Shown piece after piece: positions 1-64,000 of a stretch of DNA of 64,000 nt. The stretch comes from Chloroflexi bacterium OHK40 (GTDB taxonomy: Bacteria; Chloroflexota; Chloroflexia; Chloroflexales; Chloroflexaceae), in assembly GCA_004367505.1 (NCBI GenBank), contig SFCB01000035.1, positions 1-64,000 on the forward strand, in the 5' to 3' direction. The position numbers were made by a program, and so were the translations under genes. The notes under the pieces were generated by a model that did not search any database, had not been told where the DNA came from, and was given only the letters and a program-made list of their open reading frames with translations. Position 1 is the stretch's first letter, and each line of letters begins with the position of its first letter.

Positions 1-1
1 C

Positions 2-1528
2 AGCGCTCCCGCCGCGCCGGCACCCACGGCCGCGCCTGCGGCAGCCACGGTCAAACGCGGCGGCATCCTGCGCGTCGGCATCCAGGTGCCCGCCGTCGAC
101 CACCCCGCCCGCTTCTCGTGGGTCTTCGACTCCAACGAGTTCCGCCAGGTCTACGAGTACCTCACCGAGACGGGCGCCGACAATATTACCCGGCCCTACT
201 TGCTGGAGAGCTGGGAGGTCAACGACACCCTCGACGTCTGGACACTCAAGCTCCGCCAGGGCATCACCTGGTCCAACGGCGACACCTTCACCTCCGAGGA
301 CGTGCTCTTCAACTTCAGAGAGTGGCTCAACCCCGATACCCAGTCGTCCATCCTCGGCCTCTGGGAGGGCTTCCTCACGATCGAAAATGTCAAGGCCCTC
401 GATGACTATACCGTGCAGCTGATGCTCGACGCTCCCAAGCTCGATGTGCCCGAGACCCTCTTCCACTACCCCGCCCAGATCATGCACCGCAGCTTCAACG
501 GCGACCTGACGACGCTGACCAACCCGGGCACCGGCCCGATGAAGCTCGATGAGTTCATCGTCGGTGAGCGGGTGAAGGTCTCGCGGCGCGATGGCTACTG
601 GCAGAATGGGGTGGACGGCCAGCCCCTGCCGTATCTGGACGGGATCGAGTATATCGACCTCGGCAACGACCAGACGGCCTACGTGGCCGCGTTGCAGGCG
701 GGCCAGATCGATACCATCTACGACCCGACGGTCGATACCTTCCTCGCCCTGCGCAACGATGACAGCCTGGTGGTCGAGCCGATCGCGACCTCGCAGGTGC
801 GCGTGCTACGCATGCGCGTAGACCTGGAGCCCTGGACCGATGTGCGGGTGCGCAACGCGCTCAAGAAGGTGCAGAACCGCCAGCGCATCCTCGATCAGGC
901 CTACTTCGGCCAGGGTGAGCTCGGCCACGACTTCCACGTCTCGCCGGTACACCCCGAGTACGCCCCGATGGACGCCCCCGCCTACGACCCGGAGGGCGCC
1001 AAAGCCCTGCTGACCGAGGCCGGCGTAACCCAACCCCTCGATGTGGCGATCTCCGTGGGCACCGGCTGGACCGATATCGTGGCCTATATCGAGACCCTCG
1101 CCGAGGACGCGAAGGCCGGCGGCTTCAACATTACCCTTGACACCATGCCGAACGCCTCCTACTGGGAGAAGTGGACGGAGACGCCCGTGGGGGTTACGCC
1201 CTGGACGCACCGGCCCCTGGCGGTGATGGTGCTCCCGCTGGCCTACATCGCCGATAAGGACGGGAACCCGGTACCCTGGAACGAGAGCCGCTGGGTGGAC
1301 CCCGAGTTCGACACGCTGCTGAAGCAGGCCCAGGGGACCCTCGACATCGAGGCGCGGCGGGCGATCATGAAGGACCTGCAGCGGATCCAGCAGGAGCGCG
1401 GGTCGATCGCGATCGCCTGGTGGCAGAGCGTCTGGAATATCTACCACCCCAGGTTCCAGAACCTCTACGCGCACCCTACCCACTACCAGATCTGGCGTGA
1501 GGTGTGGCTCGACCCCGATAAGGCCTGA
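2..1528 (+). CDS. ABC transporter substrate-binding protein, family 5 (5' truncated)
   Basis: This is the C-terminal 508 residues of an extracytoplasmic solute-binding protein of the oligopeptide/nickel/sugar class (SBP_bac_5). The frame is open from base 2, so the signal peptide and start lie outside the window. The visible N-terminus is an Ala/Pro linker followed by KRGGILRVG, the usual junction after a lipoprotein tether, then the fold (TWSNGDTFTSEDVLFNF, near residue 95, is the family signature region). A GTG at 86 is inside the mature domain and is not the start. Its permeases and ATPases would be expected outside the left edge. The ligand is unknown. Family assignment is firm; the substrate cannot be read from the sequence. 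Confidence 0.9.
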   Translation, partial: SAPAAPAPTAAPAAATVKRGGILRVGIQVPAVDHPARFSWVFDSNEFRQVYEYLTETGADNITRPYLLESWEVNDTLDVWTLKLRQGITWSNGDTFTSEDVLFNFREWLNPDTQSSILGLWEGFLTIENVKALDDYTVQLMLDAPKLDVPETLFHYPAQIMHRSFNGDLTTLTNPGTGPMKLDEFIVGERVKVSRRDGYWQNGVDGQPLPYLDGIEYIDLGNDQTAYVAALQAGQIDTIYDPTVDTFLALRNDDSLVVEPIATSQVRVLRMRVDLEPWTDVRVRNALKKVQNRQRILDQAYFGQGELGHDFHVSPVHPEYAPMDAPAYDPEGAKALLTEAGVTQPLDVAISVGTGWTDIVAYIETLAEDAKAGGFNITLDTMPNASYWEKWTETPVGVTPWTHRPLAVMVLPLAYIADKDGNPVPWNESRWVDPEFDTLLKQAQGTLDIEARRAIMKDLQRIQQERGSIAIAWWQSVWNIYHPRFQNLYAHPTHYQIWREVWLDPDKA

Positions 1529-1538
1529 GGCGCCCTCC

Positions 1539-1569
1539 GGCCCCGCCCAGCCAAGCGGTGGGCGGGGCC
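1539..1569. terminator. Bidirectional terminator hairpin
   Basis: Perfect 11-bp inverted repeat (GGCCCCGCCCA / TGGGCGGGGCC) with a 9-nt loop, lying between two convergent genes that stop at 1528 and 1577. No long T run follows it. Placement and GC-rich stem support a terminator serving both strands. Confidence 0.7.
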
Positions 1570-1576
1570 AGCACCC

Positions 1577-1984
1577 CTACCACGGCAGCAGGTGCCCGTA
1601 GGGCAGAACGCTGGAGCGGGTGACGAACATCATCTGCCCGTTGGGCGTGCCACAGACGGTAACCGTGATCTGCTCTTTGATCACTCCGAGTGTGGTGAAG
1701 GAGCGCCCCATGAGGATGCAGCCCCCCTGGGCGTGGGCTTCGGGGCCGAGGCTGTAGCGCTGCGAGTACCAGGTGTACACCTCGCTAAAGGGCGCGTCCG
1801 TGCGAAAGGCGCTCGTGCGCTTGATGGCCAGGCCGTTCGCGTAGTTCACCATGGTGTCGCTGCCGGTCCGGGTGGCGCCCGGGAAGGCCGCGTCCAGGTA
1901 GGCGTTCGAGGCAAGCAGCAGGCCGCTCGCCAGGCCGGCGAGCAAGAGGGTGACGACCACGAGCACGTGGCGGTGGCGAACCAT
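1577..1984 (-). CDS. Small single-pass membrane-anchored hypothetical protein
   Basis: 135-residue protein of unknown function. It has a short basic N-terminus (MVRHRH), one hydrophobic segment (about residues 7-27) and a roughly 105-residue soluble part. The segment ends in AS rather than a Cys lipobox, so it reads as a signal anchor. A much longer open frame continues upstream, but GGAGG lies 6 bases before this ATG and the upstream part is the antisense of the dehydrogenase gene, so this start is preferred. The gene is divergent from the Fe-alcohol dehydrogenase, with only 54 bases between the two starts, so they may share control. No family recognised. Confidence 0.65.
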   Translation of the reverse strand: MVRHRHVLVVVTLLLAGLASGLLLASNAYLDAAFPGATRTGSDTMVNYANGLAIKRTSAFRTDAPFSEVYTWYSQRYSLGPEAHAQGGCILMGRSFTTLGVIKEQITVTVCGTPNGQMMFVTRSSVLPYGHLLPW

Positions 1985-2038
1985 CGGGGCCTCCGGTACG
2001 CGGGGGATCGGTGTAACTATACCAGAGAAGTGTCGCTC

Positions 2039-3208
2039 ATGTCCTCCCACTACATCTGGCCGGGGCAGGTGTTCATCGGCGCGGGCGTCGCGCGCCACGC
2101 GGGCACCGAGGCTCGCGCCGCTGGCGCCTCGTGCGTCTTCCTCCTGGCCGACGGCGCCATGGCCGCCGCCGGGCTGCTCGATCCGGTTTGCACCGGGCTC
2201 AGCGCCGCCGGGCTCTCCTTCGCGCTCTACGATACGGTGGTGCCCAACCCCGATGCCCCCGCCGTGGATGCGGCGGCGGACGCCTTTCGCGCCAGCGAGG
2301 CTGATGCCGTGGTGGCGCTCGGGGGAGGGAGCGCCATCGATACGGCCAAGGCCATGCGGCTGGTGGCCGCCGGCCCGCCCGAGGGGCGCGCCGCCGAGTA
2401 TGCTCTGCGCCTTGGCGAGCAGGCCCGGCCCCACCCGCGCCACCTCCCGCCGCTGATCGCCATCCCGACGACCGCCGGCACCGGCGCCGAGGTGACACCC
2501 TGGGCCGTGCTGACCGACCCCGCCGAGAAGTTCAAGTTCAGCGTCGGTGGCCCTCGCTCCGTCCCCGAGGTGGCCCTGATCGACCCCGAGCTCATGCTCA
2601 CGCTTCCGCCCTTCCTCACGGCCGCGACGGGCATGGACGCGCTGAGCCACTGCATTGAGGCTTACGTCTCCACCAACCAGAACCCTGTGCTCGACCCGAT
2701 GATCCTCTTCGGGATCGAGCTGATCGGCCGGAGCCTGCCCGTGGCCGTGGCCCGTGGCGCCGACCGCGCCGCCCGCCACGATATGGCCCAGGCCGCGCTG
2801 ATCGGCGGCACGGCGATCAGCTCCAAATGGCTCGGCGCCTGCCACGCGCTCGCCCACCCGCTCTCCAGCTTCGCCAATCTCCAGCACGGGCTCGCCAACG
2901 CGATCATGCTCCCGCACCAGATGGCCTATAGCCTCCCTGGCGCCATCGAGCGCTACGCCCGCGTCGGGGCGGCGCTGGGCGTGCCTCAGGAGGGCAGCCT
3001 GCGCCGTCGCGCCGAGGCTGCTATCGAGGCCGTCGCCCAGCTCACCCGCGATGTGGGTCTGCCCACCCGCCTGCGCGATGCCGGTGTCTCCGAGGAGCTC
3101 ATCCCCCAGCTGGCCCGCTACGCCTACACCGTCGATTTGAACTGGTGGACGAACCCGCGCTCGGTGGACGAGGCGGCGATGGAGCAGATCTACCGCGCCG
3201 CGTTCTAA
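2039..3208 (+). CDS. Iron-containing alcohol dehydrogenase family protein
   Basis: 389-residue NAD(P)-dependent, metal-dependent alcohol/lactaldehyde or maleylacetate reductase-type enzyme (Fe-ADH superfamily), cytoplasmic. The dinucleotide motif GGGSAIDTAK is near residue 97. The four metal ligands can be picked out: Asp in GMDALSH, His in the same motif, His in HALAHPL and His in LQHGLANA. Length is typical. The ATG at 2039 was chosen over the far upstream start of the open frame because it is where family homology begins. It is followed after 157 bases by an enolase-superfamily gene and a GHMP-like gene, suggesting a catabolic set. Substrate not assignable. Confidence 0.9.
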   Translation: MSSHYIWPGQVFIGAGVARHAGTEARAAGASCVFLLADGAMAAAGLLDPVCTGLSAAGLSFALYDTVVPNPDAPAVDAAADAFRASEADAVVALGGGSAIDTAKAMRLVAAGPPEGRAAEYALRLGEQARPHPRHLPPLIAIPTTAGTGAEVTPWAVLTDPAEKFKFSVGGPRSVPEVALIDPELMLTLPPFLTAATGMDALSHCIEAYVSTNQNPVLDPMILFGIELIGRSLPVAVARGADRAARHDMAQAALIGGTAISSKWLGACHALAHPLSSFANLQHGLANAIMLPHQMAYSLPGAIERYARVGAALGVPQEGSLRRRAEAAIEAVAQLTRDVGLPTRLRDAGVSEELIPQLARYAYTVDLNWWTNPRSVDEAAMEQIYRAAF

Positions 3209-3365
3209 CTGACCATAACCATCGTCCGGTCGCCGGCGCAGGAACGCAGTGTGCCACGACGACGCGGGATGGCAGTTCGCTCCTGGTTGTGAAGCTTGTA
3301 TCGCATCAGCATGCGGCGGTGTTCGACCCTTGCGCTACAGCCAGGGCCTCAGCTTGCCTGATCAT

Positions 3366-4487
3366 ATGCGCATCGACTCGATCGACATCTTCCACTACCG
3401 GCTGCCACTGGATCCACCCTTCTACGCAAGCTGGGACCCCCGGCCACGGGTGAGCCACACCTGTACCCTCGTGCGTGTGCGGGCTGGCCCCTACGAGGGT
3501 GTGGGCTCCGGCGACGCCATGCTCGGCTTCCAGGGCCACGAGCACCTCTTTGTCGGCCACGACCCCTTCGATATCGAGCGCCACGTGCGCATCCTCGACA
3601 ACCTCCAGTTCATGTATGGGCGCATGTGGCCCCTGGAGGTGGCCCTCTGGGACCTGATGGGCAAGCTTAGTGGCTTGCCGCTCTGGAAGCTGATGGGCGG
3701 ACGGAGCCCCCGGGTGCCGCTCTACGCCTCCTGCGGCGAGCGCCGCCCGCCCGCCGAGCGCGCCGAGTCGGCCCGCGCCCTGCAGGCCCAGGGCTTCCCC
3801 GCTCTCAAGCTTCGCTTTCATGCCGCCGACCCTCGCGATGATCTGGCCGTGGTTCGCGCCGTGCGTGAGGCCGTCGGGAGCGAGATGCAGATCCTCGTGG
3901 ATGCGAACCAGGGCTGGCAGATGCCCTGGGACGCTGCCCCCACCTGGGATTTCAAGACGGCCCTGTGGGTAGCCGACGCTCTGGCCGAACTGGGGGTCTT
4001 CTGGCTCGAAGAGCCGCTGCACCGCCACGACTACCGTGGCCTGGCCGAGTTGCGCCGCCGGGCCCGGCTGCGGATCGCCGGCGGCGAGGGCTGCCGCGAG
4101 TACGCCGAGCTGCGCGAGTACCTGCGCCACGGCTCTCTCGATGTCTACCAGCCCGATGTTGTCTGGAGCACCGGGATGCTGCGGGCGCGGCAACTGGCCG
4201 GCGAGGTGCAGGCCGCCGGCTGCCTCTACACGCCCCACACCTGGGGCGATGGCCTGGTGCTGCTCGCCAACCTCCACGTCTGCGCCGCCGTCGCTACCGC
4301 CCCGTTTGTCGAGTTCCCCTACGACCCGCCAGGGTGGACCCTGGAGCGCCGGGACTATCTGCTGCCCGCTTCAATCACCCCTGATGGGCCGGGCACACTC
4401 ACCCTCTCCGATGCCCCCGGCCTCGGCGTGACGATCGACTGGGAGGCCCTGGAGCCGCTCCGCATCCACACGGGGACGATGGCATGA
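3366..4487 (+). CDS. Enolase-superfamily (mandelate racemase/muconate lactonizing) enzyme
   Basis: 373-residue member of the MR/MLE group, which abstracts a proton alpha to a carboxylate of a sugar acid or related substrate. The N-terminal capping domain (1-110) precedes the barrel. Visible catalytic features are KLRFH (the K-x-R/K base), DANQGW (first metal ligand Asp), EEPL (second, Glu), GGEG (third, Glu) and PHTWGDG (the His of the His-Asp dyad). The ATG at 3366 matches the family N-terminus (MRIDSIDIFHY); no clear Shine-Dalgarno sequence precedes it. The stop overlaps the next start (ATGA), so translation is coupled to the GHMP-like gene. Likely an acid-sugar dehydratase or epimerase; substrate unknown. 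Confidence 0.88.
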   Translation: MRIDSIDIFHYRLPLDPPFYASWDPRPRVSHTCTLVRVRAGPYEGVGSGDAMLGFQGHEHLFVGHDPFDIERHVRILDNLQFMYGRMWPLEVALWDLMGKLSGLPLWKLMGGRSPRVPLYASCGERRPPAERAESARALQAQGFPALKLRFHAADPRDDLAVVRAVREAVGSEMQILVDANQGWQMPWDAAPTWDFKTALWVADALAELGVFWLEEPLHRHDYRGLAELRRRARLRIAGGEGCREYAELREYLRHGSLDVYQPDVVWSTGMLRARQLAGEVQAAGCLYTPHTWGDGLVLLANLHVCAAVATAPFVEFPYDPPGWTLERRDYLLPASITPDGPGTLTLSDAPGLGVTIDWEALEPLRIHTGTMA

Positions 4488-5377
4488 GCCACATCGAGCT
4501 GGCAGCGCCCTGCTGCCTCACCCTCGCCGCCGGGCGCCTGCACGGCCGCCCGGCTCTGGTTGGCCTGGCCCTGCGCCACCCGCCGGTGCAGCTCGAGGCC
4601 CACCCCGCCCCATCCCTAACCGTAACGGGAGCCCGCGCCGATGCCGCCTACCGCTGCGCCGCGCGCCTCCAGGCCGCCCGCGCGCTCGGCGGCGCCCGGA
4701 TCGAGATCGAGCTGGCCATCCCCAGCTACATGGGCCTCGGCTCAGACGCGCTCACGGGCCTGGCCGCTGCCCAAGCCCTTGCCGCGCTCCACGGCCAGCC
4801 GGGCGGCACCCTCCCCGCCGATGCCGGGCTCATCCCGGACGATGGCCTCGCCGCCCACGCATTTGCGGTAGGCGGCCTGCTCGCCGTCGGCGCGGATGGC
4901 GCGCTGCTCCGGCGCACAACGCTGCCCAATACCGACGAGGCCAGCGACTGGGTCTTCGTGTGTGTGCTGCCCCGCGTCCCGCCCGGCACCCCCGCCGACC
5001 TGGAGGACGTCCGCCGCCGGGAGCTCTGGGCTACCGGCCCGGGCGCCCCGGCCGAGACGCTCACGGCGGAGCTCTGGCGCGCGGCAGAGGAGCAGGATCT
5101 CCCGGCCTTCGCCGCCCACCTGCTGGCACTCCAGGCCCTCGGGCCGGCGCCCGAGTTCGGCGAGGGAGAGCGGACCATCCTGGCGGTGATGCGCGCGGGT
5201 GGTGCCCTGGCCTGTGGCCGCGCGCCCACCGGCCTCGCGCTCTACGCGCTCGTCCGGGGGGCCGAGGCCAGCCGTGAGCTCCGCCACGCCCTGAGTCGCA
5301 CCGTCGGCTACACCGGCGGCATCGTGATGGCCAGCATCTGCGATGCCACCGGCGCTCGCTTTAGCCTCGTTTCCTAA
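4484..5377 (+). CDS. GHMP-kinase-fold protein resembling beta-RFAP synthase
   Basis: 297 residues. The segment IPSYMGLGSDALTGL (about 76-90) is a GHMP-type P-X3-GLGS loop, and HAFAVGGLL (about 126) matches the downstream G-rich/HAF block of the beta-ribofuranosylaminobenzene 5'-phosphate synthase family. In methanopterin makers that family joins PRPP to an aromatic acid, but many relatives outside those organisms are uncharacterised. The 4-base overlap with the enolase-superfamily gene implies the two act together. Here a CoA- or phosphate-linked acid kinase-like role is as possible as RFAP synthase. Family fold likely, reaction unknown. Confidence 0.5.
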   Translation: MSHIELAAPCCLTLAAGRLHGRPALVGLALRHPPVQLEAHPAPSLTVTGARADAAYRCAARLQAARALGGARIEIELAIPSYMGLGSDALTGLAAAQALAALHGQPGGTLPADAGLIPDDGLAAHAFAVGGLLAVGADGALLRRTTLPNTDEASDWVFVCVLPRVPPGTPADLEDVRRRELWATGPGAPAETLTAELWRAAEEQDLPAFAAHLLALQALGPAPEFGEGERTILAVMRAGGALACGRAPTGLALYALVRGAEASRELRHALSRTVGYTGGIVMASICDATGARFSLVS

Positions 5378-5928
5378 CGTCGCTCGTGTGCAACAGCAGC
5401 ACAGACGCCCCACCCGGCGCGGAAACGCCGCCCTTCCGGCGGCACCGCGCCCCACCCGGGAGCCAAACGGCCCCGGCGCGGCGCCCCCACAGGCCCCGGC
5501 GGAGCCGGAGATCGCGCCGGCGCAGGCCGGCTTCGCAGGGTGATAGTCTACGGCGTGCGCCGGCGGGCATGCGCGCACCACGGGCCGGTGTCCACCCATC
5601 GCGGCGCTGATGGCACAACCGTTCCGCAAGTGGTCGGCCACGGTGTGATGATACGGGATAGCAGCAACACCCATCAGGAGCGCCCCGACACCCCCATCCC
5701 TATCAGCATGCGAGGGCGGACCGTTCCGGCGTGCAATTGGCGGTTTGCCGCATCCTGACAGGCGGCCTTCCCCCGCTCTCGCGCTGGGAGCGGCGGACCA
5801 CTCTCGATCGCGTACCGCAATCAATCGCGCCGGGCCGTGGCTAGCGCCTGGCACACGTGCGGCCCATCCGGGCAACGGGCGCGCCGCCCTACCGCCACTC
5901 CCCGGCCAGAGTAGAAAGGACACGCCCC
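5378..5928. other. 551-base gap before mttB-like gene
   Basis: Only short, overlapping, low-quality frames on both strands. A small perfect hairpin (GCCGCC-cttcc-GGCGGC, 5427-5443) may end the upstream operon. No RNA gene, repeat-family copy or promoter of note was seen. The composition is as GC-rich as the coding DNA, so decayed coding sequence is possible. Confidence 0.4.
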
Positions 5929-7455
5929 GTGGCTCCCTCAGACCGCCGTGCCGCCCGCCGCGAACAGCGCCGGCGCTCGCCGCTCGCCAGCCTGCCATTC
6001 CAGGTGCTGGAGAGCCCCATCCCGCCCGTCGAACTGCTCGATCCCGAGCAACTCGAGCGCATCCACGACGCCTCGATGCGGATCGTCGAGGAGATCGGGC
6101 TGGATTTTCTGGACCCCGAGGCCCTCGCGATCTGGGAGCAGGCCGGCGCCAGAGTCGACCACAGCGCCCAGCACGTCTGGATCGACCGGGGGCTGCTCCT
6201 GGAGGCCGTCGCCCGGGCACCATCCGAGTTTACCCTGCGGGCCCGCAACCCCGCGCACAACGTGCGCGTCGGCGGCCGCCGCACCGTCTTCGTCTCCACC
6301 AGCGGTACCGCCTTTGTGAGCGACCTGGAGCGTGGCAGGCGGCCTGGCACGCTCGCCGACCTGCACGAACTGGCGAAGATCGTGCAGATGTGCCCACCCA
6401 TCCACGTGCTTGAAAGCCAGATCACCGAGCCACAAGATGTGCCCGTGCAGCACCGCCACCTGGAGCGGGGCCTGGCGATCTTCACCCTCAGCGACAAACC
6501 CGTGGCCCAGGCCGCCCACGGCCGCCGGGTTGCCGAGGATTGCCTGGCAATGGCGGCGATCGTCTTCGGCGGCATGGAGGAGGTGCGCCGCCAGCCGGTC
6601 TTTGCCGCGATCGTCAATGCCAACAGCCCCCTGCGCTGGGATACCAGCATGGTCGGGGGCCTGCTCACCTACGCCCGTGGCGGCCAGCCCCTGGTGGTCA
6701 CCCCCTTCATTCTGGCCGGGGCGATGAGCCCGATCACCATGGCGGCCGCCATGGCCCAGCAGAACGCCGAGGCCCTGGCCGCGATCGCCCTGGCCCAGAT
6801 CGTCAACCCCGGGGTTCCGATCATCTATGGCGGCTTCACCACCAACACCGACATGGCCAGCGGTGGCCCCGCCTTCGGCACTCCGGAGGGCGCCTGGGCC
6901 TTCTTCGCCGGCGCCCAACTCGCCCGCCGCTACGGCCTGCCCTACCGTGGCTCGGGTGGGCTCAATACCAGCAAACTCCCCGACGCCCAGGCCGCCTACG
7001 AAACCCAGATGTGCCTCTGGCCCAATGTGCTCAGCCACACGAACTGGCTCCAGCACGCCGCCGGCTGGCTCGAGTCCGGCCTCGTCTGTTCCTATGAGAA
7101 ACTCGTGCTCGATGTTGAGGGCCTCGCCGCTATGCAGCACCTCATGCGGCCAGTCGAGGTGAGCGAGGCGACCCTCGCCCTCGACATGATCCGCGAGGTG
7201 GGACCCGGTGGCCACCACTTCGGCACCGCCCATACCGCCGCGCGCTATCAGAGCGAGTTCTTTCGACCCATCATTGCCGACCGCCAGAACATCGGGATGT
7301 GGGAGGAGCAGGGTCGGCAGGACGCTGCGCAGCGGGCCGCACGTCTCTGGCGCGAACTGCTTGCTGGCTACGAGCAGCCGCCCATCGATGCGGCGGTGGC
7401 CGAGGAGCTGCGCGCGTTCGTGGCGCGCCGCAAGGCAGAAACGCCGGTAAGCTGA
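5929..7455 (+). CDS. Trimethylamine methyltransferase (MttB) superfamily, non-pyrrolysine type
   Basis: 508-residue TIM-barrel methyltransferase of the MttB/MtgB superfamily. Such enzymes move a methyl group from a quaternary or tertiary amine (glycine betaine, proline betaine, carnitine and others) to a cob(I)alamin protein. No in-frame TAG is present, so it belongs to the pyrrolysine-free branch. Start is GTG 5929, with AAAGGA eight bases upstream; the open frame extends further but lacks a ribosome site. Two sarcosine-oxidase-like genes follow on the same strand, fitting stepwise removal of N-methyl groups. No corrinoid protein or MtgA-type partner is visible in the window. Family sure, substrate unknown. 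Confidence 0.88.
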   Translation: MAPSDRRAARREQRRRSPLASLPFQVLESPIPPVELLDPEQLERIHDASMRIVEEIGLDFLDPEALAIWEQAGARVDHSAQHVWIDRGLLLEAVARAPSEFTLRARNPAHNVRVGGRRTVFVSTSGTAFVSDLERGRRPGTLADLHELAKIVQMCPPIHVLESQITEPQDVPVQHRHLERGLAIFTLSDKPVAQAAHGRRVAEDCLAMAAIVFGGMEEVRRQPVFAAIVNANSPLRWDTSMVGGLLTYARGGQPLVVTPFILAGAMSPITMAAAMAQQNAEALAAIALAQIVNPGVPIIYGGFTTNTDMASGGPAFGTPEGAWAFFAGAQLARRYGLPYRGSGGLNTSKLPDAQAAYETQMCLWPNVLSHTNWLQHAAGWLESGLVCSYEKLVLDVEGLAAMQHLMRPVEVSEATLALDMIREVGPGGHHFGTAHTAARYQSEFFRPIIADRQNIGMWEEQGRQDAAQRAARLWRELLAGYEQPPIDAAVAEELRAFVARRKAETPVS

Positions 7456-7530
7456 CGCCGGCCGCTCTCGACCAGCCGTTTACTGGTCTGCCAGCGAGAC
7501 GTTGATGGGTACGGCGGGAGAGGGGGCGTG

Positions 7531-7547
7531 GGAGGGCGAAGCCCTCC
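7531..7547. repeat. Intergenic hairpin between mttB-like and sarcosine oxidase genes
   Basis: Perfect 7-bp stem GGAGGGC/GCCCTCC with a GAA loop in the 180-base gap; flanking GTG/CAC can extend it across a one-base bulge. It could attenuate transcription or stabilise the upstream mRNA. Confidence 0.45.
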
Positions 7548-7635
7548 ACACAAGCATTCATCCCATCACAACCAGATTGGCAGGCCACTACCCTGGCTTG
7601 CCGCGCGTGCCGGAAACGAAGAGGAGCAGAACGGG

Positions 7636-8808
7636 ATGTCCACCAGCTACGACGTGATCGTGATCGGCTGCGGCGGAATTGGCAGCGCCGCAACCTACTG
7701 GCTTAGCCGCGCGGGTGCCGCCGTGCTCGCCATCGAGCAGTTCGCCCTCGGCCACGAGCGCGGCGAGTCCCAGGATCACTCGCGGATCGTGCGGCTCGCC
7801 TACCACGCGCCTGCCTACACCGCCCTCACGCGCCATACCTTCAGCGCCTGGCGCACGATTGAGGAGGAGTCCGGGCTCCAGCTTGTCGTGCGCACCGGCG
7901 GGCTCGATCTCGAGCTTGTGGACGGGGCGCCCCGCTACCTCAACCACTACGCGGCGGCCATGGCCACTGCGGCCATCCCCTTCGAGACGCTCTCGGCCGC
8001 CGAGGTGATGGCGCGCTGGCCTCAGTTCCAGCTCCCGGAGTCCGTCGAAGCCCTCTACCAGGCCGACGCTGGCCTGGTCGACGCGCGCAGGGCCAACGCC
8101 GCCCACATCGCCCTGGCCCGCGCGCGCGGTGCCACCATTCGCACCGGCACGCCCGTGCGTGCCGTGTGCCCCGTGCCCGGCGGCATCGAGGTGGCCACCG
8201 ACGAGCACACCTACCGCGCCGAGCGCCTCGTCATCACGGCGGGGCCGTGGAGCAACCGGGTGCTCCAAAACATCGGCCTGCGGCTCCCCCTCACCATCAC
8301 CCAGGAGCAAGTGACCTACTTCCAGCCCACCGACCTGCGGGCCTTCGCGCCGGAGCGCTTCCCGATCTGGATCTGGCACGGTGACGCCCGCGACTGCTTC
8401 TATGGCCTGCCCGTCTACGGCGAAGTCGCGATCAAGGCAGGTCAGGATGTCGGCGGCGATGTGGTGACAGCCGATACACGCACCTTCGAGCCGAACCCAC
8501 GGGCCGACGCCGATCTGCGCCGTTTCCTGGGTCGCTACCTCCCCGGCGCCCTCGGCCTGGAGCTCTACACCAGAACCTGCCTGTACACCCTCACCCCAGA
8601 CCGCGACTTTGTGATCGATACCGTGCCGGGCCATCCGCAGATCAGCCTCGCCGTGGGCGCCGGGCACGCCTTCAAATTCGCCGGACTGATCGGGCGCATC
8701 CTTAGCCAGCTGGCCCTCGACGGCCACAGCGCCTACCCGATCGCGGCCTTCCGCCTCGACCGACCGGCCTTGACCGACCCGTCCTACCAGCCCGCCTTTA
8801 TGGTCTGA
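7636..8808 (+). CDS. Monomeric sarcosine oxidase-like FAD oxidoreductase
   Basis: 390-residue flavoenzyme of the MSOX/MTOX family, which oxidises secondary amino acids such as sarcosine to amine, aldehyde and H2O2. The N-terminal FAD Rossmann motif is VIGCGGIGS. Cys315 in TCLYTLTPD falls exactly at the position of the 8-alpha-cysteinyl FAD cysteine of Bacillus MSOX, and Lys267 (EVAIKAG) matches the oxygen-activating lysine (Lys265). Start ATG 7636 has GAGGAG about ten bases upstream. It sits between the MttB-like methyltransferase and a second paralogue, consistent with a demethylation pathway. N-methyl substrate specificity is inferred from family and context. Confidence 0.9.
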   Translation: MSTSYDVIVIGCGGIGSAATYWLSRAGAAVLAIEQFALGHERGESQDHSRIVRLAYHAPAYTALTRHTFSAWRTIEEESGLQLVVRTGGLDLELVDGAPRYLNHYAAAMATAAIPFETLSAAEVMARWPQFQLPESVEALYQADAGLVDARRANAAHIALARARGATIRTGTPVRAVCPVPGGIEVATDEHTYRAERLVITAGPWSNRVLQNIGLRLPLTITQEQVTYFQPTDLRAFAPERFPIWIWHGDARDCFYGLPVYGEVAIKAGQDVGGDVVTADTRTFEPNPRADADLRRFLGRYLPGALGLELYTRTCLYTLTPDRDFVIDTVPGHPQISLAVGAGHAFKFAGLIGRILSQLALDGHSAYPIAAFRLDRPALTDPSYQPAFMV

Positions 8809-8836
8809 TCCAGACGTTCGACGAAAGGATCGCGGG

Positions 8837-9994
8837 ATGAGCACCACCTACCATACGATCGTTCTGGGTCTCGGCGCGATGGGCAGCGCCACGGCCTACC
8901 ACCTGGCGCGCAGGGGCCGGCGGGTGCTGGGTCTCGAGCGCTTCACGCCCGCCCACAAGCTGGGGTCAAGCCACGGCGAGTCGCGGATCATCCGGCTGGC
9001 CTACTACGAGGCCCCGGCCTACGTGCCGCTGCTCCGCCGGGCCTATGAGCTCTGGCAGGAGCTGCACCGCGAGGCGGCCGAGCCGATCATCCGCATCACC
9101 GGTGGCCTCATGATCGGCGAGGGCGAGGCCGTGCGCATCGTACGCGGCGCCACCCGGAGCGCTGAGGAGCATGGCCTGCCCCATACCCTCCTCGACGCCG
9201 CCGAGATCCGCCGGCGCTTCCCCCAGTTTCAGGTACCCGACGGGGGCGTCGGGCTCTATGAGGAGATCGGCGGGATTGTCTTTCCCGAGGCCGCCATCCG
9301 CGCCCATCTACGGGGCGCCGAAGCTGCGGGCGCAACCCTGCGCTTCGAGGAGCCGGTCACTGCCTGGGAGGCCGCCCCCTCCGGCGACCGGGTGCGCGTG
9401 ACGACGCCAGCGGGCAGCTATGAGGCCGAACGCCTGGTGGTGGCCGCCGGGGCCTACGCGCCCGCGCTCCTCGCCAACGCCGGCCTGCCGCTCACCGTGC
9501 AGCGCAATGTACTCTACTGGTTCGCGATCGTCCACAACCGGGAGCGCTTCAGCCCGGAACGCTGCCCGATTTTCATCTGGGAGCTTCCCGATCGCCGCTC
9601 GACCTACGGCTTCCCCGAGCTGGCTGGCGGCACACCGGGGGTGAAGATCGCCTTCCACAACTATGGCCCCCTCGTCACCCCCGCGACGATCGACCGACAC
9701 GTCCACGACGACGAGGTTGCCGACATCCGCGCCTTCACCGCCGAACGCATGCCCGACCTCGCCGGGGGGGCACTCCTCGCCACCGCTACCTGTATGTACA
9801 CGCTCACCCCCGACCAGCACTTCCTCCTCGATGCCCACCCGCACCACCCGCAGGTGCTGATCTGCTCGCCCTGCTCGGGCCACGGCTTCAAGATGGCCAG
9901 CGCTATTGGTGAAGTCATGGCCGATCTCGCCGAGCATGGTCACTCGCGCCATCCGATCGGGCCCTTCGCCATTGGCCGGTTGCTGGAGCGCTGA
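8837..9994 (+). CDS. N-methyl amino acid oxidase (MSOX/SolA family)
   Basis: 385 residues, second flavoprotein of the sarcosine/N-methyltryptophan oxidase family. FAD motif VLGLGAMGS, then the family block GSSHGESRIIRLAYYE (about 43-58). Cys319 in TCMYTLTPD is the likely covalent flavin site and Lys270 (PGVKIAFH) the oxygen-activating lysine. It starts 28 bases after its neighbour, with AAAGGA upstream, the same ribosome-site type as the mttB-like gene, so the three are probably co-transcribed. The two oxidases share the fold but differ clearly in sequence, so different substrates or successive demethylations are likely. Confidence 0.9.
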   Translation: MSTTYHTIVLGLGAMGSATAYHLARRGRRVLGLERFTPAHKLGSSHGESRIIRLAYYEAPAYVPLLRRAYELWQELHREAAEPIIRITGGLMIGEGEAVRIVRGATRSAEEHGLPHTLLDAAEIRRRFPQFQVPDGGVGLYEEIGGIVFPEAAIRAHLRGAEAAGATLRFEEPVTAWEAAPSGDRVRVTTPAGSYEAERLVVAAGAYAPALLANAGLPLTVQRNVLYWFAIVHNRERFSPERCPIFIWELPDRRSTYGFPELAGGTPGVKIAFHNYGPLVTPATIDRHVHDDEVADIRAFTAERMPDLAGGALLATATCMYTLTPDQHFLLDAHPHHPQVLICSPCSGHGFKMASAIGEVMADLAEHGHSRHPIGPFAIGRLLER

Positions 9995-10314
9995 TGGGCA
10001 CGAGCCGGTGGCCACTCTGCGCCCGCCGTCGATTGTGGCGTTGCGCGCCCCCATGCACGGTACACGGGTCTCGACCATCACGTGGCCGGCAACCCTCCTG
10101 GGAGAGCTATGCGCCCCTTAGCAGGCGTGAAGCAAGCGCCAGGGCAGGCCAGTGCATAGAGGGCTTTATATGGATCGTCCTAAAGGCGTCAAAAATACGT
10201 CGAATTCTCCCCCTATTGAGCTATGTTCAACTGCGACGTGATCAGCTATGATGTAGAAGGGTGGATTACTCGCTCTTCCAGTCCAGGTATCAGAGTGTTG
10301 ACAAGGAGGTATCT
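9995..10314. other. Gap upstream of orphan antitoxin
   Basis: 320 bases without a convincing gene. The last 120 bases are more AT-rich (around 10185-10250) and contain TATGAT, a possible -10 element, with a weak TTCAAC 15 bases before it. This probably holds the promoter of the antitoxin-like gene. Nothing else supported. Confidence 0.35.
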
Positions 10315-10560
10315 GTGGAGCTCCCCGATCTGCGGAAGTACACGCTGGACGTCGACCTGCAGCAGGGCGTCGTGCCGATCTCGAAGGCGGCTTCCTCCCT
10401 GGCCGCGCTGATCAAGCGAACGCGGGCCAATCATCAGCCGATCATTGTGACCCAGAAGGGCTATCCCACCGGGGTGATCCTCGATGTGGAGCTGTACACC
10501 GCCCTGCGCGAGCTGGCGGAACACCACCTCGCCCAGGAATCGGCGGCGGTTGAGGAGTAG
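10315..10560 (+). CDS. Phd/YefM-type antitoxin-like protein (orphan)
   Basis: 81 residues resembling prevent-host-death antitoxins: an N-terminal beta/helix DNA-binding part with PISKAASSLAALIKRTRANHQPIIVTQKGYPTG, the typical core, then a helical C-terminus ending in Glu-rich residues. GTG 10315 is preferred to the upstream GTG at 10261 because AAGGAGGT lies five bases before it. The usual toxin partner (Doc, YoeB or PIN) is absent: the next gene is a GNAT on the other strand. It may be a solitary regulator or a relic of a lost toxin-antitoxin pair. Confidence 0.72.
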   Translation: MELPDLRKYTLDVDLQQGVVPISKAASSLAALIKRTRANHQPIIVTQKGYPTGVILDVELYTALRELAEHHLAQESAAVEE

Positions 10561-10585
10561 CTCCACCAGCCGATCACAGGCCAGC

Positions 10586-10624
10586 GCCACCGGGGCCAGG
10601 GGCGTGTCCCCTGGCCCCGGTGGC
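10586..10624 (+). terminator. Strong terminator-like hairpin
   Basis: Perfect 17-bp inverted repeat with a 5-nt loop (cgtgt), starting 25 bases after the antitoxin stop. The stem begins GCCACCGGGGCC. No T tract follows, as is common in this GC-rich window. It lies between convergent genes. Confidence 0.7.
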
Positions 10625-10812
10625 ATGTGTACAGGCGTTCCGTGATAGCGAAACACGGGCCGCACGCCTGGCGGATGGAACATTCCTGCGCCAGCCCTAT
10701 CCCCGGGCCTGATGACTCCGGCGAGGAAGGGCGCCCCCACCTGCGCAGGGGGTTGCCCCTCGGGCACCGCAACCGTGTGGCCCGTGCCACGACGCATGAT
10801 GCCGCGCCATCC

Positions 10813-11349
10813 TTATGTGCTGGCGGCGACCAGCGCCTTGTAGTAGAAGGTCGTCGCGCAGAGCGCGCCATCGGGCATGAGGGCGAAGCCCGGGATGACC
10901 CCACAGCGCTGCCAGCCCTGGCGCGTGTAGAGTCGCTCCGCCGCCTCACTGGCCGTATCGAGCACGAGCAGCGTCTTGCCGGCGCGGAGCGCGCTCCGCT
11001 CGGCCGCAACGAGCAGCGCCTGGCCAATGCCCTGGTTGCGGGCACGGCGATGAACAAGCATCTTCGCCAGATCACCCCGGTGGGGCTGGTTCTCGGGCTG
11101 CGCCAGGATCACCTGCACGGTGCCCACGATCGCCCCGGCCTCGTCCTCGGCGATGATCAGGATCCGCTCGCCGCGCTCCAGGCTCGCGCCAACCCCCCGC
11201 CAGAATCCCTCGGCCCTGGCTCTAGTGATCGGCCACAGAAAGCTCACCGAGGCCCCGCCCTCCACACAGTCGATCAGGACCTCGCTCAGGCCTTCGAGCT
11301 CGCGCTCACCGATCCGTGTGAGCTCACGAATCCGCACCGCCCCGCTCAT
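10813..11349 (-). CDS. GNAT family N-acetyltransferase
   Basis: 178 residues. The acetyl-CoA-binding motif A is LVHRRARNQGIGQALLVAAE (R/Q-x-x-G-x-G/A), preceded by a typical beta4 block (GTVQVILAQPENQPHRGDLAKM) and followed by a C-terminal YTRQGWQRCG segment. Start ATG 11349 has AGGAGG five bases upstream; an earlier ATG in the frame has none. The start lies inside the 3' end of the XRE-cupin gene (26-base overlap), so the two are translationally coupled. Small-molecule or protein acetylation target unknown. Confidence 0.85.
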   Translation of the reverse strand: MSGAVRIRELTRIGERELEGLSEVLIDCVEGGASVSFLWPITRARAEGFWRGVGASLERGERILIIAEDEAGAIVGTVQVILAQPENQPHRGDLAKMLVHRRARNQGIGQALLVAAERSALRAGKTLLVLDTASEAAERLYTRQGWQRCGVIPGFALMPDGALCATTFYYKALVAAST

Positions 11350-11959
11350 ACAACCTCCTGGGTGTCGCTGTTCGCTCCGTCGAGATGACGACCACATACC
11401 GCGCCGGCTCGGTCGTAGGGTTGAAAAACGTCATCGTGTCGTTCAGCTCCATCGCGAAGCAGTCGTCCGCTTCCAGGCGGTAGCTGCTCGTGCCGAGCGT
11501 CACCTCGATGGCGCCACGCTGCACCCAGATCTGCTGGTGGATCGTCACCTCCCGTGGCCCCGTCTCGTACGCGACACGCGCGCCCGCCGGCAGCTCCACC
11601 TCGACGATCCGGATCGGCGAGGGGAAGCCAGGCGGCGAGATGTTGCGCCGCACATAGCCCGACTGCGGGTCGCGCCAGGGGCTGCGCTCGGCACCCCGCG
11701 AGACCGGGCTGGGGGCCGCGGTGGGGTCGTCGAAGAGCGAGGCCAGCGCGACCCCCAGGCCCGTGGCGATCTTCTCAAGCACGACGGCGGTAGGGCTGCT
11801 CTCCCCCCGCTCGATCAGCGAGAGCATCGAGCGGCTTACCTCGCAACGGGCGGCGAGCGCATCCAGGGTGAGGCCGAGCTCGGCCCGTAACGCCCGGACC
11901 CTGCTGCCGATCCGCCGGTTGATCGCCTGCCCCTCGGGGGGCGGTATCTCTTCCTGCAT
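11324..11959 (-). CDS. XRE-family regulator with C-terminal cupin
   Basis: 211 residues. An N-terminal helix-turn-helix (about 20-75: IGSRVRALRAELGLTLDALA, then VSRSMLSLIERGESSPT) is followed by a linker and a cupin barrel (about 110-200). This is the MmsR/PuuR-like architecture, in which the cupin senses a small metabolite. ATG 11959 is chosen because a palindrome and a good promoter place the transcript start just before it, which would give a nearly leaderless mRNA. It is coupled to the downstream GNAT. Likely an autorepressor that also controls the GNAT. Confidence 0.87.
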   Translation of the reverse strand: MQEEIPPPEGQAINRRIGSRVRALRAELGLTLDALAARCEVSRSMLSLIERGESSPTAVVLEKIATGLGVALASLFDDPTAAPSPVSRGAERSPWRDPQSGYVRRNISPPGFPSPIRIVEVELPAGARVAYETGPREVTIHQQIWVQRGAIEVTLGTSSYRLEADDCFAMELNDTMTFFNPTTEPARYVVVISTERTATPRRLYERGGADS

Positions 11960-11980
11960 AGTGGATCTATTGTCCACTAT
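11958..11980. promoter_or_regulatory. Operator palindrome over the XRE-cupin start
   Basis: Perfect 8-bp inverted repeat ATAGTGGA-N7-TCCACTAT that covers the -10 element and the start codon of the XRE-cupin gene. Its position would block transcription, so it is the likely autoregulatory site. Confidence 0.65.
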
Positions 11981-11997
11981 AATGGAAAGTCCGTCAA
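11969..11997 (-). promoter_or_regulatory. Sigma70-type promoter of XRE-cupin gene
   Basis: On the minus strand TTGACG (11997-11992) is separated by 17 bases from GACAAT (11974-11969). The predicted start site falls within a few bases of the ATG at 11959. Confidence 0.55.
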
Positions 11998-12338
11998 GTC
12001 CCCGGCGGCCCTCCCCGGTGCCGCAGCATGCTCCCACACCCGCGCGGGTTCAAGGGCGGATAGCTCCGGCGAGTGATTGGCGATTTCCCGCCCCTGAAAC
12101 CCGTGCGGGGCACGGCGACGATGATCAGGGGCGGCGGGCCAGGTTGCGCAGCGAGTGGCCTGGATTGGCCCTTCTTCCGCAACGCTGCCCCTGCTATAAC
12201 ACCCCCAGGCAGAACCGAGCGCGGAGCTCGAACGGGCGTCGCGCATCACAACCCCGGATGAGCGTGCACGATGCGCGCACGACCGCCGGGGCGCGAGGGG
12301 TGGCGTAGATGGAGCACTACCATGGGTCAGGAGGCACA
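11981..12338. other. Gap between divergent XRE-cupin and PanE-like genes
   Basis: About 360 bases. Beyond the XRE-cupin promoter only weak short frames are seen. AGGAGG at 12329-12334 is the ribosome site of the next gene. No repeat copy or RNA gene recognised. Confidence 0.4.
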
Positions 12339-13265
12339 ATGAAGACGACGGGCACAATCTTCATCCTCGGCGCGGGAGCGATCGGCTTCCCGCTGGCCGC
12401 GCACCTCACCAGCGCCGGGCGACAGGTCGTGGCGGTACGGACGAGCCAGGGCGATCTGCCACAGCGCACCGTCGTCGTCACCGTCGAGGCCGACGGTGAG
12501 CCGCTGCGGGTGCCCGTGGAGACGATCTCCCTCGCCGGCCTGCAACGGATCGAGGGGATCATCGTCGTCACGACCAAAGCCTACGCCAACGCCACCCTGG
12601 CGCAGGCGCTCCGGGCACGGGCGGCAACAGGGCCTCTCGTCGTAATGCAGAATGGCGTCGGGGTCGAGCGGCCCTTCCTCGACGCGCAATTCCCCGAGCT
12701 CTACCGCTGCATCCTCTACGTCACCAGCCAGGCCGTTGGCGACAGCGCCTTCGTGACCCGGCCGGTCACCGCCTCGCCGATCGGGATCGTCCGGGGCAGC
12801 GAGGCGGGACTGCTGCGCTGCGTCGAGGCCCTGACGACCGAAGCGCTGCCATTTCGGGCCGAGTCGCACATCCAGCGCGAGATCTGGAAGAAGGCGATCG
12901 TCAATGCCGTCTTCAACTCGATCTGCCCGTTGCTCGAGGTGGACAACGGAACCTTCGCGCGGGACGAGGCGAGCGCCGCCCTGGCGCGGCAGGTGGTCCG
13001 GGAGTGCGTCGCGCTCACCGAGCGGCTCGGGCTGGATCTGGGCGAGGCGGAACTGCTGGAGCAGCTCCTGGCCATCAGCCGGCGCTCAGACGGCCAGCTA
13101 ATCTCGACGCTCCAGGACCTCCGGGCCGGTCGGCCGACCGAGATCGAGTCGTTGAACCTGGAGATCGCGCGGGTAGCGGCGGCGCTGGAGCCGGCCCTCG
13201 CCGTGCCACAGGTTGAACTGCTGGGCCGGCTGGTCGCGGCAAAGGCGGCGCTGCGGCGCGGCTGA
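12339..13265 (+). CDS. 2-dehydropantoate 2-reductase family protein (PanE/ApbA-like)
   Basis: 308-residue NADP-dependent reductase of the ketopantoate reductase fold. Rossmann motif ILGAGAIGFPLAAHL at the N-terminus, a VVMQNGVGVE block near 100 (active-site Asn), and the C-terminal catalytic region with KKAIVNAVFNSICPLLEVDNG (Lys and Asn) near 180. ATG 12339 has AGGAGG five bases upstream. It stops one base from the convergent Gfo/Idh/MocA gene. In a catabolic neighbourhood without panB or panC it may reduce another 2-oxo acid rather than serve pantothenate synthesis. Confidence 0.85.
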   Translation: MKTTGTIFILGAGAIGFPLAAHLTSAGRQVVAVRTSQGDLPQRTVVVTVEADGEPLRVPVETISLAGLQRIEGIIVVTTKAYANATLAQALRARAATGPLVVMQNGVGVERPFLDAQFPELYRCILYVTSQAVGDSAFVTRPVTASPIGIVRGSEAGLLRCVEALTTEALPFRAESHIQREIWKKAIVNAVFNSICPLLEVDNGTFARDEASAALARQVVRECVALTERLGLDLGEAELLEQLLAISRRSDGQLISTLQDLRAGRPTEIESLNLEIARVAAALEPALAVPQVELLGRLVAAKAALRRG

Positions 13266-13266
13266 G

Positions 13267-14349
13267 CTACCCCTCGTCGAGGGGCAACTCGCGGCCCGCC
13301 GCAGCGGAGGCGTAGCAGGCCTCCAGCACAGCGGTGCGCTGTAGCCCCTCGGCCACACCCGGGTCGGCCGGGCCACGGCCGAGCACCGCATCCACAAAAC
13401 GGTCGATGATCCCCAGGCGCTCCTCCGCCGAGTTGAGAAACACCGCCGTATCAGCCGGCACACCGTCGAGGTCGGTGAAGAGCCGCAACGTGTTCTGGGT
13501 GGCATAGTTGTGAACGAACAACTCGGCGCCACCCTCGCTGCCATAGAGCGTTACGCCGAAATCATCGGCGGCCGAGCTGTGGGTAGCCCAACTCGCCTCC
13601 AGATGGAGCGTTGCGCCGCCCTCCAGCCGGATCATCGCCGTCGCCAGATCTTCGACATCAAAGGTAAAGCCGACATCGCCATAGGCCACCCGGCCTTCCC
13701 AGCCCTTGAGGCCGCGCGGCCCGAAGACGGCATAGGTGCTCGCACTGACTGCCCGTACCCGCGGCTCACCCAGCAGGTAGAGCGCCATGTCGAGCACGTG
13801 GACACCGAGATCCACGAGCGGCCCCCCACCCGCCTGCGCCTTGTTCACGAACCAGCTGCCGAGGCGGGGTATCCCGGAGCGACGCATCCAGAAAGCTTTG
13901 GCGTAGTAGATCTCGCCCAGGGCGCCGCTGGCGATATGGCGCTTGAGCCAGAGCACGTCCTGGCGAAAGCGGCGGTTGAAGGCGATCATCAGCACCTTGC
14001 CGCTGGCCGCCGCCGCCGCCGCCATGGCCCGGCCCTCGGCGGTGTTCCGGGCGAGGGGCTTCTCCACCAGCACGTGCTTGCCCGCCTCCAGCGCAGCAAT
14101 CGCCACCGGGGCGTGGAGGAAGTTTGGCAGGCAGACGCTCACCGCCTCGATCCGCTCGTCGGCCAGGAGCTCCTCGTAGTGGCGGTAGGTCTTCGGAACG
14201 TGAAACTCAGCGGCGGCCCGGCGGACGCGCTCATCGTCCAGGCCGGCCAGGGCTACGATCTCGACGTCGGGGTTGTGGGCGTAGCCTTTGAGGTGCATCG
14301 CGCCGATCCCGGCGCCGATCACACCCACCCGGAGACGGGGTGTCGTCAT
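13267..14349 (-). CDS. Gfo/Idh/MocA family oxidoreductase
   Basis: 360 residues. N-terminal NAD(P) Rossmann domain (VGVIGAGIGAMHLKGY) followed by the family motif EKPLARN (about 95, catalytic Lys) and the C-terminal alpha/beta substrate domain with GGGPLVDLGVHVLDMALYLLG (about 180; the conserved Asp/His pair). These enzymes oxidise or reduce sugars, inositols and their derivatives. It is the last of three minus-strand genes (FAD oxidase, GGQ hydrolase, this one). The proximity of alpha-xylosidase and sugar-acid dehydratase genes suggests a sugar substrate. Family firm, substrate unknown. Confidence 0.9.
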   Translation of the reverse strand: MTTPRLRVGVIGAGIGAMHLKGYAHNPDVEIVALAGLDDERVRRAAAEFHVPKTYRHYEELLADERIEAVSVCLPNFLHAPVAIAALEAGKHVLVEKPLARNTAEGRAMAAAAAASGKVLMIAFNRRFRQDVLWLKRHIASGALGEIYYAKAFWMRRSGIPRLGSWFVNKAQAGGGPLVDLGVHVLDMALYLLGEPRVRAVSASTYAVFGPRGLKGWEGRVAYGDVGFTFDVEDLATAMIRLEGGATLHLEASWATHSSAADDFGVTLYGSEGGAELFVHNYATQNTLRLFTDLDGVPADTAVFLNSAEERLGIIDRFVDAVLGRGPADPGVAEGLQRTAVLEACYASAAAGRELPLDEG

Positions 14350-14461
14350 TGGTGGCAACTTCTCATCAACGCGCGAATAGAGCAGCCGGGCCGTGACCCT
14401 CGCGGGCCACGATCCGCCGGCCCGCGCTATTGTACTCGAAAGCCGCCGCCCCATCGCCGCA

Positions 14462-14812
14462 CTACTCGTCTCGCACACGCCCCCGGAGCGCCCTGATGGC
14501 GGCGCGGCGGCGCTTGGCTGCCAGGCGCTCGGCCCGCGCCGCGCGGCTGGGGCGCGTCGCAATGCGCGGGGTATCAGTCTTGTTAGCCGCCGCAAGCCGC
14601 CGGGCCAGCCGCTCGAAGGCCGCATCGAGATTGGCGGCTTGCGAGCGGCGCTCAGTGGCGGTCACGACGATCCCGCTCGGGCGGTGGAGCAGCCGTACGC
14701 CAGTGGCGTTGCGGTTGCGGTGCTGGCCGCCCGGCCCGCTCGCGATGAAAAACGTCACCTCGCTCTCGCGCTCCAGCGCTGCGCGCTCGCTATCGGCGGG
14801 CTGTGCGCTCAT
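14462..14812 (-). CDS. GGQ-motif (RF-1 domain) peptidyl-tRNA hydrolase-like protein
   Basis: 116 residues consisting of a class I release-factor catalytic domain: the GGQ tripeptide appears in SGPGGQHRNRNATGVRLLH (about 27-45), followed by a basic C-terminal tail (RAARAERLAAKRRRAAI) that would enter the mRNA channel. It resembles ArfB/ICT1-type ribosome rescue factors, though the tail is short and the residues after GGQ (HRNRNATG) belong to a divergent subgroup. ATG 14812 has GGAGG seven bases upstream; longer frames do not. It sits between a FAD oxidase and a Gfo/Idh gene by position only. Confidence 0.82.
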   Translation of the reverse strand: MSAQPADSERAALERESEVTFFIASGPGGQHRNRNATGVRLLHRPSGIVVTATERRSQAANLDAAFERLARRLAAANKTDTPRIATRPSRAARAERLAAKRRRAAIRALRGRVRDE

Positions 14813-14883
14813 ATGCGCCTCCTGTTGATCCACATCGCAGCCGATACGCCAGTCTGGGCCGGGCTCCCGGGATCGGGCGCGCT

Positions 14884-16083
14884 TCAAGCGAAGACCGCGC
14901 GGAACGCCTCGACCGGGAGCGGGTCCTCCCACACGCCACGAGCGACCAGGCGCGCGCCGAGGTGGCCGATCGCATGGGATGATTTGGCGGCCGCGCCGCA
15001 GCCCCCGGTACAGACGAAGAGCCCCGGGCCGAGCTCGGCGATATAGGGGTGGCCATGAGCGGTGTAGGTATTCATGCAGGGCTTCGTGGCCCAGCGCAGC
15101 ACCTCCACTCCGGGTACGAGCCCGCGCAGCACCTCACACAACGCCGCGATCTCCACCGGGTTGCCGGGGCTCTGGAACCAGGCCCGGATGGCCGCCGACG
15201 ACTCTAGCAGGTGCGGTGTGTGGAGCGGCCCACCGATCTTGAGGTACCAGCGCCCGTCGGGGTAGCGGGCTGGCGGAGTGGTGTAGACCGACGGCAGCAC
15301 CGGGTGATCGGCCAGCGGCCAGATCAGGCTGGGCATCCCGGCGAGTGTTACCGCCTGTTCCTCCCGCAGCTCGGCGAGCACGGTCGTGTGGGCCTGGCGC
15401 TCCAACTGGAGACGCGCCCCCAGCAGCGGCTCCAGGAGATCACCCGTCGCGCCATCCGCGCTCACGAGCACCCGAGTTGCGCGTAGCATCTCGCCGCCAC
15501 GAGTGGCAACCAGGAAGCCCTCACCCTCACGATGAATGGCCGTCGCGGCATCACGCACCAGGATCGCGCCCTGGTCCACGGCAATGGCGAGCTGCCCGGC
15601 GACGAGTACCCGGGGATTGATCCAGCCCGCCCCGCCCTGCTCGTACAGGCCACCGGCGCCGGGCGGGAAGCGCAGGTAGGGGAAGCGCTCGCCCAGCGCC
15701 GCGCCCGCTAGAAGCTCAACCGGAACGCCGAGCGCGCGAGCGTGGGCCTCCGAGGCAGCCAGGAGCGGATCATCGGCCCCACGACCGAGCCGCAGGTGGC
15801 CGCCAGGATGGTGAAAAACGACCCCGCTCCGCGCGGCGAGAGCGGGATAGGCATCGATCGAGCGCCACGCGAGCGCAGCCCAGATCTGGTCGGGGTCACT
15901 CACCCGGGTGATGCGGGCGTGGTCATAGTGGCTCGCGAAAGGCCCCTCGGAGCGCATCCAATCGTCCGGCTCGGCCGGGCCAACCCCGGCGACGCGCCCG
16001 GTCTCCCCGCTCTCGCTCAGAGCGCGGAGCGCCGCCGAACCGATCATGCCCAGCCCGATCACCACCACATCGAACACTGCCAT
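14884..16083 (-). CDS. FAD-dependent amine/sarcosine oxidase family protein
   Basis: 399 residues, third flavin oxidase of the DAO/MSOX superfamily in the window. FAD motif VIGLGMIGSAAL at the N-terminus, an ARITR block near 58 that matches the SRI(I)R motif of MSOX relatives, and ATKPCMNTYT near 345, where the Cys occupies the covalent-flavin position. Strongly diverged from the two oxidases at 7.6-10 kb, so probably a different substrate. ATG 16083 is preceded by AGGAG. It heads a three-gene minus-strand run and is divergent from the alpha-xylosidase gene. Confidence 0.85.
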   Translation of the reverse strand: MAVFDVVVIGLGMIGSAALRALSESGETGRVAGVGPAEPDDWMRSEGPFASHYDHARITRVSDPDQIWAALAWRSIDAYPALAARSGVVFHHPGGHLRLGRGADDPLLAASEAHARALGVPVELLAGAALGERFPYLRFPPGAGGLYEQGGAGWINPRVLVAGQLAIAVDQGAILVRDAATAIHREGEGFLVATRGGEMLRATRVLVSADGATGDLLEPLLGARLQLERQAHTTVLAELREEQAVTLAGMPSLIWPLADHPVLPSVYTTPPARYPDGRWYLKIGGPLHTPHLLESSAAIRAWFQSPGNPVEIAALCEVLRGLVPGVEVLRWATKPCMNTYTAHGHPYIAELGPGLFVCTGGCGAAAKSSHAIGHLGARLVARGVWEDPLPVEAFRAVFA

Positions 16084-16252
16084 CTCTGCAACTCCTGCTC
16101 ACAAGCCGTCTCACCCCGCCATGCTCCTCGCAGTGCGCGGTGGCAGCACCCGTCGCAATCGGCCCCACCCGTCGGCATCGGCCCGGCCGCAGCGTAGACC
16201 GCAGCGCGCTGCGGCTCTACGTCCCCTGGCCCCACCTAACGGTGCACGGCAA

Positions 16253-16262
16253 CTGGTACAAT
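16253..16262 (+). promoter_or_regulatory. Extended -10 promoter of alpha-xylosidase gene
   Basis: TGGTACAAT (TG-n-TACAAT) about 35 bases before the start codon; no good -35 is present. The same extended -10 pattern recurs elsewhere in the window. Confidence 0.45.
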
Positions 16263-16296
16263 GGCGCCGCGCTTCAGGGTGCTCAGGAGGCAACTG

Positions 16297-18621
16297 ATGA
16301 AATTCACCGACGGTGCCTGGCTCATCCGCCCCGGTGTCCAGGCCAGCCACCCGGTCGCGGCCGTCGATATTGCGGCCGACCACAATACGCTCACGGTCTA
16401 CGCTGCCACTCGCCCGATCCGCCAGCGCGGTGAAACACTCCAGGGCCCCCTGCTGACCGTGCATCTCTCGGCGCCCGCCCCCGATGTCATCCGCGTCCGA
16501 CTGATCAACCACGCTGGAGCAGCAGAGCGCGGCCCGCACTTCGCGATCGAGGAGGCTCCCACTGCGGTGGCGATCAGCACCGGGCCTGGCTTCGCCAGCC
16601 TCAGCAGCGGCCGGCTCACCGCACGTATCGCCCTCGGCGACCGCTGGCGCATGGAGTTTCTGGGCGAAGGGCGGACGCTCACCGCGAGCGGCACAAAGGC
16701 CATGGGGAGCATCGATCTCGCCGGCGTGGGCCATTTCATGCACGAGCAACTCGGCCTCGGCGTGGGCGAACTGGTCTACGGCCTCGGTGAACGCTTCACC
16801 GCCTTCGCCAAAAACGGCCAGGTGGTCGAGATCTGGAACAAGGACGGCGGCACCGGCTCGGAGCAGGCCTACAAGAACGTCCCTTTCTACCTCACCAACC
16901 GGGGCTATGGCGTCTTCGTCAACCACCCCGGCGCCGTCAGCTTCGAGGTGGGCTCCGAGAAGGTGTCGCGGGTGCAGTTCTCCGTGCCTGGGCAAACGCT
17001 GGAGTATTTCCTTATCTACGGCCCCACCCCCAAAGCGGTGCTGGAGAAGTATACCGCGCTCACTGGTCGCCCGGCGCTCCCCCCCGCCTGGTCCTTCGGC
17101 CTCTGGCTGACCACCTCTTTCACCACGGCCTACGACGAGGCTACCGTCACCGGGTTCATCGAGGGCATGGCCCAGCGCGACATCCCGCTGCACGTCTTTC
17201 ACTTCGACTGCTTCTGGATGCGGGCCTTCCACTGGTGCGACTTCATCTGGGACCCGGCCACCTTTCCCGACCCGGCCGGGATGCTCGCCCGCCTCAAGGC
17301 TCGCGGGCTGCACATCAGCCTCTGGATCAACCCCTACATCGCCCAGCGCTCCCACCTCTTTGCCGAAGGTGCGGCGAAGGGCTTCCTGCTGCGCCGGCCC
17401 GACGGCAGCGTCTGGCAGACCGAACTGTGGCAGCCGGGCATGGCGATCGTCGACTTCACGAATCCCGAGGCCCGCGCATGGTTCCAGGATCAGCTGCGGC
17501 CGCTCCTGGCGATGGGGGTTGACTGCTTCAAGACCGACTTCGGCGAGCGCATCCCCACCGATGTGATCTACCACGATGGCTCGGACCCGGAGCGCATGCA
17601 TAACGCCTACGCTCTGTACTACAACCAGGTCGTCTTTGAGCTCCTGGAGGCGACCCGTGGGCCAGGCGAGGCGGTCGTCTTCGCCCGCTCGGCCACGGCG
17701 GGCGGCCAGCGCTTCCCGGTGCATTGGGGCGGCGACTGCGACTCGACCTTCGAGTCGATGGCCGAGAGCCTCCGGGGCGGCCTCTCGCTGGGCCTGTCCG
17801 GCTTTGGCTTCTGGAGCCACGATATCGGCGGCTTCGAGGGCACCCCGCCAGCCGAGCTCTACAAGCGCTGGATCGCCTTTGGCCTGCTCTCCTCCCACTC
17901 GCGACTTCACGGGAGCTCCTCCTACCGCGTACCCTGGCTGGTAGACGATGAATCAGTCGATGTGCTGCGCCACTTCACGCGGCTCAAGTGCCGGCTTATG
18001 CCCTACCTCTACGGCGCGGCGGTAGAGGCGAGCCGAACCGGCGTGCCGGTGCTGCGGGCCATGCTCCTGGAGTTCCCCGACGACCCGGGGGCCGAGCAGC
18101 TGGACCGGCAATACATGCTCGGCGACAAACTGCTCGTGGCGCCGGTGTTCAACGCGGACGGCCTGGTGAGCTACTACGTGCCGGCGGGCCGCTGGACCCA
18201 TCTCTTGAGCGGGGCGGTCGTGGAGGGCCCGCGCTGGCTACGCGAGAAGCACGATGTCTTCAGCCTGCCGCTGCTCGTGCGGCCGAACAGCGTGATCGCG
18301 CTGGGCGCCAACGCGACCCGGCCCGATTACGCCTACGCCGACGGCGTGACGCTCGCGGCCTACGAACTGAGCGACGACGTGCAGATCCGCGTCGTGGTCC
18401 CAGATACCGCAGGCGCCGAATCGGCGATCTTCGTGGTGCGGCGGGCCGGCACCCTGGTGTGCGTGGATGTCGAGCGGGCCACGGGGCCTTGGCAGCTGCT
18501 CCTGGTGAACCAGAGCGTCACCGAGGTGCGCGGCGGCAGCGCCACAGCACGCCCGGAGGGCCTGCTGATCACGCCTGAGCCGGGCGTAGCGCGCGTGGAG
18601 GCCCGGCTCACCGTGGGCTGA
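16297..18621 (+). CDS. yicI: Alpha-xylosidase, glycoside hydrolase family 31 (YicI type)
   Basis: 774 residues, against 772 in E. coli YicI. It removes alpha-linked xylose from isoprimeverose and similar oligosaccharides. The GH31 nucleophile is Asp414 in CFKTDFGE (Asp416 in YicI) and the acid/base is Asp480 in HWGGDC (Asp482). The YicI-specific segment VFHFDCFWM, which shapes the +1 site, is intact near residue 304. No signal peptide: cytoplasmic, acting on imported sugars. ATG 16297 with AGGAGG six bases upstream. It converges on the sugar-acid dehydratase gene 11 bases away, together suggesting use of xylose from plant xyloglucan. Confidence 0.95.
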   Translation: MKFTDGAWLIRPGVQASHPVAAVDIAADHNTLTVYAATRPIRQRGETLQGPLLTVHLSAPAPDVIRVRLINHAGAAERGPHFAIEEAPTAVAISTGPGFASLSSGRLTARIALGDRWRMEFLGEGRTLTASGTKAMGSIDLAGVGHFMHEQLGLGVGELVYGLGERFTAFAKNGQVVEIWNKDGGTGSEQAYKNVPFYLTNRGYGVFVNHPGAVSFEVGSEKVSRVQFSVPGQTLEYFLIYGPTPKAVLEKYTALTGRPALPPAWSFGLWLTTSFTTAYDEATVTGFIEGMAQRDIPLHVFHFDCFWMRAFHWCDFIWDPATFPDPAGMLARLKARGLHISLWINPYIAQRSHLFAEGAAKGFLLRRPDGSVWQTELWQPGMAIVDFTNPEARAWFQDQLRPLLAMGVDCFKTDFGERIPTDVIYHDGSDPERMHNAYALYYNQVVFELLEATRGPGEAVVFARSATAGGQRFPVHWGGDCDSTFESMAESLRGGLSLGLSGFGFWSHDIGGFEGTPPAELYKRWIAFGLLSSHSRLHGSSSYRVPWLVDDESVDVLRHFTRLKCRLMPYLYGAAVEASRTGVPVLRAMLLEFPDDPGAEQLDRQYMLGDKLLVAPVFNADGLVSYYVPAGRWTHLLSGAVVEGPRWLREKHDVFSLPLLVRPNSVIALGANATRPDYAYADGVTLAAYELSDDVQIRVVVPDTAGAESAIFVVRRAGTLVCVDVERATGPWQLLLVNQSVTEVRGGSATARPEGLLITPEPGVARVEARLTVG

Positions 18622-18632
18622 AGCGTGGCGCA

Positions 18633-20624
18633 TCAGCGCTCCTGCGCCGCGAGAGCGGCCTTGCCCGCCTCCAACACCGCAATGATCCGGTCCACGTCGT
18701 AAATGCAGCCGCGCCAGGCCCCACCGCTGACGGCGGTGAGGGCCGCCCATAGCCGCGTATCATCGGGCAGACCCGGGTCGGGCGCAAGGCCAGGGTGTGG
18801 CGGGCGGGAGTCAAGCAGTGCCTGAGCGGCCTCAGGGCTCCACTCCTGGCCATCGGGGCCAAGGAAGCTCACGCTGCCGGTAAGGTTCAGCCGATCGATC
18901 TCGATCGCGATCAAGTCACCGTCGCGGAGCCGACCGATTGGCCCACCGGCGAGCGCCTCGGGGCCAATATGGCCGATACAGGCCCCGGTGCTCACGCCCG
19001 AAAAGCGGGCATCGGTGAGCAGCGGGCACTGCTTGCCCCACGGCAGCATCTTCAGGGCGATCGTCACCTGGGCGGTCTCCTCCATGCCGGTGCCGGAGGG
19101 GCCAATGCCGGCGAGCACCAGCACATCGCCGGGCTGCACCGGCGGCTCGCTCTGACCTTTGATCGCGCGCATCGCTGCCCGCTCGCTGGTGAAGACCCGC
19201 GCCCGCCCCCGGTGACGGTAGACCCCATCAGGGCCAACCAGCGATGGGTCAATCGCGGTGGCCTTGATCACCGAGCCCTCCGGGGCGATGTTCCCAACCG
19301 GGAAGACCGTGGTCGGAGTAAGGCCGGCGGCCCGGGCCGCGTCGGGGCCCATAATCACATGGTCGGGGTCTACCTGGCCAGCGGCGCCGAGCCGGGCCCG
19401 CACGCTCCGGCGACGGGCGCTCTCCGCCCACCAGTCGAGGTTCTCGCCGAGCGTCTGCCCACTCACCGTCAGCGCCGAGAGCTTGAGCAGACCCATGGCG
19501 CGCAGGTGCAGCATCACCTCAGGCACGCCGCCGGCCATGAAAACCTGTACGGTGGGATGGTTGCGCGGCCCGTTGGGCAGCGCGTCCACAAGGCGCGGGG
19601 TCGCCCGGTTGACGCGCTGCCAGTCGGCCACAGTAGGGATGGGCAGGCCCGCAGCGTGGGCGATCGCCGGAATATGCAGCAGCAGATTCATCGAGCCGCC
19701 ACAGGCCGCGTGGACCACCATCGCATTCTCGATGGCGTCGGCGGTAAGGATGCGCGCGAGTGGCACGCGCTGCGCCTCCAGGCGCAGGAGCGCCAGTGCC
19801 GAGCGACGGGCCATGTCGAGCCAGACAGGCTCGCCAGAGGGTGCCAGGGCGGAATGGGGCAGCGAGAGGCCGAGGGCCTCGCTCACCACCTGGGCAGTGG
19901 CAGCAGTGCCAAGAAACTGGCAGCCGCCGCCAGCCGAGCCACAGACGCGGCAGCCCATCGTCGCGGCGTAATCCAGGCTGATCAGGTCGTTCGCGTAGCG
20001 CACCCCGATCGTCTGGATCGTGCCGGCGTCCTCGGCACCCGGCACGGGTAGCGTCACCCCGCCGGGCACGGCGATGGCGGGGAGGCTCGTACATCCTGCC
20101 AGGGCGACCATGATCGCCGGGAGGCCTTTGTCGCAGGTGCCCACGCCCATTACGCCGTGGCGGGTGGGCAGCGAGCGGATGAGCCGGCGCATCACCACAG
20201 CCGCGTCGTTGCGATAGGGGAGGCTGTCGAACATCCCGGCAGTACCCTGACTGCGGCCATCGCAGGGATCGGAGCAGGTTACGGCAAAGGGCATCGCGCC
20301 CTGCTCGCGAAAGGTGAGCGCGGCCTCGCGCACGAGCAGGCCAAGCTCCCAGTGGCCGGTATGGAGCCCGAGCGCGATAGGGGAGCCGTCCTCGGCCCGC
20401 AGGCCGCCGTGGGTGCTGATGATCAGAAATTGCTTGCGGTTGACCTCCTCCGGGTCCCAGCCCATGGCGACGTTCTGGGTAAGACCGAAGAGGTGGCCAC
20501 TGGGCTCCTCGCGCAGTTGCTCCGGGCTGAGGGGCAACCGGCCACCACGATCCGCGCCGAACAGTCTGGTCTGGGCGGCGGCGTCCTCCGCGCCGAGGAT
20601 GGCGCTGATGCTGGGGGTAGACAT
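18633..20624 (-). CDS. YjhG/YagF-type dehydratase (probable D-xylonate dehydratase)
   Basis: 663-residue Fe-S dehydratase of the IlvD/EDD superfamily, YjhG/YagF subgroup, which turns D-xylonate into 2-keto-3-deoxy-xylonate. The opening block [22 protein letters not shown] is characteristic of the subgroup. Candidate cluster ligands are Cys in [10 protein letters not shown], in GTCDKGLPA and in the unusual [16 protein letters not shown] block. Length fits (about 655 in E. coli). ATG 20624 has AGGAG seven bases upstream. It follows an M20 hydrolase gene on the same strand by 79 bases. With the alpha-xylosidase it points to oxidative xylose use, but a xylose dehydrogenase is not identified here. 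Confidence 0.85.
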
Positions 20625-20703
20625 GCTAGCTCCTGGATCGTACGAGATTGACCGTGGATTCCCATGGGCCACGCGCCACGACACCGGCCCCGCCGCGTGA
20701 GGA

Positions 20704-21834
20704 TCAGGCACAGTAGGCAGCGATCACCCGCGTGTAGAGCTCGGCGCACTGACGCGCACTCTCCAGATCGACCCACTCCTCCAGCGCGTGGGCGCCGGCG
20801 CCGGAGGGGCCGAAAAGCACTGTCGGAATGCCCGCCGCCGCCAGCGAGGCCGCGTCGGTCCAGTAGGGAAGGCCCGTCGTCCGGATGGGATGGCCGAGCA
20901 ACTCCTCGCCGTAGCGCCGGATCAACGCGGGAATCGGCGCATCGGCCGGCGCCTCCATCGGCGGTCGGTCCACTCCGGAACGCACGACAGTCTGGATGCG
21001 AGGGTCGCTGGCGGCGAGGCGCGCAACGATCGTCTCCAGCTCAGCACGGGCCTGGGCAGGCGTTTCACCGGGGATGGTGCGGCGCTCGATCTGTAGCAAG
21101 CAGCGCTCGGGGTAGGATGAGAGCTCCTGACCGCCACTGATCAGCGAAGCGTGCAACGAGCCACTACCCAGCAGAGGGTGGCTCGGGCGCGCAAGAAGCT
21201 GCTGGTTGAGGGCCGCCAGTTCAGCCAGCACCCGGCCCATATGGATGATCGCGTCTGGCGCGCCGGGGATCGAGCCGTGAGCAGCGGCGCCGCGCGCCTC
21301 CACCTCCAGCCAGACGAAGCCCTTATGGGCCACCACCAGCTCCAGGCCGGTCGGCTCAGCGATGATGGCGGCGTCGGCGCGGTAGCGGGCGGCCACGTCG
21401 AGGGTGCCGAGGCCAGCGTACTCTTCGTCCATCACCGCAGTGAAGATCACATCGCCGCGCAGTGGTCGCGTGGCCGCCGCAGCGACGGCGAACATTGCGG
21501 CGGCCAGACCGCCCTTCATGTCGTAGGCGCCGCGACCGTACAGCCGCCCGCCCGCCAGTCGTGGCCGGTGGGGATCGGCCATGCCCATCACGCCCACGGT
21601 GTCGGTATGGCCGTTCAGCATGAGCGTGGGGCCACCGCCGGCGCCCCGCGCGCGGGCGATCACGTTGGGGCGCCCGGGCCGCACCTCGTCCAGATGCACT
21701 TCCAGACCTCTGGTCGCGAGCCAGCCAGCAATGGTACTGGCGATGGAACGCTCACCGGCGCCGCCTGGCACCAGATCGGGATTCACCGAGTCGAGGGCCA
21801 CAAGCTCGGCGATGAGTGACGCAAGCGGCTCCAC
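20704..21834 (-). CDS. M20 family metallohydrolase (ArgE/DapE-like)
   Basis: 376-residue zinc amidohydrolase. Visible M20 motifs: NGHTDTV (first metal His and catalytic Asp), [10 protein letters not shown] (bridging Asp), MDEEYAG (catalytic Glu pair), then the dimerisation domain and a C-terminal metal His in a [10 protein letters not shown] block. Start GTG 21834 is chosen because CAGGAGG ends exactly five bases before it; the longer frame begins at a TTG that itself overlaps that ribosome site. Deacylates an N-acyl amino acid or similar. It is followed by the sugar-acid dehydratase in the same direction, but substrate linkage is uncertain. Confidence 0.88.
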
Positions 21835-22080
21835 AGCCACCTCCTGCAAGTCAACGTTCGCTGCGCCGGTTCACAACGCGGGCAACCCGATGCACCCCGG
21901 CGCCAGAACGTACGCACCAGCATACCCTGGAATATGCGCAGCATACCACACGCGCATCCTCCCGCCGGGACACCCGGATCGGCAAAGGTGTGCCGGATGG
22001 CCCTGCACATCCGCATGCCGTGGCACTCAAGCACGCGGCTCCGGCGACGCCCGCCGGCGCGGCCTCACCCGGCCGCCCGG

Positions 22081-22310
22081 GTGTCGTTCCCGCGAAAGCG
22101 GGAACCCAGCGCAGGCGGGAACCCAGCGCAGGCGGGAACCCAGCGCACGCGGGAACCCAGCGCACGCGGGAACCCAGCCCCTGCTTGCGCGGGGGCAGGC
22201 TTGCTGGCCTTCCACCCGGACGCCCGCCTGCGCGGGCGTGACACCAACGCCGGGGTGTCGTTCCCGCGAAAGCGGGAACCCAGCGCAGGCGGGAACCCAG
22301 CCTCCCCCAA
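22081..22310 (+). repeat. Composite repeat locus A1 (hairpin plus 17-bp tandem units)
   Basis: Within the 706-base gap 21835-22540. The module contains a hairpin, GTTCCCGC-GAAA-GCGGGAAC (from 22085), then four full copies and one partial copy of the 17-base unit GCGGGAACCCAGCGCA(G/C) starting at 22098, 22115, 22132, 22149 and 22166. A second hairpin ACGCCCGC-CTGC-GCGGGCGT follows (about 22220-22239), then a second copy of the first hairpin (from 22262) and one further unit. There are no spacers of constant length with unique sequence, so it is not CRISPR. Related copies occur at 33060-33330 (opposite strand), 48857-48908 and 56905-57020. Confidence 0.85.
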
Positions 22311-22540
22311 CCTTCGCGGGGCTTGCGCGGGGACCCGGCCTCCCCTCCGCCGGGCCAACCGGATCGGCACCCCCACCCGAACGCCATGGCCCAACGCGAC
22401 GCCATGAGGATCGGCCCTGGGGCCGATGGTTCTGGCGAACAAAGATCCTATACTGATCACAGGGCATAGGTCGCATTCAGGGCGTCCAGCGTCGCGTGTA
22501 GGGCGCCTGTTTTCATGCCTGCACAGGGAAAGGGTACCGT

Positions 22541-24148
22541 ATGCACGCCCATACCGCGCCCCGCGCGGGGCGGCGGGAATGGCTGGGCCTTGCCGTCCTG
22601 CTCCTGCCCACACTGCTGATCGTGATGGACCTGACGGTGCTGCACCTCGCAGTGCCACATCTCAGCGCCGATCTGCGCCCTAGCAGCACCGAACTGCTCT
22701 GGATTGTCGATATCTACGGCTTCCTGATCGCCGGCTCGCTGATCACCATGGGCACCCTGGGGGACCGGATCGGCCGGCGACGCCTCCTGCTGATCGGCGC
22801 CGGCGCCTTCGGGCTGGCCTCGATCCTGGCCGCCTTCTCACCCACCGCCCAGTTGCTCATTCTCAGCCGGGCCCTGCTCGGCATAGCCGGCGCCACCCTC
22901 ATGCCGTCCACGCTGGCACTCATCCGCACAATGTTCCAGGACCCGCAGCAGCGCAGCGTGGCGATCGGGATCTGGATCTCCGGCTTCTCCGCCGGCAGCG
23001 CGATCGGCCCACTGATCGGCGGCGCGGTGCTGGAGTACTTCTGGTGGGGCGCCGTCTTTCTGCTGGGCGTGCCGGTGATGCTGCTGCTGCTGGCGACAGG
23101 GCCTTTCCTCTTGCCCGAAGCCCGCGACCCGAACGCCGGCCGGCTGGATCTTCCAAGCGCCGGGCTCTCGCTAGCGGCCGTGCTGCTGGTGATCTACGGA
23201 GTCAAGCATGTCGCCCAGGCCGGCCTCGACATTGTCGGCCCGCTGGCGATCGTGGCTGGCCTGGCCCTCGGGGCGATCTTTGTGCGGCGGCAGCGGCGCC
23301 TGGCCGACCCGCTGATCGAGCTCGGGCTCTTCCGGCTGCCGGCCTTCAGCGCCGCGCTCACCATGTACACACTCGGCGTCTTCGTCTCCTTCGGCGCCTT
23401 TCTCTTCATCGCGCAGTATCTGCAGCTTGTGGCCGGGCTTTCGCCCGTGCAGGCCGGGCTCTGGTCGGTGCCGGGGGCGCTGGCCTCGATCGTTGGCTCG
23501 AATGTGGCCCCCGTGCTGGTGCGCCATCTTCGCCCCGCCTATGTAGCGGCGGGCGGCCTCGCCATCGCGGCCCTGGGCTTCGCGCTGATCGTTCCCGTGG
23601 GCGAGGCCTCGCTCGCGCCCGTGGTGATCGGCTGGGTGCTCATCTCACTCGGCTTCGGCTTCACCTTTACCGTCAGCACCGATCTGGTTGTGGGGAGCGC
23701 ACCCCCCGAGCGGGCCGGGGCAGCCTCCGCCCTGACCGAGACGGGCGCGGAGCTCGGTGGGGCGCTGGGGATTGCCGTGCTTGGCACCCTCGGCATGGCG
23801 ATCTACCGCAGCCGGCTCGCAGCCACGCTTCCGCCTGGCGTCCCACCAGAGGTGGTGGCCACGGCCCGGGAGACCCTGGGCAACGTTGCCGCCGCCGCCG
23901 AGCAACTCCCTGCGGCCACCGGGGCAGCGTTGCTGTCAGCCGCCCGGACCGCCTTCACCGACGGGCTGCAACTCCTCGCGCTCATCGCCGCCATGGTAAT
24001 GGCCGGGCTGGTCGCCGTGGCGGCTGTGATGCTGCGCGACGCCGTCCCTGCGGGTGAGCCGTCTGCCCACGGTGAGGCTCACCCGGTACCGCCGGCGCGA
24101 CTGGACGGCGCCGCAGAACCCGAGGCATCGATCGCGAGCACCGATTAG
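22541..24148 (+). CDS. MFS drug transporter, DHA2 (EmrB/QacA/SmvA) family
   Basis: 535 residues with about 14 predicted membrane helices, a drug:H+ antiporter of the inner membrane. TM1 carries the acidic residue typical of QacA/SmvA (LLIVMDLTVLHLAVPHL, Asp about 30). Motif A between TM2 and TM3 is GDRIGRRRLLL, and motif C in TM5 is GFSAGSAIGPLIGGAV. The C-terminal 45 residues are a polar Ala/Pro/Glu tail. ATG 22541 follows a purine-rich AGGGAAAGGG. TATACT at 22449 may be its -10. Likely exports organic cations or other toxic compounds; no regulator is adjacent. Confidence 0.9.
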   Translation: MHAHTAPRAGRREWLGLAVLLLPTLLIVMDLTVLHLAVPHLSADLRPSSTELLWIVDIYGFLIAGSLITMGTLGDRIGRRRLLLIGAGAFGLASILAAFSPTAQLLILSRALLGIAGATLMPSTLALIRTMFQDPQQRSVAIGIWISGFSAGSAIGPLIGGAVLEYFWWGAVFLLGVPVMLLLLATGPFLLPEARDPNAGRLDLPSAGLSLAAVLLVIYGVKHVAQAGLDIVGPLAIVAGLALGAIFVRRQRRLADPLIELGLFRLPAFSAALTMYTLGVFVSFGAFLFIAQYLQLVAGLSPVQAGLWSVPGALASIVGSNVAPVLVRHLRPAYVAAGGLAIAALGFALIVPVGEASLAPVVIGWVLISLGFGFTFTVSTDLVVGSAPPERAGAASALTETGAELGGALGIAVLGTLGMAIYRSRLAATLPPGVPPEVVATARETLGNVAAAAEQLPAATGAALLSAARTAFTDGLQLLALIAAMVMAGLVAVAAVMLRDAVPAGEPSAHGEAHPVPPARLDGAAEPEASIASTD

Positions 24149-24172
24149 GCCCGGCGGCTCAAGCCGCAGCCT

Positions 24173-24204
24173 GGCCCGGCACTGCCACCGCTCAGTGCCG
24201 GGCC
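24173..24204. terminator. Bidirectional terminator between two MFS genes
   Basis: Perfect 12-bp inverted repeat (GGCCCGGCACTG / CAGTGCCGGGCC), 8-nt loop, between convergent genes; it overlaps the stop codon of the minus-strand gene. Confidence 0.75.
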
Positions 24205-25478
24205 GGGGGAAGATCGGCCACGGGAGCCCCGTGCTGCGCCGGGTCGCTAGCTTGCAACACAGCCCAGGCGCCGAGCGCCAGCAGCCCCACCAGCCCCCAC
24301 AGCAGCGACCCGTAGCCTCCGGAGGCCATCACGATCACGCCCGTCCCCACCGGGGCCAGGGTACGCGCGGCCGTCAGCGCCAGATTCTGGGCCCCGTTGA
24401 TCGCACCGTAGTGCGCCGGGCCATAGTGCTCGGCAAGCAGCGCCGCGCGCATGATCGTCAGCACGCCCGAGCCCGCGCCAAACAGCGCCACGTAGGCCAG
24501 CGCGCCGGCCGTGCTCTCGCCGAAGCCCGCGAGGATCGCCAGCCCCGCGAGCTGCATCCCGATCAGCCCCGCCGTCACCCACTGCCGTGGGACCCGTTCG
24601 GCAAGTGGAGCGATCACCATCCGCCCCAGCAGCGACATGAGCCCGAACAGTCCCGCCACGGTGGCCGCAAATCCCGGCCCGTGGCCCCTGCCGATCAGGT
24701 ACGGGATCACGTGAACCGTCATGGTCACGCCGGCGAAGGTGCTGACAGCAAAGGCGAAGCTGAGCAGCCAGAAGCGCAACTCGCGCAACGCCGCCCCCGC
24801 CGCGACACTGCGCTCAGGGGGGAGCGCGGGGAGCGTGTCTCCCGCCACCGCCTCACCGTCCGGCAGCAGCCCCAGGCTCTCGGGCCGGCGCCGCAGTAGC
24901 AAAGCGTGGATGGGAACCGTGACCGTGCCGAGCAGCCCGGCCAGCGCTACCAGCGCCCCACGCCAGCCCAGTTGCCCCACGAGCCACGCGCTGAGCGGTA
25001 TGAAGATAAAACTTGCGAACGCCCCGAAGAAGGTCAGCAGCGTGAGCGCCTGGCCCCGCAGGCGCCGGAACCACACCGCCACGATCGCGAAGGCGGGCTC
25101 GTACAGCACACCCGCCGACACCAGCCCGATCCCCGCCATGATGAGGTAAAAGGCCGGCAGGCTTTGCACCTGCGACCAGGCGAGCACGAGCATGACGGCC
25201 AGTAGCGAGCCGGTCGTCATCAGTGCCCGTGGCCCCCGGCTGTCCACCCAGCGCCCGACAGGCACGGCCGCCAGCCCGGAGCAGAGCAGTGCCAGCGAGT
25301 AAGCCCCCGTTAGCTCTACCGTGCTCCAGCCGAGCTCCGCCTGCATCGGCGCCACAAAGACGCTGAAGGCATAGTAGAGGATGCCCCACGAAACCACCTG
25401 GGCCGTCGCGACGCCCACCAGCATCGGCCAGCCGTAGTAGATCCGGCGGGTCCGCCAGAGCAAGCGCTTATCTGCCAA
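24192..25478 (-). CDS. MFS transporter (monocarboxylate/oxalate-formate-like)
   Basis: 428 residues with 12 predicted helices. The N-terminal motif IYYGWPMLVGVATAQVVSWGILYYAFSVF is typical of the MCT/OFA-like branch of MFS, and GRWVDSRGPRALM is motif A. The frame is open far upstream, to 27101, but a sigma70 promoter at 25531-25559 lies inside that upstream part, so the ATG at 25568 would not be on the transcript. TTG 25478, with GGAG eight bases before it, is the first suitable start downstream. Probably carries a carboxylate; it sits next to an M20 hydrolase gene transcribed away from it. Confidence 0.82.
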   Translation of the reverse strand: MADKRLLWRTRRIYYGWPMLVGVATAQVVSWGILYYAFSVFVAPMQAELGWSTVELTGAYSLALLCSGLAAVPVGRWVDSRGPRALMTTGSLLAVMLVLAWSQVQSLPAFYLIMAGIGLVSAGVLYEPAFAIVAVWFRRLRGQALTLLTFFGAFASFIFIPLSAWLVGQLGWRGALVALAGLLGTVTVPIHALLLRRRPESLGLLPDGEAVAGDTLPALPPERSVAAGAALRELRFWLLSFAFAVSTFAGVTMTVHVIPYLIGRGHGPGFAATVAGLFGLMSLLGRMVIAPLAERVPRQWVTAGLIGMQLAGLAILAGFGESTAGALAYVALFGAGSGVLTIMRAALLAEHYGPAHYGAINGAQNLALTAARTLAPVGTGVIVMASGGYGSLLWGLVGLLALGAWAVLQASDPAQHGAPVADLPPARH

Positions 25479-25530
25479 CGGTGGTGCTCCACTGCAAGAG
25501 GCCGAGGACGCCCGGCCCGTCTGCTGCCAG

Positions 25531-25559
25531 AGGATACCACTTGAATTGATGGGTGTCAA
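25531..25559 (-). promoter_or_regulatory. Consensus sigma70 promoter of MFS gene
   Basis: TTGACA (25559-25554), 17-base spacer, TATCCT (25536-25531) on the minus strand. One of the best matches in the window; it decides the start of the MFS gene. Confidence 0.75.
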
Positions 25560-25614
25560 TATAGCCATGCAAGCGTAGGCCTGTGACCAGGCGTCCGGTG
25601 GCGGGCCAGAGCGT

Positions 25615-25690
25615 CCCGTGGCGCTCAAGCGCGCGGCAATGGCGCGGCGCCGCCCGCCTGCGCGGCAATGGCGCGGCGCCGCCCGCCTGC
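25615..25690 (+). repeat. Dispersed repeat family B, copy 1, with 29-bp tandem duplication
   Basis: Two exact tandem copies of a 29-base unit (25633-25661 and 25662-25690) that begins GCGGCAATGGCGCGG. The left flank (CGTGGCGCTCAAGCGCG) matches the segment at 56788-56850, so this is a second dispersed repeat family. It lies in the 375-base gap 25479-25853 between divergent genes. Confidence 0.75.
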
Positions 25691-25808
25691 GCGGGCTCTC
25701 GTGGTTGTCAGTGCCAACCGTCGCCCGGCGCGCATATCTGGGGGGCGCATGCCCCGCTCCCATCCTCCCTCCTCCCTCCCCCTCCCTCTCGGTGGCGGCG
25801 CGCCGAAG

Positions 25809-25817
25809 TGGTATACT
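25809..25817 (+). promoter_or_regulatory. Extended -10 promoter of M20 gene
   Basis: TGGTATACT, 37 bases before the start codon at 25854; no clear -35. Likely drives the four-gene run to 31322. Confidence 0.55.
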
Positions 25818-25853
25818 GTGCCATCGTCCCGCCGCCCGATCGGAGGAGCCCCG

Positions 25854-26942
25854 ATGAGTCGTGACCTGCGCGACGAGCTTGTCGCGCTGACGTGTGACAT
25901 GGTGCGCATCGAGTCGATTGCCGACCGGCCAGATCAGCTCGATGCGGCGATCAGCTACGTTGCCGCCTACCTGGCCGACATCCCCGGCCTCACGATCGAG
26001 CACAGCTTGGCCAACGGCAAGCCAGCCCTGGTCGTCACCATGCGCCCCACCCGCGCGCCAGCCCTGATGATCAACGGCCACCTGGATGTAGTCGTCGGCC
26101 GGCCCGAGCAGTTCGAGCCTACCCTGCGCGAGGGGCGGATCTACGGGCGCGGCGCCCAGGATATGAAGGGCAGCTGCGCGGTGATGCTCCGCCTGATCCG
26201 CGATCTCGCCGCCCTGCCCGAGCGCCCCGATGTCGGCTTTCAGTTCGTCACTGATGAGGAGATCGGCGGCGCCGAGGGCACGGGACGGCTGCTCCGCGAG
26301 GGTTGGCGCTGCGGCTTTATGCTCTGCCTTGAGCCGACCGACCTGGGCATCCTCTTCGAGCACAAGGGCGGCATGTGGGTTGAGTTGCGGCTCCCCGGCC
26401 GCCCGGCCCACGGCTCGCGCCCCTGGGAGGGCCACAACCCGATCGAGAACTTGGCCACCGGCCTCGCCGCCATCCGGCGCCGCTTTCCGCAGCCCACCGG
26501 CCCCAACGAGTGGCGCACGACCGTCACCCCCACCAGGATGATCGCCGGTGAGGGCGGCTCGCGAAACCAGGTACCCGCCTCGGCCCTCGTCACCTTCGAC
26601 ATCCGCTGGACGAGCGAGACGAGCCCGGACGCCATCCAGGCAATCCTCACCGAGTGTTTTCCCGGCGCTGAGATCGTGGTGAGCGCCGCAGGCCCGGGCC
26701 TCTACACCGACCCGGAACACCCGGAAGTCTGCCGCGTAGCCGAGATTCTGGAGCGCCGGAGCGGGCGCAGCCCGCGCTTCTACCGTGAGCATTTCGCCAC
26801 CGACGCCCGCTACTACACCAGCGCCGGCATTCCGGCCATCTGCGTAGGTCCGGTGGGCGCGGGGCTCCACTCCGATGAGGAATGGGTCAGCGTGGATAGC
26901 CTGGTCGATCTGTACGCCGTGCTCTGGGAGTATGTTACCTGA
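25854..26942 (+). CDS. M20 family metallopeptidase (ArgE/DapE-like)
   Basis: 362-residue zinc hydrolase. Motifs in order: NGHLDVV (metal His, catalytic Asp), GRGAQDMKGS (bridging Asp), TDEEIGG (Glu pair), a Glu in CLEPTDLG, the dimerisation domain with RPAHGSRPWEG, and GAGLHSDEEW with the last metal His. ATG 25854 is preceded by GGAGGAG. It starts a tight plus-strand run (6-base gaps) with a tRNA methyltransferase and dipeptide-type permeases, so it may process imported acyl-amino acids or dipeptides. It is only distantly similar to the other M20 protein at 20.7 kb. Confidence 0.9.
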   Translation: MSRDLRDELVALTCDMVRIESIADRPDQLDAAISYVAAYLADIPGLTIEHSLANGKPALVVTMRPTRAPALMINGHLDVVVGRPEQFEPTLREGRIYGRGAQDMKGSCAVMLRLIRDLAALPERPDVGFQFVTDEEIGGAEGTGRLLREGWRCGFMLCLEPTDLGILFEHKGGMWVELRLPGRPAHGSRPWEGHNPIENLATGLAAIRRRFPQPTGPNEWRTTVTPTRMIAGEGGSRNQVPASALVTFDIRWTSETSPDAIQAILTECFPGAEIVVSAAGPGLYTDPEHPEVCRVAEILERRSGRSPRFYREHFATDARYYTSAGIPAICVGPVGAGLHSDEEWVSVDSLVDLYAVLWEYVT

Positions 26943-26948
26943 ACGCCC

Positions 26949-28037
26949 ATGCTCTACGCGCTGCAAACCCTTCCCGGCCTTGGTACTCTGGCATGGCGCG
27001 AGGCCGAAACGGCTCTTGCCGCCGGCACGTCGGCTCGTGGCCCGAAGCTCGTGGGCATCAAGGCGGTGCCCGGACGCAACGACATGGTGCTCCTGGCCCA
27101 CGATAGCGGCCCCCGGCCCCTGCTACGGCTGCGGGCCAGCGAGGATGTCTTCGCGGTGGCGGCGCGTGGCTTCCGTGTAGCTCCCGACGAACGGGGCCTG
27201 CGCCAGATCTACGCGGCGGTGCGCCACTCCGAGGACGTGGCTCCGGCCCTCGATGCCTGGCGCCGCGCGGTCGGGAGCCGCCAGCAGGGCGGGAGCTTCC
27301 GTGTCGTGACACGCAGCGTCGGGCGACAGGCGTTTCTGCGCCGCGATGTGGGGCGGGCCGTGGCCGACGCCGTGCGCGATGGATGGCCAGGCAACTGGCG
27401 GCCAGTGGAGGATGACGCCGATCTGGAGATCTGGGCGACCCTCGTGGAGCAAGAGCTCGTATGCGCCGTGCGTCTGTCGGACGCGAGCATGCGCCAGCGG
27501 AGTAAGGCCCGCCACCTGCCCGCGAGCCTGCGTCCCGCCCTCGCCGCCGCTATGGTCGCGCTCACCGAGCCCGCCCCCGACGATGTCTTCCTCGACCCGA
27601 TGGCCGGCGCCGGCACCATCCTGCTGGAGCGAGCAGCCGCCGGCCCCTTCGCCGAGATCCACGGCGGCGACATCAATGGCGAGGCCCTGGCTGCGATGCG
27701 GGAAAACCTGCGCGGCGTGAAGGGCCGGGTCTTCACCAGCCGCTGGGACGCGCGCACGCTGCCCTTCGAGGACAGCAGCATCGATAAAGTGGCCGTTAAC
27801 CTGCCCTTTGGCCGACAGATCGGCGACCAGGCCCAACTGCCCGAGCTCTACCGGGGGGTGCTGGCGGAGATCTCCCGCGTGCTCCGCCCCGGTGGGCGCC
27901 TGGTGGCCCTCACCGGCGATGCCCGGACTCTGGAGACGGCCCGCCAGAGCACCGCTCGCGCGCTGCGGCCAGGCACGCGCCACCGTGTGATCGTGCTTGG
28001 CCAGCCAGCGATGATCTGTGAGTATACGCGCCAGTAG
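26949..28037 (+). CDS. Trm14/TrmN-like RNA (guanine-N2) methyltransferase
   Basis: 362 residues. A THUMP-like N-terminal half (about 1-160) precedes a class I SAM methyltransferase of the UPF0020 family: DPMAGAGTILLERA (SAM motif I, about 219-232), GGDINGEAL (acidic loop) and the catalytic NLPFG tetrapeptide-type motif (N-x-P-F/Y, about 285). This matches enzymes that make N2-methylguanosine at tRNA position 6, with RlmL-like 23S enzymes as the alternative. It begins 6 bases after the M20 stop and ends 6 bases before the permease gene. Confidence 0.87.
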   Translation: MLYALQTLPGLGTLAWREAETALAAGTSARGPKLVGIKAVPGRNDMVLLAHDSGPRPLLRLRASEDVFAVAARGFRVAPDERGLRQIYAAVRHSEDVAPALDAWRRAVGSRQQGGSFRVVTRSVGRQAFLRRDVGRAVADAVRDGWPGNWRPVEDDADLEIWATLVEQELVCAVRLSDASMRQRSKARHLPASLRPALAAAMVALTEPAPDDVFLDPMAGAGTILLERAAAGPFAEIHGGDINGEALAAMRENLRGVKGRVFTSRWDARTLPFEDSSIDKVAVNLPFGRQIGDQAQLPELYRGVLAEISRVLRPGGRLVALTGDARTLETARQSTARALRPGTRHRVIVLGQPAMICEYTRQ

Positions 28038-28043
28038 ACGCCT

Positions 28044-28988
28044 ATGATCCGCTACGCGCTCCGCTCCCTGGCCCTGCTGCCACCCGCGCTGCTGCTGGCC
28101 CATTTTTTCGGCTTTGCCTTTGGGCACCTGGTGGCGCCGCTGCACGCCGCCCGCAACCCTCTCTGGGTCGGTGTCGTGAGCCGTGAGCCACTCCTGCCGA
28201 GCTACCTGGAATACCTCGCCGCGACCCTGCGCTCCGAACCCGTTCCGCTGCCGGGTAGTACGGCTAGCGAAGGTCTGGCCGAGGCGCTCGGGCGCGCGGC
28301 CCTGAATAGCCTGGGCCTGCTCACGATCGCCACGGGGCTCAGCGTCGCGGCTGGCATCACCCTCGGGCTGCTGGCCGTGCGCCGCGATCCGCCACACGTG
28401 GCTACGTGGCTCACAGCTATCGCCACCATCGGGCTCGCTGTGCCAACCTTCTTCGCTGGCGTGATCGGCGTCTTCGTGGTGGTCGTGGTGCTGATCTACG
28501 CACCGGGCCGCACGCTCATCCTGCCATTGGAAGGCTATGGGTGGGACGCGCATCTCGTGCTGCCGGTAGTCGCACTCATGCTGCGGCCCACCGCCCAGAT
28601 CGCGCAGGTGACGGCGGGGATGCTGGTCGCCGAGCTCGGCAAGCAGTATGTGACAACGGCCCGAAGCCTTGGCGTGCCCGAGCCGCGCATCGCCCGGCGC
28701 CACGTGCTACGCAACGCCATGCCAGCGGTGGTGAGCACGATCGCCGGCTCGCTCCGGCTCACCGCAGGTGAGTTGATCATCGTTGAGACGCTCTTCTACT
28801 GGCCGGGCCTCGGGCGGCTGATGGCCCAGGCCCTGCTTCCCGCGAACAGTTCGACGCTCCCTGAGACGCCGCTCTTCCTCAGCCCGCCCGTCATCGGCGG
28901 CGCCCTTCTGCTCTTTGCCGCCCTCTTCTTGCTCGGCAATACGGCCGCTGGCCTGCTTGTGCGCGCCCTGGATCCGAGGGTACGGTAA
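28044..28988 (+). CDS. Dipeptide/oligopeptide ABC transporter permease, DppB type
   Basis: 314-residue inner-membrane permease of the BPD superfamily with about six helices. The cytoplasmic EAA loop that contacts the ATPase is TARSLGVPEPRIARRHVLRNAMPAVV (about 205-230); the conserved FYWPGLGRL signature of DppB follows near 250. The N-terminal periplasmic loop after TM1 is normal for the subfamily. No ATPase or binding protein gene is adjacent; the binding protein at the left edge is 26 kb away. It is followed after 102 bases by its DppC-type partner, which is unusual. Confidence 0.9.
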   Translation: MIRYALRSLALLPPALLLAHFFGFAFGHLVAPLHAARNPLWVGVVSREPLLPSYLEYLAATLRSEPVPLPGSTASEGLAEALGRAALNSLGLLTIATGLSVAAGITLGLLAVRRDPPHVATWLTAIATIGLAVPTFFAGVIGVFVVVVVLIYAPGRTLILPLEGYGWDAHLVLPVVALMLRPTAQIAQVTAGMLVAELGKQYVTTARSLGVPEPRIARRHVLRNAMPAVVSTIAGSLRLTAGELIIVETLFYWPGLGRLMAQALLPANSSTLPETPLFLSPPVIGGALLLFAALFLLGNTAAGLLVRALDPRVR

Positions 28989-29090
28989 GGGTCGGCCTCT
29001 CTTCGAACCGAAGCGTCTGTTTGACACGCGATCGCAGCAGAGCCTGTCGCCCTTCGTCGCACGACCAGGGACAGCCTCCAGATCCCCGCC

Positions 29091-31322
29091 ATGACACTCC
29101 CTCCAGACCATCAGGCCGCCCCGAGGCCGGAACGAGCACGGCTCTGGCGCAGCAACCCGCCCCTCGCCGCCGGCGGGGCGATCGTGGCGCTGCTGATCGT
29201 CGTCGCGATCGCCGGCCCGCTCGTGGCCCCTCACGGCCCCCTGGAGCGAACGCTGGTAGCCGAGATCGGCGGGCGCACGCGGGGCGTGCCCTTCCCGCCC
29301 TTCCAGAGCTGGGAGTTTCCCCTCGGCTCCGACCGCTTCGGCCGCGATCTGCTCAGCCGCCTGCTCTGGGCGGTGCGCCCCACCCTGCTGCTGGTGACGA
29401 TCGTCGCGCTGCTGCGCCTGGCCCTCGGCCTGCTGATCGGCACCGTGGCCGGCTCGTCGCGCCTTCCCGGCCGGGCCCTCAGCGCGCTCACCGACGCGGC
29501 TCTGGCCGTGCCTGTGCTGGTGGTGGCCCTGGCGGCGATCACTGCCGTGGGGATCGAACGGGGGCTGGTAGCCTTCATCGTCGGGATGTGCCTCACCGGA
29601 TGGGCCGAGACGGCCCAGATCGTGCGGGCCCAGACTCAACTCGTGGCCGCGCGCCCCTTCGTGCAGGCGGCCCACGCCCTCGGCGCCAACGGCCCCCAGA
29701 TCCTGATCCGCCATATCGGCCGCCACCTGGCGCCGCTGCTCGGCACACTGCTCGCCTTCGAGATCAGCGCTGGCCTGCTGCTCGCGGGCTCGCTGGGCTT
29801 CCTCGGCTACTTCATCGGTGGCGGGGTCTGGATCATCACCGACGGGATGGCGATCCCCCAGGCTGAGCGTGTGGCGGGCCTGCCGGAACTCGGCCAATTG
29901 ATCGGCTCCGCCGAGGTGCGGATCTCGAGCCGCCCGCCGTGGGAGATGATCTTCCCCGGCCTGCTGATCGTCGCGGCCATCCTTGGTTTTGCACTCCTCG
30001 GCGAGGGGCTGCGCCGCTACACGACCATGGCGCCGCCACGGCCCTCACGTCTCACGTCGGCCGTCGCGGCCATCGAGGAGGCTACCGTGGTCCGGGCCGG
30101 CGCCTGGGACGGCCTGACGGCCCGCACCGGCTCAGCCATCATCGTCGCCCTGGTCGGGGCCGCCGCACTCCTCTGGTGGCCGTATCGCTCCAGCAGCGAG
30201 CGCGAGAGCCCGCAGCCCGCCACCGCCTTCGCCACCCCTAACGGCTGGTCGGCGGAGCGGGGCGATCCCTACGGCACCCTGCGGGCGCCCGTGCCACCCT
30301 CGGCGCCGGCGCTCCGCTGGCAGTTCGCCGACCCGTCTGGCCTGGCGGGCGGGCCCGCCATCGCCCCCGACGGCACCGTCTACGTCGGGGGCATCAGCGG
30401 ACGGCTCCACGCGCTCGCCCCCGACGGATCGACGCGCTGGAGCGCCCCCATCCAGGCCGAGCCGGTGGGCGCGCCCGCACTCGCCCCCGATGGCACTATC
30501 TACATGGCTGACCGGCGGGGTGGCCTGAGCGCCTTCACGCCTGCCGGAGAGCCACGCTGGCGCTTTCAGAGCAGCTACCGTCACGAAGCCACCTCCGGCC
30601 CGATCGTCGGTCCCGATGGCACGATCTACTACGCGCTGATCGACGCGGTGCAGGCGGTCTCTCCCACTGGCGAGGGCCGCTGGGTAGGGCGCGACCCCGA
30701 GTTGCCCTACCTGGAGGTGTCGCCCCGGCTCAGCCCCGATGGGGCCATGGTCTTCCTCAAGGGCAGCGCCTTCAGCACCGAGGATGGGAGCCAGCTTCCG
30801 CTGCCGATCGTTCCAGACGAGCCGGCCTTCGCCGAACCGGTGCTGCTCGTGGGTGCCGATGGGCGCACCTACTACAGCAGCGAGCATCGTCTGGTGCCCT
30901 GGCGGCGCGTGGATGCCGGGGTTGCCGTTCAGCAGGCACTGGGCTGGCCAGCGCGGAACACCTTCTCCATGCCCTCCGATGTCGGTGTCACGCGCGCAGG
31001 CACGGCGTGGATGCTCTACTCGACCGAGTTCGCCGACACGCGGGTCGTCTGGATCGGCGGCGATGGCCAGCAGATCGGTGAGTTCTTCGCCCCGATGCGG
31101 GCGAGCCGAGCGATCGCCGTGGCCGATGACGGCACGCTGCAGGTATGTGGGGCCGCTCGCAGTCGGGGCCTCAGCTGCGCCGCCTTCAGCCCGGCTGCCG
31201 GTGAGGAGCCGCTCTGGGAGGTAGCTATCGGCGCGCCAGGGGCGCTGGCCCGTGGCGGCGCCATCGTGGACGGCCGGACCTACCTCGTCACCGACGATGG
31301 GCACCTCTACGCGCTCGAGTAG
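29091..31322 (+). CDS. DppC-type ABC permease fused to a PQQ-like beta-propeller
   Basis: 743 residues; ordinary DppC proteins have about 300. Residues 1-305 form a DppC/OppC permease: first helix near 25-47, the SDRFGRDLLSRLLW motif (about 84) and an EAA-like loop AAHALGANGPQILIRHIGRH. After a short cytoplasmic stretch an extra helix (about 348-364, SAIIVALVGAAALLWWP) would put the last 375 residues outside the cell. This part has repeated propeller blades of the PQQ type, such as PAIAPDGTVYVGG, PALAPDGTIYMAD and PIVGPDGTIYYAL, each followed by a W-containing strand. The frame runs through the junction without a stop or compositional break. Possibly a built-in receptor or binding domain; function inferred only. 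Confidence 0.85.
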   Translation: MTLPPDHQAAPRPERARLWRSNPPLAAGGAIVALLIVVAIAGPLVAPHGPLERTLVAEIGGRTRGVPFPPFQSWEFPLGSDRFGRDLLSRLLWAVRPTLLLVTIVALLRLALGLLIGTVAGSSRLPGRALSALTDAALAVPVLVVALAAITAVGIERGLVAFIVGMCLTGWAETAQIVRAQTQLVAARPFVQAAHALGANGPQILIRHIGRHLAPLLGTLLAFEISAGLLLAGSLGFLGYFIGGGVWIITDGMAIPQAERVAGLPELGQLIGSAEVRISSRPPWEMIFPGLLIVAAILGFALLGEGLRRYTTMAPPRPSRLTSAVAAIEEATVVRAGAWDGLTARTGSAIIVALVGAAALLWWPYRSSSERESPQPATAFATPNGWSAERGDPYGTLRAPVPPSAPALRWQFADPSGLAGGPAIAPDGTVYVGGISGRLHALAPDGSTRWSAPIQAEPVGAPALAPDGTIYMADRRGGLSAFTPAGEPRWRFQSSYRHEATSGPIVGPDGTIYYALIDAVQAVSPTGEGRWVGRDPELPYLEVSPRLSPDGAMVFLKGSAFSTEDGSQLPLPIVPDEPAFAEPVLLVGADGRTYYSSEHRLVPWRRVDAGVAVQQALGWPARNTFSMPSDVGVTRAGTAWMLYSTEFADTRVVWIGGDGQQIGEFFAPMRASRAIAVADDGTLQVCGAARSRGLSCAAFSPAAGEEPLWEVAIGAPGALARGGAIVDGRTYLVTDDGHLYALE

Positions 31323-31330
31323 GGCGGCAC

Positions 31331-31828
31331 CTACCGGCTGAGCCCGAGGGCGGCCAGCGCGGCCTCCTCGCGCTCTCGCATGGCTGCGGCATCCTCCGCG
31401 CCGCGCTCGTGATCGTAGCCGAGCAGGTGTAGCGCCCCGTGGGCGGCCAGATAGGCCAACTCACGCGCGCTACTGTGGCCGTACTCTTCTGCCTGGGCAA
31501 GCACTCGATCCAGCGAGATGGCGATATCGCCGAGGTAGCGCGGCGCGGCAGGGCCCGTCACAAACGGTGTCGCAGGGCCGTCATCGCCAAAGGAGAGCAC
31601 GTCGGTAGGCGCGTCCACACCACGGTAGCTGCGGTTCAGCTCGTGGAGTCGCGCATCATCAGCCAGGAGCACCCCCACTTCGGCGCCGCCAGCCACGCCC
31701 GCACCGCGCAGCACCTCGGCCACGGCGCGCCCGGCAAGATCCGGATCCAGGCCAGCGGCTACCACCCGCTCTTCCAGGCCTTCCGCGACGGAGACCTCGA
31801 TGGTGTAATCGGCCATAGGGCGTGCCAT
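31331..31828 (-). CDS. ybeY: Endoribonuclease YbeY
   Basis: 165-residue metalloprotein needed for 16S rRNA 3'-end maturation and ribosome quality control. The zinc-binding signature HGALHLLGYDH is intact near residue 129, preceded by the family block TDVLSFGDDG. ATG 31828 has GAGG seven bases upstream; a second in-frame ATG at 31816 is possible. It stops 8 bases from the convergent permease-propeller gene and lies downstream of the NUDIX and pyrophosphatase genes on the same strand. Confidence 0.93.
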   Translation of the reverse strand: MARPMADYTIEVSVAEGLEERVVAAGLDPDLAGRAVAEVLRGAGVAGGAEVGVLLADDARLHELNRSYRGVDAPTDVLSFGDDGPATPFVTGPAAPRYLGDIAISLDRVLAQAEEYGHSSARELAYLAAHGALHLLGYDHERGAEDAAAMREREEAALAALGLSR

Positions 31829-31971
31829 CTCTATCCTCGTGGCGCCACACGATGAAGGTGCTGCCGCCACATCCTGCCGGGACGCGGCGCGCTCCATCCC
31901 GACGGCCCTGATCATCGCCGTCTTCGGCCACGAGCCCGAAGACCCGCCATCGGCCAGACCAGCTGCGCGCG

Positions 31972-32424
31972 TTAAATCCCGCCCTCGCGCACGATCGACT
32001 GAACTTGCAGCAGCACATCACGCTCGCGCTCGAACGACACGCGCTGCACCGCCTCATCGAGCGGAAACCAGCGGGCATCGTCCACCTCGGCCTCCTGGGG
32101 ACGCATATCGCCACGCTCATACCGCATCAGGAAGAGGTCAACGTATTTGTGCACCCGGGAAGATCCGGCGCGGAACCAGTACTCGATCGTCGCGAGGTGG
32201 CGCACGATCGCGCCCTCCAGGCCAGTCTCCTCCGCGACCTCGCGCAGCGCGGCGGCCTCGGCCGTCTCGCCACGGTTCACGTGGCCCTTCGGCAGGCCCC
32301 AGCGGCCACCACGGTCGGTGGCGATCAGGGCGACCTCCACTTGCTGCCCGACAACCCGGAAGATGACACCCCCGGCCGAGTAAGCCGTACGATGCGCGGG
32401 GGATCTGTTGGAGCGTGAGGCCAT
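31972..32424 (-). CDS. NUDIX hydrolase
   Basis: 150 residues. The full Nudix box G-x5-E-x7-REVAEETG is present (GHVNRGETAEAAALREVAEE, about 47-66) within a typical fold starting SAGGVIF. Such enzymes cleave nucleoside diphosphate-linked compounds (for example Ap4A, ADP-ribose or oxidised dNTPs). ATG 32424 is used; a GTG two codons earlier is equally possible and neither has a strong ribosome site. It begins 10 bases after the pyrophosphatase stop, so both are likely co-transcribed and linked to pyrophosphate and nucleotide clean-up. Confidence 0.9.
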   Translation of the reverse strand: MASRSNRSPAHRTAYSAGGVIFRVVGQQVEVALIATDRGGRWGLPKGHVNRGETAEAAALREVAEETGLEGAIVRHLATIEYWFRAGSSRVHKYVDLFLMRYERGDMRPQEAEVDDARWFPLDEAVQRVSFERERDVLLQVQSIVREGGI

Positions 32425-32434
32425 CGGCACGTTG

Positions 32435-32986
32435 CTATGCGCGCTTCAGCAGGCGACCGGCGCGCATATCCCAGTAGTTATTGATCGCGTAATTGATGCG
32501 CTGCCGTGCCGCATCCACGTGCTCCCAGCCCACCGGCTCCACCCGCGTGCCCTCCAGATCCTTGTACACCGTGAAGAAATGCTCCACCTCTTTGAGGTAA
32601 TGCGCCGGCAGATCGGTGTAATCCTGGAAGCTGGCGAAGAACGGATCATACTGGAGCACGGCGAGGATCTTGTCATCGGGCTCGCCCTTGTCGAGCATCC
32701 GGAAGACGCCAACAGGACGGGCCTCAACGAGGCAACCAGTGAAGGTTGGCAGGTTGGTCATCACCAGCACATCGAGCGGATCGCCGTCGTCATAGTAGGT
32801 TTGCGGGATGAAGCCATAGTCGCCGGGGTACTGCACCGCAGAGTAGAGCACCCGATCGAGCTTAAAGGCGCCGCTGCGCTTATCGAATTCGTACTTGTTG
32901 CGTGAGCCCTTGGGGATTTCGACAACTGTATGGATCACATCAGGGACGTTCGGTCCTGGCTCAAGGTCGTGCCAGTAGTTCTGCAT
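32435..32986 (-). CDS. ppa: Inorganic pyrophosphatase, family I
   Basis: 183-residue soluble pyrophosphatase that hydrolyses PPi to two phosphates and pulls biosynthetic reactions forward. Signature EIPKGSRNKYEFD (about 24-36) and YPGDYGFIPQT, then the metal-binding D-x-D-P-x-D block in DDGDPLDVLV (about 67-76). Length is normal. ATG 32986 has GAGG six bases upstream; the open frame continues into a repeat element but that part is not coding. An extended -10 promoter with a small palindrome lies at 33020-33037. Confidence 0.95.
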   Translation of the reverse strand: MQNYWHDLEPGPNVPDVIHTVVEIPKGSRNKYEFDKRSGAFKLDRVLYSAVQYPGDYGFIPQTYYDDGDPLDVLVMTNLPTFTGCLVEARPVGVFRMLDKGEPDDKILAVLQYDPFFASFQDYTDLPAHYLKEVEHFFTVYKDLEGTRVEPVGWEHVDAARQRINYAINNYWDMRAGRLLKRA

Positions 32987-33019
32987 CGAAGGCCTCACTG
33001 CGCTGCCTGATCCGCTAGT

Positions 33020-33037
33020 TTGCATTATAACATGCAA
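33020..33037 (-). promoter_or_regulatory. Extended -10 promoter and palindrome upstream of ppa
   Basis: On the minus strand TGTTATAAT (perfect TATAAT, 33029-33024, with TG one base before it). The inverted repeat TTGCAT-N6-ATGCAA encloses the -10 and could be an operator. No good -35. The element sits directly next to the repeat locus that begins near 33060. Confidence 0.6.
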
Positions 33038-33059
33038 CCACTGCGGATCGGGTCGCACC

Positions 33060-33330
33060 GGGTACGCTGGGTTCCCGCCTGCGCTGGGTTCCCGCTTTCG
33101 CGGGAACGACACCCCGGCGTTGATGTCACGCCCGCGCAGGCGGGCGTCCAGGGCGGGAGGCCCGCAGGATCTGCCCCCGTGCGAGCGGGGCTGGGTTCCC
33201 GCTTGCGCTGGGTTCCCGCTTGCACTGGGTTCCCGCGCGCGCTGGGTTCCCGCGTGCGCGGGAACGACACCCGGGCGTTGGGGGCACGCCCGCGCAGGCG
33301 GGCGTCCAGGACGGGAGGCCTCCGGGACAT
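33060..33330 (-). repeat. Composite repeat locus A2 (inverse orientation to A1)
   Basis: Within the 386-base gap 32987-33372. Read on the minus strand it has the same parts as locus A1: the first-hairpin motif GTTCCCGCGAAAGCGGGAAC (around 33090), 17-base units GCGGGAACCCAGCGCA-like (two near 33065-33095 and four near 33190-33260), and two copies of the ACGCCCGC/GCGGGCGT hairpin (around 33127 and 33287). Because it is inverted relative to A1, the two loci form long inverted repeats about 11 kb apart that could recombine. Confidence 0.85.
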
Positions 33331-33372
33331 GCCCCCCAGTCCCCTGTCGCCTGCCTCACTGGGGATGGACGT

Positions 33373-34782
33373 TTATGGTGCAGCCGGGAGCCAGAGCACC
33401 GGCGAGCCAGAGTCGACGCTCCCAGCCAGGCGCGCTTCCGGGTCGCCGCCGGGCCGCCAGAGCCAGAGCTCGCCGGGGCCAGGGGCGGGGAACACGGGCT
33501 CCTGATCGGATAAGCCGGGGCGCCAACCCGTAGGGAGCAGCACCACGAGCGCGGCGCCATCGGGGGCCCAGGCGGCCGCAGTGGCTCGGGGGAGCCGGGC
33601 CACCTCGACGGCGCCAAGCTGTAGCGTGGCGCTCGGCAGTACGACCTCTTCCGTCTCGCCGAGTTGCAGCACCGTCAGCCGCCAGATGTCGTAGCCTTCG
33701 AAGCCACGGGCGTCGCTGAAGTTGTGCTCGACCACCGCCAGGCGGCGCCCGTCGGGGGCGTAGAGGGGCGGCAGCATCCAGCCCGCGCCGAGACCCACGG
33801 GGGCGCCGTTGCGCTGGAAGGAGCTTCCGACCTCCGTGAGGTTGATGTCCACCAGGGCCTGATAGCCCAGGAAGCGCTGGTAGGCGATCTGCCCGCCGTC
33901 TGGAGCCCACGCCGGTCCGTAGACAAGCTGGCCCTGTTCGGGCGTGGAACCATCGGCCTGGGCGACATCCCAGCCATTCTCGCCCTGACGGTTGACCATA
34001 CGGATAGTGTTCTCGGCGCCGGGGAAGGACAACGCCTCAGGGCTGCCAATGGGCGCCGCCGCGAAGACGATCCGGCGACCGTCAGGCCCAAAGGCCGGGT
34101 CGCAACCCGCGCCGAGCGGGCGCTCGAGTGCCGGGGCCGCCGCCGGGCCGAGGTCGAGGATGCGCACCTCGGCCTCGCTGCACCAGCGGCTCCACGACTC
34201 CCAGGTAGGCGGGGCGGTGGGCACGGTGGGCGCAGCAGTGTAGACCAGGCTCTGGCCGTCAGGCGCCCAACTCGGGCCACTCTCGACGCGGTCGTTGCTG
34301 GTGAGCTGCCAGAGCTCGCCGGTGGCACGCCGCAGCGCCCAGAGCTCGGCGGCCAGATCCGCGCCGCGCACCAGCGCCAGGAGGCGCCCGTCGGAGGTAG
34401 CGGCGAAATCTCGCACCTCTGTGGCGAGCACCCGTTCGCCGCCCGTATCGACGGCCAGGGCCACCAGATCACCGCCACGCAGGAAGAGGATCTCCTCGGC
34501 CAGGGCGGGCGCGGGAGTCTGGGAGGGGGCAACCGTGGGAGCACTGGTTGGCGCGCTGGTGGCCGTGGATGGGGGGGCACTGGTTGGGCCAGGCGCGGGA
34601 GCCGAGGGCGCGGCGGCAGGCGGCGCGCTCGTGGGCGCAGGCGCACTCGTCGGGCTTACAGCTGCCGGGATCGGCGAGGCCGGAGTGGTGGGTGCGACCG
34701 TCGCCGGGCGTTGGGCGCACGCAGCCAGGGCAAGCACAACGGCCAGGAAGAGGGGCATACGGCGCAGCGTTAGCGCAAGCAC
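33373..34782 (-). CDS. TolB-like beta-propeller lipoprotein with Ala/Pro/Thr/Ser linker
   Basis: 469 residues. Signal peptide with lipobox LALAAC (Cys about 24), then an 80-residue low-complexity linker of Ala, Pro, Thr and Ser, then WD40/TolB-like blades containing SWAPDGQSLVY, AFGPDGRRIVF, AWAPDGGQIAY, LYAPDGRRLAV and AWAPDGAALVV (five or six repeats of the x-APDG-x type). GTG 34782 is chosen because it adds the two Arg needed in a signal peptide n-region; ATG 34758 would leave none. Surface-anchored protein of unknown role. A second such lipoprotein is at 50.7 kb. Confidence 0.78.
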   Translation of the reverse strand: MLALTLRRMPLFLAVVLALAACAQRPATVAPTTPASPIPAAVSPTSAPAPTSAPPAAAPSAPAPGPTSAPPSTATSAPTSAPTVAPSQTPAPALAEEILFLRGGDLVALAVDTGGERVLATEVRDFAATSDGRLLALVRGADLAAELWALRRATGELWQLTSNDRVESGPSWAPDGQSLVYTAAPTVPTAPPTWESWSRWCSEAEVRILDLGPAAAPALERPLGAGCDPAFGPDGRRIVFAAAPIGSPEALSFPGAENTIRMVNRQGENGWDVAQADGSTPEQGQLVYGPAWAPDGGQIAYQRFLGYQALVDINLTEVGSSFQRNGAPVGLGAGWMLPPLYAPDGRRLAVVEHNFSDARGFEGYDIWRLTVLQLGETEEVVLPSATLQLGAVEVARLPRATAAAWAPDGAALVVLLPTGWRPGLSDQEPVFPAPGPGELWLWRPGGDPEARLAGSVDSGSPVLWLPAAP

Positions 34783-34902
34783 CGGAAACCAGGAACCGGG
34801 GAAACACAAGCGGCGGACGTTCTGACGCGCTTCAGCCCTTCGCAGCTGGCGCAACCGTTCCGAGCTATGCACTGGACGGGGCATGGCGGCCTCCCGGCAG
34901 GA

Positions 34903-34938
34903 TGATCCATGGAGCACAGAACCTCACTCCATGGATCA
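34903..34938. terminator. Inverted repeat between PrsA-like and TolB-like genes
   Basis: Perfect 12-bp inverted repeat (TGATCCATGGAG / CTCCATGGATCA) with a 12-base loop, 120 bases after the foldase stop on the minus strand. It may end that transcript. No T tract, so a protein-binding site is an alternative. Confidence 0.5.
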
Positions 34939-35057
34939 ACGGCAGCGCCCCCCGCCGGCTCGCATAGTGGCGGGCTGAGAAGCGCGTGATGCTCAAGCTG
35001 CCAAGCCACAGCGACCGGAACAGGGCCATCCACGCCCCACGCCGTGTTCGACCCACC

Positions 35058-36398
35058 TCAGGGCGCCGGCGTCGTCACCAGGCTCGCGGCGGGAACCAGG
35101 ATGGTGATCGCGTTCGCCTCATCGGCCTGGCGCTTCAGCTCATCCACCCAGGGGATGAAGGTCTCGGCGAAGGCCTGCTGGCCGGGCGGCGACTGGAGCA
35201 GGTCGGCGCTCTCTAGATGGCGCACCTCGGGCGCTTCCAGCACCTCGATGATGTGCCAGCCGAACTGTGTCTGGACGAGGCGGCGCTCGCCAACGGCCAT
35301 GTTGAAGACGGCCTCGTCGAACTCGGGCACGAAGAGGCCCCGCAGCGCCCAACCCAGATCACCGCCGTTGGCTTTGGAGCCCTCGTCGTCGGAGTGCTCG
35401 GCGGCCAGAGTGGCAAAGTCCGCGCCGTCATCCAGTTGCTGGAGGAGCTCGTCGGCCTCGGCTCTGGCGACGGTGTCGGTCATCGCGTCGGTGGCAACAA
35501 GGATGTGGCGCGCGCGCACCTGCTCGGCGGTCGTGTGACGGAGGATCATCTGCTCCACCACCTGGTCGCGCTCGAGGAGCCGACGGAGGTTCTCCTCGTT
35601 CCCGACCCTGGCCTGCTCCAGGAAGCTCTCGAAGAGGGCCTGGTCGCCGCCAGCCTGGGATTGCTTGATCTGCTCGATCTGCTCGGCGACGATCTCCGGA
35701 TCGGCTGTGACGCCCTCCGCGCTGGCCGCCTGCACCACGAGCTCGACCTGGATCAGCTGATTGAGCAGGTCGTCGGGGCTGACGCCGGGCTGGTAGAGCC
35801 GCACAAAGTCGCCACGGAGGATGGAGCCCTCGCCCACGCGGGCGATCACCTCGTTGCTATCACCGGGGATGGCCTCAGGCAGGGGCAGCGCCGTAGGAAT
35901 GGCGGCCGGATCGGCGCTCGGGGCCGCCGGAGCCGTGGGGATGAGCTGGTCAACCTCACGCACGGGACCCGAAGGGATGATGAAGGCCAGCCCGGCGCCG
36001 ATCGCCACGAGCAAGATCACCGAGCTGATGATTACCGCCAGCGGTGGCCGGCGGCGCCCCTCGGGCTCCTCCTCGGCGGCCCCGGCATCCTGCGCCTCAG
36101 CGCCAGGGTACCCGACCGCTCCGTCGCGCTCGTCGGCGTACAGATCGTCGTTGTCGGGAACCTCGGCGGCTGCCCCGGGCCTGTGGGGCACGCCAGCACG
36201 CGCCTCACCATCGTGGTTCTCGGCGGCATCCTCGGGCGTATGGGCCTCGCCGGTGCTGTCCGAGCGTAGTGGCTCATCAGGGTCGGGCCGGCGCTCAACC
36301 GGGAGATCGTCCCGTGGCGGCACAGCATCAGGGGGACCCACAGGAGGCGTATCATCGTCCGCGCCGGGCGCGGTGCTCTCACGTCGCTCGTCCGTCAC
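35058..36398 (-). CDS. Membrane-anchored peptidyl-prolyl isomerase (PrsA/SurA-like parvulin)
   Basis: 446 residues. The first 119 form an acidic, Pro-rich, presumably disordered cytoplasmic segment; one membrane helix follows (about 120-141, LAVIISSVILLVAIGAGLAF), then an extracellular SurA-N-like helical region and a parvulin domain (about 300-400) with ARHILVATDA, GGDLGWALRGLFVPEFDEAVF and FGWHIIEV, the usual rotamase signature. It assists folding of exported proteins. GTG 36398 with GGAG six bases upstream is preferred to the earlier ATG. The long acidic N-terminal extension is unusual for PrsA, which is normally a lipoprotein. Confidence 0.87.
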   Translation of the reverse strand: MTDERRESTAPGADDDTPPVGPPDAVPPRDDLPVERRPDPDEPLRSDSTGEAHTPEDAAENHDGEARAGVPHRPGAAAEVPDNDDLYADERDGAVGYPGAEAQDAGAAEEEPEGRRRPPLAVIISSVILLVAIGAGLAFIIPSGPVREVDQLIPTAPAAPSADPAAIPTALPLPEAIPGDSNEVIARVGEGSILRGDFVRLYQPGVSPDDLLNQLIQVELVVQAASAEGVTADPEIVAEQIEQIKQSQAGGDQALFESFLEQARVGNEENLRRLLERDQVVEQMILRHTTAEQVRARHILVATDAMTDTVARAEADELLQQLDDGADFATLAAEHSDDEGSKANGGDLGWALRGLFVPEFDEAVFNMAVGERRLVQTQFGWHIIEVLEAPEVRHLESADLLQSPPGQQAFAETFIPWVDELKRQADEANAITILVPAASLVTTPAP

Positions 36399-36673
36399 CA
36401 GGTTCTCCGTTCGTAAAGCGCACACAGCGCGGCCAGTATTTTGCTCATCCTACCATACTTTGCTGGACAACCGATGGAAACGAGATGTGAGGCCGGGGCA
36501 GGGCTGCTGCACCGTCGCCCGTTCCCCTCACCCCCGGCCCAGTTCCCACAAGCAGAGCGGTGAGAACCCGCATCGGGAAGACTTCCGCCCCGTCCCCCGC
36601 GCGCGGGAGAGGGGGACGCAGCCCGTCAGGATGCGGTACATCGCCATGCAAACGCGCGTACTGTCCATCCTTA

Positions 36674-36698
36674 AGCTCCCGCTCTGGGAGCGGGGGCT
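36674..36698 (-). terminator. Terminator of thrS
   Basis: 10-bp stem with one mismatch (AGCTCCCGCT / AGCGGGGGCT), 5-nt loop, overlapping the thrS stop codon; on the minus strand it is followed by TTAA. Confidence 0.6.
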
Positions 36699-38505
36699 AC
36701 TCCCGCGCGGTAACGGCCGCCTGGAGCCGCGCGACAAAGGCCCCCACCGGCTCGGCCCCCTGGTCGCCCTGGCCCCGCGCCCGCACCGCCACCGTACCGG
36801 CGGCGACCTCACGCTTGCCCACCACCAGGATGAAGGGCGGCTTAAGCGTCTGCTCGACACGCCGGATCTTGTTGGCCATCCGCTCGGGTCCGTCGTCCAC
36901 CAGCACGCGGGCCCCGGAGGCCCGTAGCTGGGTGGCCACCTCATGGGCGTACGCCACCTCACCATCCGTGACCGGCACGAGAACCGCCTGCTCGGGTGCC
37001 AGCCAGGCGGGGAAGGCCCCTTTGTAGTGCTCGATCAGCAAGGCCACAAAGCGCTCCACCGAGCCAAGGAGCGCCCGGTGCACCATGTACGGCCGGTGGC
37101 GCTCGCCATCCGCGCCTACGTACTCCAGGTCAAAGGCCTGGGGCAGCCAGAAGTCGAACTGGATCGTCGAGAGCTGCCAGAGTCGCCCCAGGCCATCGCG
37201 GGCCTTGATGTCGATCTTCGGCCCGTAGAAGGCGGCTTCGCCCGGCACCGCCTGGAAGGACATGCCCGAACGCTCCAGCACCCGTGCCAGCGTCGCCTCG
37301 GCCAGCGCCCAATCCTCGTCGCTCCCCGCATACTCCGCTCGGCGCGCCGGATCGTGCGTGCTCAACTCCAGGTGGAAGGAGTCCAGCCCGAAGTCGCGGA
37401 GCATCCCCAGCGAGAAGTCGAAGGCGCCCTGGACCTCGGCCTCCATCTGCTCCAGCGTGCAGAAGATGTGCGCATCGTCTTGCGTGAAGCCGCGCACCCG
37501 CAGGAGTCCGTTGAGCGTCCCTGAACGCTCGAAGCGGTAGACCGTTCCGGGCTCGGCGAGGCGCTGGGGCAGGTCACGGTAGCTGCGCACCTGGCTCTTG
37601 AAGATCTGGATGTGGAAGGGACAGTTCATCGGCTTGAGGTAATATTCCTGCTCTTCGATCGCGATCGGGGCATACATGCTCTCCCTGTACCAGCGCAGGT
37701 GCCCGCTCGTCTCCCAGAGGGTGCGCTTGCCGATGTGGGGCGTATAGACGCGCTCGTAGCCGCCCTCACGGTGGCGCCGGGCCCAGTGATCCTCGATCAA
37801 CTCCCGCAGCCGGCCGCCCCTGGCCGTCCAGAGCGCCAGCCCTGGCCCCACGTCCGGCGCAAAGCTGAAGAGATCGAGCTCGCGCCCCAGCACCCGGTAG
37901 TCACGGGCCCGGGCTTCCGCCAGGCGGGCCAGGTAGGCCTCCAGTTCCTCGGGAGTTTCGAAGGCCGTGCCGTAGACGCGCTGGAGCATGGGGTTGCGCT
38001 CATCGCCCCGCCAGTAGGCGCCCGAGACCCGCAGCAGGCGCAGGGCGTCGGGGTTGATCGCGTCGGTACTGGCGACGTGTGGGCCACGGCACAAATCCTC
38101 AAAGTGGTCCTGGCGGTAGGTCGTGATCAGCGGAGCAGCGCCTACCGGCTCGCCGTTCTCATCGAGCGTGCCCGCGACCAGGCCCTCGATCAGTTCGAGC
38201 TTGTAGGGCTGGCCGGCGAACAGCGCCCGGGCCTCGGCGGCCGAAAGCTCACGGCGCACGAAGGGATGGCCCTCGGCGATAATGGCGCGCATGCGCGCCT
38301 CGATCACGGCCAGGTCGTCGGGCGTGAGCGAACGCGGCAGATCAAAGTCGTAGTAAAACCCATCCTCGATCGGCGGGCCGATGGCGAGTTTCGCCTCGGG
38401 GAAGAGCTCCAGCACCGCCTGAGCAAGCACATGGGCGGCCGAATGGCGGATGCGGTAGAGTCGCGTCTGAACGTAAGGTTGGGCGGGGGCGCTCTGGCTG
38501 GACAT
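36697..38505 (-). CDS. thrS: Threonyl-tRNA synthetase lacking the TGS domain
   Basis: 602 residues. It charges tRNA-Thr. The protein begins directly with the editing (N2) domain, whose zinc-like motif HSAAHVLAQAV is at residues 19-29, and therefore lacks the roughly 60-residue N-terminal TGS domain of the 640-residue enzymes. The class II core follows with MNCPFH (zinc Cys), RGFTQDDAHIF (zinc His, motif 2) and MVHRALLGSVERF (motif 3), then the anticodon-binding domain. ATG 38505 has AGGAG five bases upstream. Expression is controlled by the T-box leader immediately upstream. Confidence 0.96.
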   Translation of the reverse strand: MSSQSAPAQPYVQTRLYRIRHSAAHVLAQAVLELFPEAKLAIGPPIEDGFYYDFDLPRSLTPDDLAVIEARMRAIIAEGHPFVRRELSAAEARALFAGQPYKLELIEGLVAGTLDENGEPVGAAPLITTYRQDHFEDLCRGPHVASTDAINPDALRLLRVSGAYWRGDERNPMLQRVYGTAFETPEELEAYLARLAEARARDYRVLGRELDLFSFAPDVGPGLALWTARGGRLRELIEDHWARRHREGGYERVYTPHIGKRTLWETSGHLRWYRESMYAPIAIEEQEYYLKPMNCPFHIQIFKSQVRSYRDLPQRLAEPGTVYRFERSGTLNGLLRVRGFTQDDAHIFCTLEQMEAEVQGAFDFSLGMLRDFGLDSFHLELSTHDPARRAEYAGSDEDWALAEATLARVLERSGMSFQAVPGEAAFYGPKIDIKARDGLGRLWQLSTIQFDFWLPQAFDLEYVGADGERHRPYMVHRALLGSVERFVALLIEHYKGAFPAWLAPEQAVLVPVTDGEVAYAHEVATQLRASGARVLVDDGPERMANKIRRVEQTLKPPFILVVGKREVAAGTVAVRARGQGDQGAEPVGAFVARLQAAVTARE

Positions 38506-38576
38506 GGGGGAACTCCTTGCCTGAAATGGTTGAGGTTCCGTGGAGCCGCGATCGCGGATCGTGAAGCGAAGGCCAA

Positions 38577-38834
38577 ACAAAAAGCCCCTACGCCGTTGGG
38601 GCGTAGAGGTTCGCGGTTCCACCCAACTTAGACCGCGCGGGGCGGTCCATCTCGGCAGCCGCTAACGGGGCTGAGGCGGCGAGCCATACGTGCCCGAAGG
38701 CGTTCCGGCCCGCGCTCGCGGGTGGTTTTCGCCAGGCTACCGTGAGGGCGGCTTTCAGCCGCTGACCGCCCCTCTCTGGACACCGCGCCCCTGGCTACTC
38801 GTCCCGCTCAACGCGTGTGCGCGATGCGGTTGTT
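38577..38834 (-). ncRNA. T-box riboswitch (threonine) upstream of thrS
   Basis: On the minus strand the T-box core GGGTGGAACCGCG lies at 38624-38612. It is followed by an intrinsic terminator: CCTCTACGCC / GGCGTAGGGG (38609-38585) then CTTTTTG. Upstream, CAGAGAGGGGCGGTCAGC (near 38780) resembles the Stem I distal region, and ACC at 38726-38724 in a GAAAACC context is a plausible threonine specifier codon. Uncharged tRNA-Thr would stabilise the antiterminator and raise thrS expression. The left-most boundaries are estimated. Confidence 0.88.
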
Positions 38835-38840
38835 ATCTCT

Positions 38841-38869
38841 ATTCTGCCGCCACGACCCCACCCTGTCAA
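38841..38869 (-). promoter_or_regulatory. Promoter of the T-box-thrS transcript
   Basis: TTGACA (38869-38864), 17-base spacer, CAGAAT (38846-38841) on the minus strand, just upstream of the T-box leader. Confidence 0.65.
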
Positions 38870-38975
38870 CCGCCTCAAGACTGAGCGCAATCACGCCGCG
38901 CAACGCTCCATCCTGCAAGCTGGAGCGCTCAGCCGAAGCTGGAAAGGGCGCACGGATTGAAGCAGACTGCCGTGG

Positions 38976-39002
38976 TTGACTGTACCGGCCCCGTTGTACA
39001 AT
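38976..39002 (+). promoter_or_regulatory. Possible promoter of ABC exporter genes
   Basis: TTGACT and TACAAT separated by 15 bases, shorter than the usual 17, about 80 bases before the ATPase start. Weak call. Confidence 0.35.
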
Positions 39003-39081
39003 GGGCGCGCGCCGGGGCGGCACCCGCTAACGTGGTGGAGGCGCCACAAACCCTGTGCGTTGCAGCCAGCCGGGAGTGCCC

Positions 39082-39987
39082 ATGCCGAGCCCCGCGATTG
39101 AAACGGAAGACCTCACCAAGCGCTACGGGGCGCGCCTGGCCGTAGACGGCCTGACCCTGCGGGTGGAGCGGGGCGAGATCTTCGGCCTGCTCGGCCCGAA
39201 CGGAGCCGGTAAAACAACGACGATCGGCATGCTGCTGGGCCTGCTGCGCCCGAGCGCTGGTGCGGCCCGCGTCCTCGGCCACGACGTGCAGCGTAATCCG
39301 GCGGCGGCCCTGCGCGGCGTGGGCGCGATGATCGAGGCCCCGGCGCTCTACCCCTACCTGAGCGGTGCCGACAACCTCCGCGTGCTCGCCAGGGCTGGCG
39401 GCCTGCCCGACAGCCGGATCGCGGCATCGCTTGCGGCGGTGGAACTGACGGCGCGCGCACGCGATCCGGCGCGAACGTACTCCCAGGGCATGAAGCAGCG
39501 CCTGGCGATCGCCGGCGCCCTGCTGCCCGATCCTGAGCTGATCATCCTTGATGAGCCTACCAACGGCCTGGACCCGGCGGGCACGGCCGAGATCCGCTCC
39601 CTGATCCGCGACCTGGCCGCCGGCGGGCGCACCGTGTTGCTCTGCAGCCACCAACTCCACGAGGTGGAGCAACTCTGCGGACGGGTGGCCATCCTCAAGG
39701 CGGGCCGGCTGGTAGCCGAGGGCCAGGTGGCGGAGTTGCTGCGGCGCGGCCAGGGGCTGCGGGTGCGGGTGGAGCGTGACGCGGCGCGGGCGGCTGAGCT
39801 TGCGGCGGCGCTACCATGGGTGGCGGGGGTAGAGCGGGCCGGCGATCTGCTCCTGGTAGATGCCCCGGCTGGTCGGGCCGCCGAGCTCAACGCGCATCTG
39901 ACCAGCGCGGGCGTGCTGGTGGCCGAGATCGGGGCCCGTGGCGGCTCGCTGGAGGAGTTCTTTCTGGAAGTTACCGGCGAGGGGTAA
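39082..39987 (+). CDS. ABC transporter ATP-binding protein (ABC-2 type)
   Basis: 301-residue ATPase of the CcmA/drug-antibiotic exporter group. Walker A GPNGAGKTT (about 35), signature YSQGMKQRL (about 132-140), Walker B LIILDEPTNGLD (about 153-164) and the H-loop in LLCSHQLHE. A C-terminal 80-residue extension ends in EEFFLEVTGEG, typical of ABC-2 ATPases. ATG 39082 has GGGAG six bases before it. Its stop directly abuts the permease start, so the two form one transporter. Substrate unknown; may export lipids, drugs or peptides. Confidence 0.92.
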   Translation: MPSPAIETEDLTKRYGARLAVDGLTLRVERGEIFGLLGPNGAGKTTTIGMLLGLLRPSAGAARVLGHDVQRNPAAALRGVGAMIEAPALYPYLSGADNLRVLARAGGLPDSRIAASLAAVELTARARDPARTYSQGMKQRLAIAGALLPDPELIILDEPTNGLDPAGTAEIRSLIRDLAAGGRTVLLCSHQLHEVEQLCGRVAILKAGRLVAEGQVAELLRRGQGLRVRVERDAARAAELAAALPWVAGVERAGDLLLVDAPAGRAAELNAHLTSAGVLVAEIGARGGSLEEFFLEVTGEG

Positions 39988-40932
39988 ATGCAGCCTACGG
40001 AACAGCCACACCGCCCACCGGTACCCGGCCAGCGCATGCTCGCGCAGCACTTTCAGGCCGAGTGGCTGAAGCTACGCAAGCGGCCCCTGGCGTGGGGGTT
40101 GCTGGGGCTCTTCCTCAGCCTGCTGTTGCTCTACCTGGGGCTCTGGGCGCTGGTGGTGGCGCTGCACGAAGGAACGCTCGGCGGAGTTCGCATCGCGGCG
40201 CTGCGGCCCGAGCAACTGGAGCAGATCCAGCGCCAGCTCAGCCTCCCCGGCGTCTTCGGGGCGGTGCTGGGCCAGGTCAATGCCACCGGCGGCATTCTGG
40301 CCGTCCTGCTCGCCGCAGGGGCTCTCGGCAGCGACTTCGGCTGGGGCACGCTGCGGGTACAGCTCTGCCGCGCGCCTGGCCGTGGCGCCTACCTGCTGGC
40401 CAAGCTGCTGGCTCTGCTGCTGGCCCTGCTCGTGGCCGTGCTCGTGAGCCTGGCCGCCGGCACACTGGTAGCCGTAGCGGCGAGCGCCTGGCTGGGCTTG
40501 CCCTCGGCGCTCTCGGCGCGCGACCTGCTGGCCCTGCCGCTCGGGATCGCCCGCGCGCTTTACGTGATCCTGCCCTACCTGCTGGCCACCCTCGCCGCCG
40601 CCGCTTACGGACGCTCGGTCCTCGCGGGCGTAGGCGGCGGGCTGATCTTCCTCGCGCTGGATGTTAGCGCGGGATCGCTTGGATCGCTCGGCGTGGTGAG
40701 CGATCTGGTGCTCCAGATGGTGAACCTGCTGCTCCAGCCAAACATCAACGCCCTGGTCGTCGCAAACAGCCGGAGCTTCGGCCTCGATCAGAGCGTTCTG
40801 GCGGGCCGGCTCGACATGGCGGCCCTCCCGTCGCCACTCCAGGCCACGCTGGTGATCGGGGCCTACTGCGCCCTCTTCGGCTATAGCGCCTGGCGCGCCC
40901 TGGCCCGCCGCGACATCACCGGCGCGCAGTGA
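39988..40932 (+). CDS. ABC-2 type transporter permease
   Basis: 314 residues with about six membrane helices, starting immediately after the ATPase stop. The N-terminal EWLKLRKRPLAWGLL is the usual amphipathic lead-in of ABC-2 permeases, a large extracytoplasmic loop (about 65-100) follows TM1, and GSDFGWGTLRVQLCRAPGRGAYLLAKLLA (about 114-142) is the coupling segment. Works with the preceding ATPase as a homodimeric membrane unit. Ends convergent with hspR. Confidence 0.88.
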   Translation: MQPTEQPHRPPVPGQRMLAQHFQAEWLKLRKRPLAWGLLGLFLSLLLLYLGLWALVVALHEGTLGGVRIAALRPEQLEQIQRQLSLPGVFGAVLGQVNATGGILAVLLAAGALGSDFGWGTLRVQLCRAPGRGAYLLAKLLALLLALLVAVLVSLAAGTLVAVAASAWLGLPSALSARDLLALPLGIARALYVILPYLLATLAAAAYGRSVLAGVGGGLIFLALDVSAGSLGSLGVVSDLVLQMVNLLLQPNINALVVANSRSFGLDQSVLAGRLDMAALPSPLQATLVIGAYCALFGYSAWRALARRDITGAQ

Positions 40933-40997
40933 GAGGGCCAGATGGCAGATAGGGACGCCCCGAGGCCACTTTTCAGCGCGATCGGCGTGGCGCGCCT

Positions 40998-41282
40998 CTA
41001 GCCCGATCCCCGCACATGCTCCAGCTCGGCCCGCAGGTCGAGGATCTGGCGGCGAAGCTGGATAATCACCTCTACGCCCGCAAGGTTCACGCCGAGATCG
41101 TCCACCAGCCGCTTAATGAAGCGGATCTGCTCGATATCGGCATCGCTGTAGCGGCGAATATTGCCTTTACTGCGTGCGGGGCGAATCAGGCCGCGGCGTT
41201 CGTAGAGGCGCAGGCTCTGCTCGTGGAGCCCGGCGAGCTGCGCGGCCACACGGATCGTGTAGGTGCGCGGCGCGTCGCTCAT
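40998..41282 (-). CDS. hspR: MerR-family heat-shock repressor HspR
   Basis: 94 residues. MerR-type winged helix-turn-helix ([25 protein letters not shown], about 9-33; [17 protein letters not shown]) and a short C-terminal helix, no metal cysteines. HspR represses chaperone genes by binding HAIR elements, often with DnaK as co-repressor. The start overlaps the cbpA stop by four bases, so it is coupled and represses its own operon. A HAIR-like palindrome is present at 42382-42402. Confidence 0.88.
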
Positions 41283-42154
41283 GCCGCCTGGCCCTCCTTC
41301 AGCCGGCGCAACTCCTCGAAGAGCGCCCGCTCGCGCGAGCTAAGGCGCGTCGGGAGCTCAGCATTCACGGTCACGTAGAGGTCGCCACGGCGATTACTCC
41401 GCAGCGCTGGCATACCCTGGCCGCTCAGGCGGAACGTGCGGCCATTCTGCGTCTGCTCGGGAATGGAGAGATTGATCGTCTTGCCGTCCAGCGTGGGCAC
41501 CTGGGCCTGGCCACCGAGGAGCAACGTGTAGAGACTCGTCTCAACCTTCACGTAGAGATCGTCGCCCTTGCGCTCGAAGCGGCTATGGGGCAACACGCGC
41601 ACCACCAGGTACAGATCGCCACGGGCACCGCCGTTGAGGCCCGGGGCGCCCTCGTTGGCCACCCGCACGCGGGTACCCGTATCGGCCCCCGCAGGGATCT
41701 TGACGCTGATTGTGCGAGGGGTGCCATTCGGATTGCTGAACTGCAGCGTCCGCTGAGTTCCGTGGAAGGCTTCCTCAAGGGTAATCTCGACGGGCTGCTC
41801 TACGTCCTGGCCGTCGATGCGCACGTTGAAGCCGCCCCCGGCGCGCCCGCCCCGGCCCGCGCCGAAGAGCGTCTCGAAAATATCGGTAAAGTCGGCACCG
41901 CCGCCATAGTCCATCGACGGGCCAGCCTGCTCGTAGCGCCGCCAGTCGCTACCGAAGCGATCGTACTTCTCGCGCTTCTCTTTGTCGGAGAGCACCTCGT
42001 AGGCCTCATTGATCTCCTTGAAGCGCGCCTCGGCTTGCTTGTCGCCGGGATTGATATCGGGGTGGTATTTGCGGGCCAGCTTGCGGTAGGCCTGCTTGAT
42101 CTCCTGGTCGCTCGCCCCACGGCTCACGCCAAGCACCTGGTAGTAGTCTTTCAT
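41279..42154 (-). CDS. cbpA: CbpA-type DnaJ co-chaperone
   Basis: 291 residues. N-terminal J domain (about 3-68) with the HPD tripeptide in [10 protein letters not shown], a short Gly-rich linker, and the two C-terminal beta-barrel substrate domains. The Cys-rich zinc domain of DnaJ is absent, so it is CbpA type. It stimulates DnaK ATPase and delivers clients. ATG 42154 matches the family N-terminus ([15 protein letters not shown]). Overlaps hspR by 4 bases; the operon is probably repressed at the HAIR-like site. No dnaK or grpE is nearby. Confidence 0.93.
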
Positions 42155-42371
42155 GGCTCTTGCCTTTGCGGTGCCGGGAGGAAACCTGGTTTCCCCACGC
42201 CCCATAGCTGGATGGCAGGGTACTATCAACCCCTACTTGATCGGCTGCACGGCGTTGGGTTGCGCGGGGGCCTGCGCACCTCCCCGCCGACGTATGGTAT
42301 CAAGCCGGGCGTGATAGAAGCCGCGCCCGCTGCGAGGATGGCGCCGCCCGGGGCGGCTGCTTCCCAGGATG

Positions 42372-42401
42372 ATCGTAGAACCTTGACAATGGTATTGTCA
42401 A
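42372..42401 (-). promoter_or_regulatory. Heat-shock promoter of cbpA-hspR
   Basis: TTGACA (42401-42396), 18-base spacer, TACGAT (42377-42372) on the minus strand; the -35 lies inside the HAIR-like palindrome. The leader to cbpA would be about 210 bases, and a second, weaker promoter closer to cbpA is possible. Confidence 0.55.
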
Positions 42402-42402
42402 G
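42382..42402. promoter_or_regulatory. HAIR-like operator for HspR
   Basis: A 21-bp perfect palindrome with 9-bp arms and a 3-base centre. Its ends are CTTGA-N11-TCAAG, the same half-sites and spacing as the actinobacterial HAIR element (CTTGAGT-N7-ACTCAAG). It overlaps the -35 of the cbpA-hspR promoter. The inner bases differ from the actinobacterial consensus. Confidence 0.7.
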
Positions 42403-42450
42403 ATTGCTGCGCTAGAGTTGTATTAGAGGGGGCGCCGGCCAGCACAATAA

Positions 42451-42468
42451 GACGCCCCGAGGGGCGTC
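42451..42468 (-). terminator. Terminator of small winged-helix gene
   Basis: GACGCCCC/GGGGCGTC hairpin with a very short loop; on the minus strand it is followed by TTATTGT. Lies 55 bases beyond the stop of the gene at 42524. Confidence 0.6.
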
Positions 42469-42523
42469 GTGCGGGACCATATGGGAGGGGCGGGGGGCCA
42501 GCGACGAGCGAGAAGGCCTCGCG

Positions 42524-42907
42524 CTAGGCTACCTGCGCATCCCAGGAGCTTGCGCGGCGGAAGGGGGCGTAGGAGGCAAGATCACGGATCGAGCGCTGCA
42601 ATAGATCGCGCTCCAATGGATCGTCGTAGCCGCGAATGAGCCGGTGAATCGCATCGACAAACTCATCGAGGGGGGCATACCGATAGACGGGCTCACCGTG
42701 GGCCGTCGCCGCGCGGAGCATCACACCATCGTCGGCGAGCTCTTGCAGCGCCTGCGAAACGCTCCAGATATCCCGGCAGATCCGCTCGGCGATCGCGCCC
42801 GCCGTCGCCTCAAGCCGGGGATTCTCATGAAAGAGCAAGAGCAGATGCAGCTTCACAGGAGAGTCAATCGCGCGCTCAAGCAATCGCTGAACCAGGGGGT
42901 CAACCAT
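42524..42907 (-). CDS. Small winged-helix-like DNA-binding protein
   Basis: 127 residues without Cys clusters or membrane segments. The segment SPVKLHLLLLFHENPRLEATAGAIAERICRDIWSVSQALQELADDGVM (about 16-63) reads as a winged helix-turn-helix with a recognition helix near 49-60, and the C-terminal half is helical. Probably a transcription regulator of the ArsR/MarR type fold, but no exact family is recognised. ATG 42907 has GGAGG seven bases upstream. Single-gene transcript with its own terminator; targets unknown. Confidence 0.65.
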   Translation of the reverse strand: MVDPLVQRLLERAIDSPVKLHLLLLFHENPRLEATAGAIAERICRDIWSVSQALQELADDGVMLRAATAHGEPVYRYAPLDEFVDAIHRLIRGYDDPLERDLLQRSIRDLASYAPFRRASSWDAQVA

Positions 42908-43367
42908 CGACCTGCCTCCTTCCGCGTCTGATCGTCGTTGATCATCTGGGCGCCACAGGGAAGCGCCAGCTTCGTAGCAAGAACGTCTGGTGCGAGCGAG
43001 GGTGAAGCACGCTCCTGCGGCGTGGGAGGAGCAAACCGGGGGAGAGGGCGCCTGTGGTAACTCTCACGAGTCGCCACGAAGTATACACCATCTGCAGACA
43101 CTTTGCCAGGGGGTTATTACTGAATTTTTGACCTACCAAGGTGACCGACTCGTAACGGGAGGTTCTCCCGGCCCCTGGGAGTGTTCACCACGCACTCGGG
43201 CCGGGGAACGACACCCCCCTGCCCGAGGGGCCGTATAATGGGGCTACGAGCAGATGCCGGGCCAGAGCTGGCGGTTGGCGCGTGCGGTCGGGCGAGCAGG
43301 CCGCCAGCACGCCCTTCCCCACGCCCAGGACCCGCGAGAGGACCTACCCGACGGCCAAGGAGGAGTT
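42908..43367. other. 460-base gap between divergent wHTH and asd genes
   Basis: Contains an AT-richer patch (43108-43140), a fragment of repeat family A (GGGAACGACACCC, 43204-43216), and a perfect TATAAT at 43234-43239 that is probably the asd -10, though no -35 is evident. AGGAGG or similar at 43361 is the asd ribosome site. No gene or RNA recognised. Confidence 0.45.
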
Positions 43368-44414
43368 ATGACGATCCGGGTTGCGGTGCTGGGGGCCACC
43401 GGCACGGTGGGCCAGCGCTTTCTTCAACTACTCGACGGCCACCCATGGTTCGAGGTCGCCGCTGTCACCGGCAGCGAGCGTACCGCCGGGCGCCCCTACG
43501 GCGAGGCAACCCGCTGGGTGCTCGACACGCCCATGCCTGCGGCCGTTCGCGGGCTCACCATCCTCCCCGAGGACGCGCCCCTGGACACACCCCTGATCTT
43601 CTCCGCCCTCCCGAGTAAGACGGCGGGCGCGATCGAGGAGCGCCTGGCGGCGGCTGGCCACGTGGTCTGCACCAATGCCTCCGACCACCGCATGGACCCG
43701 GACGTCCCGCTGCTGATCCCGGAGGTCAACCCGGAGCACCTGGAGCTGATCGCGGTGCAGCGCAAGGCCCGTGGCTGGTCGGGCGCGATCGTCGCCAACC
43801 CGAACTGCACGGCTACCGGCCCGACCATGGTGCTGCGCCCGCTCCACGATGCCTTCGGCGTAAGCAAAGTGCTGCTGATGAGCATGCAGGCACTCTCCGG
43901 GGCCGGCTACCCCGGCGTGCCATCCTACGACGCGATCGACAATGTGGTGCCCTACATCGGCGGCGAGGAGCCCAAGGTGGAGAGCGAGCCCCAGAAGATG
44001 CTGGGCACACTGCTGGACGGCACCGTGGCGCCCGCGCCCTTCGTGATCTCGGCCCACTGCAATCGCGTACCGGTGCTGGAGGGCCACCTGGAGTGCCTCT
44101 CGATCGGCTTTGTCCGCCGCCCTGGCGACGCCGAACTGCTGGAGCTCCTACGGAGCTATCGCAGCCTGCCCCAGGAGCTCAACCTGCCGAGCGCCCCGGC
44201 CCAGCCGATCATCCTGCGCGACGAGCCCGACCGCCCGCAGACGCGCCGCGACCGCGACGCCGGGCGGGGCATGAGCACCGTCGTGGGCCGAGTCCGCCCG
44301 TGCCCGATCCTCGATGTCAAGCTTGTCTGCCTGAGTCACAACACCATCCGTGGCGCCGCGGGCGGCTCCGTGCTCAACGCCGAACTGATGTACGCCCAGG
44401 GGATGCTCCGCTGA
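43368..44414 (+). CDS. asd: Aspartate-semialdehyde dehydrogenase (archaeal/fungal-like type)
   Basis: 348 residues. Reduces aspartyl-phosphate to the semialdehyde for lysine, threonine and methionine synthesis. NADP Rossmann motif [12 protein letters not shown], catalytic Cys147 in NPNCTATG, and the base His in SAHCNRVPV (about 228). The sequence resembles the archaeal/fungal branch rather than the E. coli form. ATG 43368 has AGGAG very close upstream (AAGGAGGAGTT). A stem-loop terminator follows at 44416. No other lysine or threonine gene is adjacent. Confidence 0.93.
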
Positions 44415-44415
44415 G

Positions 44416-44453
44416 TGCGTCGCCGAATGCACTTTCGGCAGCTCGGCGACGCA
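44416..44453 (+). terminator. Terminator of asd
   Basis: Perfect 11-bp inverted repeat (TGCGTCGCCGA / TCGGCGACGCA) with a 16-base loop that starts 2 bases after the asd stop. No T run. Confidence 0.65.
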
Positions 44454-44619
44454 GCATAGGGCGCCCCGGCGTGTGCGACCGAACGATACCTGTAGCTCCA
44501 TTCACGGTTCCGAGCGATGGAACCCCGGGGACCGGGCCAGACGGGCTCCATCGCGCTTGTCCTAGCCCGCTCCGGCGGGACCACGCTCAGGATCCGATCG
44601 CCAGGAACCTCCCCGCTGT

Positions 44620-45666
44620 ATGAAAGCAACGATTTTCGACCTCACCGGCGACGCCGTCGTCTACCGCGACCTGGAGCCCTGCGACCAGGCCCTGCCACGG
44701 CTCGATGCGCTCCGGGCGGAGCTCGGGCTTCCCGGCGGCCCGCCGCCACGCAAGCGCGACGCCGCCTACGCCCGCGTGATCCTCGGGCTGGCCCGTGCCG
44801 CGCAGGCCACGCGCGGCGGCCCACCGCTTGCCGCCCTCGCCGTGATCGGCGACACCGACAACGACCGCATGCTCGCCGAGCATCTGCGGGCCGTCGATCG
44901 TCTGCCCTGCTACGGCTTCATCGGCGAAGACCGTCCGGTGGCCGCCGAGGCGCTCACCTGGCACGGCGACACGGCCAGTGCCACCCGCTGGCACCTGGTG
45001 GCGCCCTGGGCCCAGGAGCTCAGCCGGCGCGGCGTGCCCTGGGCCGCTACCGCCATCCTCATCGACATCGACAAGACACTCCTCGGCCCCCGGGGCCGTT
45101 CCGATGGCGCCATCGACGACGCGCGCGCCGAGGGCGCCCTGGCGGTTGCCGCCGAACTGGTGCCCGAGCTCGATGTACCCACCTTCCGGCGCATCTACGC
45201 TGAGCTCTGTCGGCGCGAGTGGCACGGTTTCACCCTCGACAACCAGGACTACGTGGTCGCCACGGCCCTGCTGATCGCCACCGGCGCGATCGGGCTCGAC
45301 GAACTGCGCGCCGAGACGGAGAGCGGGCTGATCGGCGACTTCGGCACCCTCCTCGCCACCACGGCCTCGCGTGTTGTCCCGTCCCTCGCCGGGCTGCACC
45401 AGGAGCTTCAGGCTCGCGTAGCCAAGGGCGATCCGACACCCTTCAAGGCCTTCCGCCGCGCCGAACTGACTGCCACCCTCGCCCGTATGGCCGATGGCCG
45501 CCTGACGATCTGCGGCGACCTGTTTGAGCTCTGCCGCGAACTGGCCGCCCGGGGCGCACTCCTCCTTGCCGCCTCGGACAAACCCGCCGAGTCGGCCCTG
45601 CCGACCCCGACGCAGACCGCTGCCGGCATGCTCCCGCTCCACCGCACCCCTGCCCGGGTCGAGTGA
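44620..45666 (+). CDS. HAD-like protein with two phosphatase-type motifs
   Basis: 348 residues, cytoplasmic, no family name recognised. Residues 1-9 (MKATIFDLT) and VIGDTDND near 86 resemble HAD motifs I and IV, and a second, better motif I, LIDIDKTLLG (D-x-D-x-T), is at about 147-156. The rest is helical, with a C-terminal HAD-like block (LLAASDKPAESALPT). This suggests two HAD-like halves, or a degenerate duplication in which only the second D-x-D-x-T could be active. Weak ribosome site. It is followed after 90 bases by an aminotransferase gene. Phosphatase activity is a guess. Confidence 0.6.
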   Translation: MKATIFDLTGDAVVYRDLEPCDQALPRLDALRAELGLPGGPPPRKRDAAYARVILGLARAAQATRGGPPLAALAVIGDTDNDRMLAEHLRAVDRLPCYGFIGEDRPVAAEALTWHGDTASATRWHLVAPWAQELSRRGVPWAATAILIDIDKTLLGPRGRSDGAIDDARAEGALAVAAELVPELDVPTFRRIYAELCRREWHGFTLDNQDYVVATALLIATGAIGLDELRAETESGLIGDFGTLLATTASRVVPSLAGLHQELQARVAKGDPTPFKAFRRAELTATLARMADGRLTICGDLFELCRELAARGALLLAASDKPAESALPTPTQTAAGMLPLHRTPARVE

Positions 45667-45756
45667 GAGTCTGGAGCGCGGGCTCACCGTGGGCGCGCCA
45701 GGCGCCCCATCCGCCGTCCCATCCCTGGATCCGGGTTCTGGTAGCTCCGAGGCTTT

Positions 45757-46944
45757 ATGCAGCTCGCCGACCTCTTCACCCCCCAGGCCCGCGAGGCCAC
45801 ACCGCCGATGTACGGGCCGCCCACCGCCGACCAGGGCGTGCCGCTGATCTCGCTCGCCTACGGGCTCGCCGACCCGGCCCTCTTCCCCCGCGAAGAGCTC
45901 GTCGACGCCGCCGCCCGGCTACTCGCCGCCGACGCCAACGCCGCCCTCAACTACGGGCCGAACACGCCCGAACTGCTCACCCTCGTTGCCGAGCGCCTGC
46001 GCCGTGAGGGCGTCACGGCCCATGAAGATCAGGTGCTGCTCGCCTACGGCTCCAGCCAGGTGCTTGGCCTGCTCCCCCAGGTGCTGATCGAACCCGGCGA
46101 CACCGTCATCATCGAGGCGCCCACCTTCCTCGGCGCCGTGATGCGCTTCCGCATGGCTGGCGCCCGGCTGGTGGGCGTTCCCGTCGATGCCGAGGGCCTC
46201 GATGTCGAGGCGCTCGAGGCGACCCTGCGCGAGTTGCGGCGGGCGGGTGTGCGGCCGAAATTTATCTACAGCATCCCCACCTTTCAGAACCCCACCGGCA
46301 CCACCCTCCCCCTGAGCCGGCGCCAGCGCCTGGTGGCCCTGGCCGCCGACTATGGCACGCTCCTGGTAGAGGACGACGCCTACGTGGACCTGCGTTTCCG
46401 GGGCACGGCACTGCCGCCCATGGCCGCGCTCGACGACGGGAACTGGGTACTGCGCGTGGGCACCTTCTCAAAGATCCTGGCCCCTGGCCTGCGCATGGGC
46501 TGGGCTCACGGGCCGAAGCCGCTGATCGAGCGCCTGCAGATGTTCAAGGTGGAAGGCAGCAGCGGACCCTTCCTCACCCGGCTCGTCGCCGCCTTCGCCG
46601 AAGGTGGCCGGCTCGACGCCCATATCGCTGCCTTGCGAACGCACTACGCCGCCAAGTGCGACGCACTGGCTGCCGCGCTGCGCCGTGAACTGCCCGGCGC
46701 CGACTTCGTCGTCCCCCAGGGCGGCTTCTTCATCTGGCTTCGGCTTCCCGAGGGCGTGCGGGCGAGCGCCCTGGCCCCGGTAGCCCTGCGCCACGGCGTG
46801 GAGTTCCTGGCCGGGACACGCTGCTTCGCCGACGGCAGCGGCGATGCCTACATCCGCCTGGCCTTCAGCGAAGAGCCCGTCGCCCGCATCGAGGAAGCCG
46901 CCCGCCGCCTCGGCGCCGCCGTTCGCGAGCTCCAGGCTAGCTAA
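45757..46944 (+). CDS. PLP-dependent aminotransferase, class I/II (2-aminoadipate-like)
   Basis: 395 residues of the fold-type I class, close to the LysN/MocR-aminotransferase group but without a DNA-binding domain. Landmarks: NYGPNTPELL near 67 (cofactor pocket), IPTFQNPTGTTL (about 170-181, conserved Asn), VEDDAYVDLRF (Asp that holds the pyridine nitrogen), the PLP Lys in GTFSKILAPGLRMGW, and a C-terminal substrate Arg in IRLAFS. Typical substrates are 2-aminoadipate, branched-chain or aromatic amino acids. ATG 45757 lies four bases after GAGG. Confidence 0.9.
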   Translation: MQLADLFTPQAREATPPMYGPPTADQGVPLISLAYGLADPALFPREELVDAAARLLAADANAALNYGPNTPELLTLVAERLRREGVTAHEDQVLLAYGSSQVLGLLPQVLIEPGDTVIIEAPTFLGAVMRFRMAGARLVGVPVDAEGLDVEALEATLRELRRAGVRPKFIYSIPTFQNPTGTTLPLSRRQRLVALAADYGTLLVEDDAYVDLRFRGTALPPMAALDDGNWVLRVGTFSKILAPGLRMGWAHGPKPLIERLQMFKVEGSSGPFLTRLVAAFAEGGRLDAHIAALRTHYAAKCDALAAALRRELPGADFVVPQGGFFIWLRLPEGVRASALAPVALRHGVEFLAGTRCFADGSGDAYIRLAFSEEPVARIEEAARRLGAAVRELQAS

Positions 46945-47075
46945 CCCAGCGGATCACGGAGCGCTGGCAGCCCCGCGTGAGACATCCTCCGGAGCAGCGC
47001 ATGCAGCCATCCCCTGGCATGAGCTGTACACGCCGCGCGCCAGGCGCAGCAGTCGCAGACGATCAAGGAGCCTGT

Positions 47076-48086
47076 ATGGAGGAGAAGAAGCCATCCACCA
47101 GCCGCCCGTGGCTGATCGCCCTCTCGATCATCGCCGGCATCGTGCTCGTCTGCGCCATCCTCCCCCTCGGCAGCCTGGCGCTCCTGCTCACCCTCGGCGG
47201 GCGTGAGCCCGCCCCGGGCGTAGCCCTGCCAGCCCCGCGCTGGGAAGAGCAGACCGTCGAAGGCGCCGGACGAGACCGGGTGGCGCTCATTGAGATCAGT
47301 GGGGTCATCGGCGCCCCCACCGACGCCTTCAGCCTGCAACTCTCGCACCAGCAGCTGCTCAGCCAGATCCGCCAGGCTACCGACGATCCCCTCGTACGCG
47401 CCGTCGTACTGCGCGTGGACTCGCCGGGCGGCGGTGTGGTGGCAAGCAGCGAGATCCACGCCGAGCTGACGAAATTGCGCGCCGCAGGCAAGACCCTCGT
47501 CGTCTCGATGGGCAGTACGGCCGCGAGCGGCGGCTACTATGTAAGCACCCCCGCCCAGCGCATCTACGCCAACGCCGACACGCTCACCGGTAGCCTGGGC
47601 GTGATCCTCTCGCTCATCAACTACGAGGAAGCCTTCGACACCCTCGGCCTCCGCACCTACGTCTACAAGAGCGGGGCGCTCAAAGATCTTGGCTCGCCCA
47701 CCCGCGAGCCCACCCCCGAGGAGCAGCGGGTGCTCCAGGCGATCGTTGACGAAGCCTACGCCGGATTCGTGCGAGTGATCGTCGAGGGCCGGGGTTTGCC
47801 GGAACAGCGCGTGCGCGAGATCGCCGACGGCCGGCTCTACACTGGCGCCCAGGCCCTGGAGCTCGGCCTGGTGGATGCGCTGGGCGGCCTGGACGCGGCG
47901 ATCGCCGGCGCGAAAGAGCTCGCCGGCCTCGAGACGGCCACGGTCGTGCGCTACATCGAAAGCACGTCCCTGCGCGCACTCCTGCTGAGCCGCCTGAGCG
48001 CCCCCCCCGCTCCCACCGACCCGCTCGGCCTCCGCACCATCGCCACGCCGCCCACGCCACGCCTGGAGTACCGCTGGGTGCCCTGA
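47076..48086 (+). CDS. sppA: Signal peptide peptidase SppA (short form)
   Basis: 336 residues, the Gram-positive-like single-domain form (E. coli SppA is about 618). One N-terminal membrane helix (about 11-40) and an extracytoplasmic ClpP-fold domain. The catalytic dyad is readable: Ser151 in STAASGGYY and Lys203 in GALKDLGSP, 52 residues apart as in Bacillus SppA. It degrades released signal peptides in the membrane. ATG 47076 with AGGAG seven bases upstream; earlier starts in the frame have none. Confidence 0.93.
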   Translation: MEEKKPSTSRPWLIALSIIAGIVLVCAILPLGSLALLLTLGGREPAPGVALPAPRWEEQTVEGAGRDRVALIEISGVIGAPTDAFSLQLSHQQLLSQIRQATDDPLVRAVVLRVDSPGGGVVASSEIHAELTKLRAAGKTLVVSMGSTAASGGYYVSTPAQRIYANADTLTGSLGVILSLINYEEAFDTLGLRTYVYKSGALKDLGSPTREPTPEEQRVLQAIVDEAYAGFVRVIVEGRGLPEQRVREIADGRLYTGAQALELGLVDALGGLDAAIAGAKELAGLETATVVRYIESTSLRALLLSRLSAPPAPTDPLGLRTIATPPTPRLEYRWVP

Positions 48087-48167
48087 TGGCCTGGCGGTTC
48101 AGCCGCTCGATCGATGCGCGGACGGCAGGCAGGACCCGAAGCAGCGCCCAGACCTGACATACAGCCC

Positions 48168-48773
48168 ATGGACGATACCGCGACGAGCGACCGGAAGTGG
48201 TCCCTCCGGCGCGAGCTGCGCGCCCGGCGCGACGCTCTCGCCGAGCGCGCAGCGCTGAGCGCCACGATCTGCGCGCGGTTGCTTGCCCTACCAGCCATCG
48301 CATCGGCCACGGCCATCCATACCTACCTGCCCATCCGCTCCGAAGTGGATACTCGCCCCCTGGTGCGCGCGGCGCTGGACAGCGGCAAAGGCGTGGCCAT
48401 TCCAATCGTGGCCGCCAGCGGCCAGCTCATGCACAGCTGGATCGACGGGCTCGAGCCGGAGCAGTTTGAGCCCGGCGCCCTGGGAACCCTGCGCCCCCGC
48501 ACCGTCCGGCCTGCCAGCCCCGGCACCTGGGCGGTCACGATCGTCCCGCTGCTCGGCTTCGACCGGGATTGCTACCGGCTGGGCTACGGCAAAGGCTACT
48601 ACGACCAGTTGCTCGCCGCCCTGCCCGGCTGTGTTGCCATCGGGGTAGCATTCGCCGCCCAGGAGGTGGAGCAGGTGCCACGGGAGCCCCACGACCACCC
48701 GCTCGACATGGTTGTCACCGAGGCGGACGTATACACGCGCCTCGCCTCACCCGGCCCCACAGCGCGCCGCTGA
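48168..48773 (+). CDS. 5-formyltetrahydrofolate cyclo-ligase
   Basis: 201 residues. Converts 5-formyl-THF to methenyl-THF with ATP. The family signature LGYGKGYYDQLL (about 141-152) is intact, with basic LRRELRARRDAL at the start and a proximal VPLLGFDRDCYRLG block. ATG 48168 is chosen because it is the first start downstream of the sppA region that matches the family N-terminus; no clear ribosome site. Folate C1 metabolism would fit with the demethylation genes at 6-10 kb, but they are far apart. Confidence 0.9.
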   Translation: MDDTATSDRKWSLRRELRARRDALAERAALSATICARLLALPAIASATAIHTYLPIRSEVDTRPLVRAALDSGKGVAIPIVAASGQLMHSWIDGLEPEQFEPGALGTLRPRTVRPASPGTWAVTIVPLLGFDRDCYRLGYGKGYYDQLLAALPGCVAIGVAFAAQEVEQVPREPHDHPLDMVVTEADVYTRLASPGPTARR

Positions 48774-48856
48774 GCGCGTGGCGCAGAAACGTACGCCCCC
48801 ACTTGCGCGAGGGTTTGCCCCTCGCTGGCCCGGAGGCTTGCGCAGCGCCTGATCGG

Positions 48857-48908
48857 GTGTCGTTCCCACGGAAGCGGGAACCCGGCGCCCCTGCTTGCAC
48901 AGGGGCAG
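48857..48908 (+). repeat. Repeat family A, short copy A3
   Basis: Contains the degenerate hairpin GTTCCCAC-GGAA-GCGGGAAC (one mismatch, GNRA-type loop) and the CCCCTG...CAGGGG inner hairpin seen in A1, but no tandem units. It lies in the 315-base gap 48774-49089, which also holds the promoter of the next gene. Confidence 0.7.
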
Positions 48909-48988
48909 ACTCTTACGTGAGGTCCACCGGTCCATACAGCACCGCACCTGGCGGATGCGCTACGCCGCACCCACGCGCACAGTACCAC

Positions 48989-49017
48989 TTTACAGAGTAG
49001 CACGTTTGTGCTATACT
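48989..49017 (+). promoter_or_regulatory. Promoter with embedded palindrome, Sak4-like ATPase gene
   Basis: TTTACA (48989-48994), 17-base spacer, TATACT (49012-49017). The perfect inverted repeat TAGCAC-GTTT-GTGCTA (48998-49013) fills the spacer and touches the -10, a good place for a repressor. Confidence 0.65.
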
Positions 49018-49089
49018 TCCTCCATCGCATGATCACCAGGCAGGCCCATCGGCTGCCCGCCGCAGCCCTGGCCGGGAGGGACGAGACGC

Positions 49090-50103
49090 ATGTTTCAGCG
49101 ATTGGACGAACTCCAGACGGGGAGCCTCTACATTCTCACCGGGCAGGCTGGCGCCGGTAAATCACACCTGGCGGCGAGCGCCCGGCGCAGCGGCACACTC
49201 TGGGTGCTCGACACGGAGGGCGCCGCCCAGAACCTTCACGGCAAGCCAGGCATCCATCGGCGCATCCAGGTCGTGCAGACGATCTCGCTCCGCTCGCTGA
49301 TGCAGGCGATGGAGGAGGTCAAGCGCCAGGGCAAACCCGGCGACACCGTACTACTCGACTCGATCTCGAAGATCTTCCAGGCGATGCGGGCCTACGCGCA
49401 GCAGCGCGCCGGGAACGAGACGGACCGGAAAACGAATATCGGCTACGACGAGCACGCCTCCGTCAACCGCAATATGCAAACGGTCTACACCGGTCTGACG
49501 GAGCTGAAGCAGGCAGGCTTCCACGTCATCGTGATCGGCCACCTGGCGCGCAAGTATCGCGCGGGCGAGGCCGGCCTGCAAGACGAGGGGCTGCGCGTGC
49601 TGGCCGACGAAATGATCGCCTACGAGGCCGACGCGGTACTGCTGGTAGAGCGCGAGGGCGAGGAGCGCACGATCACGCCGATCGTCAAGCCGCCCCGGCC
49701 GGCGCACCTGAAGCTCCACCGCCACTATCCGGCCCAGCTCGCCACGCTCTACCCGGAGCTGGCCGAGAAGCCTGAGCGCGGCGAGAAGCGCGCGAAGGCA
49801 CCCCCCACTGCCGCCCTCTCTGGTGAGGCCGAGCACGTCGCGCCGGACGAGGCGGCGGAAGAGGCCCCCCCGGCGCAGCCGCCCGGCGCGGCCCCGGCCA
49901 CAGCACCTAGCGGTCCGCCTCGGGATGCCGCCGAGGCCGAGCAGCGCTTCTTCGCCCGCTACGGCGATGTAGTAGGCGGTAAGAGCTGGCAGGCGGTACA
50001 GCGCTACCTGGGCCATCTGCTACCGCGCCCCACCAGCGTGGAGGAGTGGATCGCCGTGGCCGAGCAGGTACGCGACCGGGCTCGCCACGTTGCGGCGGCG
50101 TAG
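49090..50103 (+). CDS. RecA-fold ATPase, AAA_24/Sak4-like
   Basis: 337 residues. A short RecA-like core: Walker A LTGQAGAGKSHLA (about 16-28), Walker B DTVLLDSISK (about 85-94), and an HVIVIGHL strand that holds the sensor position. The overall layout matches the AAA_24 family and phage Sak4 single-strand annealing ATPases. After about 220 the sequence is a charged, Ala/Pro-rich linker, then a C-terminal helical part (about 280-337) unlike Sak4. ATG 49090 has GGGAGGG nine bases upstream. No phage genes surround it; it could be a domesticated phage recombinase or a DNA repair helper. Confidence 0.68.
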   Translation: MFQRLDELQTGSLYILTGQAGAGKSHLAASARRSGTLWVLDTEGAAQNLHGKPGIHRRIQVVQTISLRSLMQAMEEVKRQGKPGDTVLLDSISKIFQAMRAYAQQRAGNETDRKTNIGYDEHASVNRNMQTVYTGLTELKQAGFHVIVIGHLARKYRAGEAGLQDEGLRVLADEMIAYEADAVLLVEREGEERTITPIVKPPRPAHLKLHRHYPAQLATLYPELAEKPERGEKRAKAPPTAALSGEAEHVAPDEAAEEAPPAQPPGAAPATAPSGPPRDAAEAEQRFFARYGDVVGGKSWQAVQRYLGHLLPRPTSVEEWIAVAEQVRDRARHVAAA

Positions 50104-50250
50104 GCGTGATTATCCCGGGCATCTGGCCCGGCGGGCCGGGTGATGAGCGTCCAGCGTGGCGCCGGGATCATGCCGCAGGCGCGCCCCCCGCGCAGGCGGG
50201 TGTCGCCTCGCTGTAGCCGTGCGCGTGCGCACCAAGGCCCGCCGGGGACG
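50104..50250. other. Gap after ATPase gene
   Basis: A GC-rich imperfect hairpin (around 50118-50141) may end the ATPase transcript. GCGCAGGCGGGTGTCG at about 50193 resembles a piece of repeat family A. Nothing else seen. Confidence 0.35.
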
Positions 50251-50496
50251 TCACGGTCGCGGCGCGGGGGCAGGAACTGATGTCATACCCATGTGCGCCG
50301 CCCAGTCGCCTGTGGCCAGCGCCGCGCTGCCCCTCAGGGTCGGGCGGCAAAGCGCGCCACCTCGCTGCCGGCCGCATTGAAGCGGTGTGACCAGCGCAGC
50401 GACGGCAGAGGGGAGGGCGGCGTCTTCCAGGCTCCGTAGCACAGCCAGTTCAGCCGGATCGGCCAGCACATCGCCAGCCTGTACGGCGATCTCCAC
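50251..50496 (-). CDS. Short frame, possible remnant of an M17 aminopeptidase N-terminus
   Basis: 81 residues. GTG 50496 is preceded by AAGGAG with good spacing, so a ribosome site exists, and the first 40 residues (MEIAVQAGDVLADPAELAVL, then SLEDAALPSAVAALV) resemble the opening of M17 leucyl aminopeptidases. The rest is Cys/Arg-rich with low resemblance and stops early. No continuation of an aminopeptidase was found in other frames. It may be a truncated pseudogene or a chance frame. The 213 bases to the lipoprotein gene hold nothing else. Confidence 0.35.
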   Translation of the reverse strand: MEIAVQAGDVLADPAELAVLRSLEDAALPSAVAALVTPLQCGRQRGGALCRPTLRGSAALATGDWAAHMGMTSVPAPAPRP

Positions 50497-50710
50497 GGCT
50501 CAACTCCTTCTCCGATGCGCAGCGGGGCTCGTCTGAGTTGGAGCGTGGAGGCGGGATGTTGCGGGTCGCCCATAGGGATCCGGCGCGGGCAGACTGCGAC
50601 AACGGTGCGAATGGGACACGATGAAGGCGCGCCGTAGTGTACCCTCCAGGTCACCGCCAGCACATCACACAAAACGGAGCATTTCTCGGAACGAAGGCTG
50701 GCCGCTCACC

Positions 50711-51736
50711 TTACGGCGCCCACGAGAGACCTGAGTCGCCGTCGAGACCGAGGCCAGTCGTCAGGCGCTTCGGCGATCCGGCCTGGATCTCCCCACCCGT
50801 GCCGAAGCGCAGCGGCGCCACCCAGAGATCAAAGCCGGCCTCACCGGGAGCCACAGCGAGAAACGCGATCATCGCGCCGTCCGGCGAGAAGGCTGGCGCG
50901 CGCGCGGTACCCTGGCTGGTGAGGCGCAGCGGTGCTCCACCGCCACTCGCCGGCAACACGAACAGGTCAGTTCGCTCACCATCGCGAGCGGCGAAGGCCA
51001 GCCAGCGCCCATCGGGTGAAAAGGCCGGGTCGTAGCTGGGCACCGGTGCACCCGGGAAAGGCTCCGCGCCCGCGCCGCCGAGGTCCAGCCGGTAGAGCTG
51101 CTGCGCCCCATCCGGGCCGGTGCCGGCCCGCGTAAAGACCAGGCTGCGCCCATCCGGCGCGAAGGCGCTCCGCCCACAGTGGGCCGTCTCATCGGCGTAG
51201 AGCGGGAGCGGCTCGCCGGGCCCCGCCGGCAGCAGTGTCAGGCCGAGATTGTAATCGGCCGGCGGGTCACCAGCGGGCGGCTGCGGCTGCGTGGCAACCA
51301 CCACACTCGCGCCCTCGGGCGTCCAGGCGGGATAGAAAGCCCAGCGGCTCGCGTAGACCCGCGCGAGGCTATTGGGGGGCTCGTCGGTGCCGTTGAAGGT
51401 AAGCTGGGCCAGCGGGCCACCAGCGGCGTCGGCAAGCAGAATATCGCTGAAGCTGTTCGAGCGAGCAACATAGGCGATCCGGTCGCCCTCAGGCGACCAG
51501 GATGGCTGGGCCGCGCCGCCGTCGCCCAGGAGTGGACGGGCCTCGCGGCCCTCCCAATGCCAGATCACGCCTGCACGCACGAAGAGCAGGCGGCCGGGAA
51601 GATTCTCGCCGCGCACGGCATCGCTCTCCGCAGCGGGGGGCGCGGCCTGGTCCGGGCGCACCCGCTCACTACCGCAGCCGGCCAGGATCACCAGCAGCAG
51701 CGCCAAGATCATCCTCGCGTGTGCTTGCATCACCAT
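50711..51736 (-). CDS. TolB-like beta-propeller lipoprotein
   Basis: 341 residues. Signal peptide with lipobox LVILAGC (Cys about 21), a short linker, then about five TolB/WD40-like blades with repeated PAWTPEGASVVV, AFAPDGRSLVF, AFSPDGRWLAF and AFSPDGAMIAF. Surface-anchored, role unknown. It is the third gene of a minus-strand run with a large membrane protein and a diacylglycerol-kinase-like gene, 49 bases downstream of the former. Similar in design to the 33.4-kb lipoprotein but without its long Ala/Pro/Thr/Ser linker. The ATG at 51736 has only a weak ribosome site; an in-frame ATG two codons later is possible. Confidence 0.82.
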   Translation of the reverse strand: MVMQAHARMILALLLVILAGCGSERVRPDQAAPPAAESDAVRGENLPGRLLFVRAGVIWHWEGREARPLLGDGGAAQPSWSPEGDRIAYVARSNSFSDILLADAAGGPLAQLTFNGTDEPPNSLARVYASRWAFYPAWTPEGASVVVATQPQPPAGDPPADYNLGLTLLPAGPGEPLPLYADETAHCGRSAFAPDGRSLVFTRAGTGPDGAQQLYRLDLGGAGAEPFPGAPVPSYDPAFSPDGRWLAFAARDGERTDLFVLPASGGGAPLRLTSQGTARAPAFSPDGAMIAFLAVAPGEAGFDLWVAPLRFGTGGEIQAGSPKRLTTGLGLDGDSGLSWAP

Positions 51737-51785
51737 TCCCGGGTATCTGGTCAGGAAGGGCCGGGTACTGCCTGCGGCGCCCGGC

Positions 51786-54590
51786 CTAGGGGATCCGCGT
51801 CAGCGGCAACGGCACGGCTTCAAAATCCACCAACTGCCCCCCGCGAAGATTGAAGCGGGCCACCGGCTGGCCCGGTCCATCGGGGCGTTCAGCGTCCTTC
51901 AGGTAGACCAGATAACGCCCATCCTGCGGTTCCTCGCCCGCCGTCACCCAGGGCGCATCGCGCCGCAGCGGGTCGACGGCAAACCGCAGCACGCCCCCCT
52001 CGGGCGAGAGCGCCAGGGAGCCCTGCAGCAGCCGCACCGGCCGGTCGTCGCGAGCTGCGGCGCCCTCGATGACCAGCGTGGCACCTGTCGAACCCGCGCC
52101 GCGCACCTCAACCTGCAGCAGCCCATCGGCGAACGAAGCATCGGCGGAGGCGGCCAGGCCAGGCTCCGCAACAACCATAGCAGGCTCGGGGGGAGTGGCT
52201 AGCACACGCAGCCGCCGCAACGCGAGCGTCGCCGGGTCGCCCACGAGCTCCAGCGGCGCGCCGTAGGGCAACGCCAGGCTCAGCGTGCTCAGGCCCGGCG
52301 GGATCGACAGGCGGGCCGTGCCCGCCTGGACCTCGCCGCCAGCCAGGCTGGCCAGATCCAGCTCGAGCCGCAGGGCGGTAGGCGGCGACTCCCAGGGCAC
52401 CCGGAGCTCGCCCACCGTGAGGGCCTCGGGGCTAGCGTGAAGTGAAAGCTGTGCCGGGTAGCGCGGGTGGAACTGGCCAGGCACGGCCTGGAGGAGGTTC
52501 AGGCTCACCAGCAGCGCTGGGGCGCGCCGATAGGCGGCGATCCCGTGGGCCGCCCAGAGCTGGTGTTCGGCGGCAAAGCCGTGCTCTCGCGGATCCTCCG
52601 CCGCCGCCAGCAGGCCCACCGCAAAGACCTGACCGGGTCCGGGTGTCGCGAGCGGGCCGTAGTAGCGGGGGCGCCCCGAGCCATAGAGCGGATGGCCAGC
52701 CGCAGCAAGGCGCCGTGTCAGCGCCAGCGCGGCGACTCCGGGGAGCCGCTCGTCGGCCGACACGAAGATGGTGCCGCCAGGGCCTGCTGCAGTCTCCAGG
52801 GTCGCCAGGCGTGGGTCGGCCGGCAGCGTAAAGATCTCGGCGGCGCCCACCGAGGCGGCCGGGCGGGCCTGGGGCGAGGCGGCAAGGCCAGCAAGCAGCC
52901 GCTCACGGCTCGCGGCATCGAGCTCATCGGTATGGACCACCAGCGTATCCACGCCCACCAGGCGCAGAAAACTGAGGCTCTCCTCGGCCGGCAGATCCTC
53001 CGCGCGCCGCAGCAGATCGCTGGTGCCGAACGGGATCAGCCCGCTGTAGGAGGCAACCAGGGGCCGCCAGTGCTCGCGACCGCGCCACTGGCGCCAGGTG
53101 AGCCGCTCCAACTCCTCGCCCCGTGGCACCGCCGCCACCGGGAGTTCCAGCACGGCGGCGGCGTCCGAGGCGCGCAGCCAGGCGTAGACGGGCGGGGCGG
53201 CGGTGAGGGCAGGGCCAGTGGGCATCGTGAGGGGCGGCGCAAACTGCTCGGCGAGAGCCACCGCGAGGGCGATGGCGCCAAGGGTAGCGCGCGGGCCGGG
53301 CCGGAAGCGCGCCAGCGCCGCGGCGAGGGGCAACGCCGCCAGCACCGCGAGGGCGAGGGTCACAAGCAGCCCCCAGCGAGCCGGCACGCGCAGCGCGGCG
53401 AAGCCCGGCAGCCGCTCGTAGAGCAACAGGTAAGGCGTTGGGAAGGGCAGCGGCTCACCGTAGCGCAGCAGCCGCAGGCCGGTGCCGAGCGACAGCACAA
53501 AGGCCGCCACGGCTACTATGGGCCAGAAGAGCCCATCGAGCGCCACGGATGGCAGCGTGAGCTGCCGCGAAAAGCCACGCGCAGCGCCGTGTAAGATCAT
53601 CCCTGCGCCAGCCAGCCCGAGCACTCCAACCAGCACACCGGGGAAGAGCACCATCTCGCCCGCGTCCACCACCGGCTCGCCGAGGCGACTGTAGAGCATG
53701 TGGCCGGTCGTCACGGAGATGTAGGCCCGAATCGGAGCTGACCAGGAGTCGAGCTCCTGCACCGAGCGCACAATCGCCAGCGTGCCGAACACACGGGCAT
53801 AGGGCAGGGTAAATGGCAGGGCAAGGGCCACGGCGAGGCCTGCCGCAAGCAGCGCCAGCGCTAGCTGCCGCCAGGGCGGTGGCTCCACCCGGCCCAGGCG
53901 CGCCCAGAGTGCCGCGACCGCCCAGAGCAGGCCATAGCCACCGAGCAGCGCGGCCGTAAAGAAAGCATAGTACAGCGCAGTGACGGCCTGCACCCCGGCG
54001 AAAAGCCCACAGAGCAGCGCATCGCGCAGGCGCCCGCCACCCAGGTTCGCCGGCCGCAGCAAGCGGCGCAGGAAGAAGAGCGCAAAAACCATCCAGGCGG
54101 TCTGGAGCAGGTTCAACTGGGTCATGTGGGCGGTGCGGTAGGCGCAGAACGCGAAGGCGGCGCCAGCGAAGAAGGCGGCAATGGCATGGGCCGGCGTGGC
54201 ACGCTCCGCATCGCGCGGGGCCAGGTCGCGGAGCAGATCACGGGCGAGCAGAAAAACCGCCCAGCCGCTGAGGACGTAGCTCGCGAGCACGAGCAGGTTA
54301 TGGGCAAGGAGCGGCTCACCGCTAGCCCAGGTGAGGGGGGCGGTGAGTGTGGCGAGCAGTAGATGGTTATCGGTAAAGGCGAGCGTATCGGGGTAGGGCA
54401 CGAAGATCGGCGCATCCCAGACGGAGCCGGGGCTGGAGCGCAGCGCGTGAGCATTCCAGGCGATCGTCCAGGCCTGGAGCAGCGCATCCCCGAGACCGGG
54501 AAGGCCATCGCCGAGGTGGCGCGCGAGCGGCCAGGACATTAGCAGCGCGAGGGCCAGGTAGGCGATCGGGGGCCAGAGCAGACGGAGCAT
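51786..54590 (-). CDS. Large multi-pass membrane protein, probable GT-C/YfhO-like glycosyltransferase
   Basis: 934 residues. The first half (1-480) has about 11-13 hydrophobic helices; residues 480-934 are a soluble, presumably extracytoplasmic part with beta-rich segments. Features such as an acidic loop after TM1 (GDALLQAWTIAWNAHALRS, an Asp and a conserved-looking NAHAL) and an AHMTQLNLLQTAWMVF helix resemble GT-C fold lipid-linked glycosyltransferases (YfhO/PMT-like). No exact family is named. The gene starts 7 bases beyond the dagK-like stop and precedes the TolB-like lipoprotein, suggesting a cell-envelope lipid or glycan function. Confidence 0.62.
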   Translation of the reverse strand: MLRLLWPPIAYLALALLMSWPLARHLGDGLPGLGDALLQAWTIAWNAHALRSSPGSVWDAPIFVPYPDTLAFTDNHLLLATLTAPLTWASGEPLLAHNLLVLASYVLSGWAVFLLARDLLRDLAPRDAERATPAHAIAAFFAGAAFAFCAYRTAHMTQLNLLQTAWMVFALFFLRRLLRPANLGGGRLRDALLCGLFAGVQAVTALYYAFFTAALLGGYGLLWAVAALWARLGRVEPPPWRQLALALLAAGLAVALALPFTLPYARVFGTLAIVRSVQELDSWSAPIRAYISVTTGHMLYSRLGEPVVDAGEMVLFPGVLVGVLGLAGAGMILHGAARGFSRQLTLPSVALDGLFWPIVAVAAFVLSLGTGLRLLRYGEPLPFPTPYLLLYERLPGFAALRVPARWGLLVTLALAVLAALPLAAALARFRPGPRATLGAIALAVALAEQFAPPLTMPTGPALTAAPPVYAWLRASDAAAVLELPVAAVPRGEELERLTWRQWRGREHWRPLVASYSGLIPFGTSDLLRRAEDLPAEESLSFLRLVGVDTLVVHTDELDAASRERLLAGLAASPQARPAASVGAAEIFTLPADPRLATLETAAGPGGTIFVSADERLPGVAALALTRRLAAAGHPLYGSGRPRYYGPLATPGPGQVFAVGLLAAAEDPREHGFAAEHQLWAAHGIAAYRRAPALLVSLNLLQAVPGQFHPRYPAQLSLHASPEALTVGELRVPWESPPTALRLELDLASLAGGEVQAGTARLSIPPGLSTLSLALPYGAPLELVGDPATLALRRLRVLATPPEPAMVVAEPGLAASADASFADGLLQVEVRGAGSTGATLVIEGAAARDDRPVRLLQGSLALSPEGGVLRFAVDPLRRDAPWVTAGEEPQDGRYLVYLKDAERPDGPGQPVARFNLRGGQLVDFEAVPLPLTRIP

Positions 54591-54596
54591 GGCGCA

Positions 54597-55562
54597 TTAC
54601 CCGCGCGTCGATCGGCGGACGAGGCCCGGCAGCCAGCGCCGGGCCACCCCATTGACCGGCTGCTGCACAAGATCCTCCGGCAGATCCTCGGGGAGCAGCG
54701 CGTGCAGCGCAGCGGGGACCACCTCAAACGTAAGCGGCGTGGTACCGATCGGGTCACCGTCCACCTGCACCGGGAGGGGCGGGCGGGCGCTGATAGCGAC
54801 CGAGCGGGCGCGGTAATACTCCAGCTCAGGGTCCTGGCCCTGGCGCCGGCCAAGGATGGCGATCAGGCGGCGCACGGCGCTGAGCCCATTGTCGCCCTTG
54901 ATCACGCACACATCGAGGAGGCCATCGTCGATACTGGCGCGGTGGGTGATCTTGACGAGGCCACCATAGAGCTGAGTATTCCCGACCACCACCATCAGTA
55001 CGCGGCGACGGAAAGAGCGCCCATCGAGAACCAGGCGCGCGCGGGCGCCGCGAACGCTGAGGGCCTGCTCGATCCCCCGCAGCACATAGGCGAGCGCGCC
55101 GAGGCGCCGCTTCTCATCGGCCCGCACCCCGGCGGTAATGGCCGCATCGAAGCCGATCCCGGCCATCAGCAGGAAGTAGCGATCGCCGGCACGACCGAGA
55201 TCGATCGGGCGGACGTGCCAGCCGAGGATGGCCTCGGCGGCGGCGCGGGGCTGCAGCGGCAGGCGCAACTCCCGAGCCCAGACATTCATCGTCCCGAGGG
55301 GGAGTGGGGCAAGAGCCGTCGTACTACCGGCGAGGCCGTTAATCACCTCATTGAGCGTCCCGTCGCCACCAGCTGCCACCACCAGATCGTAGCCAGCCTC
55401 GGCGGCGAGACGGCCGAGGCGCTTCCCGTCACCGGCCGCGCGGGTGGGCTGAAGATCCACCTGCCAGCCGGCATCGCGCCAGACTTCGGCGGCGGCAGCA
55501 AGCTCGCGCTCATGGGCGTCGGACTGGCCGGCGTTTGGGTTGAACACGAGCATTGTTCGCAT
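54597..55562 (-). CDS. Diacylglycerol kinase-like lipid kinase (DagK/YegS family)
   Basis: 321 residues. NPNAG near residue 8, the nucleotide signature GGDGTLNEVINGL (about 66-78) and PLGTMN mark the DAGK catalytic domain; the C-terminal half is the beta-rich lipid-binding domain ending with VQVDGDP. Phosphorylates diacylglycerol or a related lipid using ATP. ATG 55562 follows the family start (MRTMLVFNPNAG). An extended -10 (TGGTATACT) lies 33 bases upstream. First of a three-gene operon with the large membrane protein and TolB-like lipoprotein. Confidence 0.9.
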   Translation of the reverse strand: MRTMLVFNPNAGQSDAHERELAAAAEVWRDAGWQVDLQPTRAAGDGKRLGRLAAEAGYDLVVAAGGDGTLNEVINGLAGSTTALAPLPLGTMNVWARELRLPLQPRAAAEAILGWHVRPIDLGRAGDRYFLLMAGIGFDAAITAGVRADEKRRLGALAYVLRGIEQALSVRGARARLVLDGRSFRRRVLMVVVGNTQLYGGLVKITHRASIDDGLLDVCVIKGDNGLSAVRRLIAILGRRQGQDPELEYYRARSVAISARPPLPVQVDGDPIGTTPLTFEVVPAALHALLPEDLPEDLVQQPVNGVARRWLPGLVRRSTRG

Positions 55563-55594
55563 AGGGATGCCATCCGTGCGCCAACGACTGGCGC

Positions 55595-55603
55595 AGTATA
55601 CCA
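55595..55603 (-). promoter_or_regulatory. Extended -10 promoter of dagK-like operon
   Basis: TGGTATACT on the minus strand, 33 bases before the start at 55562. No -35. Confidence 0.5.
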
Positions 55604-55635
55604 CAGGCGCGCCGCCCCCACGCCCGACCGAAGGG

Positions 55636-55644
55636 TGGTACAAT
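55636..55644 (+). promoter_or_regulatory. Extended -10 element upstream of xer gene
   Basis: TGGTACAAT on the plus strand, divergent from the dagK promoter 33 bases away and 133 bases before the recombinase start. Confidence 0.4.
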
Positions 55645-55776
55645 ACGGGCCGTTGCTCAAGGGCGCCACGTTTGACACCCATGGGCCTTTGGGGTACCAT
55701 ACGCGTTACGCCGCGTTCCGGATCATTGCCTGCACCGCCCCGATGGGCGCGCGGCACGTACCAAGCGGGCGAGATT

Positions 55777-56739
55777 ATGCAAGAGCACGTCGACAAGTTC
55801 CTGGCACACATGGCGAGCGAGCGCGGCATGTCGGCCAACACCACGGCCGCCTACCGCACCGACCTTGACCAGCTCTGTAGCTACCTGCGCGAGCAGGGCC
55901 TAACAAGCTGGCCCGATGTCACCCACGACCACGTGCTCGGCTTTATGATCTTCCTCCGGGAGCGGCGCTATGCCAACAGCACGGTTGCCCGGCGCACGGC
56001 GGCCGTCAAATCCTTCTTCAGCTACCTGCTGAGCCAGAGCGTCATCGCGAGCGACCCGACCGAGCAGATCGACTCGCCCAAAGTTGACCGCTACCCCCCC
56101 AGGGCAATCTCCCCCCACCAGGTAGACGAGCTACTCGAACTGCCGCTGCGCTCCTCCTCGCCCGAGGGCCTGCGCGACAAGGCCATGCTCGAACTGCTTT
56201 ACGCCACCGGGCTGCGGGTGAGCGAGCTCGTGGCGCTGGACCTGGACGATATCGCGCTGGAACCGGGCACCGTGCGCTGCTTGGGCAAGGCCGGGCGCGA
56301 GCGGGTGCTCCCCCTGGGCGCCACCGCCGTCACCTCGCTCGAAGAGTACCTCGACAGTGCCCGGGGCCAACTGGCCCGCAATAGCGACGAAAGCACCCCC
56401 GCGCTCTTCCTCAACCACCGTGGCCGGCGCCTCACCCGCCAGGGGTTCTGGCTCATCCTCAAGGGCTACGCCGAGGAGGTGGGCCTGCACGACCTCACCC
56501 CCCACACGCTGCGCCACTCCTTTGCGGCGCATATGCTCGGCAGCGGCGCTGAGCTCCGCGAGGTGCAGGAGCGTCTGGGCCACGCATCGCTCTCCACAAC
56601 CCAGATCTACACCCATCTCTCTGATAGCCAGCCAGCGACGCGCCGGCCTACCGCCGACGCGCCTGCCGAGCGCCGCAACGGCCGCCATAACGGCAGCTAT
56701 CCCGAGCTGGTGACACAGGCCGAAGCAGGCGAGCAGTAG
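55777..56739 (+). CDS. Tyrosine recombinase, XerC/XerD type
   Basis: 320 residues. SAM-like N-terminal core-binding domain (about 1-85) and the catalytic domain: Arg147 in ATGLRVSEL, His and Arg in TPHTLRHSF, His in LGHASLS and the nucleophile Tyr278 in TTQIYTHL. Positions match E. coli XerD (Arg148, Tyr279). It resolves chromosome dimers at dif or serves an integrative element. The roughly 40-residue C-terminal tail (polar, RNGRHNGSY) is longer than in XerD. It lies 370 bases before tRNA-His, a common integration site, so it could instead be a domesticated integrase. Confidence 0.88.
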   Translation: MQEHVDKFLAHMASERGMSANTTAAYRTDLDQLCSYLREQGLTSWPDVTHDHVLGFMIFLRERRYANSTVARRTAAVKSFFSYLLSQSVIASDPTEQIDSPKVDRYPPRAISPHQVDELLELPLRSSSPEGLRDKAMLELLYATGLRVSELVALDLDDIALEPGTVRCLGKAGRERVLPLGATAVTSLEEYLDSARGQLARNSDESTPALFLNHRGRRLTRQGFWLILKGYAEEVGLHDLTPHTLRHSFAAHMLGSGAELREVQERLGHASLSTTQIYTHLSDSQPATRRPTADAPAERRNGRHNGSYPELVTQAEAGEQ

Positions 56740-56787
56740 CTCATTCTGCGAGCCTCTGCGCGTACCGCTGTTCCGGTATCCCGTGGG

Positions 56788-57020
56788 CCGTGGCGCTGAA
56801 GCGCGCGGCCATGGGGAGGCCAAGCCCGCCTACGCGGGCTCCCGCTGCGGCCGTGACGCCTACGGCGGGCTGGCCCGCCCGATGGGATGCCCCGCCCGAC
56901 CTGGAACCGTCGTTCCCGCTTCCGCAGGAACCCAGCGCAGGCAGCAACCTAGCCTCCCCGTGTTCCCGGGGCATACGGGCGTGGCGGTAGCGCCCACGCC
57001 CGCGCAAGCGGGGGCGGGCT
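56788..57020 (+). repeat. Repeat family B copy 2 and family A short copy A4
   Basis: Inside the 366-base gap 56740-57106. 56788-56850 matches the family B flank at 25615 (CGTGGCGCT-AAGCGCGCGGC, with differences). 56905-57020 holds a diverged family A piece: GTCGTTCCCGC-TTCC-GC(A)GGAAC, then CCCAGCGCAG. Both families are thus next to each other here, upstream of the tRNA promoter. Confidence 0.65.
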
Positions 57021-57062
57021 GGCGCGCAAAACGGTACGCCACACCCGCGAGGCCAGCGCCGT

Positions 57063-57092
57063 TTGACATGCTCCGCGCGGCCATGCTATACT
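57063..57092 (+). promoter_or_regulatory. Sigma70 promoter of tRNA-His
   Basis: TTGACA (57063-57068), 18-base spacer, TATACT (57087-57092), with a predicted start site about 8 bases before the tRNA. Confidence 0.8.
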
Positions 57093-57106
57093 CGCTAGCG
57101 GTTCGC

Positions 57107-57182
57107 GGTGCCTGTAGCTCAATGGCAGAGCGCCTGACTGTGGATCAGGAAGTTGTGGGTTCGAGCCCCATCAGGCACCCCA
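57107..57182 (+). tRNA. tRNA-His (GTG)
   Basis: Full cloverleaf. The acceptor GTGCCTG/CAGGCAC (57108-57114 and 57172-57178), G-1 at 57107 opposite the discriminator C at 57179 (the tRNA-His identity pair), a 5-bp anticodon stem CCTGA/TCAGG around CT-GTG-GA (anticodon 57140-57142), TpsiC loop GGTTCGAGCCCC, and an encoded CCA (57180-57182). Single tRNA gene with its own promoter. Confidence 0.97.
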
Positions 57183-57197
57183 TCTCCATATAAAGCT

Positions 57198-57247
57198 GTG
57201 GCCGTCGCCATCAGGATTGCAATAACGTCCTGGTGAACGACGGCCAC
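57198..57247 (+). terminator. Long two-stem hairpin downstream of tRNA-His
   Basis: GTGGCCGTCG / CGACGGCCAC (10 bp, perfect) continued inward by CATCAGGA / TCCTGGTG (8 bp, one G-U pair) past a 1/2-base bulge, 11-base loop. It lies 15 bases after the tRNA. Probably ends the tRNA transcript, although no T tract follows. Confidence 0.55.
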
Positions 57248-57300
57248 GGTGATCTCGGGTAGTATCAGGCGCGCTTCGTGGTGATACGAACCGCTAAGCG

Positions 57301-57585
57301 CTAGCGATAGATGAGGTACGCCGGGTTGCTGTAAATGGTTCGGTCGCTCGCACCGTCGAAGCGCCCGCGCTTGCCAGTCCGCATCATATGGGTCTGCCAG
57401 CCCAACGCGTTGAGCTCGTCGACGATGCTTGTGTAGTGGAGAAACTCAATGATGTCCCCGCCCTTGTCCGCGAGCACTGTGACGCGGAGCGACTCATTTT
57501 CCATGCTGAAGGTACGCAGGCCACGGTAGACGTACTCCGTCACCCGGCAGCCGAAGTTGCGCTCGTGGGTGTAGAAGATCATCAC
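57301..57585 (-). pseudogene. Truncated aldose-epimerase-like (DUF4432-type) gene fragment
   Basis: 94 residues. The first half (FGCRVTEYVYRGLRTFSMEN, then ESLRVTVLADKGGDIIEF) resembles the N-terminus of DUF4432/galactose-mutarotase-like proteins; the second half (GWQTHMMRTGKRGRFDGASD and onward) does not fit that fold, and the protein is far shorter than the family (about 300). It is the last minus-strand gene before the tRNA, 70 bases past the NHL gene. Either a pseudogene fused to unrelated sequence or a small protein of unknown role. Confidence 0.5.
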
Positions 57586-57655
57586 TCCCCCTCAGAGCCG
57601 ACACCGCAGACTGGACTCACGAAGCCTTCTCGCGGCAGCACCGGGCCGTCCGCTG

Positions 57656-59776
57656 TCACGCTTCCGCGCCGGCCCCGGGGGCTGGCGCGAGGGCCACGGC
57701 GAGGACACGGTTGTTGAAGTGGTCGCTGACGAGCAATGCGCCCGCACCGTAGAGGCGGAGGCCGTGGGGCTCGTTGAGGGGTAGCCCGCCGATACGTTCC
57801 CCGGCCCCAATCAGGGTCGTGAGGGGGCCGCCGGGGCGCATACAGCAGACGCGGTTGTTACCCGAGTCGGCGATGTAGATGGCGCCATCCGGGCTCACCT
57901 CCAGCCCCCAGGGTGTGTCCAGCAGGGCCTGGTGGGCCGGCGCGCCGTCGGGCGAGAAGCCGGGGCGCCCAAGCCCGGCCAGCGTCGTGATCAGGCCGCT
58001 CTGCGCGTCCACCCGCCGGACGACGTGGTGGGCCCGGTCGGTGAAGTAGAGGTTGCCGGAGCGGTCAAAGCGGATCGCCGTGGGGGTGCCGATGCGGGCC
58101 GCCGTCGCGGGGCCGCCGTCGCCGCTATAGCCAGGGAGCCCGGTGCCCACCACAGTGCTGATCAAGCCCGTTTGCCCATCGATGCGCCTGATCCGGCCCA
58201 CGGCGTCGCCCAGGAAGATGTCGTCGCCCGGCCCATGGGCCACGGCCTCGACGTGGACCACACAGGCGCCGAGAGCCGGTCCTCCGTCGCCCTTGTCCCA
58301 CTGGAGGCCCGTCCCAGCCACCGCGCGGATTACCCCCGCCTCGTCGAGCCGGCGTACGTGGCCGTGGCGCGTGTCGGCAATGACCAGCCGCCCCCGCGAG
58401 TCCATCGACACGTCGTGGGGGTTGCCGAGATAGGCTTCGACGGCGGGGCCACCGTCGCCGCCGTAGGCTCGCGCTCCGTTCCCAGCGACGGTGCGGATCG
58501 CCCCGGTGCGCGGGTCGACCGCTCGCACGCGCTGGGACCAGACATCGGCGATGTAGAGTGTGCCATCGGGCCCCACCGCGAGGCCACCGGGGCCGCAGAG
58601 GAACGCCGCCGTGGCCGCGCCCCCGTCGCCCACACCCGTCCCTCCGAGAGCCGTGGTGACGATGCCGGTGCGCCCATCGTAGCGCCGCAAGCGGCCAGAG
58701 CAGTCGCCCCAGAAGACGGTACCGTCGGGGTCGGCCCAGATCCCGGCTTCACAGGAGTTGCAGCGCGTCTCGGCGCCGGGGCGCCCCTCCTCACCGAAGC
58801 CGGGCACGCCGTCACCCACGAGGGTACGCACGATACCGCTGGTCGCCTCTACCTTGCGCACCCGGAAGCCGTACTTCTCGCCGACGTACAGGTTGTCGTG
58901 GGCGTCGAGGCAGATCGCGTCGGGCATGAGGGTTCCGGCCTCCGCAGCCGGCCCGCCATCACCGCTGGAGGAGCGGCGACCGTTGCCGAGCACCGTGGTG
59001 ATCACGCCGGTCCGCATGTCGATCTTGCGCACACGGTCATTGGAGTTGTCGCAGACGTACAGGTCGCCCCGCGAGTCGAAGGCCAGGTGCTCGGGGTGGT
59101 AAAAGCCCGCGTCGAGCGCCGGGCCGCCGTCGCCGTGGTAGCCCATCAGGCCGAGGCCCGGGCCCGCCATGGGCCTGCTGGCGCCGCGCTCCGAGGGGTA
59201 GTGGCGTGCGTCCTGGCCGGCGAACCGCGTGATGATGCCGCTACGCGCGTCCACTCGCCGGATCGTACCCGACCACTCGTCCGAGAGGTAGAGGTTGCCG
59301 GAGCCGTCGACGGCCACCCCGCAAGTGCAGTCGAGCTCGGCTTCGAGGGCGAGGCCGCCGTCACCGCCGCGCCCACTGGCGCCGCTGCCTGCCACGCGGG
59401 TGACGACGCCCGAGCGGTAGTCGATGCGCCGGATCGTCCGGTTGCCCAGGTCGGAGAGATAGAGGTTACCGTGCCGGTCCTGGCAGAGGTCGTGGGGGTG
59501 GAAGAAGCGGGCCTCCAGCGCGGGCCCGCCGTCGCCCCGCCGGCCAGGGACGCCATCGCCCGCGAAGCGATGCAGGAGACCCTCGCGGTCGATGCGCCAG
59601 AGGGTGTGGGCCTGGTAGTCGACCACCACCAGGTCACCGTCGGGCCGGCGCACCACGCCCATGGGCCAGCCCGCGTCGGCGTGACGCGCGGGCACTCCCT
59701 CCCTGTAGGCAGACCCGGCGATGATCGCGCCCCTACGGGGGGCCAGGGCGCCGGCCAGCAGATCGCTCAGCAGCAT
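57656..59776 (-). CDS. NHL-repeat beta-propeller protein
   Basis: 706 residues without a signal peptide or membrane segment, so probably cytoplasmic. At least ten repeats of 50-60 residues, each with a GDGGPA-x-A-like turn and a GNLYxADxxNxRVRRID-like strand (for example HGNLYLSDLGNRTIRRID, RGDLYVCDNSNDRVRKID). This is the NHL/teneurin-type YD architecture, giving one or two propellers. No catalytic residues identified. It begins 3 bases from the BNR stop and shares an operon with DapA-like and ferritin-like genes. Role unknown; a scaffold or ligand-binding platform is possible. Confidence 0.82.
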   Translation of the reverse strand: MLLSDLLAGALAPRRGAIIAGSAYREGVPARHADAGWPMGVVRRPDGDLVVVDYQAHTLWRIDREGLLHRFAGDGVPGRRGDGGPALEARFFHPHDLCQDRHGNLYLSDLGNRTIRRIDYRSGVVTRVAGSGASGRGGDGGLALEAELDCTCGVAVDGSGNLYLSDEWSGTIRRVDARSGIITRFAGQDARHYPSERGASRPMAGPGLGLMGYHGDGGPALDAGFYHPEHLAFDSRGDLYVCDNSNDRVRKIDMRTGVITTVLGNGRRSSSGDGGPAAEAGTLMPDAICLDAHDNLYVGEKYGFRVRKVEATSGIVRTLVGDGVPGFGEEGRPGAETRCNSCEAGIWADPDGTVFWGDCSGRLRRYDGRTGIVTTALGGTGVGDGGAATAAFLCGPGGLAVGPDGTLYIADVWSQRVRAVDPRTGAIRTVAGNGARAYGGDGGPAVEAYLGNPHDVSMDSRGRLVIADTRHGHVRRLDEAGVIRAVAGTGLQWDKGDGGPALGACVVHVEAVAHGPGDDIFLGDAVGRIRRIDGQTGLISTVVGTGLPGYSGDGGPATAARIGTPTAIRFDRSGNLYFTDRAHHVVRRVDAQSGLITTLAGLGRPGFSPDGAPAHQALLDTPWGLEVSPDGAIYIADSGNNRVCCMRPGGPLTTLIGAGERIGGLPLNEPHGLRLYGAGALLVSDHFNNRVLAVALAPAPGAGAEA

Positions 59777-59779
59777 CAG

Positions 59780-60898
59780 CTACACCGTGATCCTTGCCCA
59801 GCGGATATCCATGCGCTCGGGCGTGCCGGCGTAGTACAGCACCAGTACATCTCCGTCGGGCAGGGCCGTCGCATACGGAAGGCCGCAGGTCCAGAGGCTC
59901 ATCTCGGCCAGCAGATCGCCGGTGGAGGCGACCGCGCCCGCGCCCTGCCCGTCAAGAGCGTAGATCAGCACCTCACCCTCGGCACTGAAGGTCTCGTCGA
60001 TGGAGGGAGCAAGGCGGGCCCTGATGCTCCTGCTGCCGAAGCGGTCGACCCAGGGCAGCACGACGCGCCCGTCGGGGAGCACTGCGGGGCGTCCGGCCTG
60101 GTCGGCGAAGCCGAGGGCCTCCGCCATCGACCAGCTGCGGCCGCCGTCCCGGCTGACGCGCCGGTGAACCGCAGCGTAGCGGGCCGCGGCGCTGTCGTAG
60201 GTCCACGCGAACGAGCCGATCCGCCCGTCGGGCCCGACGGCGAGGCGTAGGTCCCAGTTGAAGATGCGCCCGTCAGGGTCCTGGGCCGCGACGATCGGGC
60301 TGCCCCAGCTCTGGCCCCCATCGCGTGAGTGGAGCAGGACCGCGCGCTGGCGCCAGGGCGTAGAGTCGTCGTAGGCCTTGTTGGTCTCGATGCTCATGGC
60401 AAGGGTGCCGTCGGCGAGGCAGAGGAGCGGGCTGGTGAGGCTGGGCGGCCCCAGTTCCACTGGGAGCGGGACGCGGCGCCAGGGGGACCAACTGGCGCCG
60501 TCGTCGGCGCTGTCGCTCAGCAGGATCGCCATCGGCAGGCATCCCTCGGTCGCGGGGTTGAAGAGCGGCAGGCCGGGATAGGTCGATCGGTCCACCCACA
60601 TCGCCGCGGCGATCAGGGCGCCGGGGGCGCGCTCCGTGAGGTAGCAGAGCTTGAGCGTGCCCAAGGCGCCGTCGAACGCGGGTGGCTCGGGCAGCGGGGC
60701 GGGGCCCCGCCAGTTGCGGCCAAGGTCGTCGGAGCGCCAGAGCTCCACCCGCTCGTCGGCGCTGTCCTTGCTCGACCCGGCGCGCAGTGTCGCAAGGAGG
60801 CCGCCGCGGGCGAGGGGCAGCACGGCCGGGAAGGTGAGGGTGGCCCGCGGGGTACCGGGCTCGCCAGCACTGAGGACGCCCCGCTCGACGATCCGCAT
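59780..60898 (-). CDS. BNR-repeat sialidase-like protein
   Basis: 372 residues, six-bladed propeller family with four Asp boxes (S-x-D-x-G-x-x-W type: SDDLGRNW, SADDGASW, SRDGGQSW, SRDGGRSW) spaced through the protein. Such proteins include exo-sialidases and sugar-acid hydrolases, and the Arg triad of true sialidases cannot be assigned with confidence here. No signal peptide, so it would act in the cytoplasm. ATG 60898 overlaps the region of the DapA-like stop with a 1-base gap, so it is coupled. Placed with a DapA-like lyase it might process a 2-keto sugar acid. Confidence 0.75.
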   Translation of the reverse strand: MRIVERGVLSAGEPGTPRATLTFPAVLPLARGGLLATLRAGSSKDSADERVELWRSDDLGRNWRGPAPLPEPPAFDGALGTLKLCYLTERAPGALIAAAMWVDRSTYPGLPLFNPATEGCLPMAILLSDSADDGASWSPWRRVPLPVELGPPSLTSPLLCLADGTLAMSIETNKAYDDSTPWRQRAVLLHSRDGGQSWGSPIVAAQDPDGRIFNWDLRLAVGPDGRIGSFAWTYDSAAARYAAVHRRVSRDGGRSWSMAEALGFADQAGRPAVLPDGRVVLPWVDRFGSRSIRARLAPSIDETFSAEGEVLIYALDGQGAGAVASTGDLLAEMSLWTCGLPYATALPDGDVLVLYYAGTPERMDIRWARITV

Positions 60899-60899
60899 C

Positions 60900-61817
60900 T
60901 CAGGGCCCCCAGTCGGCGTAGCGCTCACGGAACACCCGGCGGCAGGCCTCGTAGACGGCCTCGTCGAAGCCCTGATAGGGCGACAGGAGGCGAAGGGGCA
61001 TCTCATCGAGCCCAGCCATGCGGACGATCATCTTGTCGTAGGCGCCGTCGATGCGACCCTCGGCGAGGGCCGGGCCGAAGACGTCGTTGAGCAGGCGGAT
61101 AAAGCCGTGGTGCAGCTCGAGGGCGCGGGCGAGCCGCCGCTCCCGCGCGGCGTGGAAATACTCCCAGGTCTTTCGCGGCACCATCGCCCCGAAAGAGGCG
61201 AGCAGCGAGCACTCGCCGTACATGGAGCCGTAGAGAAAGTTCTCCTCGCCGAAGAAGTGCTGCAGCTCAGGCGCGTAGGTCATCAGGGCGGCCGCCTGGG
61301 CCGAGCCGCCGCCGGTGTTCTTGGTGGCGACGAGGTTTGGCACCTCCTGGACCAGGCGGCGGTAGTCTGGGCCGCCGAGCACGCGCCTGGCCCGGGGCAG
61401 GTTGTAGTGCAGGAAGCGCGCATCGGGGAAGCTGCCGCAGACGTCGCGGAAGTAGGTTAGCAACTCCGCGTCGCCGAGGGCGCCCCAGCTGGGCAGGACG
61501 ATCTGGAAGGTACGGAAGCCTGCATCGTAGGCGTAGCCGATACGCTCGATCGTGCGGGCGGTCGAGAGCTCGATCACCCCGACCATGGGCTGGATCCCCG
61601 CGCTGCGGGTCTCCTCGTAGAACAGATCGACGACCTGGCGGAAGCGGGTGGTGTCCACGGCGTAGCCCTCGCCGGCGGTGCCGAAGACGTAGAGGTGGCT
61701 GAAGCCGAGCTCGCTCAGCATGCGCACCTCGCGCCGGAAGGTCTCCTCAATCAGCTGTTCGCCCTCATCCCAGGGGATCTCGCAGGAGACCAGGACCGTC
61801 TGCGGGTAGCGGGCCAT
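60900..61817 (-). CDS. DapA/NanA-family aldolase or lyase
   Basis: 305-residue (beta/alpha)8 enzyme of the dihydrodipicolinate synthase superfamily, which handles 2-keto acids through a Schiff base. Lys166 in VATKNTGG is the Schiff-base lysine, Tyr in FLHYNLPR is the proton shuttle, and FGTAGEGYA is the family GT(x)GE motif. Members include DapA, N-acetylneuraminate lyase and 2-keto-3-deoxy-gluconate aldolase; the local neighbours point to a catabolic or sugar-acid role instead of lysine synthesis. ATG 61817 has AGGAGGTGA just upstream. Second gene of the GntR-linked operon. Confidence 0.88.
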   Translation of the reverse strand: MARYPQTVLVSCEIPWDEGEQLIEETFRREVRMLSELGFSHLYVFGTAGEGYAVDTTRFRQVVDLFYEETRSAGIQPMVGVIELSTARTIERIGYAYDAGFRTFQIVLPSWGALGDAELLTYFRDVCGSFPDARFLHYNLPRARRVLGGPDYRRLVQEVPNLVATKNTGGGSAQAAALMTYAPELQHFFGEENFLYGSMYGECSLLASFGAMVPRKTWEYFHAARERRLARALELHHGFIRLLNDVFGPALAEGRIDGAYDKMIVRMAGLDEMPLRLLSPYQGFDEAVYEACRRVFRERYADWGP

Positions 61818-61834
61818 GGGCTCACCTCCTGGGT

Positions 61835-63046
61835 TCAGGCTAGCGCAGCCTCGGGCGGCGTGTGGATCGGCAGGGCGCCGGAGCGGTACTCGGCCTCCCA
61901 GAGCCGCACTATCTCGTCCACATACTGGTCTACGGGCCGGTCGATGCCATGGGCGCGCATCAACTGGGGCAGCCAGTGGCGGCCGTAGGCCACGTGCTGG
62001 CGTTCGTCGGCCATGTCGTAGCTGAGGTACTGGGTCGAGAGCCTGTCGCCGGCATCGCGGTAGGCGGCGAGGTGCTTGCGCCTATAGGGGAAGACGTGCT
62101 TCTCATTGCCCATGGTCAGCAGACAATACTGCGTGGCCGGGTCGTACTGGCTGCGCCAGGCGTAAATCCGCGTATTCTGGGGCACGCTAGTGTAGTCGAA
62201 CCCGTGCTGGGCGAGCCACTCGATCCCGAGGCGGCAGTGGCGGGTCTCGTCGTAGCAGTGGCGAGCGCTGTTGTAGATGAATTCCCAGGGCATGGTCGGT
62301 GAGAGGTACAGCACGAGGGCCACGGTCTCGGCGGCCAGCATCTCCTGGCTGTAGCTCTCGAACTCTTGTAACCGCTCGCTCGCGAAGTCGCCTGCCTGGA
62401 TGAGCTTGCCGGGGTTGCGGTTCGCCAGGCTGAAGCGCTCGTCGCGCGCGGCCTCGCGGGGCGGCACGAAGGCGCGGCGGCAGGTAGGGGCCGCCGGGGC
62501 GGGCGGGCGATCCGCCAGGCCGGTTATGCCCCCGGCCGCGGCCAGAAGCCCGGCGATGTAGCGCTCCCACTCGCCGGGTGGATGGCCCGCCAGGGCCTCC
62601 GCACCTGTGGCGACGTGCTCCTCCTCGTCGAGCAGGATGTGCCTGAAGGCGTAGCGAGTTGGCGCATCGGGGTTGGCGAATGTCTGGGCCATGTGCCAGC
62701 CGTAGGCCTCGATCATGGCGGGCTTGAGCACCCGCAGCAGGCCAGCAAGCAGATCCTGGGCACTCGGGGCATGGATGACCTCGGCCATCAGCCCGATCAG
62801 CGCCGGGTCGTCGGGATCACGGAAGGCGGGGGTCTGGATCTCGCGCAGGCGCTGGTAGAGTTGCTGGACGTGCTGGGCGTCCTCCCAGATCAGCCGGCCC
62901 ATTAGCAGCTTCAGTTCCATCTGGGGCGTGGCGGGCAGCCAGCCGGCCAGGGCACGCAGCAGCTCGTGCTCGACAAAGCGGTACCGGTTGAGCAGCTGCT
63001 TGTTTTCGGCGAAGTCAACCTGCTCCTGGGGCGTGACGATGCTCAT
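61835..63046 (-). CDS. Two-domain ferritin-like di-iron protein
   Basis: 403 residues built of two four-helix ferritin-like domains. Repeated carboxylate/His motifs occur: RFVEHELLRAL and IWEDAQHVQQL (about 23-62), LDEEEHVATG (about 140-149), then ETVALVLYL, YDETRHCRLG and MADERQHVAYG in the second half; the pattern E-x-x-H suggests one or two di-iron sites. Related families (DUF455/ferritin-like oxidases) act on organic substrates, but no exact member is recognised. First gene of the operon facing the GntR regulator, with GGAGG before the ATG. Likely a cytoplasmic oxygenase or oxidase; inferred. Confidence 0.72.
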   Translation of the reverse strand: MSIVTPQEQVDFAENKQLLNRYRFVEHELLRALAGWLPATPQMELKLLMGRLIWEDAQHVQQLYQRLREIQTPAFRDPDDPALIGLMAEVIHAPSAQDLLAGLLRVLKPAMIEAYGWHMAQTFANPDAPTRYAFRHILLDEEEHVATGAEALAGHPPGEWERYIAGLLAAAGGITGLADRPPAPAAPTCRRAFVPPREAARDERFSLANRNPGKLIQAGDFASERLQEFESYSQEMLAAETVALVLYLSPTMPWEFIYNSARHCYDETRHCRLGIEWLAQHGFDYTSVPQNTRIYAWRSQYDPATQYCLLTMGNEKHVFPYRRKHLAAYRDAGDRLSTQYLSYDMADERQHVAYGRHWLPQLMRAHGIDRPVDQYVDEIVRLWEAEYRSGALPIHTPPEAALA

Positions 63047-63134
63047 GCGCCTCCTCCGAGCTGGTACAGCCGGACGGCACCACGTTGCACCGCCGGCACA
63101 TGGGTCTCTGGTTAAGAAGTCATCTTGTACTACA

Positions 63135-63198
63135 ACTATACCACGCGCGCGAATTTGCTGTCAATATGGTTGACAGTGGCCGGCGCTTCTGGCATACT
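63135..63198. promoter_or_regulatory. Divergent promoters sharing one palindromic -35 region
   Basis: Centre: CTGTCAA-N5-TTGACAG (63158-63176), a perfect 7-bp-arm palindrome. Its right TTGACA (63170-63175) is the -35 of the plus-strand promoter with CATACT at 63193-63198 (17-base spacer). Its left half read on the minus strand, TTGACA (63164-63159), is the -35 of the minus-strand promoter with TATAGT at 63140-63135 (18-base spacer). A second half-palindrome CTGGT...ACCAG is at 63197-63217. A regulator bound at the centre would affect both directions. Confidence 0.75.
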
Positions 63199-63233
63199 GG
63201 TCCTATAAAGATACCAGCTCAGAGAGATTGAAC

Positions 63234-63920
63234 GTGCGCACGCTCGAGCCACTCTCGCGGGACACCCTCACCAGGCAGGCGACGGACACGATCCGGCGCT
63301 TCATTCTCTCCGAGGGACTATCAGCGGGGGCGCAGCTGCCGAGCGAGCGGGAGCTGAGTGAGAGCCTCTCGGTCAGCCGCAACATTGTGCGCGAGGCCCT
63401 GAGCATGCTGGTCGCCGAGGGGCTGATCGTCAAACAGCCGGGGCGGGGCATCTTCGTCACCGAGTTCGACCGCGAGGCCGTCGCGCCGCAGATTGCTGTG
63501 TCGGTCGACTACCACGGGCGCAATGCGGCCGCGCTCAGCGAGGCCCGCGCCGCTATAGAGCTCGGAGCTGCGGGTCTGATCGTCCGGCGGATCAGCGACG
63601 CACAGATCCGGCGCCTCGAGGAGCTTAACAGCGCCCTGGAGGAAAACCTGCGCAACCGGCGCAGCAGCATCAAAGAGGATATCGAGTTCCACAAGGTGCT
63701 GCTCGAGGCGACCGACAACCAGGTGCTGATCGGGATGGTGCCGTTGCTCATCGAGCACTTTCGCCTGACGGTGCTGCACCAGCCCAGCGCGATCATCCAT
63801 AACCCCGAGCGCATCGTCGTCGAGCACCAGCGCATCATTGACGCGCTACGCAGGCGCGAGCTCCAGCAGCTTCGCCAGGCCCTCGCCAACCACCTGCACG
63901 TCGCCGAGCTCGAGGCCTGA
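63234..63920 (+). CDS. GntR-family regulator, FadR subfamily
   Basis: 228 residues. N-terminal winged helix-turn-helix (about 10-75: QLPSERELSESLSVSRNIVREALSMLVAEGLI) and a C-terminal all-helical FCD effector-binding domain (about 95-228) whose His residues (EFHKVLLEATDN and HQRIIDAL) are typical metal or ligand sites. GTG 63234 has GAGAG eight bases before it; TTG 63228 is too close to that site. Divergent from the ferritin-like/DapA/BNR/NHL operon with a shared palindrome, so it is very likely its regulator. The inducer is unknown. Confidence 0.9.
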   Translation: MRTLEPLSRDTLTRQATDTIRRFILSEGLSAGAQLPSERELSESLSVSRNIVREALSMLVAEGLIVKQPGRGIFVTEFDREAVAPQIAVSVDYHGRNAAALSEARAAIELGAAGLIVRRISDAQIRRLEELNSALEENLRNRRSSIKEDIEFHKVLLEATDNQVLIGMVPLLIEHFRLTVLHQPSAIIHNPERIVVEHQRIIDALRRRELQQLRQALANHLHVAELEA

Positions 63921-64000
63921 GCCCCGCCCGCGGCCCGGTCCGCTTGTCGCCAGGGCTACGGCGGCGTGATCCCAACGTCGGAATGCAGCGGCAATCTGCC
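63921..64000. other. Right edge of window
   Basis: 80 bases without a supported feature; the window ends before any further gene can be recognised. Confidence 0.5.

Follow-up and report, generated by a model that had tools for sequence, protein, structure and literature searches.

Within the window, by which we mean the whole 64,000-nucleotide stretch of DNA that was analyzed, a dppB-type gene lies 102 nt upstream of a dppC-type gene that continues in frame into an additional membrane helix and a propeller domain. The features of this pair, all on the forward strand, are as follows.

28044..28988 (+): DppB-type permease, the partner of the fusion (314 aa; BPD_transp_1, E 3.9e-24)
28131..28298 (+): extracytoplasmic TM1-TM2 loop of DppB, from which the scoop (PGDP...LGLDxP) is missing (alignment with E. 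coli DppB and 20 other DppBs)
28647..28730 (+): EAA loop (coupling helix) of DppB, retained (alignment)
29091..31322 (+): DppC-type permease fused to TM7 and a propeller (743 aa; translation, Pfam)
29148..30011 (+): DppC permease domain, residues 20-307 (OppC_N and BPD_transp_1)
29658..29741 (+): EAA loop of DppC, residues 190-217, retained (alignment)
30114..30185 (+): extra membrane helix TM7, residues 342-365 (hydropathy)
30186..30245 (+): variable stalk, residues 366-385 (26% amino acid identity to the Oscillochloris homologue)
30246..31319 (+): eight-bladed BamB/PQQ-like propeller, residues 386-743 (PQQ_2, AF2 model, fold matches)
30579..30602 (+): R-x-ATSGP loop in propeller blade 3, residues 497-504 (conserved; candidate functional site)
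31146..31178 (+): C686 and C696 in propeller blade 7 (conserved; possible disulfide)

The reading frame at 29091-31322 (+) is open throughout and encodes 743 amino acids, in agreement with the first-pass annotation, which had described a permease and a propeller joined in one frame. Pfam places OppC_N at residues 20-51, BPD_transp_1 at residues 113-307 (E 3e-11), and a PQQ_2/BamB-type propeller from residue 408 (E 7.5e-13); all Pfam matches in DppB and in the fusion exceed the curated gathering scores. The pair thus carries the permease domains of Dpp/Opp-type systems, OppC_N with BPD_transp_1 in DppC and BPD_transp_1 in DppB. Against the named Dpp, Opp, and Nik NCBIfam equivalogs, every score fell far under its cut-off (115 versus 350 bits). 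Its permease part is a six-helix unit of the DppC type, and hydropathy locates one helix beyond these (residues 342-365), as had been claimed, ahead of the propeller. Because the C-terminus of DppC is cytoplasmic after six helices (PMC12136057), a seventh helix places the propeller outside the cell. Other fusions have a counterpart helix, which in two proteins (L067 and L056) falls below the hydropathy threshold and is visible by eye as a hydrophobic stretch. Relative to the Oscillochloris homologue, identity is 69% in the permease, 54% in the propeller, and 26% in the stalk; the linker, TM7, and stalk diverge (17-38% identity) and keep their length and hydrophobicity. Judged from this alignment, a conserved permease and a conserved propeller joined by a drifting but length-keeping linker, helix, and stalk is the pattern of a tether.

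The propeller proper spans approximately 358 residues (386-743). The 375 residues originally assigned to it count in the stalk; the domain assignment stands and the length does not. Modeled by itself with AF2, the propeller (pTM 0.70, mean pLDDT 66, with fragment residues 166-246 unreliable) aligns over almost its full length with closed eight-bladed propellers, including Cake8 (Z 26.8) and BamB (Z 24-25). Propellers with PQQ repeats of the BamB/YxaL type, eight-bladed like the one described here, are among the best natural matches by both fold and sequence. BamB differs, however, in being an outer-membrane lipoprotein of the BAM complex, and the propeller reached 33 bits against the BamB equivalog model, under its cut-off of 285. 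As to whether the domain is a quinoprotein dehydrogenase, its sole match among propeller models is the generic PQQ_2 repeat of Pfam. Full-length AF2 models of the fusion (two sequences) had a pLDDT of 47, too poor to place the propeller on the pore. Across the aligned propellers, A500, T501, and G503 are invariant; they belong to the R-x-ATSGP loop, which also occurs in the homologue from G086. The invariance of C686 and C696 would fit an extracytoplasmic disulfide. Three more propeller proteins are encoded in the window (33376-34917, 50714-51736, and 57659-59776; two PD40, one NHL), the first two of them apparently secreted or lipoproteins.

A scan of public genome contigs retrieved a full-length homologue of the fusion from an Oscillochloris MAG (57% identity). 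Among 82 Chloroflexales genomes, full-length or near full-length fusions are present in the genome of the window, G000, and in G017 (59%), G030, G057, G058, and G059; G073 holds a shortened copy, and in G021 the propeller end alone is visible, at a contig edge. The G073 copy (L016) runs, late in the length of the propeller, into unrelated sequence resembling an amidohydrolase/PhnM-type protein, and its contig is possibly chimeric. In 8/8 genomes matched, the propeller is part of a fusion, and neither an unfused propeller of this kind nor the two parts as separate adjacent genes were found in the 82 genomes of the order. When 400 Chloroflexota genomes were searched with the propeller, the matches were G086 and two partial sequences (E 1e-26 to 1e-29). 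G086 is a closed 4.40 Mb genome from another family; its fusion is 748 aa long (E 3e-198), and the gene overlaps dppB by 4 nt. The propeller fusions form one clade, with support of 98/96 in one tree and 100/94 in a 52-sequence tree. The fusion is genuine. The first-pass annotation had preferred this over an assembly join, and the full-length homologues bear it out; the same domain order, sought in other Chloroflexota as it had suggested, is found in Chloroflexales and in the closed genome G086. Missing from that annotation were the DppB partner, the wider permease clade, and the exchange of ectodomains.

The closest relatives of the DppC portion include unfused proteins from other families and proteins with long C-terminal extensions. 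A tree of 52 DppCs splits at 100/99 support into 31 orphan-type sequences (8 with the propeller, 6 with an M28 domain, 1 with another propeller, and 16 unfused) and 21 others, the latter consisting of ordinary loci from G000, G042, and G086 together with DppC and SapC of E. coli. A close grouping of the orphan pairs with SapBC was rejected, given that E. coli SapC falls among the ordinary DppCs.

In the genomes with the fusion, a DppB-type gene precedes it wherever the contig reaches that far. In E. coli, the DppB loop from TM1 to alpha3 (approximately residues 32-62) forms a scoop that reaches into the cleft of DppA and closes off the cavity; its deletion impairs both growth on dipeptides and ATPase activity (PMC12136057). 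The scoop signature was found in 0/29 DppBs of the orphan clade, in contrast with 17/20 comparison DppBs (drawn from G000, G042, and G086) and E. coli DppB. The three comparison proteins lacking the signature have loops that are longer and divergent rather than shorter, whereas the TM1-TM2 loop of the orphan clade is shorter. This alignment is the real evidence for scoop loss; the Fisher p of 1.8e-10 is secondary and nominal, as the rows are related and the regular expression was written after viewing the sequences. Unfused members of the orphan clade also lack the scoop, so its loss preceded, or was independent of, the gain of an ectodomain, and the ectodomain is not a necessary replacement for it. 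The scoop is likewise missing from E. coli SapB, yet in some species SapBC works together with SapA binding proteins; a missing scoop is therefore no proof against use of a binding protein (SBP).

At the position of the propeller, five orphan-type DppCs (L064, L066, L067, L069, and L070) bear an M28 peptidase domain recognized by Pfam (E 3e-38 to 3e-14), and a sixth (L088) has what appears by eye to be a very degenerate M28 domain. Inspected by eye in the alignment and translations, L066 and L069 retain intact metal-binding residues, whereas L064, L067, L070, and L088 have lost some or all of them. In another relative (P0002/L021), an extra helix of its own is followed by a propeller-like domain that is unrelated and has a sub-threshold Pfam propeller match. 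The exchange of domains at one C-terminal position implies repeated attachment, and ectodomains joined the orphan permeases at least twice and probably on three occasions. That the M28 domain is kept where catalysis is lost suggests that binding, and not cleavage alone, is the retained function; taken together, the M28 ectodomains suggest a link to peptides and a role for the ectodomain other than catalysis. Transferrin receptor 1 offers an analogue, an M28 fold on a membrane anchor whose dead active site serves as a receptor. Such M28-fold ectodomains match the M28-bearing relatives in sequence, with the difference that transferrin receptor 1 is eukaryotic, single-pass, and has no permease attached.

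Further M28 genes lie next to DppC::M28 fusions. In G256, a 1599-aa, apparently secreted M28 protein (L072:1979-6778) is encoded beside DppC::M28, and a second M28 match adjoins DppC::M28 in G307 (L092). A neighbor gene of that kind may have been the origin of the M28 ectodomain. In G160, DppB, DppC, and a degenerate M28 domain are apparently encoded in one 1212-aa frame (L074:7006-10644). Standalone M28 relatives in G191, G228, and G338 had no adjacent dppBC in the loci read.

The first-pass annotation had noted the lack of an ATPase or binding-protein gene next to the fusion, and we likewise found none adjoining it in the window. The operon of the fusion contains no DppD or DppF ATPase gene; such ATPases are encoded elsewhere in the genomes, with 4-20 matches to Dpp-type ATPases in every genome examined. 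Neighboring ATPases were sought by Walker A and signature motifs, and neighbors were read by eye; no Dpp-type ATPase or SBP was found beside any orphan-clade pair examined, several of the contigs being short. The strongest cases of gene isolation are the complete genomes G042 and G086, where the orphan pairs have neither an oligo_HPY ATPase nor an SBP_bac_5 gene in their vicinity and where the oligo_HPY ATPases form four and five pairs, respectively, each at the locus of another DppBC. A dedicated ATPase pair elsewhere in the genome was considered, and none could be singled out, as the Dpp-type ATPases of G042 and G086 sit with other permease pairs. The EAA loops are recognizable in both orphan subunits, with the conserved A and G and mostly the H kept, which makes a shared ATPase plausible. 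Exceptional constraint on the EAA loop within the propeller clade was rejected, its conservation being average (52nd percentile of the protein).

Other gene arrangements provide context. Four ordinary dppBC loci in G000 (L108-L111) keep the scoop and have no ATPase in the stretch read, a pattern that hints at ATPases common to several systems in that genome. In G086, DppC and a DppD-type ATPase are fused in a single 641-aa frame (L101:3071-4996). An incomplete SBP_bac_5 gene lies at the edge of the window (2-1525), 26.5 kb from dppB and with no sign of serving it. Immediately before dppB are genes for an M20 peptidase and a THUMP/UPF0020 methyltransferase (25668-28037), separated by gaps of approximately 6 nt, and dppBC may be co-transcribed with them. 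The genes neighboring the fusion differ among related genomes.

The reading that we prefer, with a probability of roughly 0.45, is that this DppBC is independent of a free SBP, uses an ATPase in trans, and carries its ectodomain as a tethered cap or receptor. DppB and DppC::propeller would together form the pore, as the membrane portion of a type I ABC transporter of the Dpp type, and a DppD/F-type ATPase common to other Dpp systems would bind the retained EAA loops. Held on TM7, the propeller would sit at the outer mouth of the pore, where it would probably capture or guide a peptide or peptide-like substrate in place of the free SBP. A built-in receptor, a sensor, and an envelope anchor had been proposed in the first-pass annotation; all three are compatible with the data, with the receptor or cap favored by the loss of the DppB scoop and by the M28 and dead-M28 domains found at the same place. 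Paired six-helix permeases, OppC_N, BPD_transp_1, and EAA loops are held in common with DppBC/OppBC, as in E. coli DppABCDF (PMC12136057). The orphan pairs differ in lacking the DppB scoop and adjacent ATPase and SBP genes and in forming a separate clade, and the window DppC adds a seventh helix and a propeller. A covalently tethered ectodomain is also a trait of the importers GlnPQ and OpuA, in which the attached extracytoplasmic receptor has the Venus-flytrap SBP fold (PMC8025302, PMC11065425), whereas here a helix added at the C-terminus carries a propeller or an M28 domain.

The main rival reverses the direction of transport. An exporter resembling SapBC would expel a small cationic or peptide-like compound without needing an SBP, and the ectodomain would work at the exit by binding, trimming, or handing on the product. 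SapBC(DF) is indeed a DppBC-type pair that lacks the scoop, as E. coli SapB illustrates, and is at least partly SBP-independent: putrescine export by SapBCDF has been reported for both E. coli and P. mirabilis (PMC12772348), and H. ducreyi SapBC is partly active without SapA (PMC9629497). That no SBP gene adjoins any orphan pair examined also agrees with such an exporter. However, the position of SapC among ordinary DppCs, outside the orphan clade, marks the likeness as convergent; moreover, sap operons have their own ATPases, unlike the orphan pairs, and SapBC has no ectodomain. We regard an exporter as rather unlikely; the reported export by SapBCDF and the SapA-independent activity of SapBC offer a precedent, by convergence, for SBP-independent use of such a permease.

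Slightly less probable is a DppBC that has ceased to transport, with a propeller that serves to sense envelope material or to tether it. Receptors are known in which a transporter fold has been reused, and such a role would accord with the lack of an own ATPase or SBP in the contexts examined and with the ectodomain being the part exchanged. Against it, the EAA loops and conserved glycines and prolines are kept in both DppB and DppC, the two subunits stay together, and there is no cytoplasmic signaling domain. We think it improbable that the pair is an ordinary Dpp-type importer, served in trans by a distant SBP and ATPases, with a propeller that is only a wall or peptidoglycan anchor. The many Dpp-type ATPases of the genome, the SBP_bac_5 gene at the window edge, and the scoop-bearing dppBC loci of G000 with no ATPase in the stretch read would be in keeping with it, but the clade-wide loss of the scoop argues against a normal SBP cycle. 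An assembly or annotation artefact, or a chance fusion, is conceivable for a draft assembly of 301 contigs and can be dismissed in practice: the fusion recurs across several genera and in the closed 4.4 Mb genome of G086, where dppB overlaps the fusion gene, and homology runs in frame along the whole protein.

Type I ABC importers are taught as requiring a Venus-flytrap binding protein and a dedicated ATPase pair. In the orphan clade, the docking arm, binding protein, and neighboring motor genes are gone, and other ectodomains have been acquired at one position. No description of a DppC-propeller or DppC-M28 fusion was found in open-access full text, a body of literature outside which most subscription journals lie. 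As far as this search extends, a propeller or M28 ectodomain on a scoop-less Dpp-type permease could represent an undescribed mode of delivery for type I ABC systems, a suggestion that we advance tentatively. With similar reserve, the preferred reading might extend to a Chloroflexota-wide class of DppBC that dropped the SBP cycle, carries exchangeable C-terminal ectodomain caps, and relies on shared ATPases; the wide searches behind this scored few candidates per genome, and the sampling was nearly all Chloroflexota. With this clade it becomes possible to test directly whether a permease of the peptide type can function with a tethered cap other than an SBP or can instead export without an SBP, and which ATPase an orphan DppBC uses.
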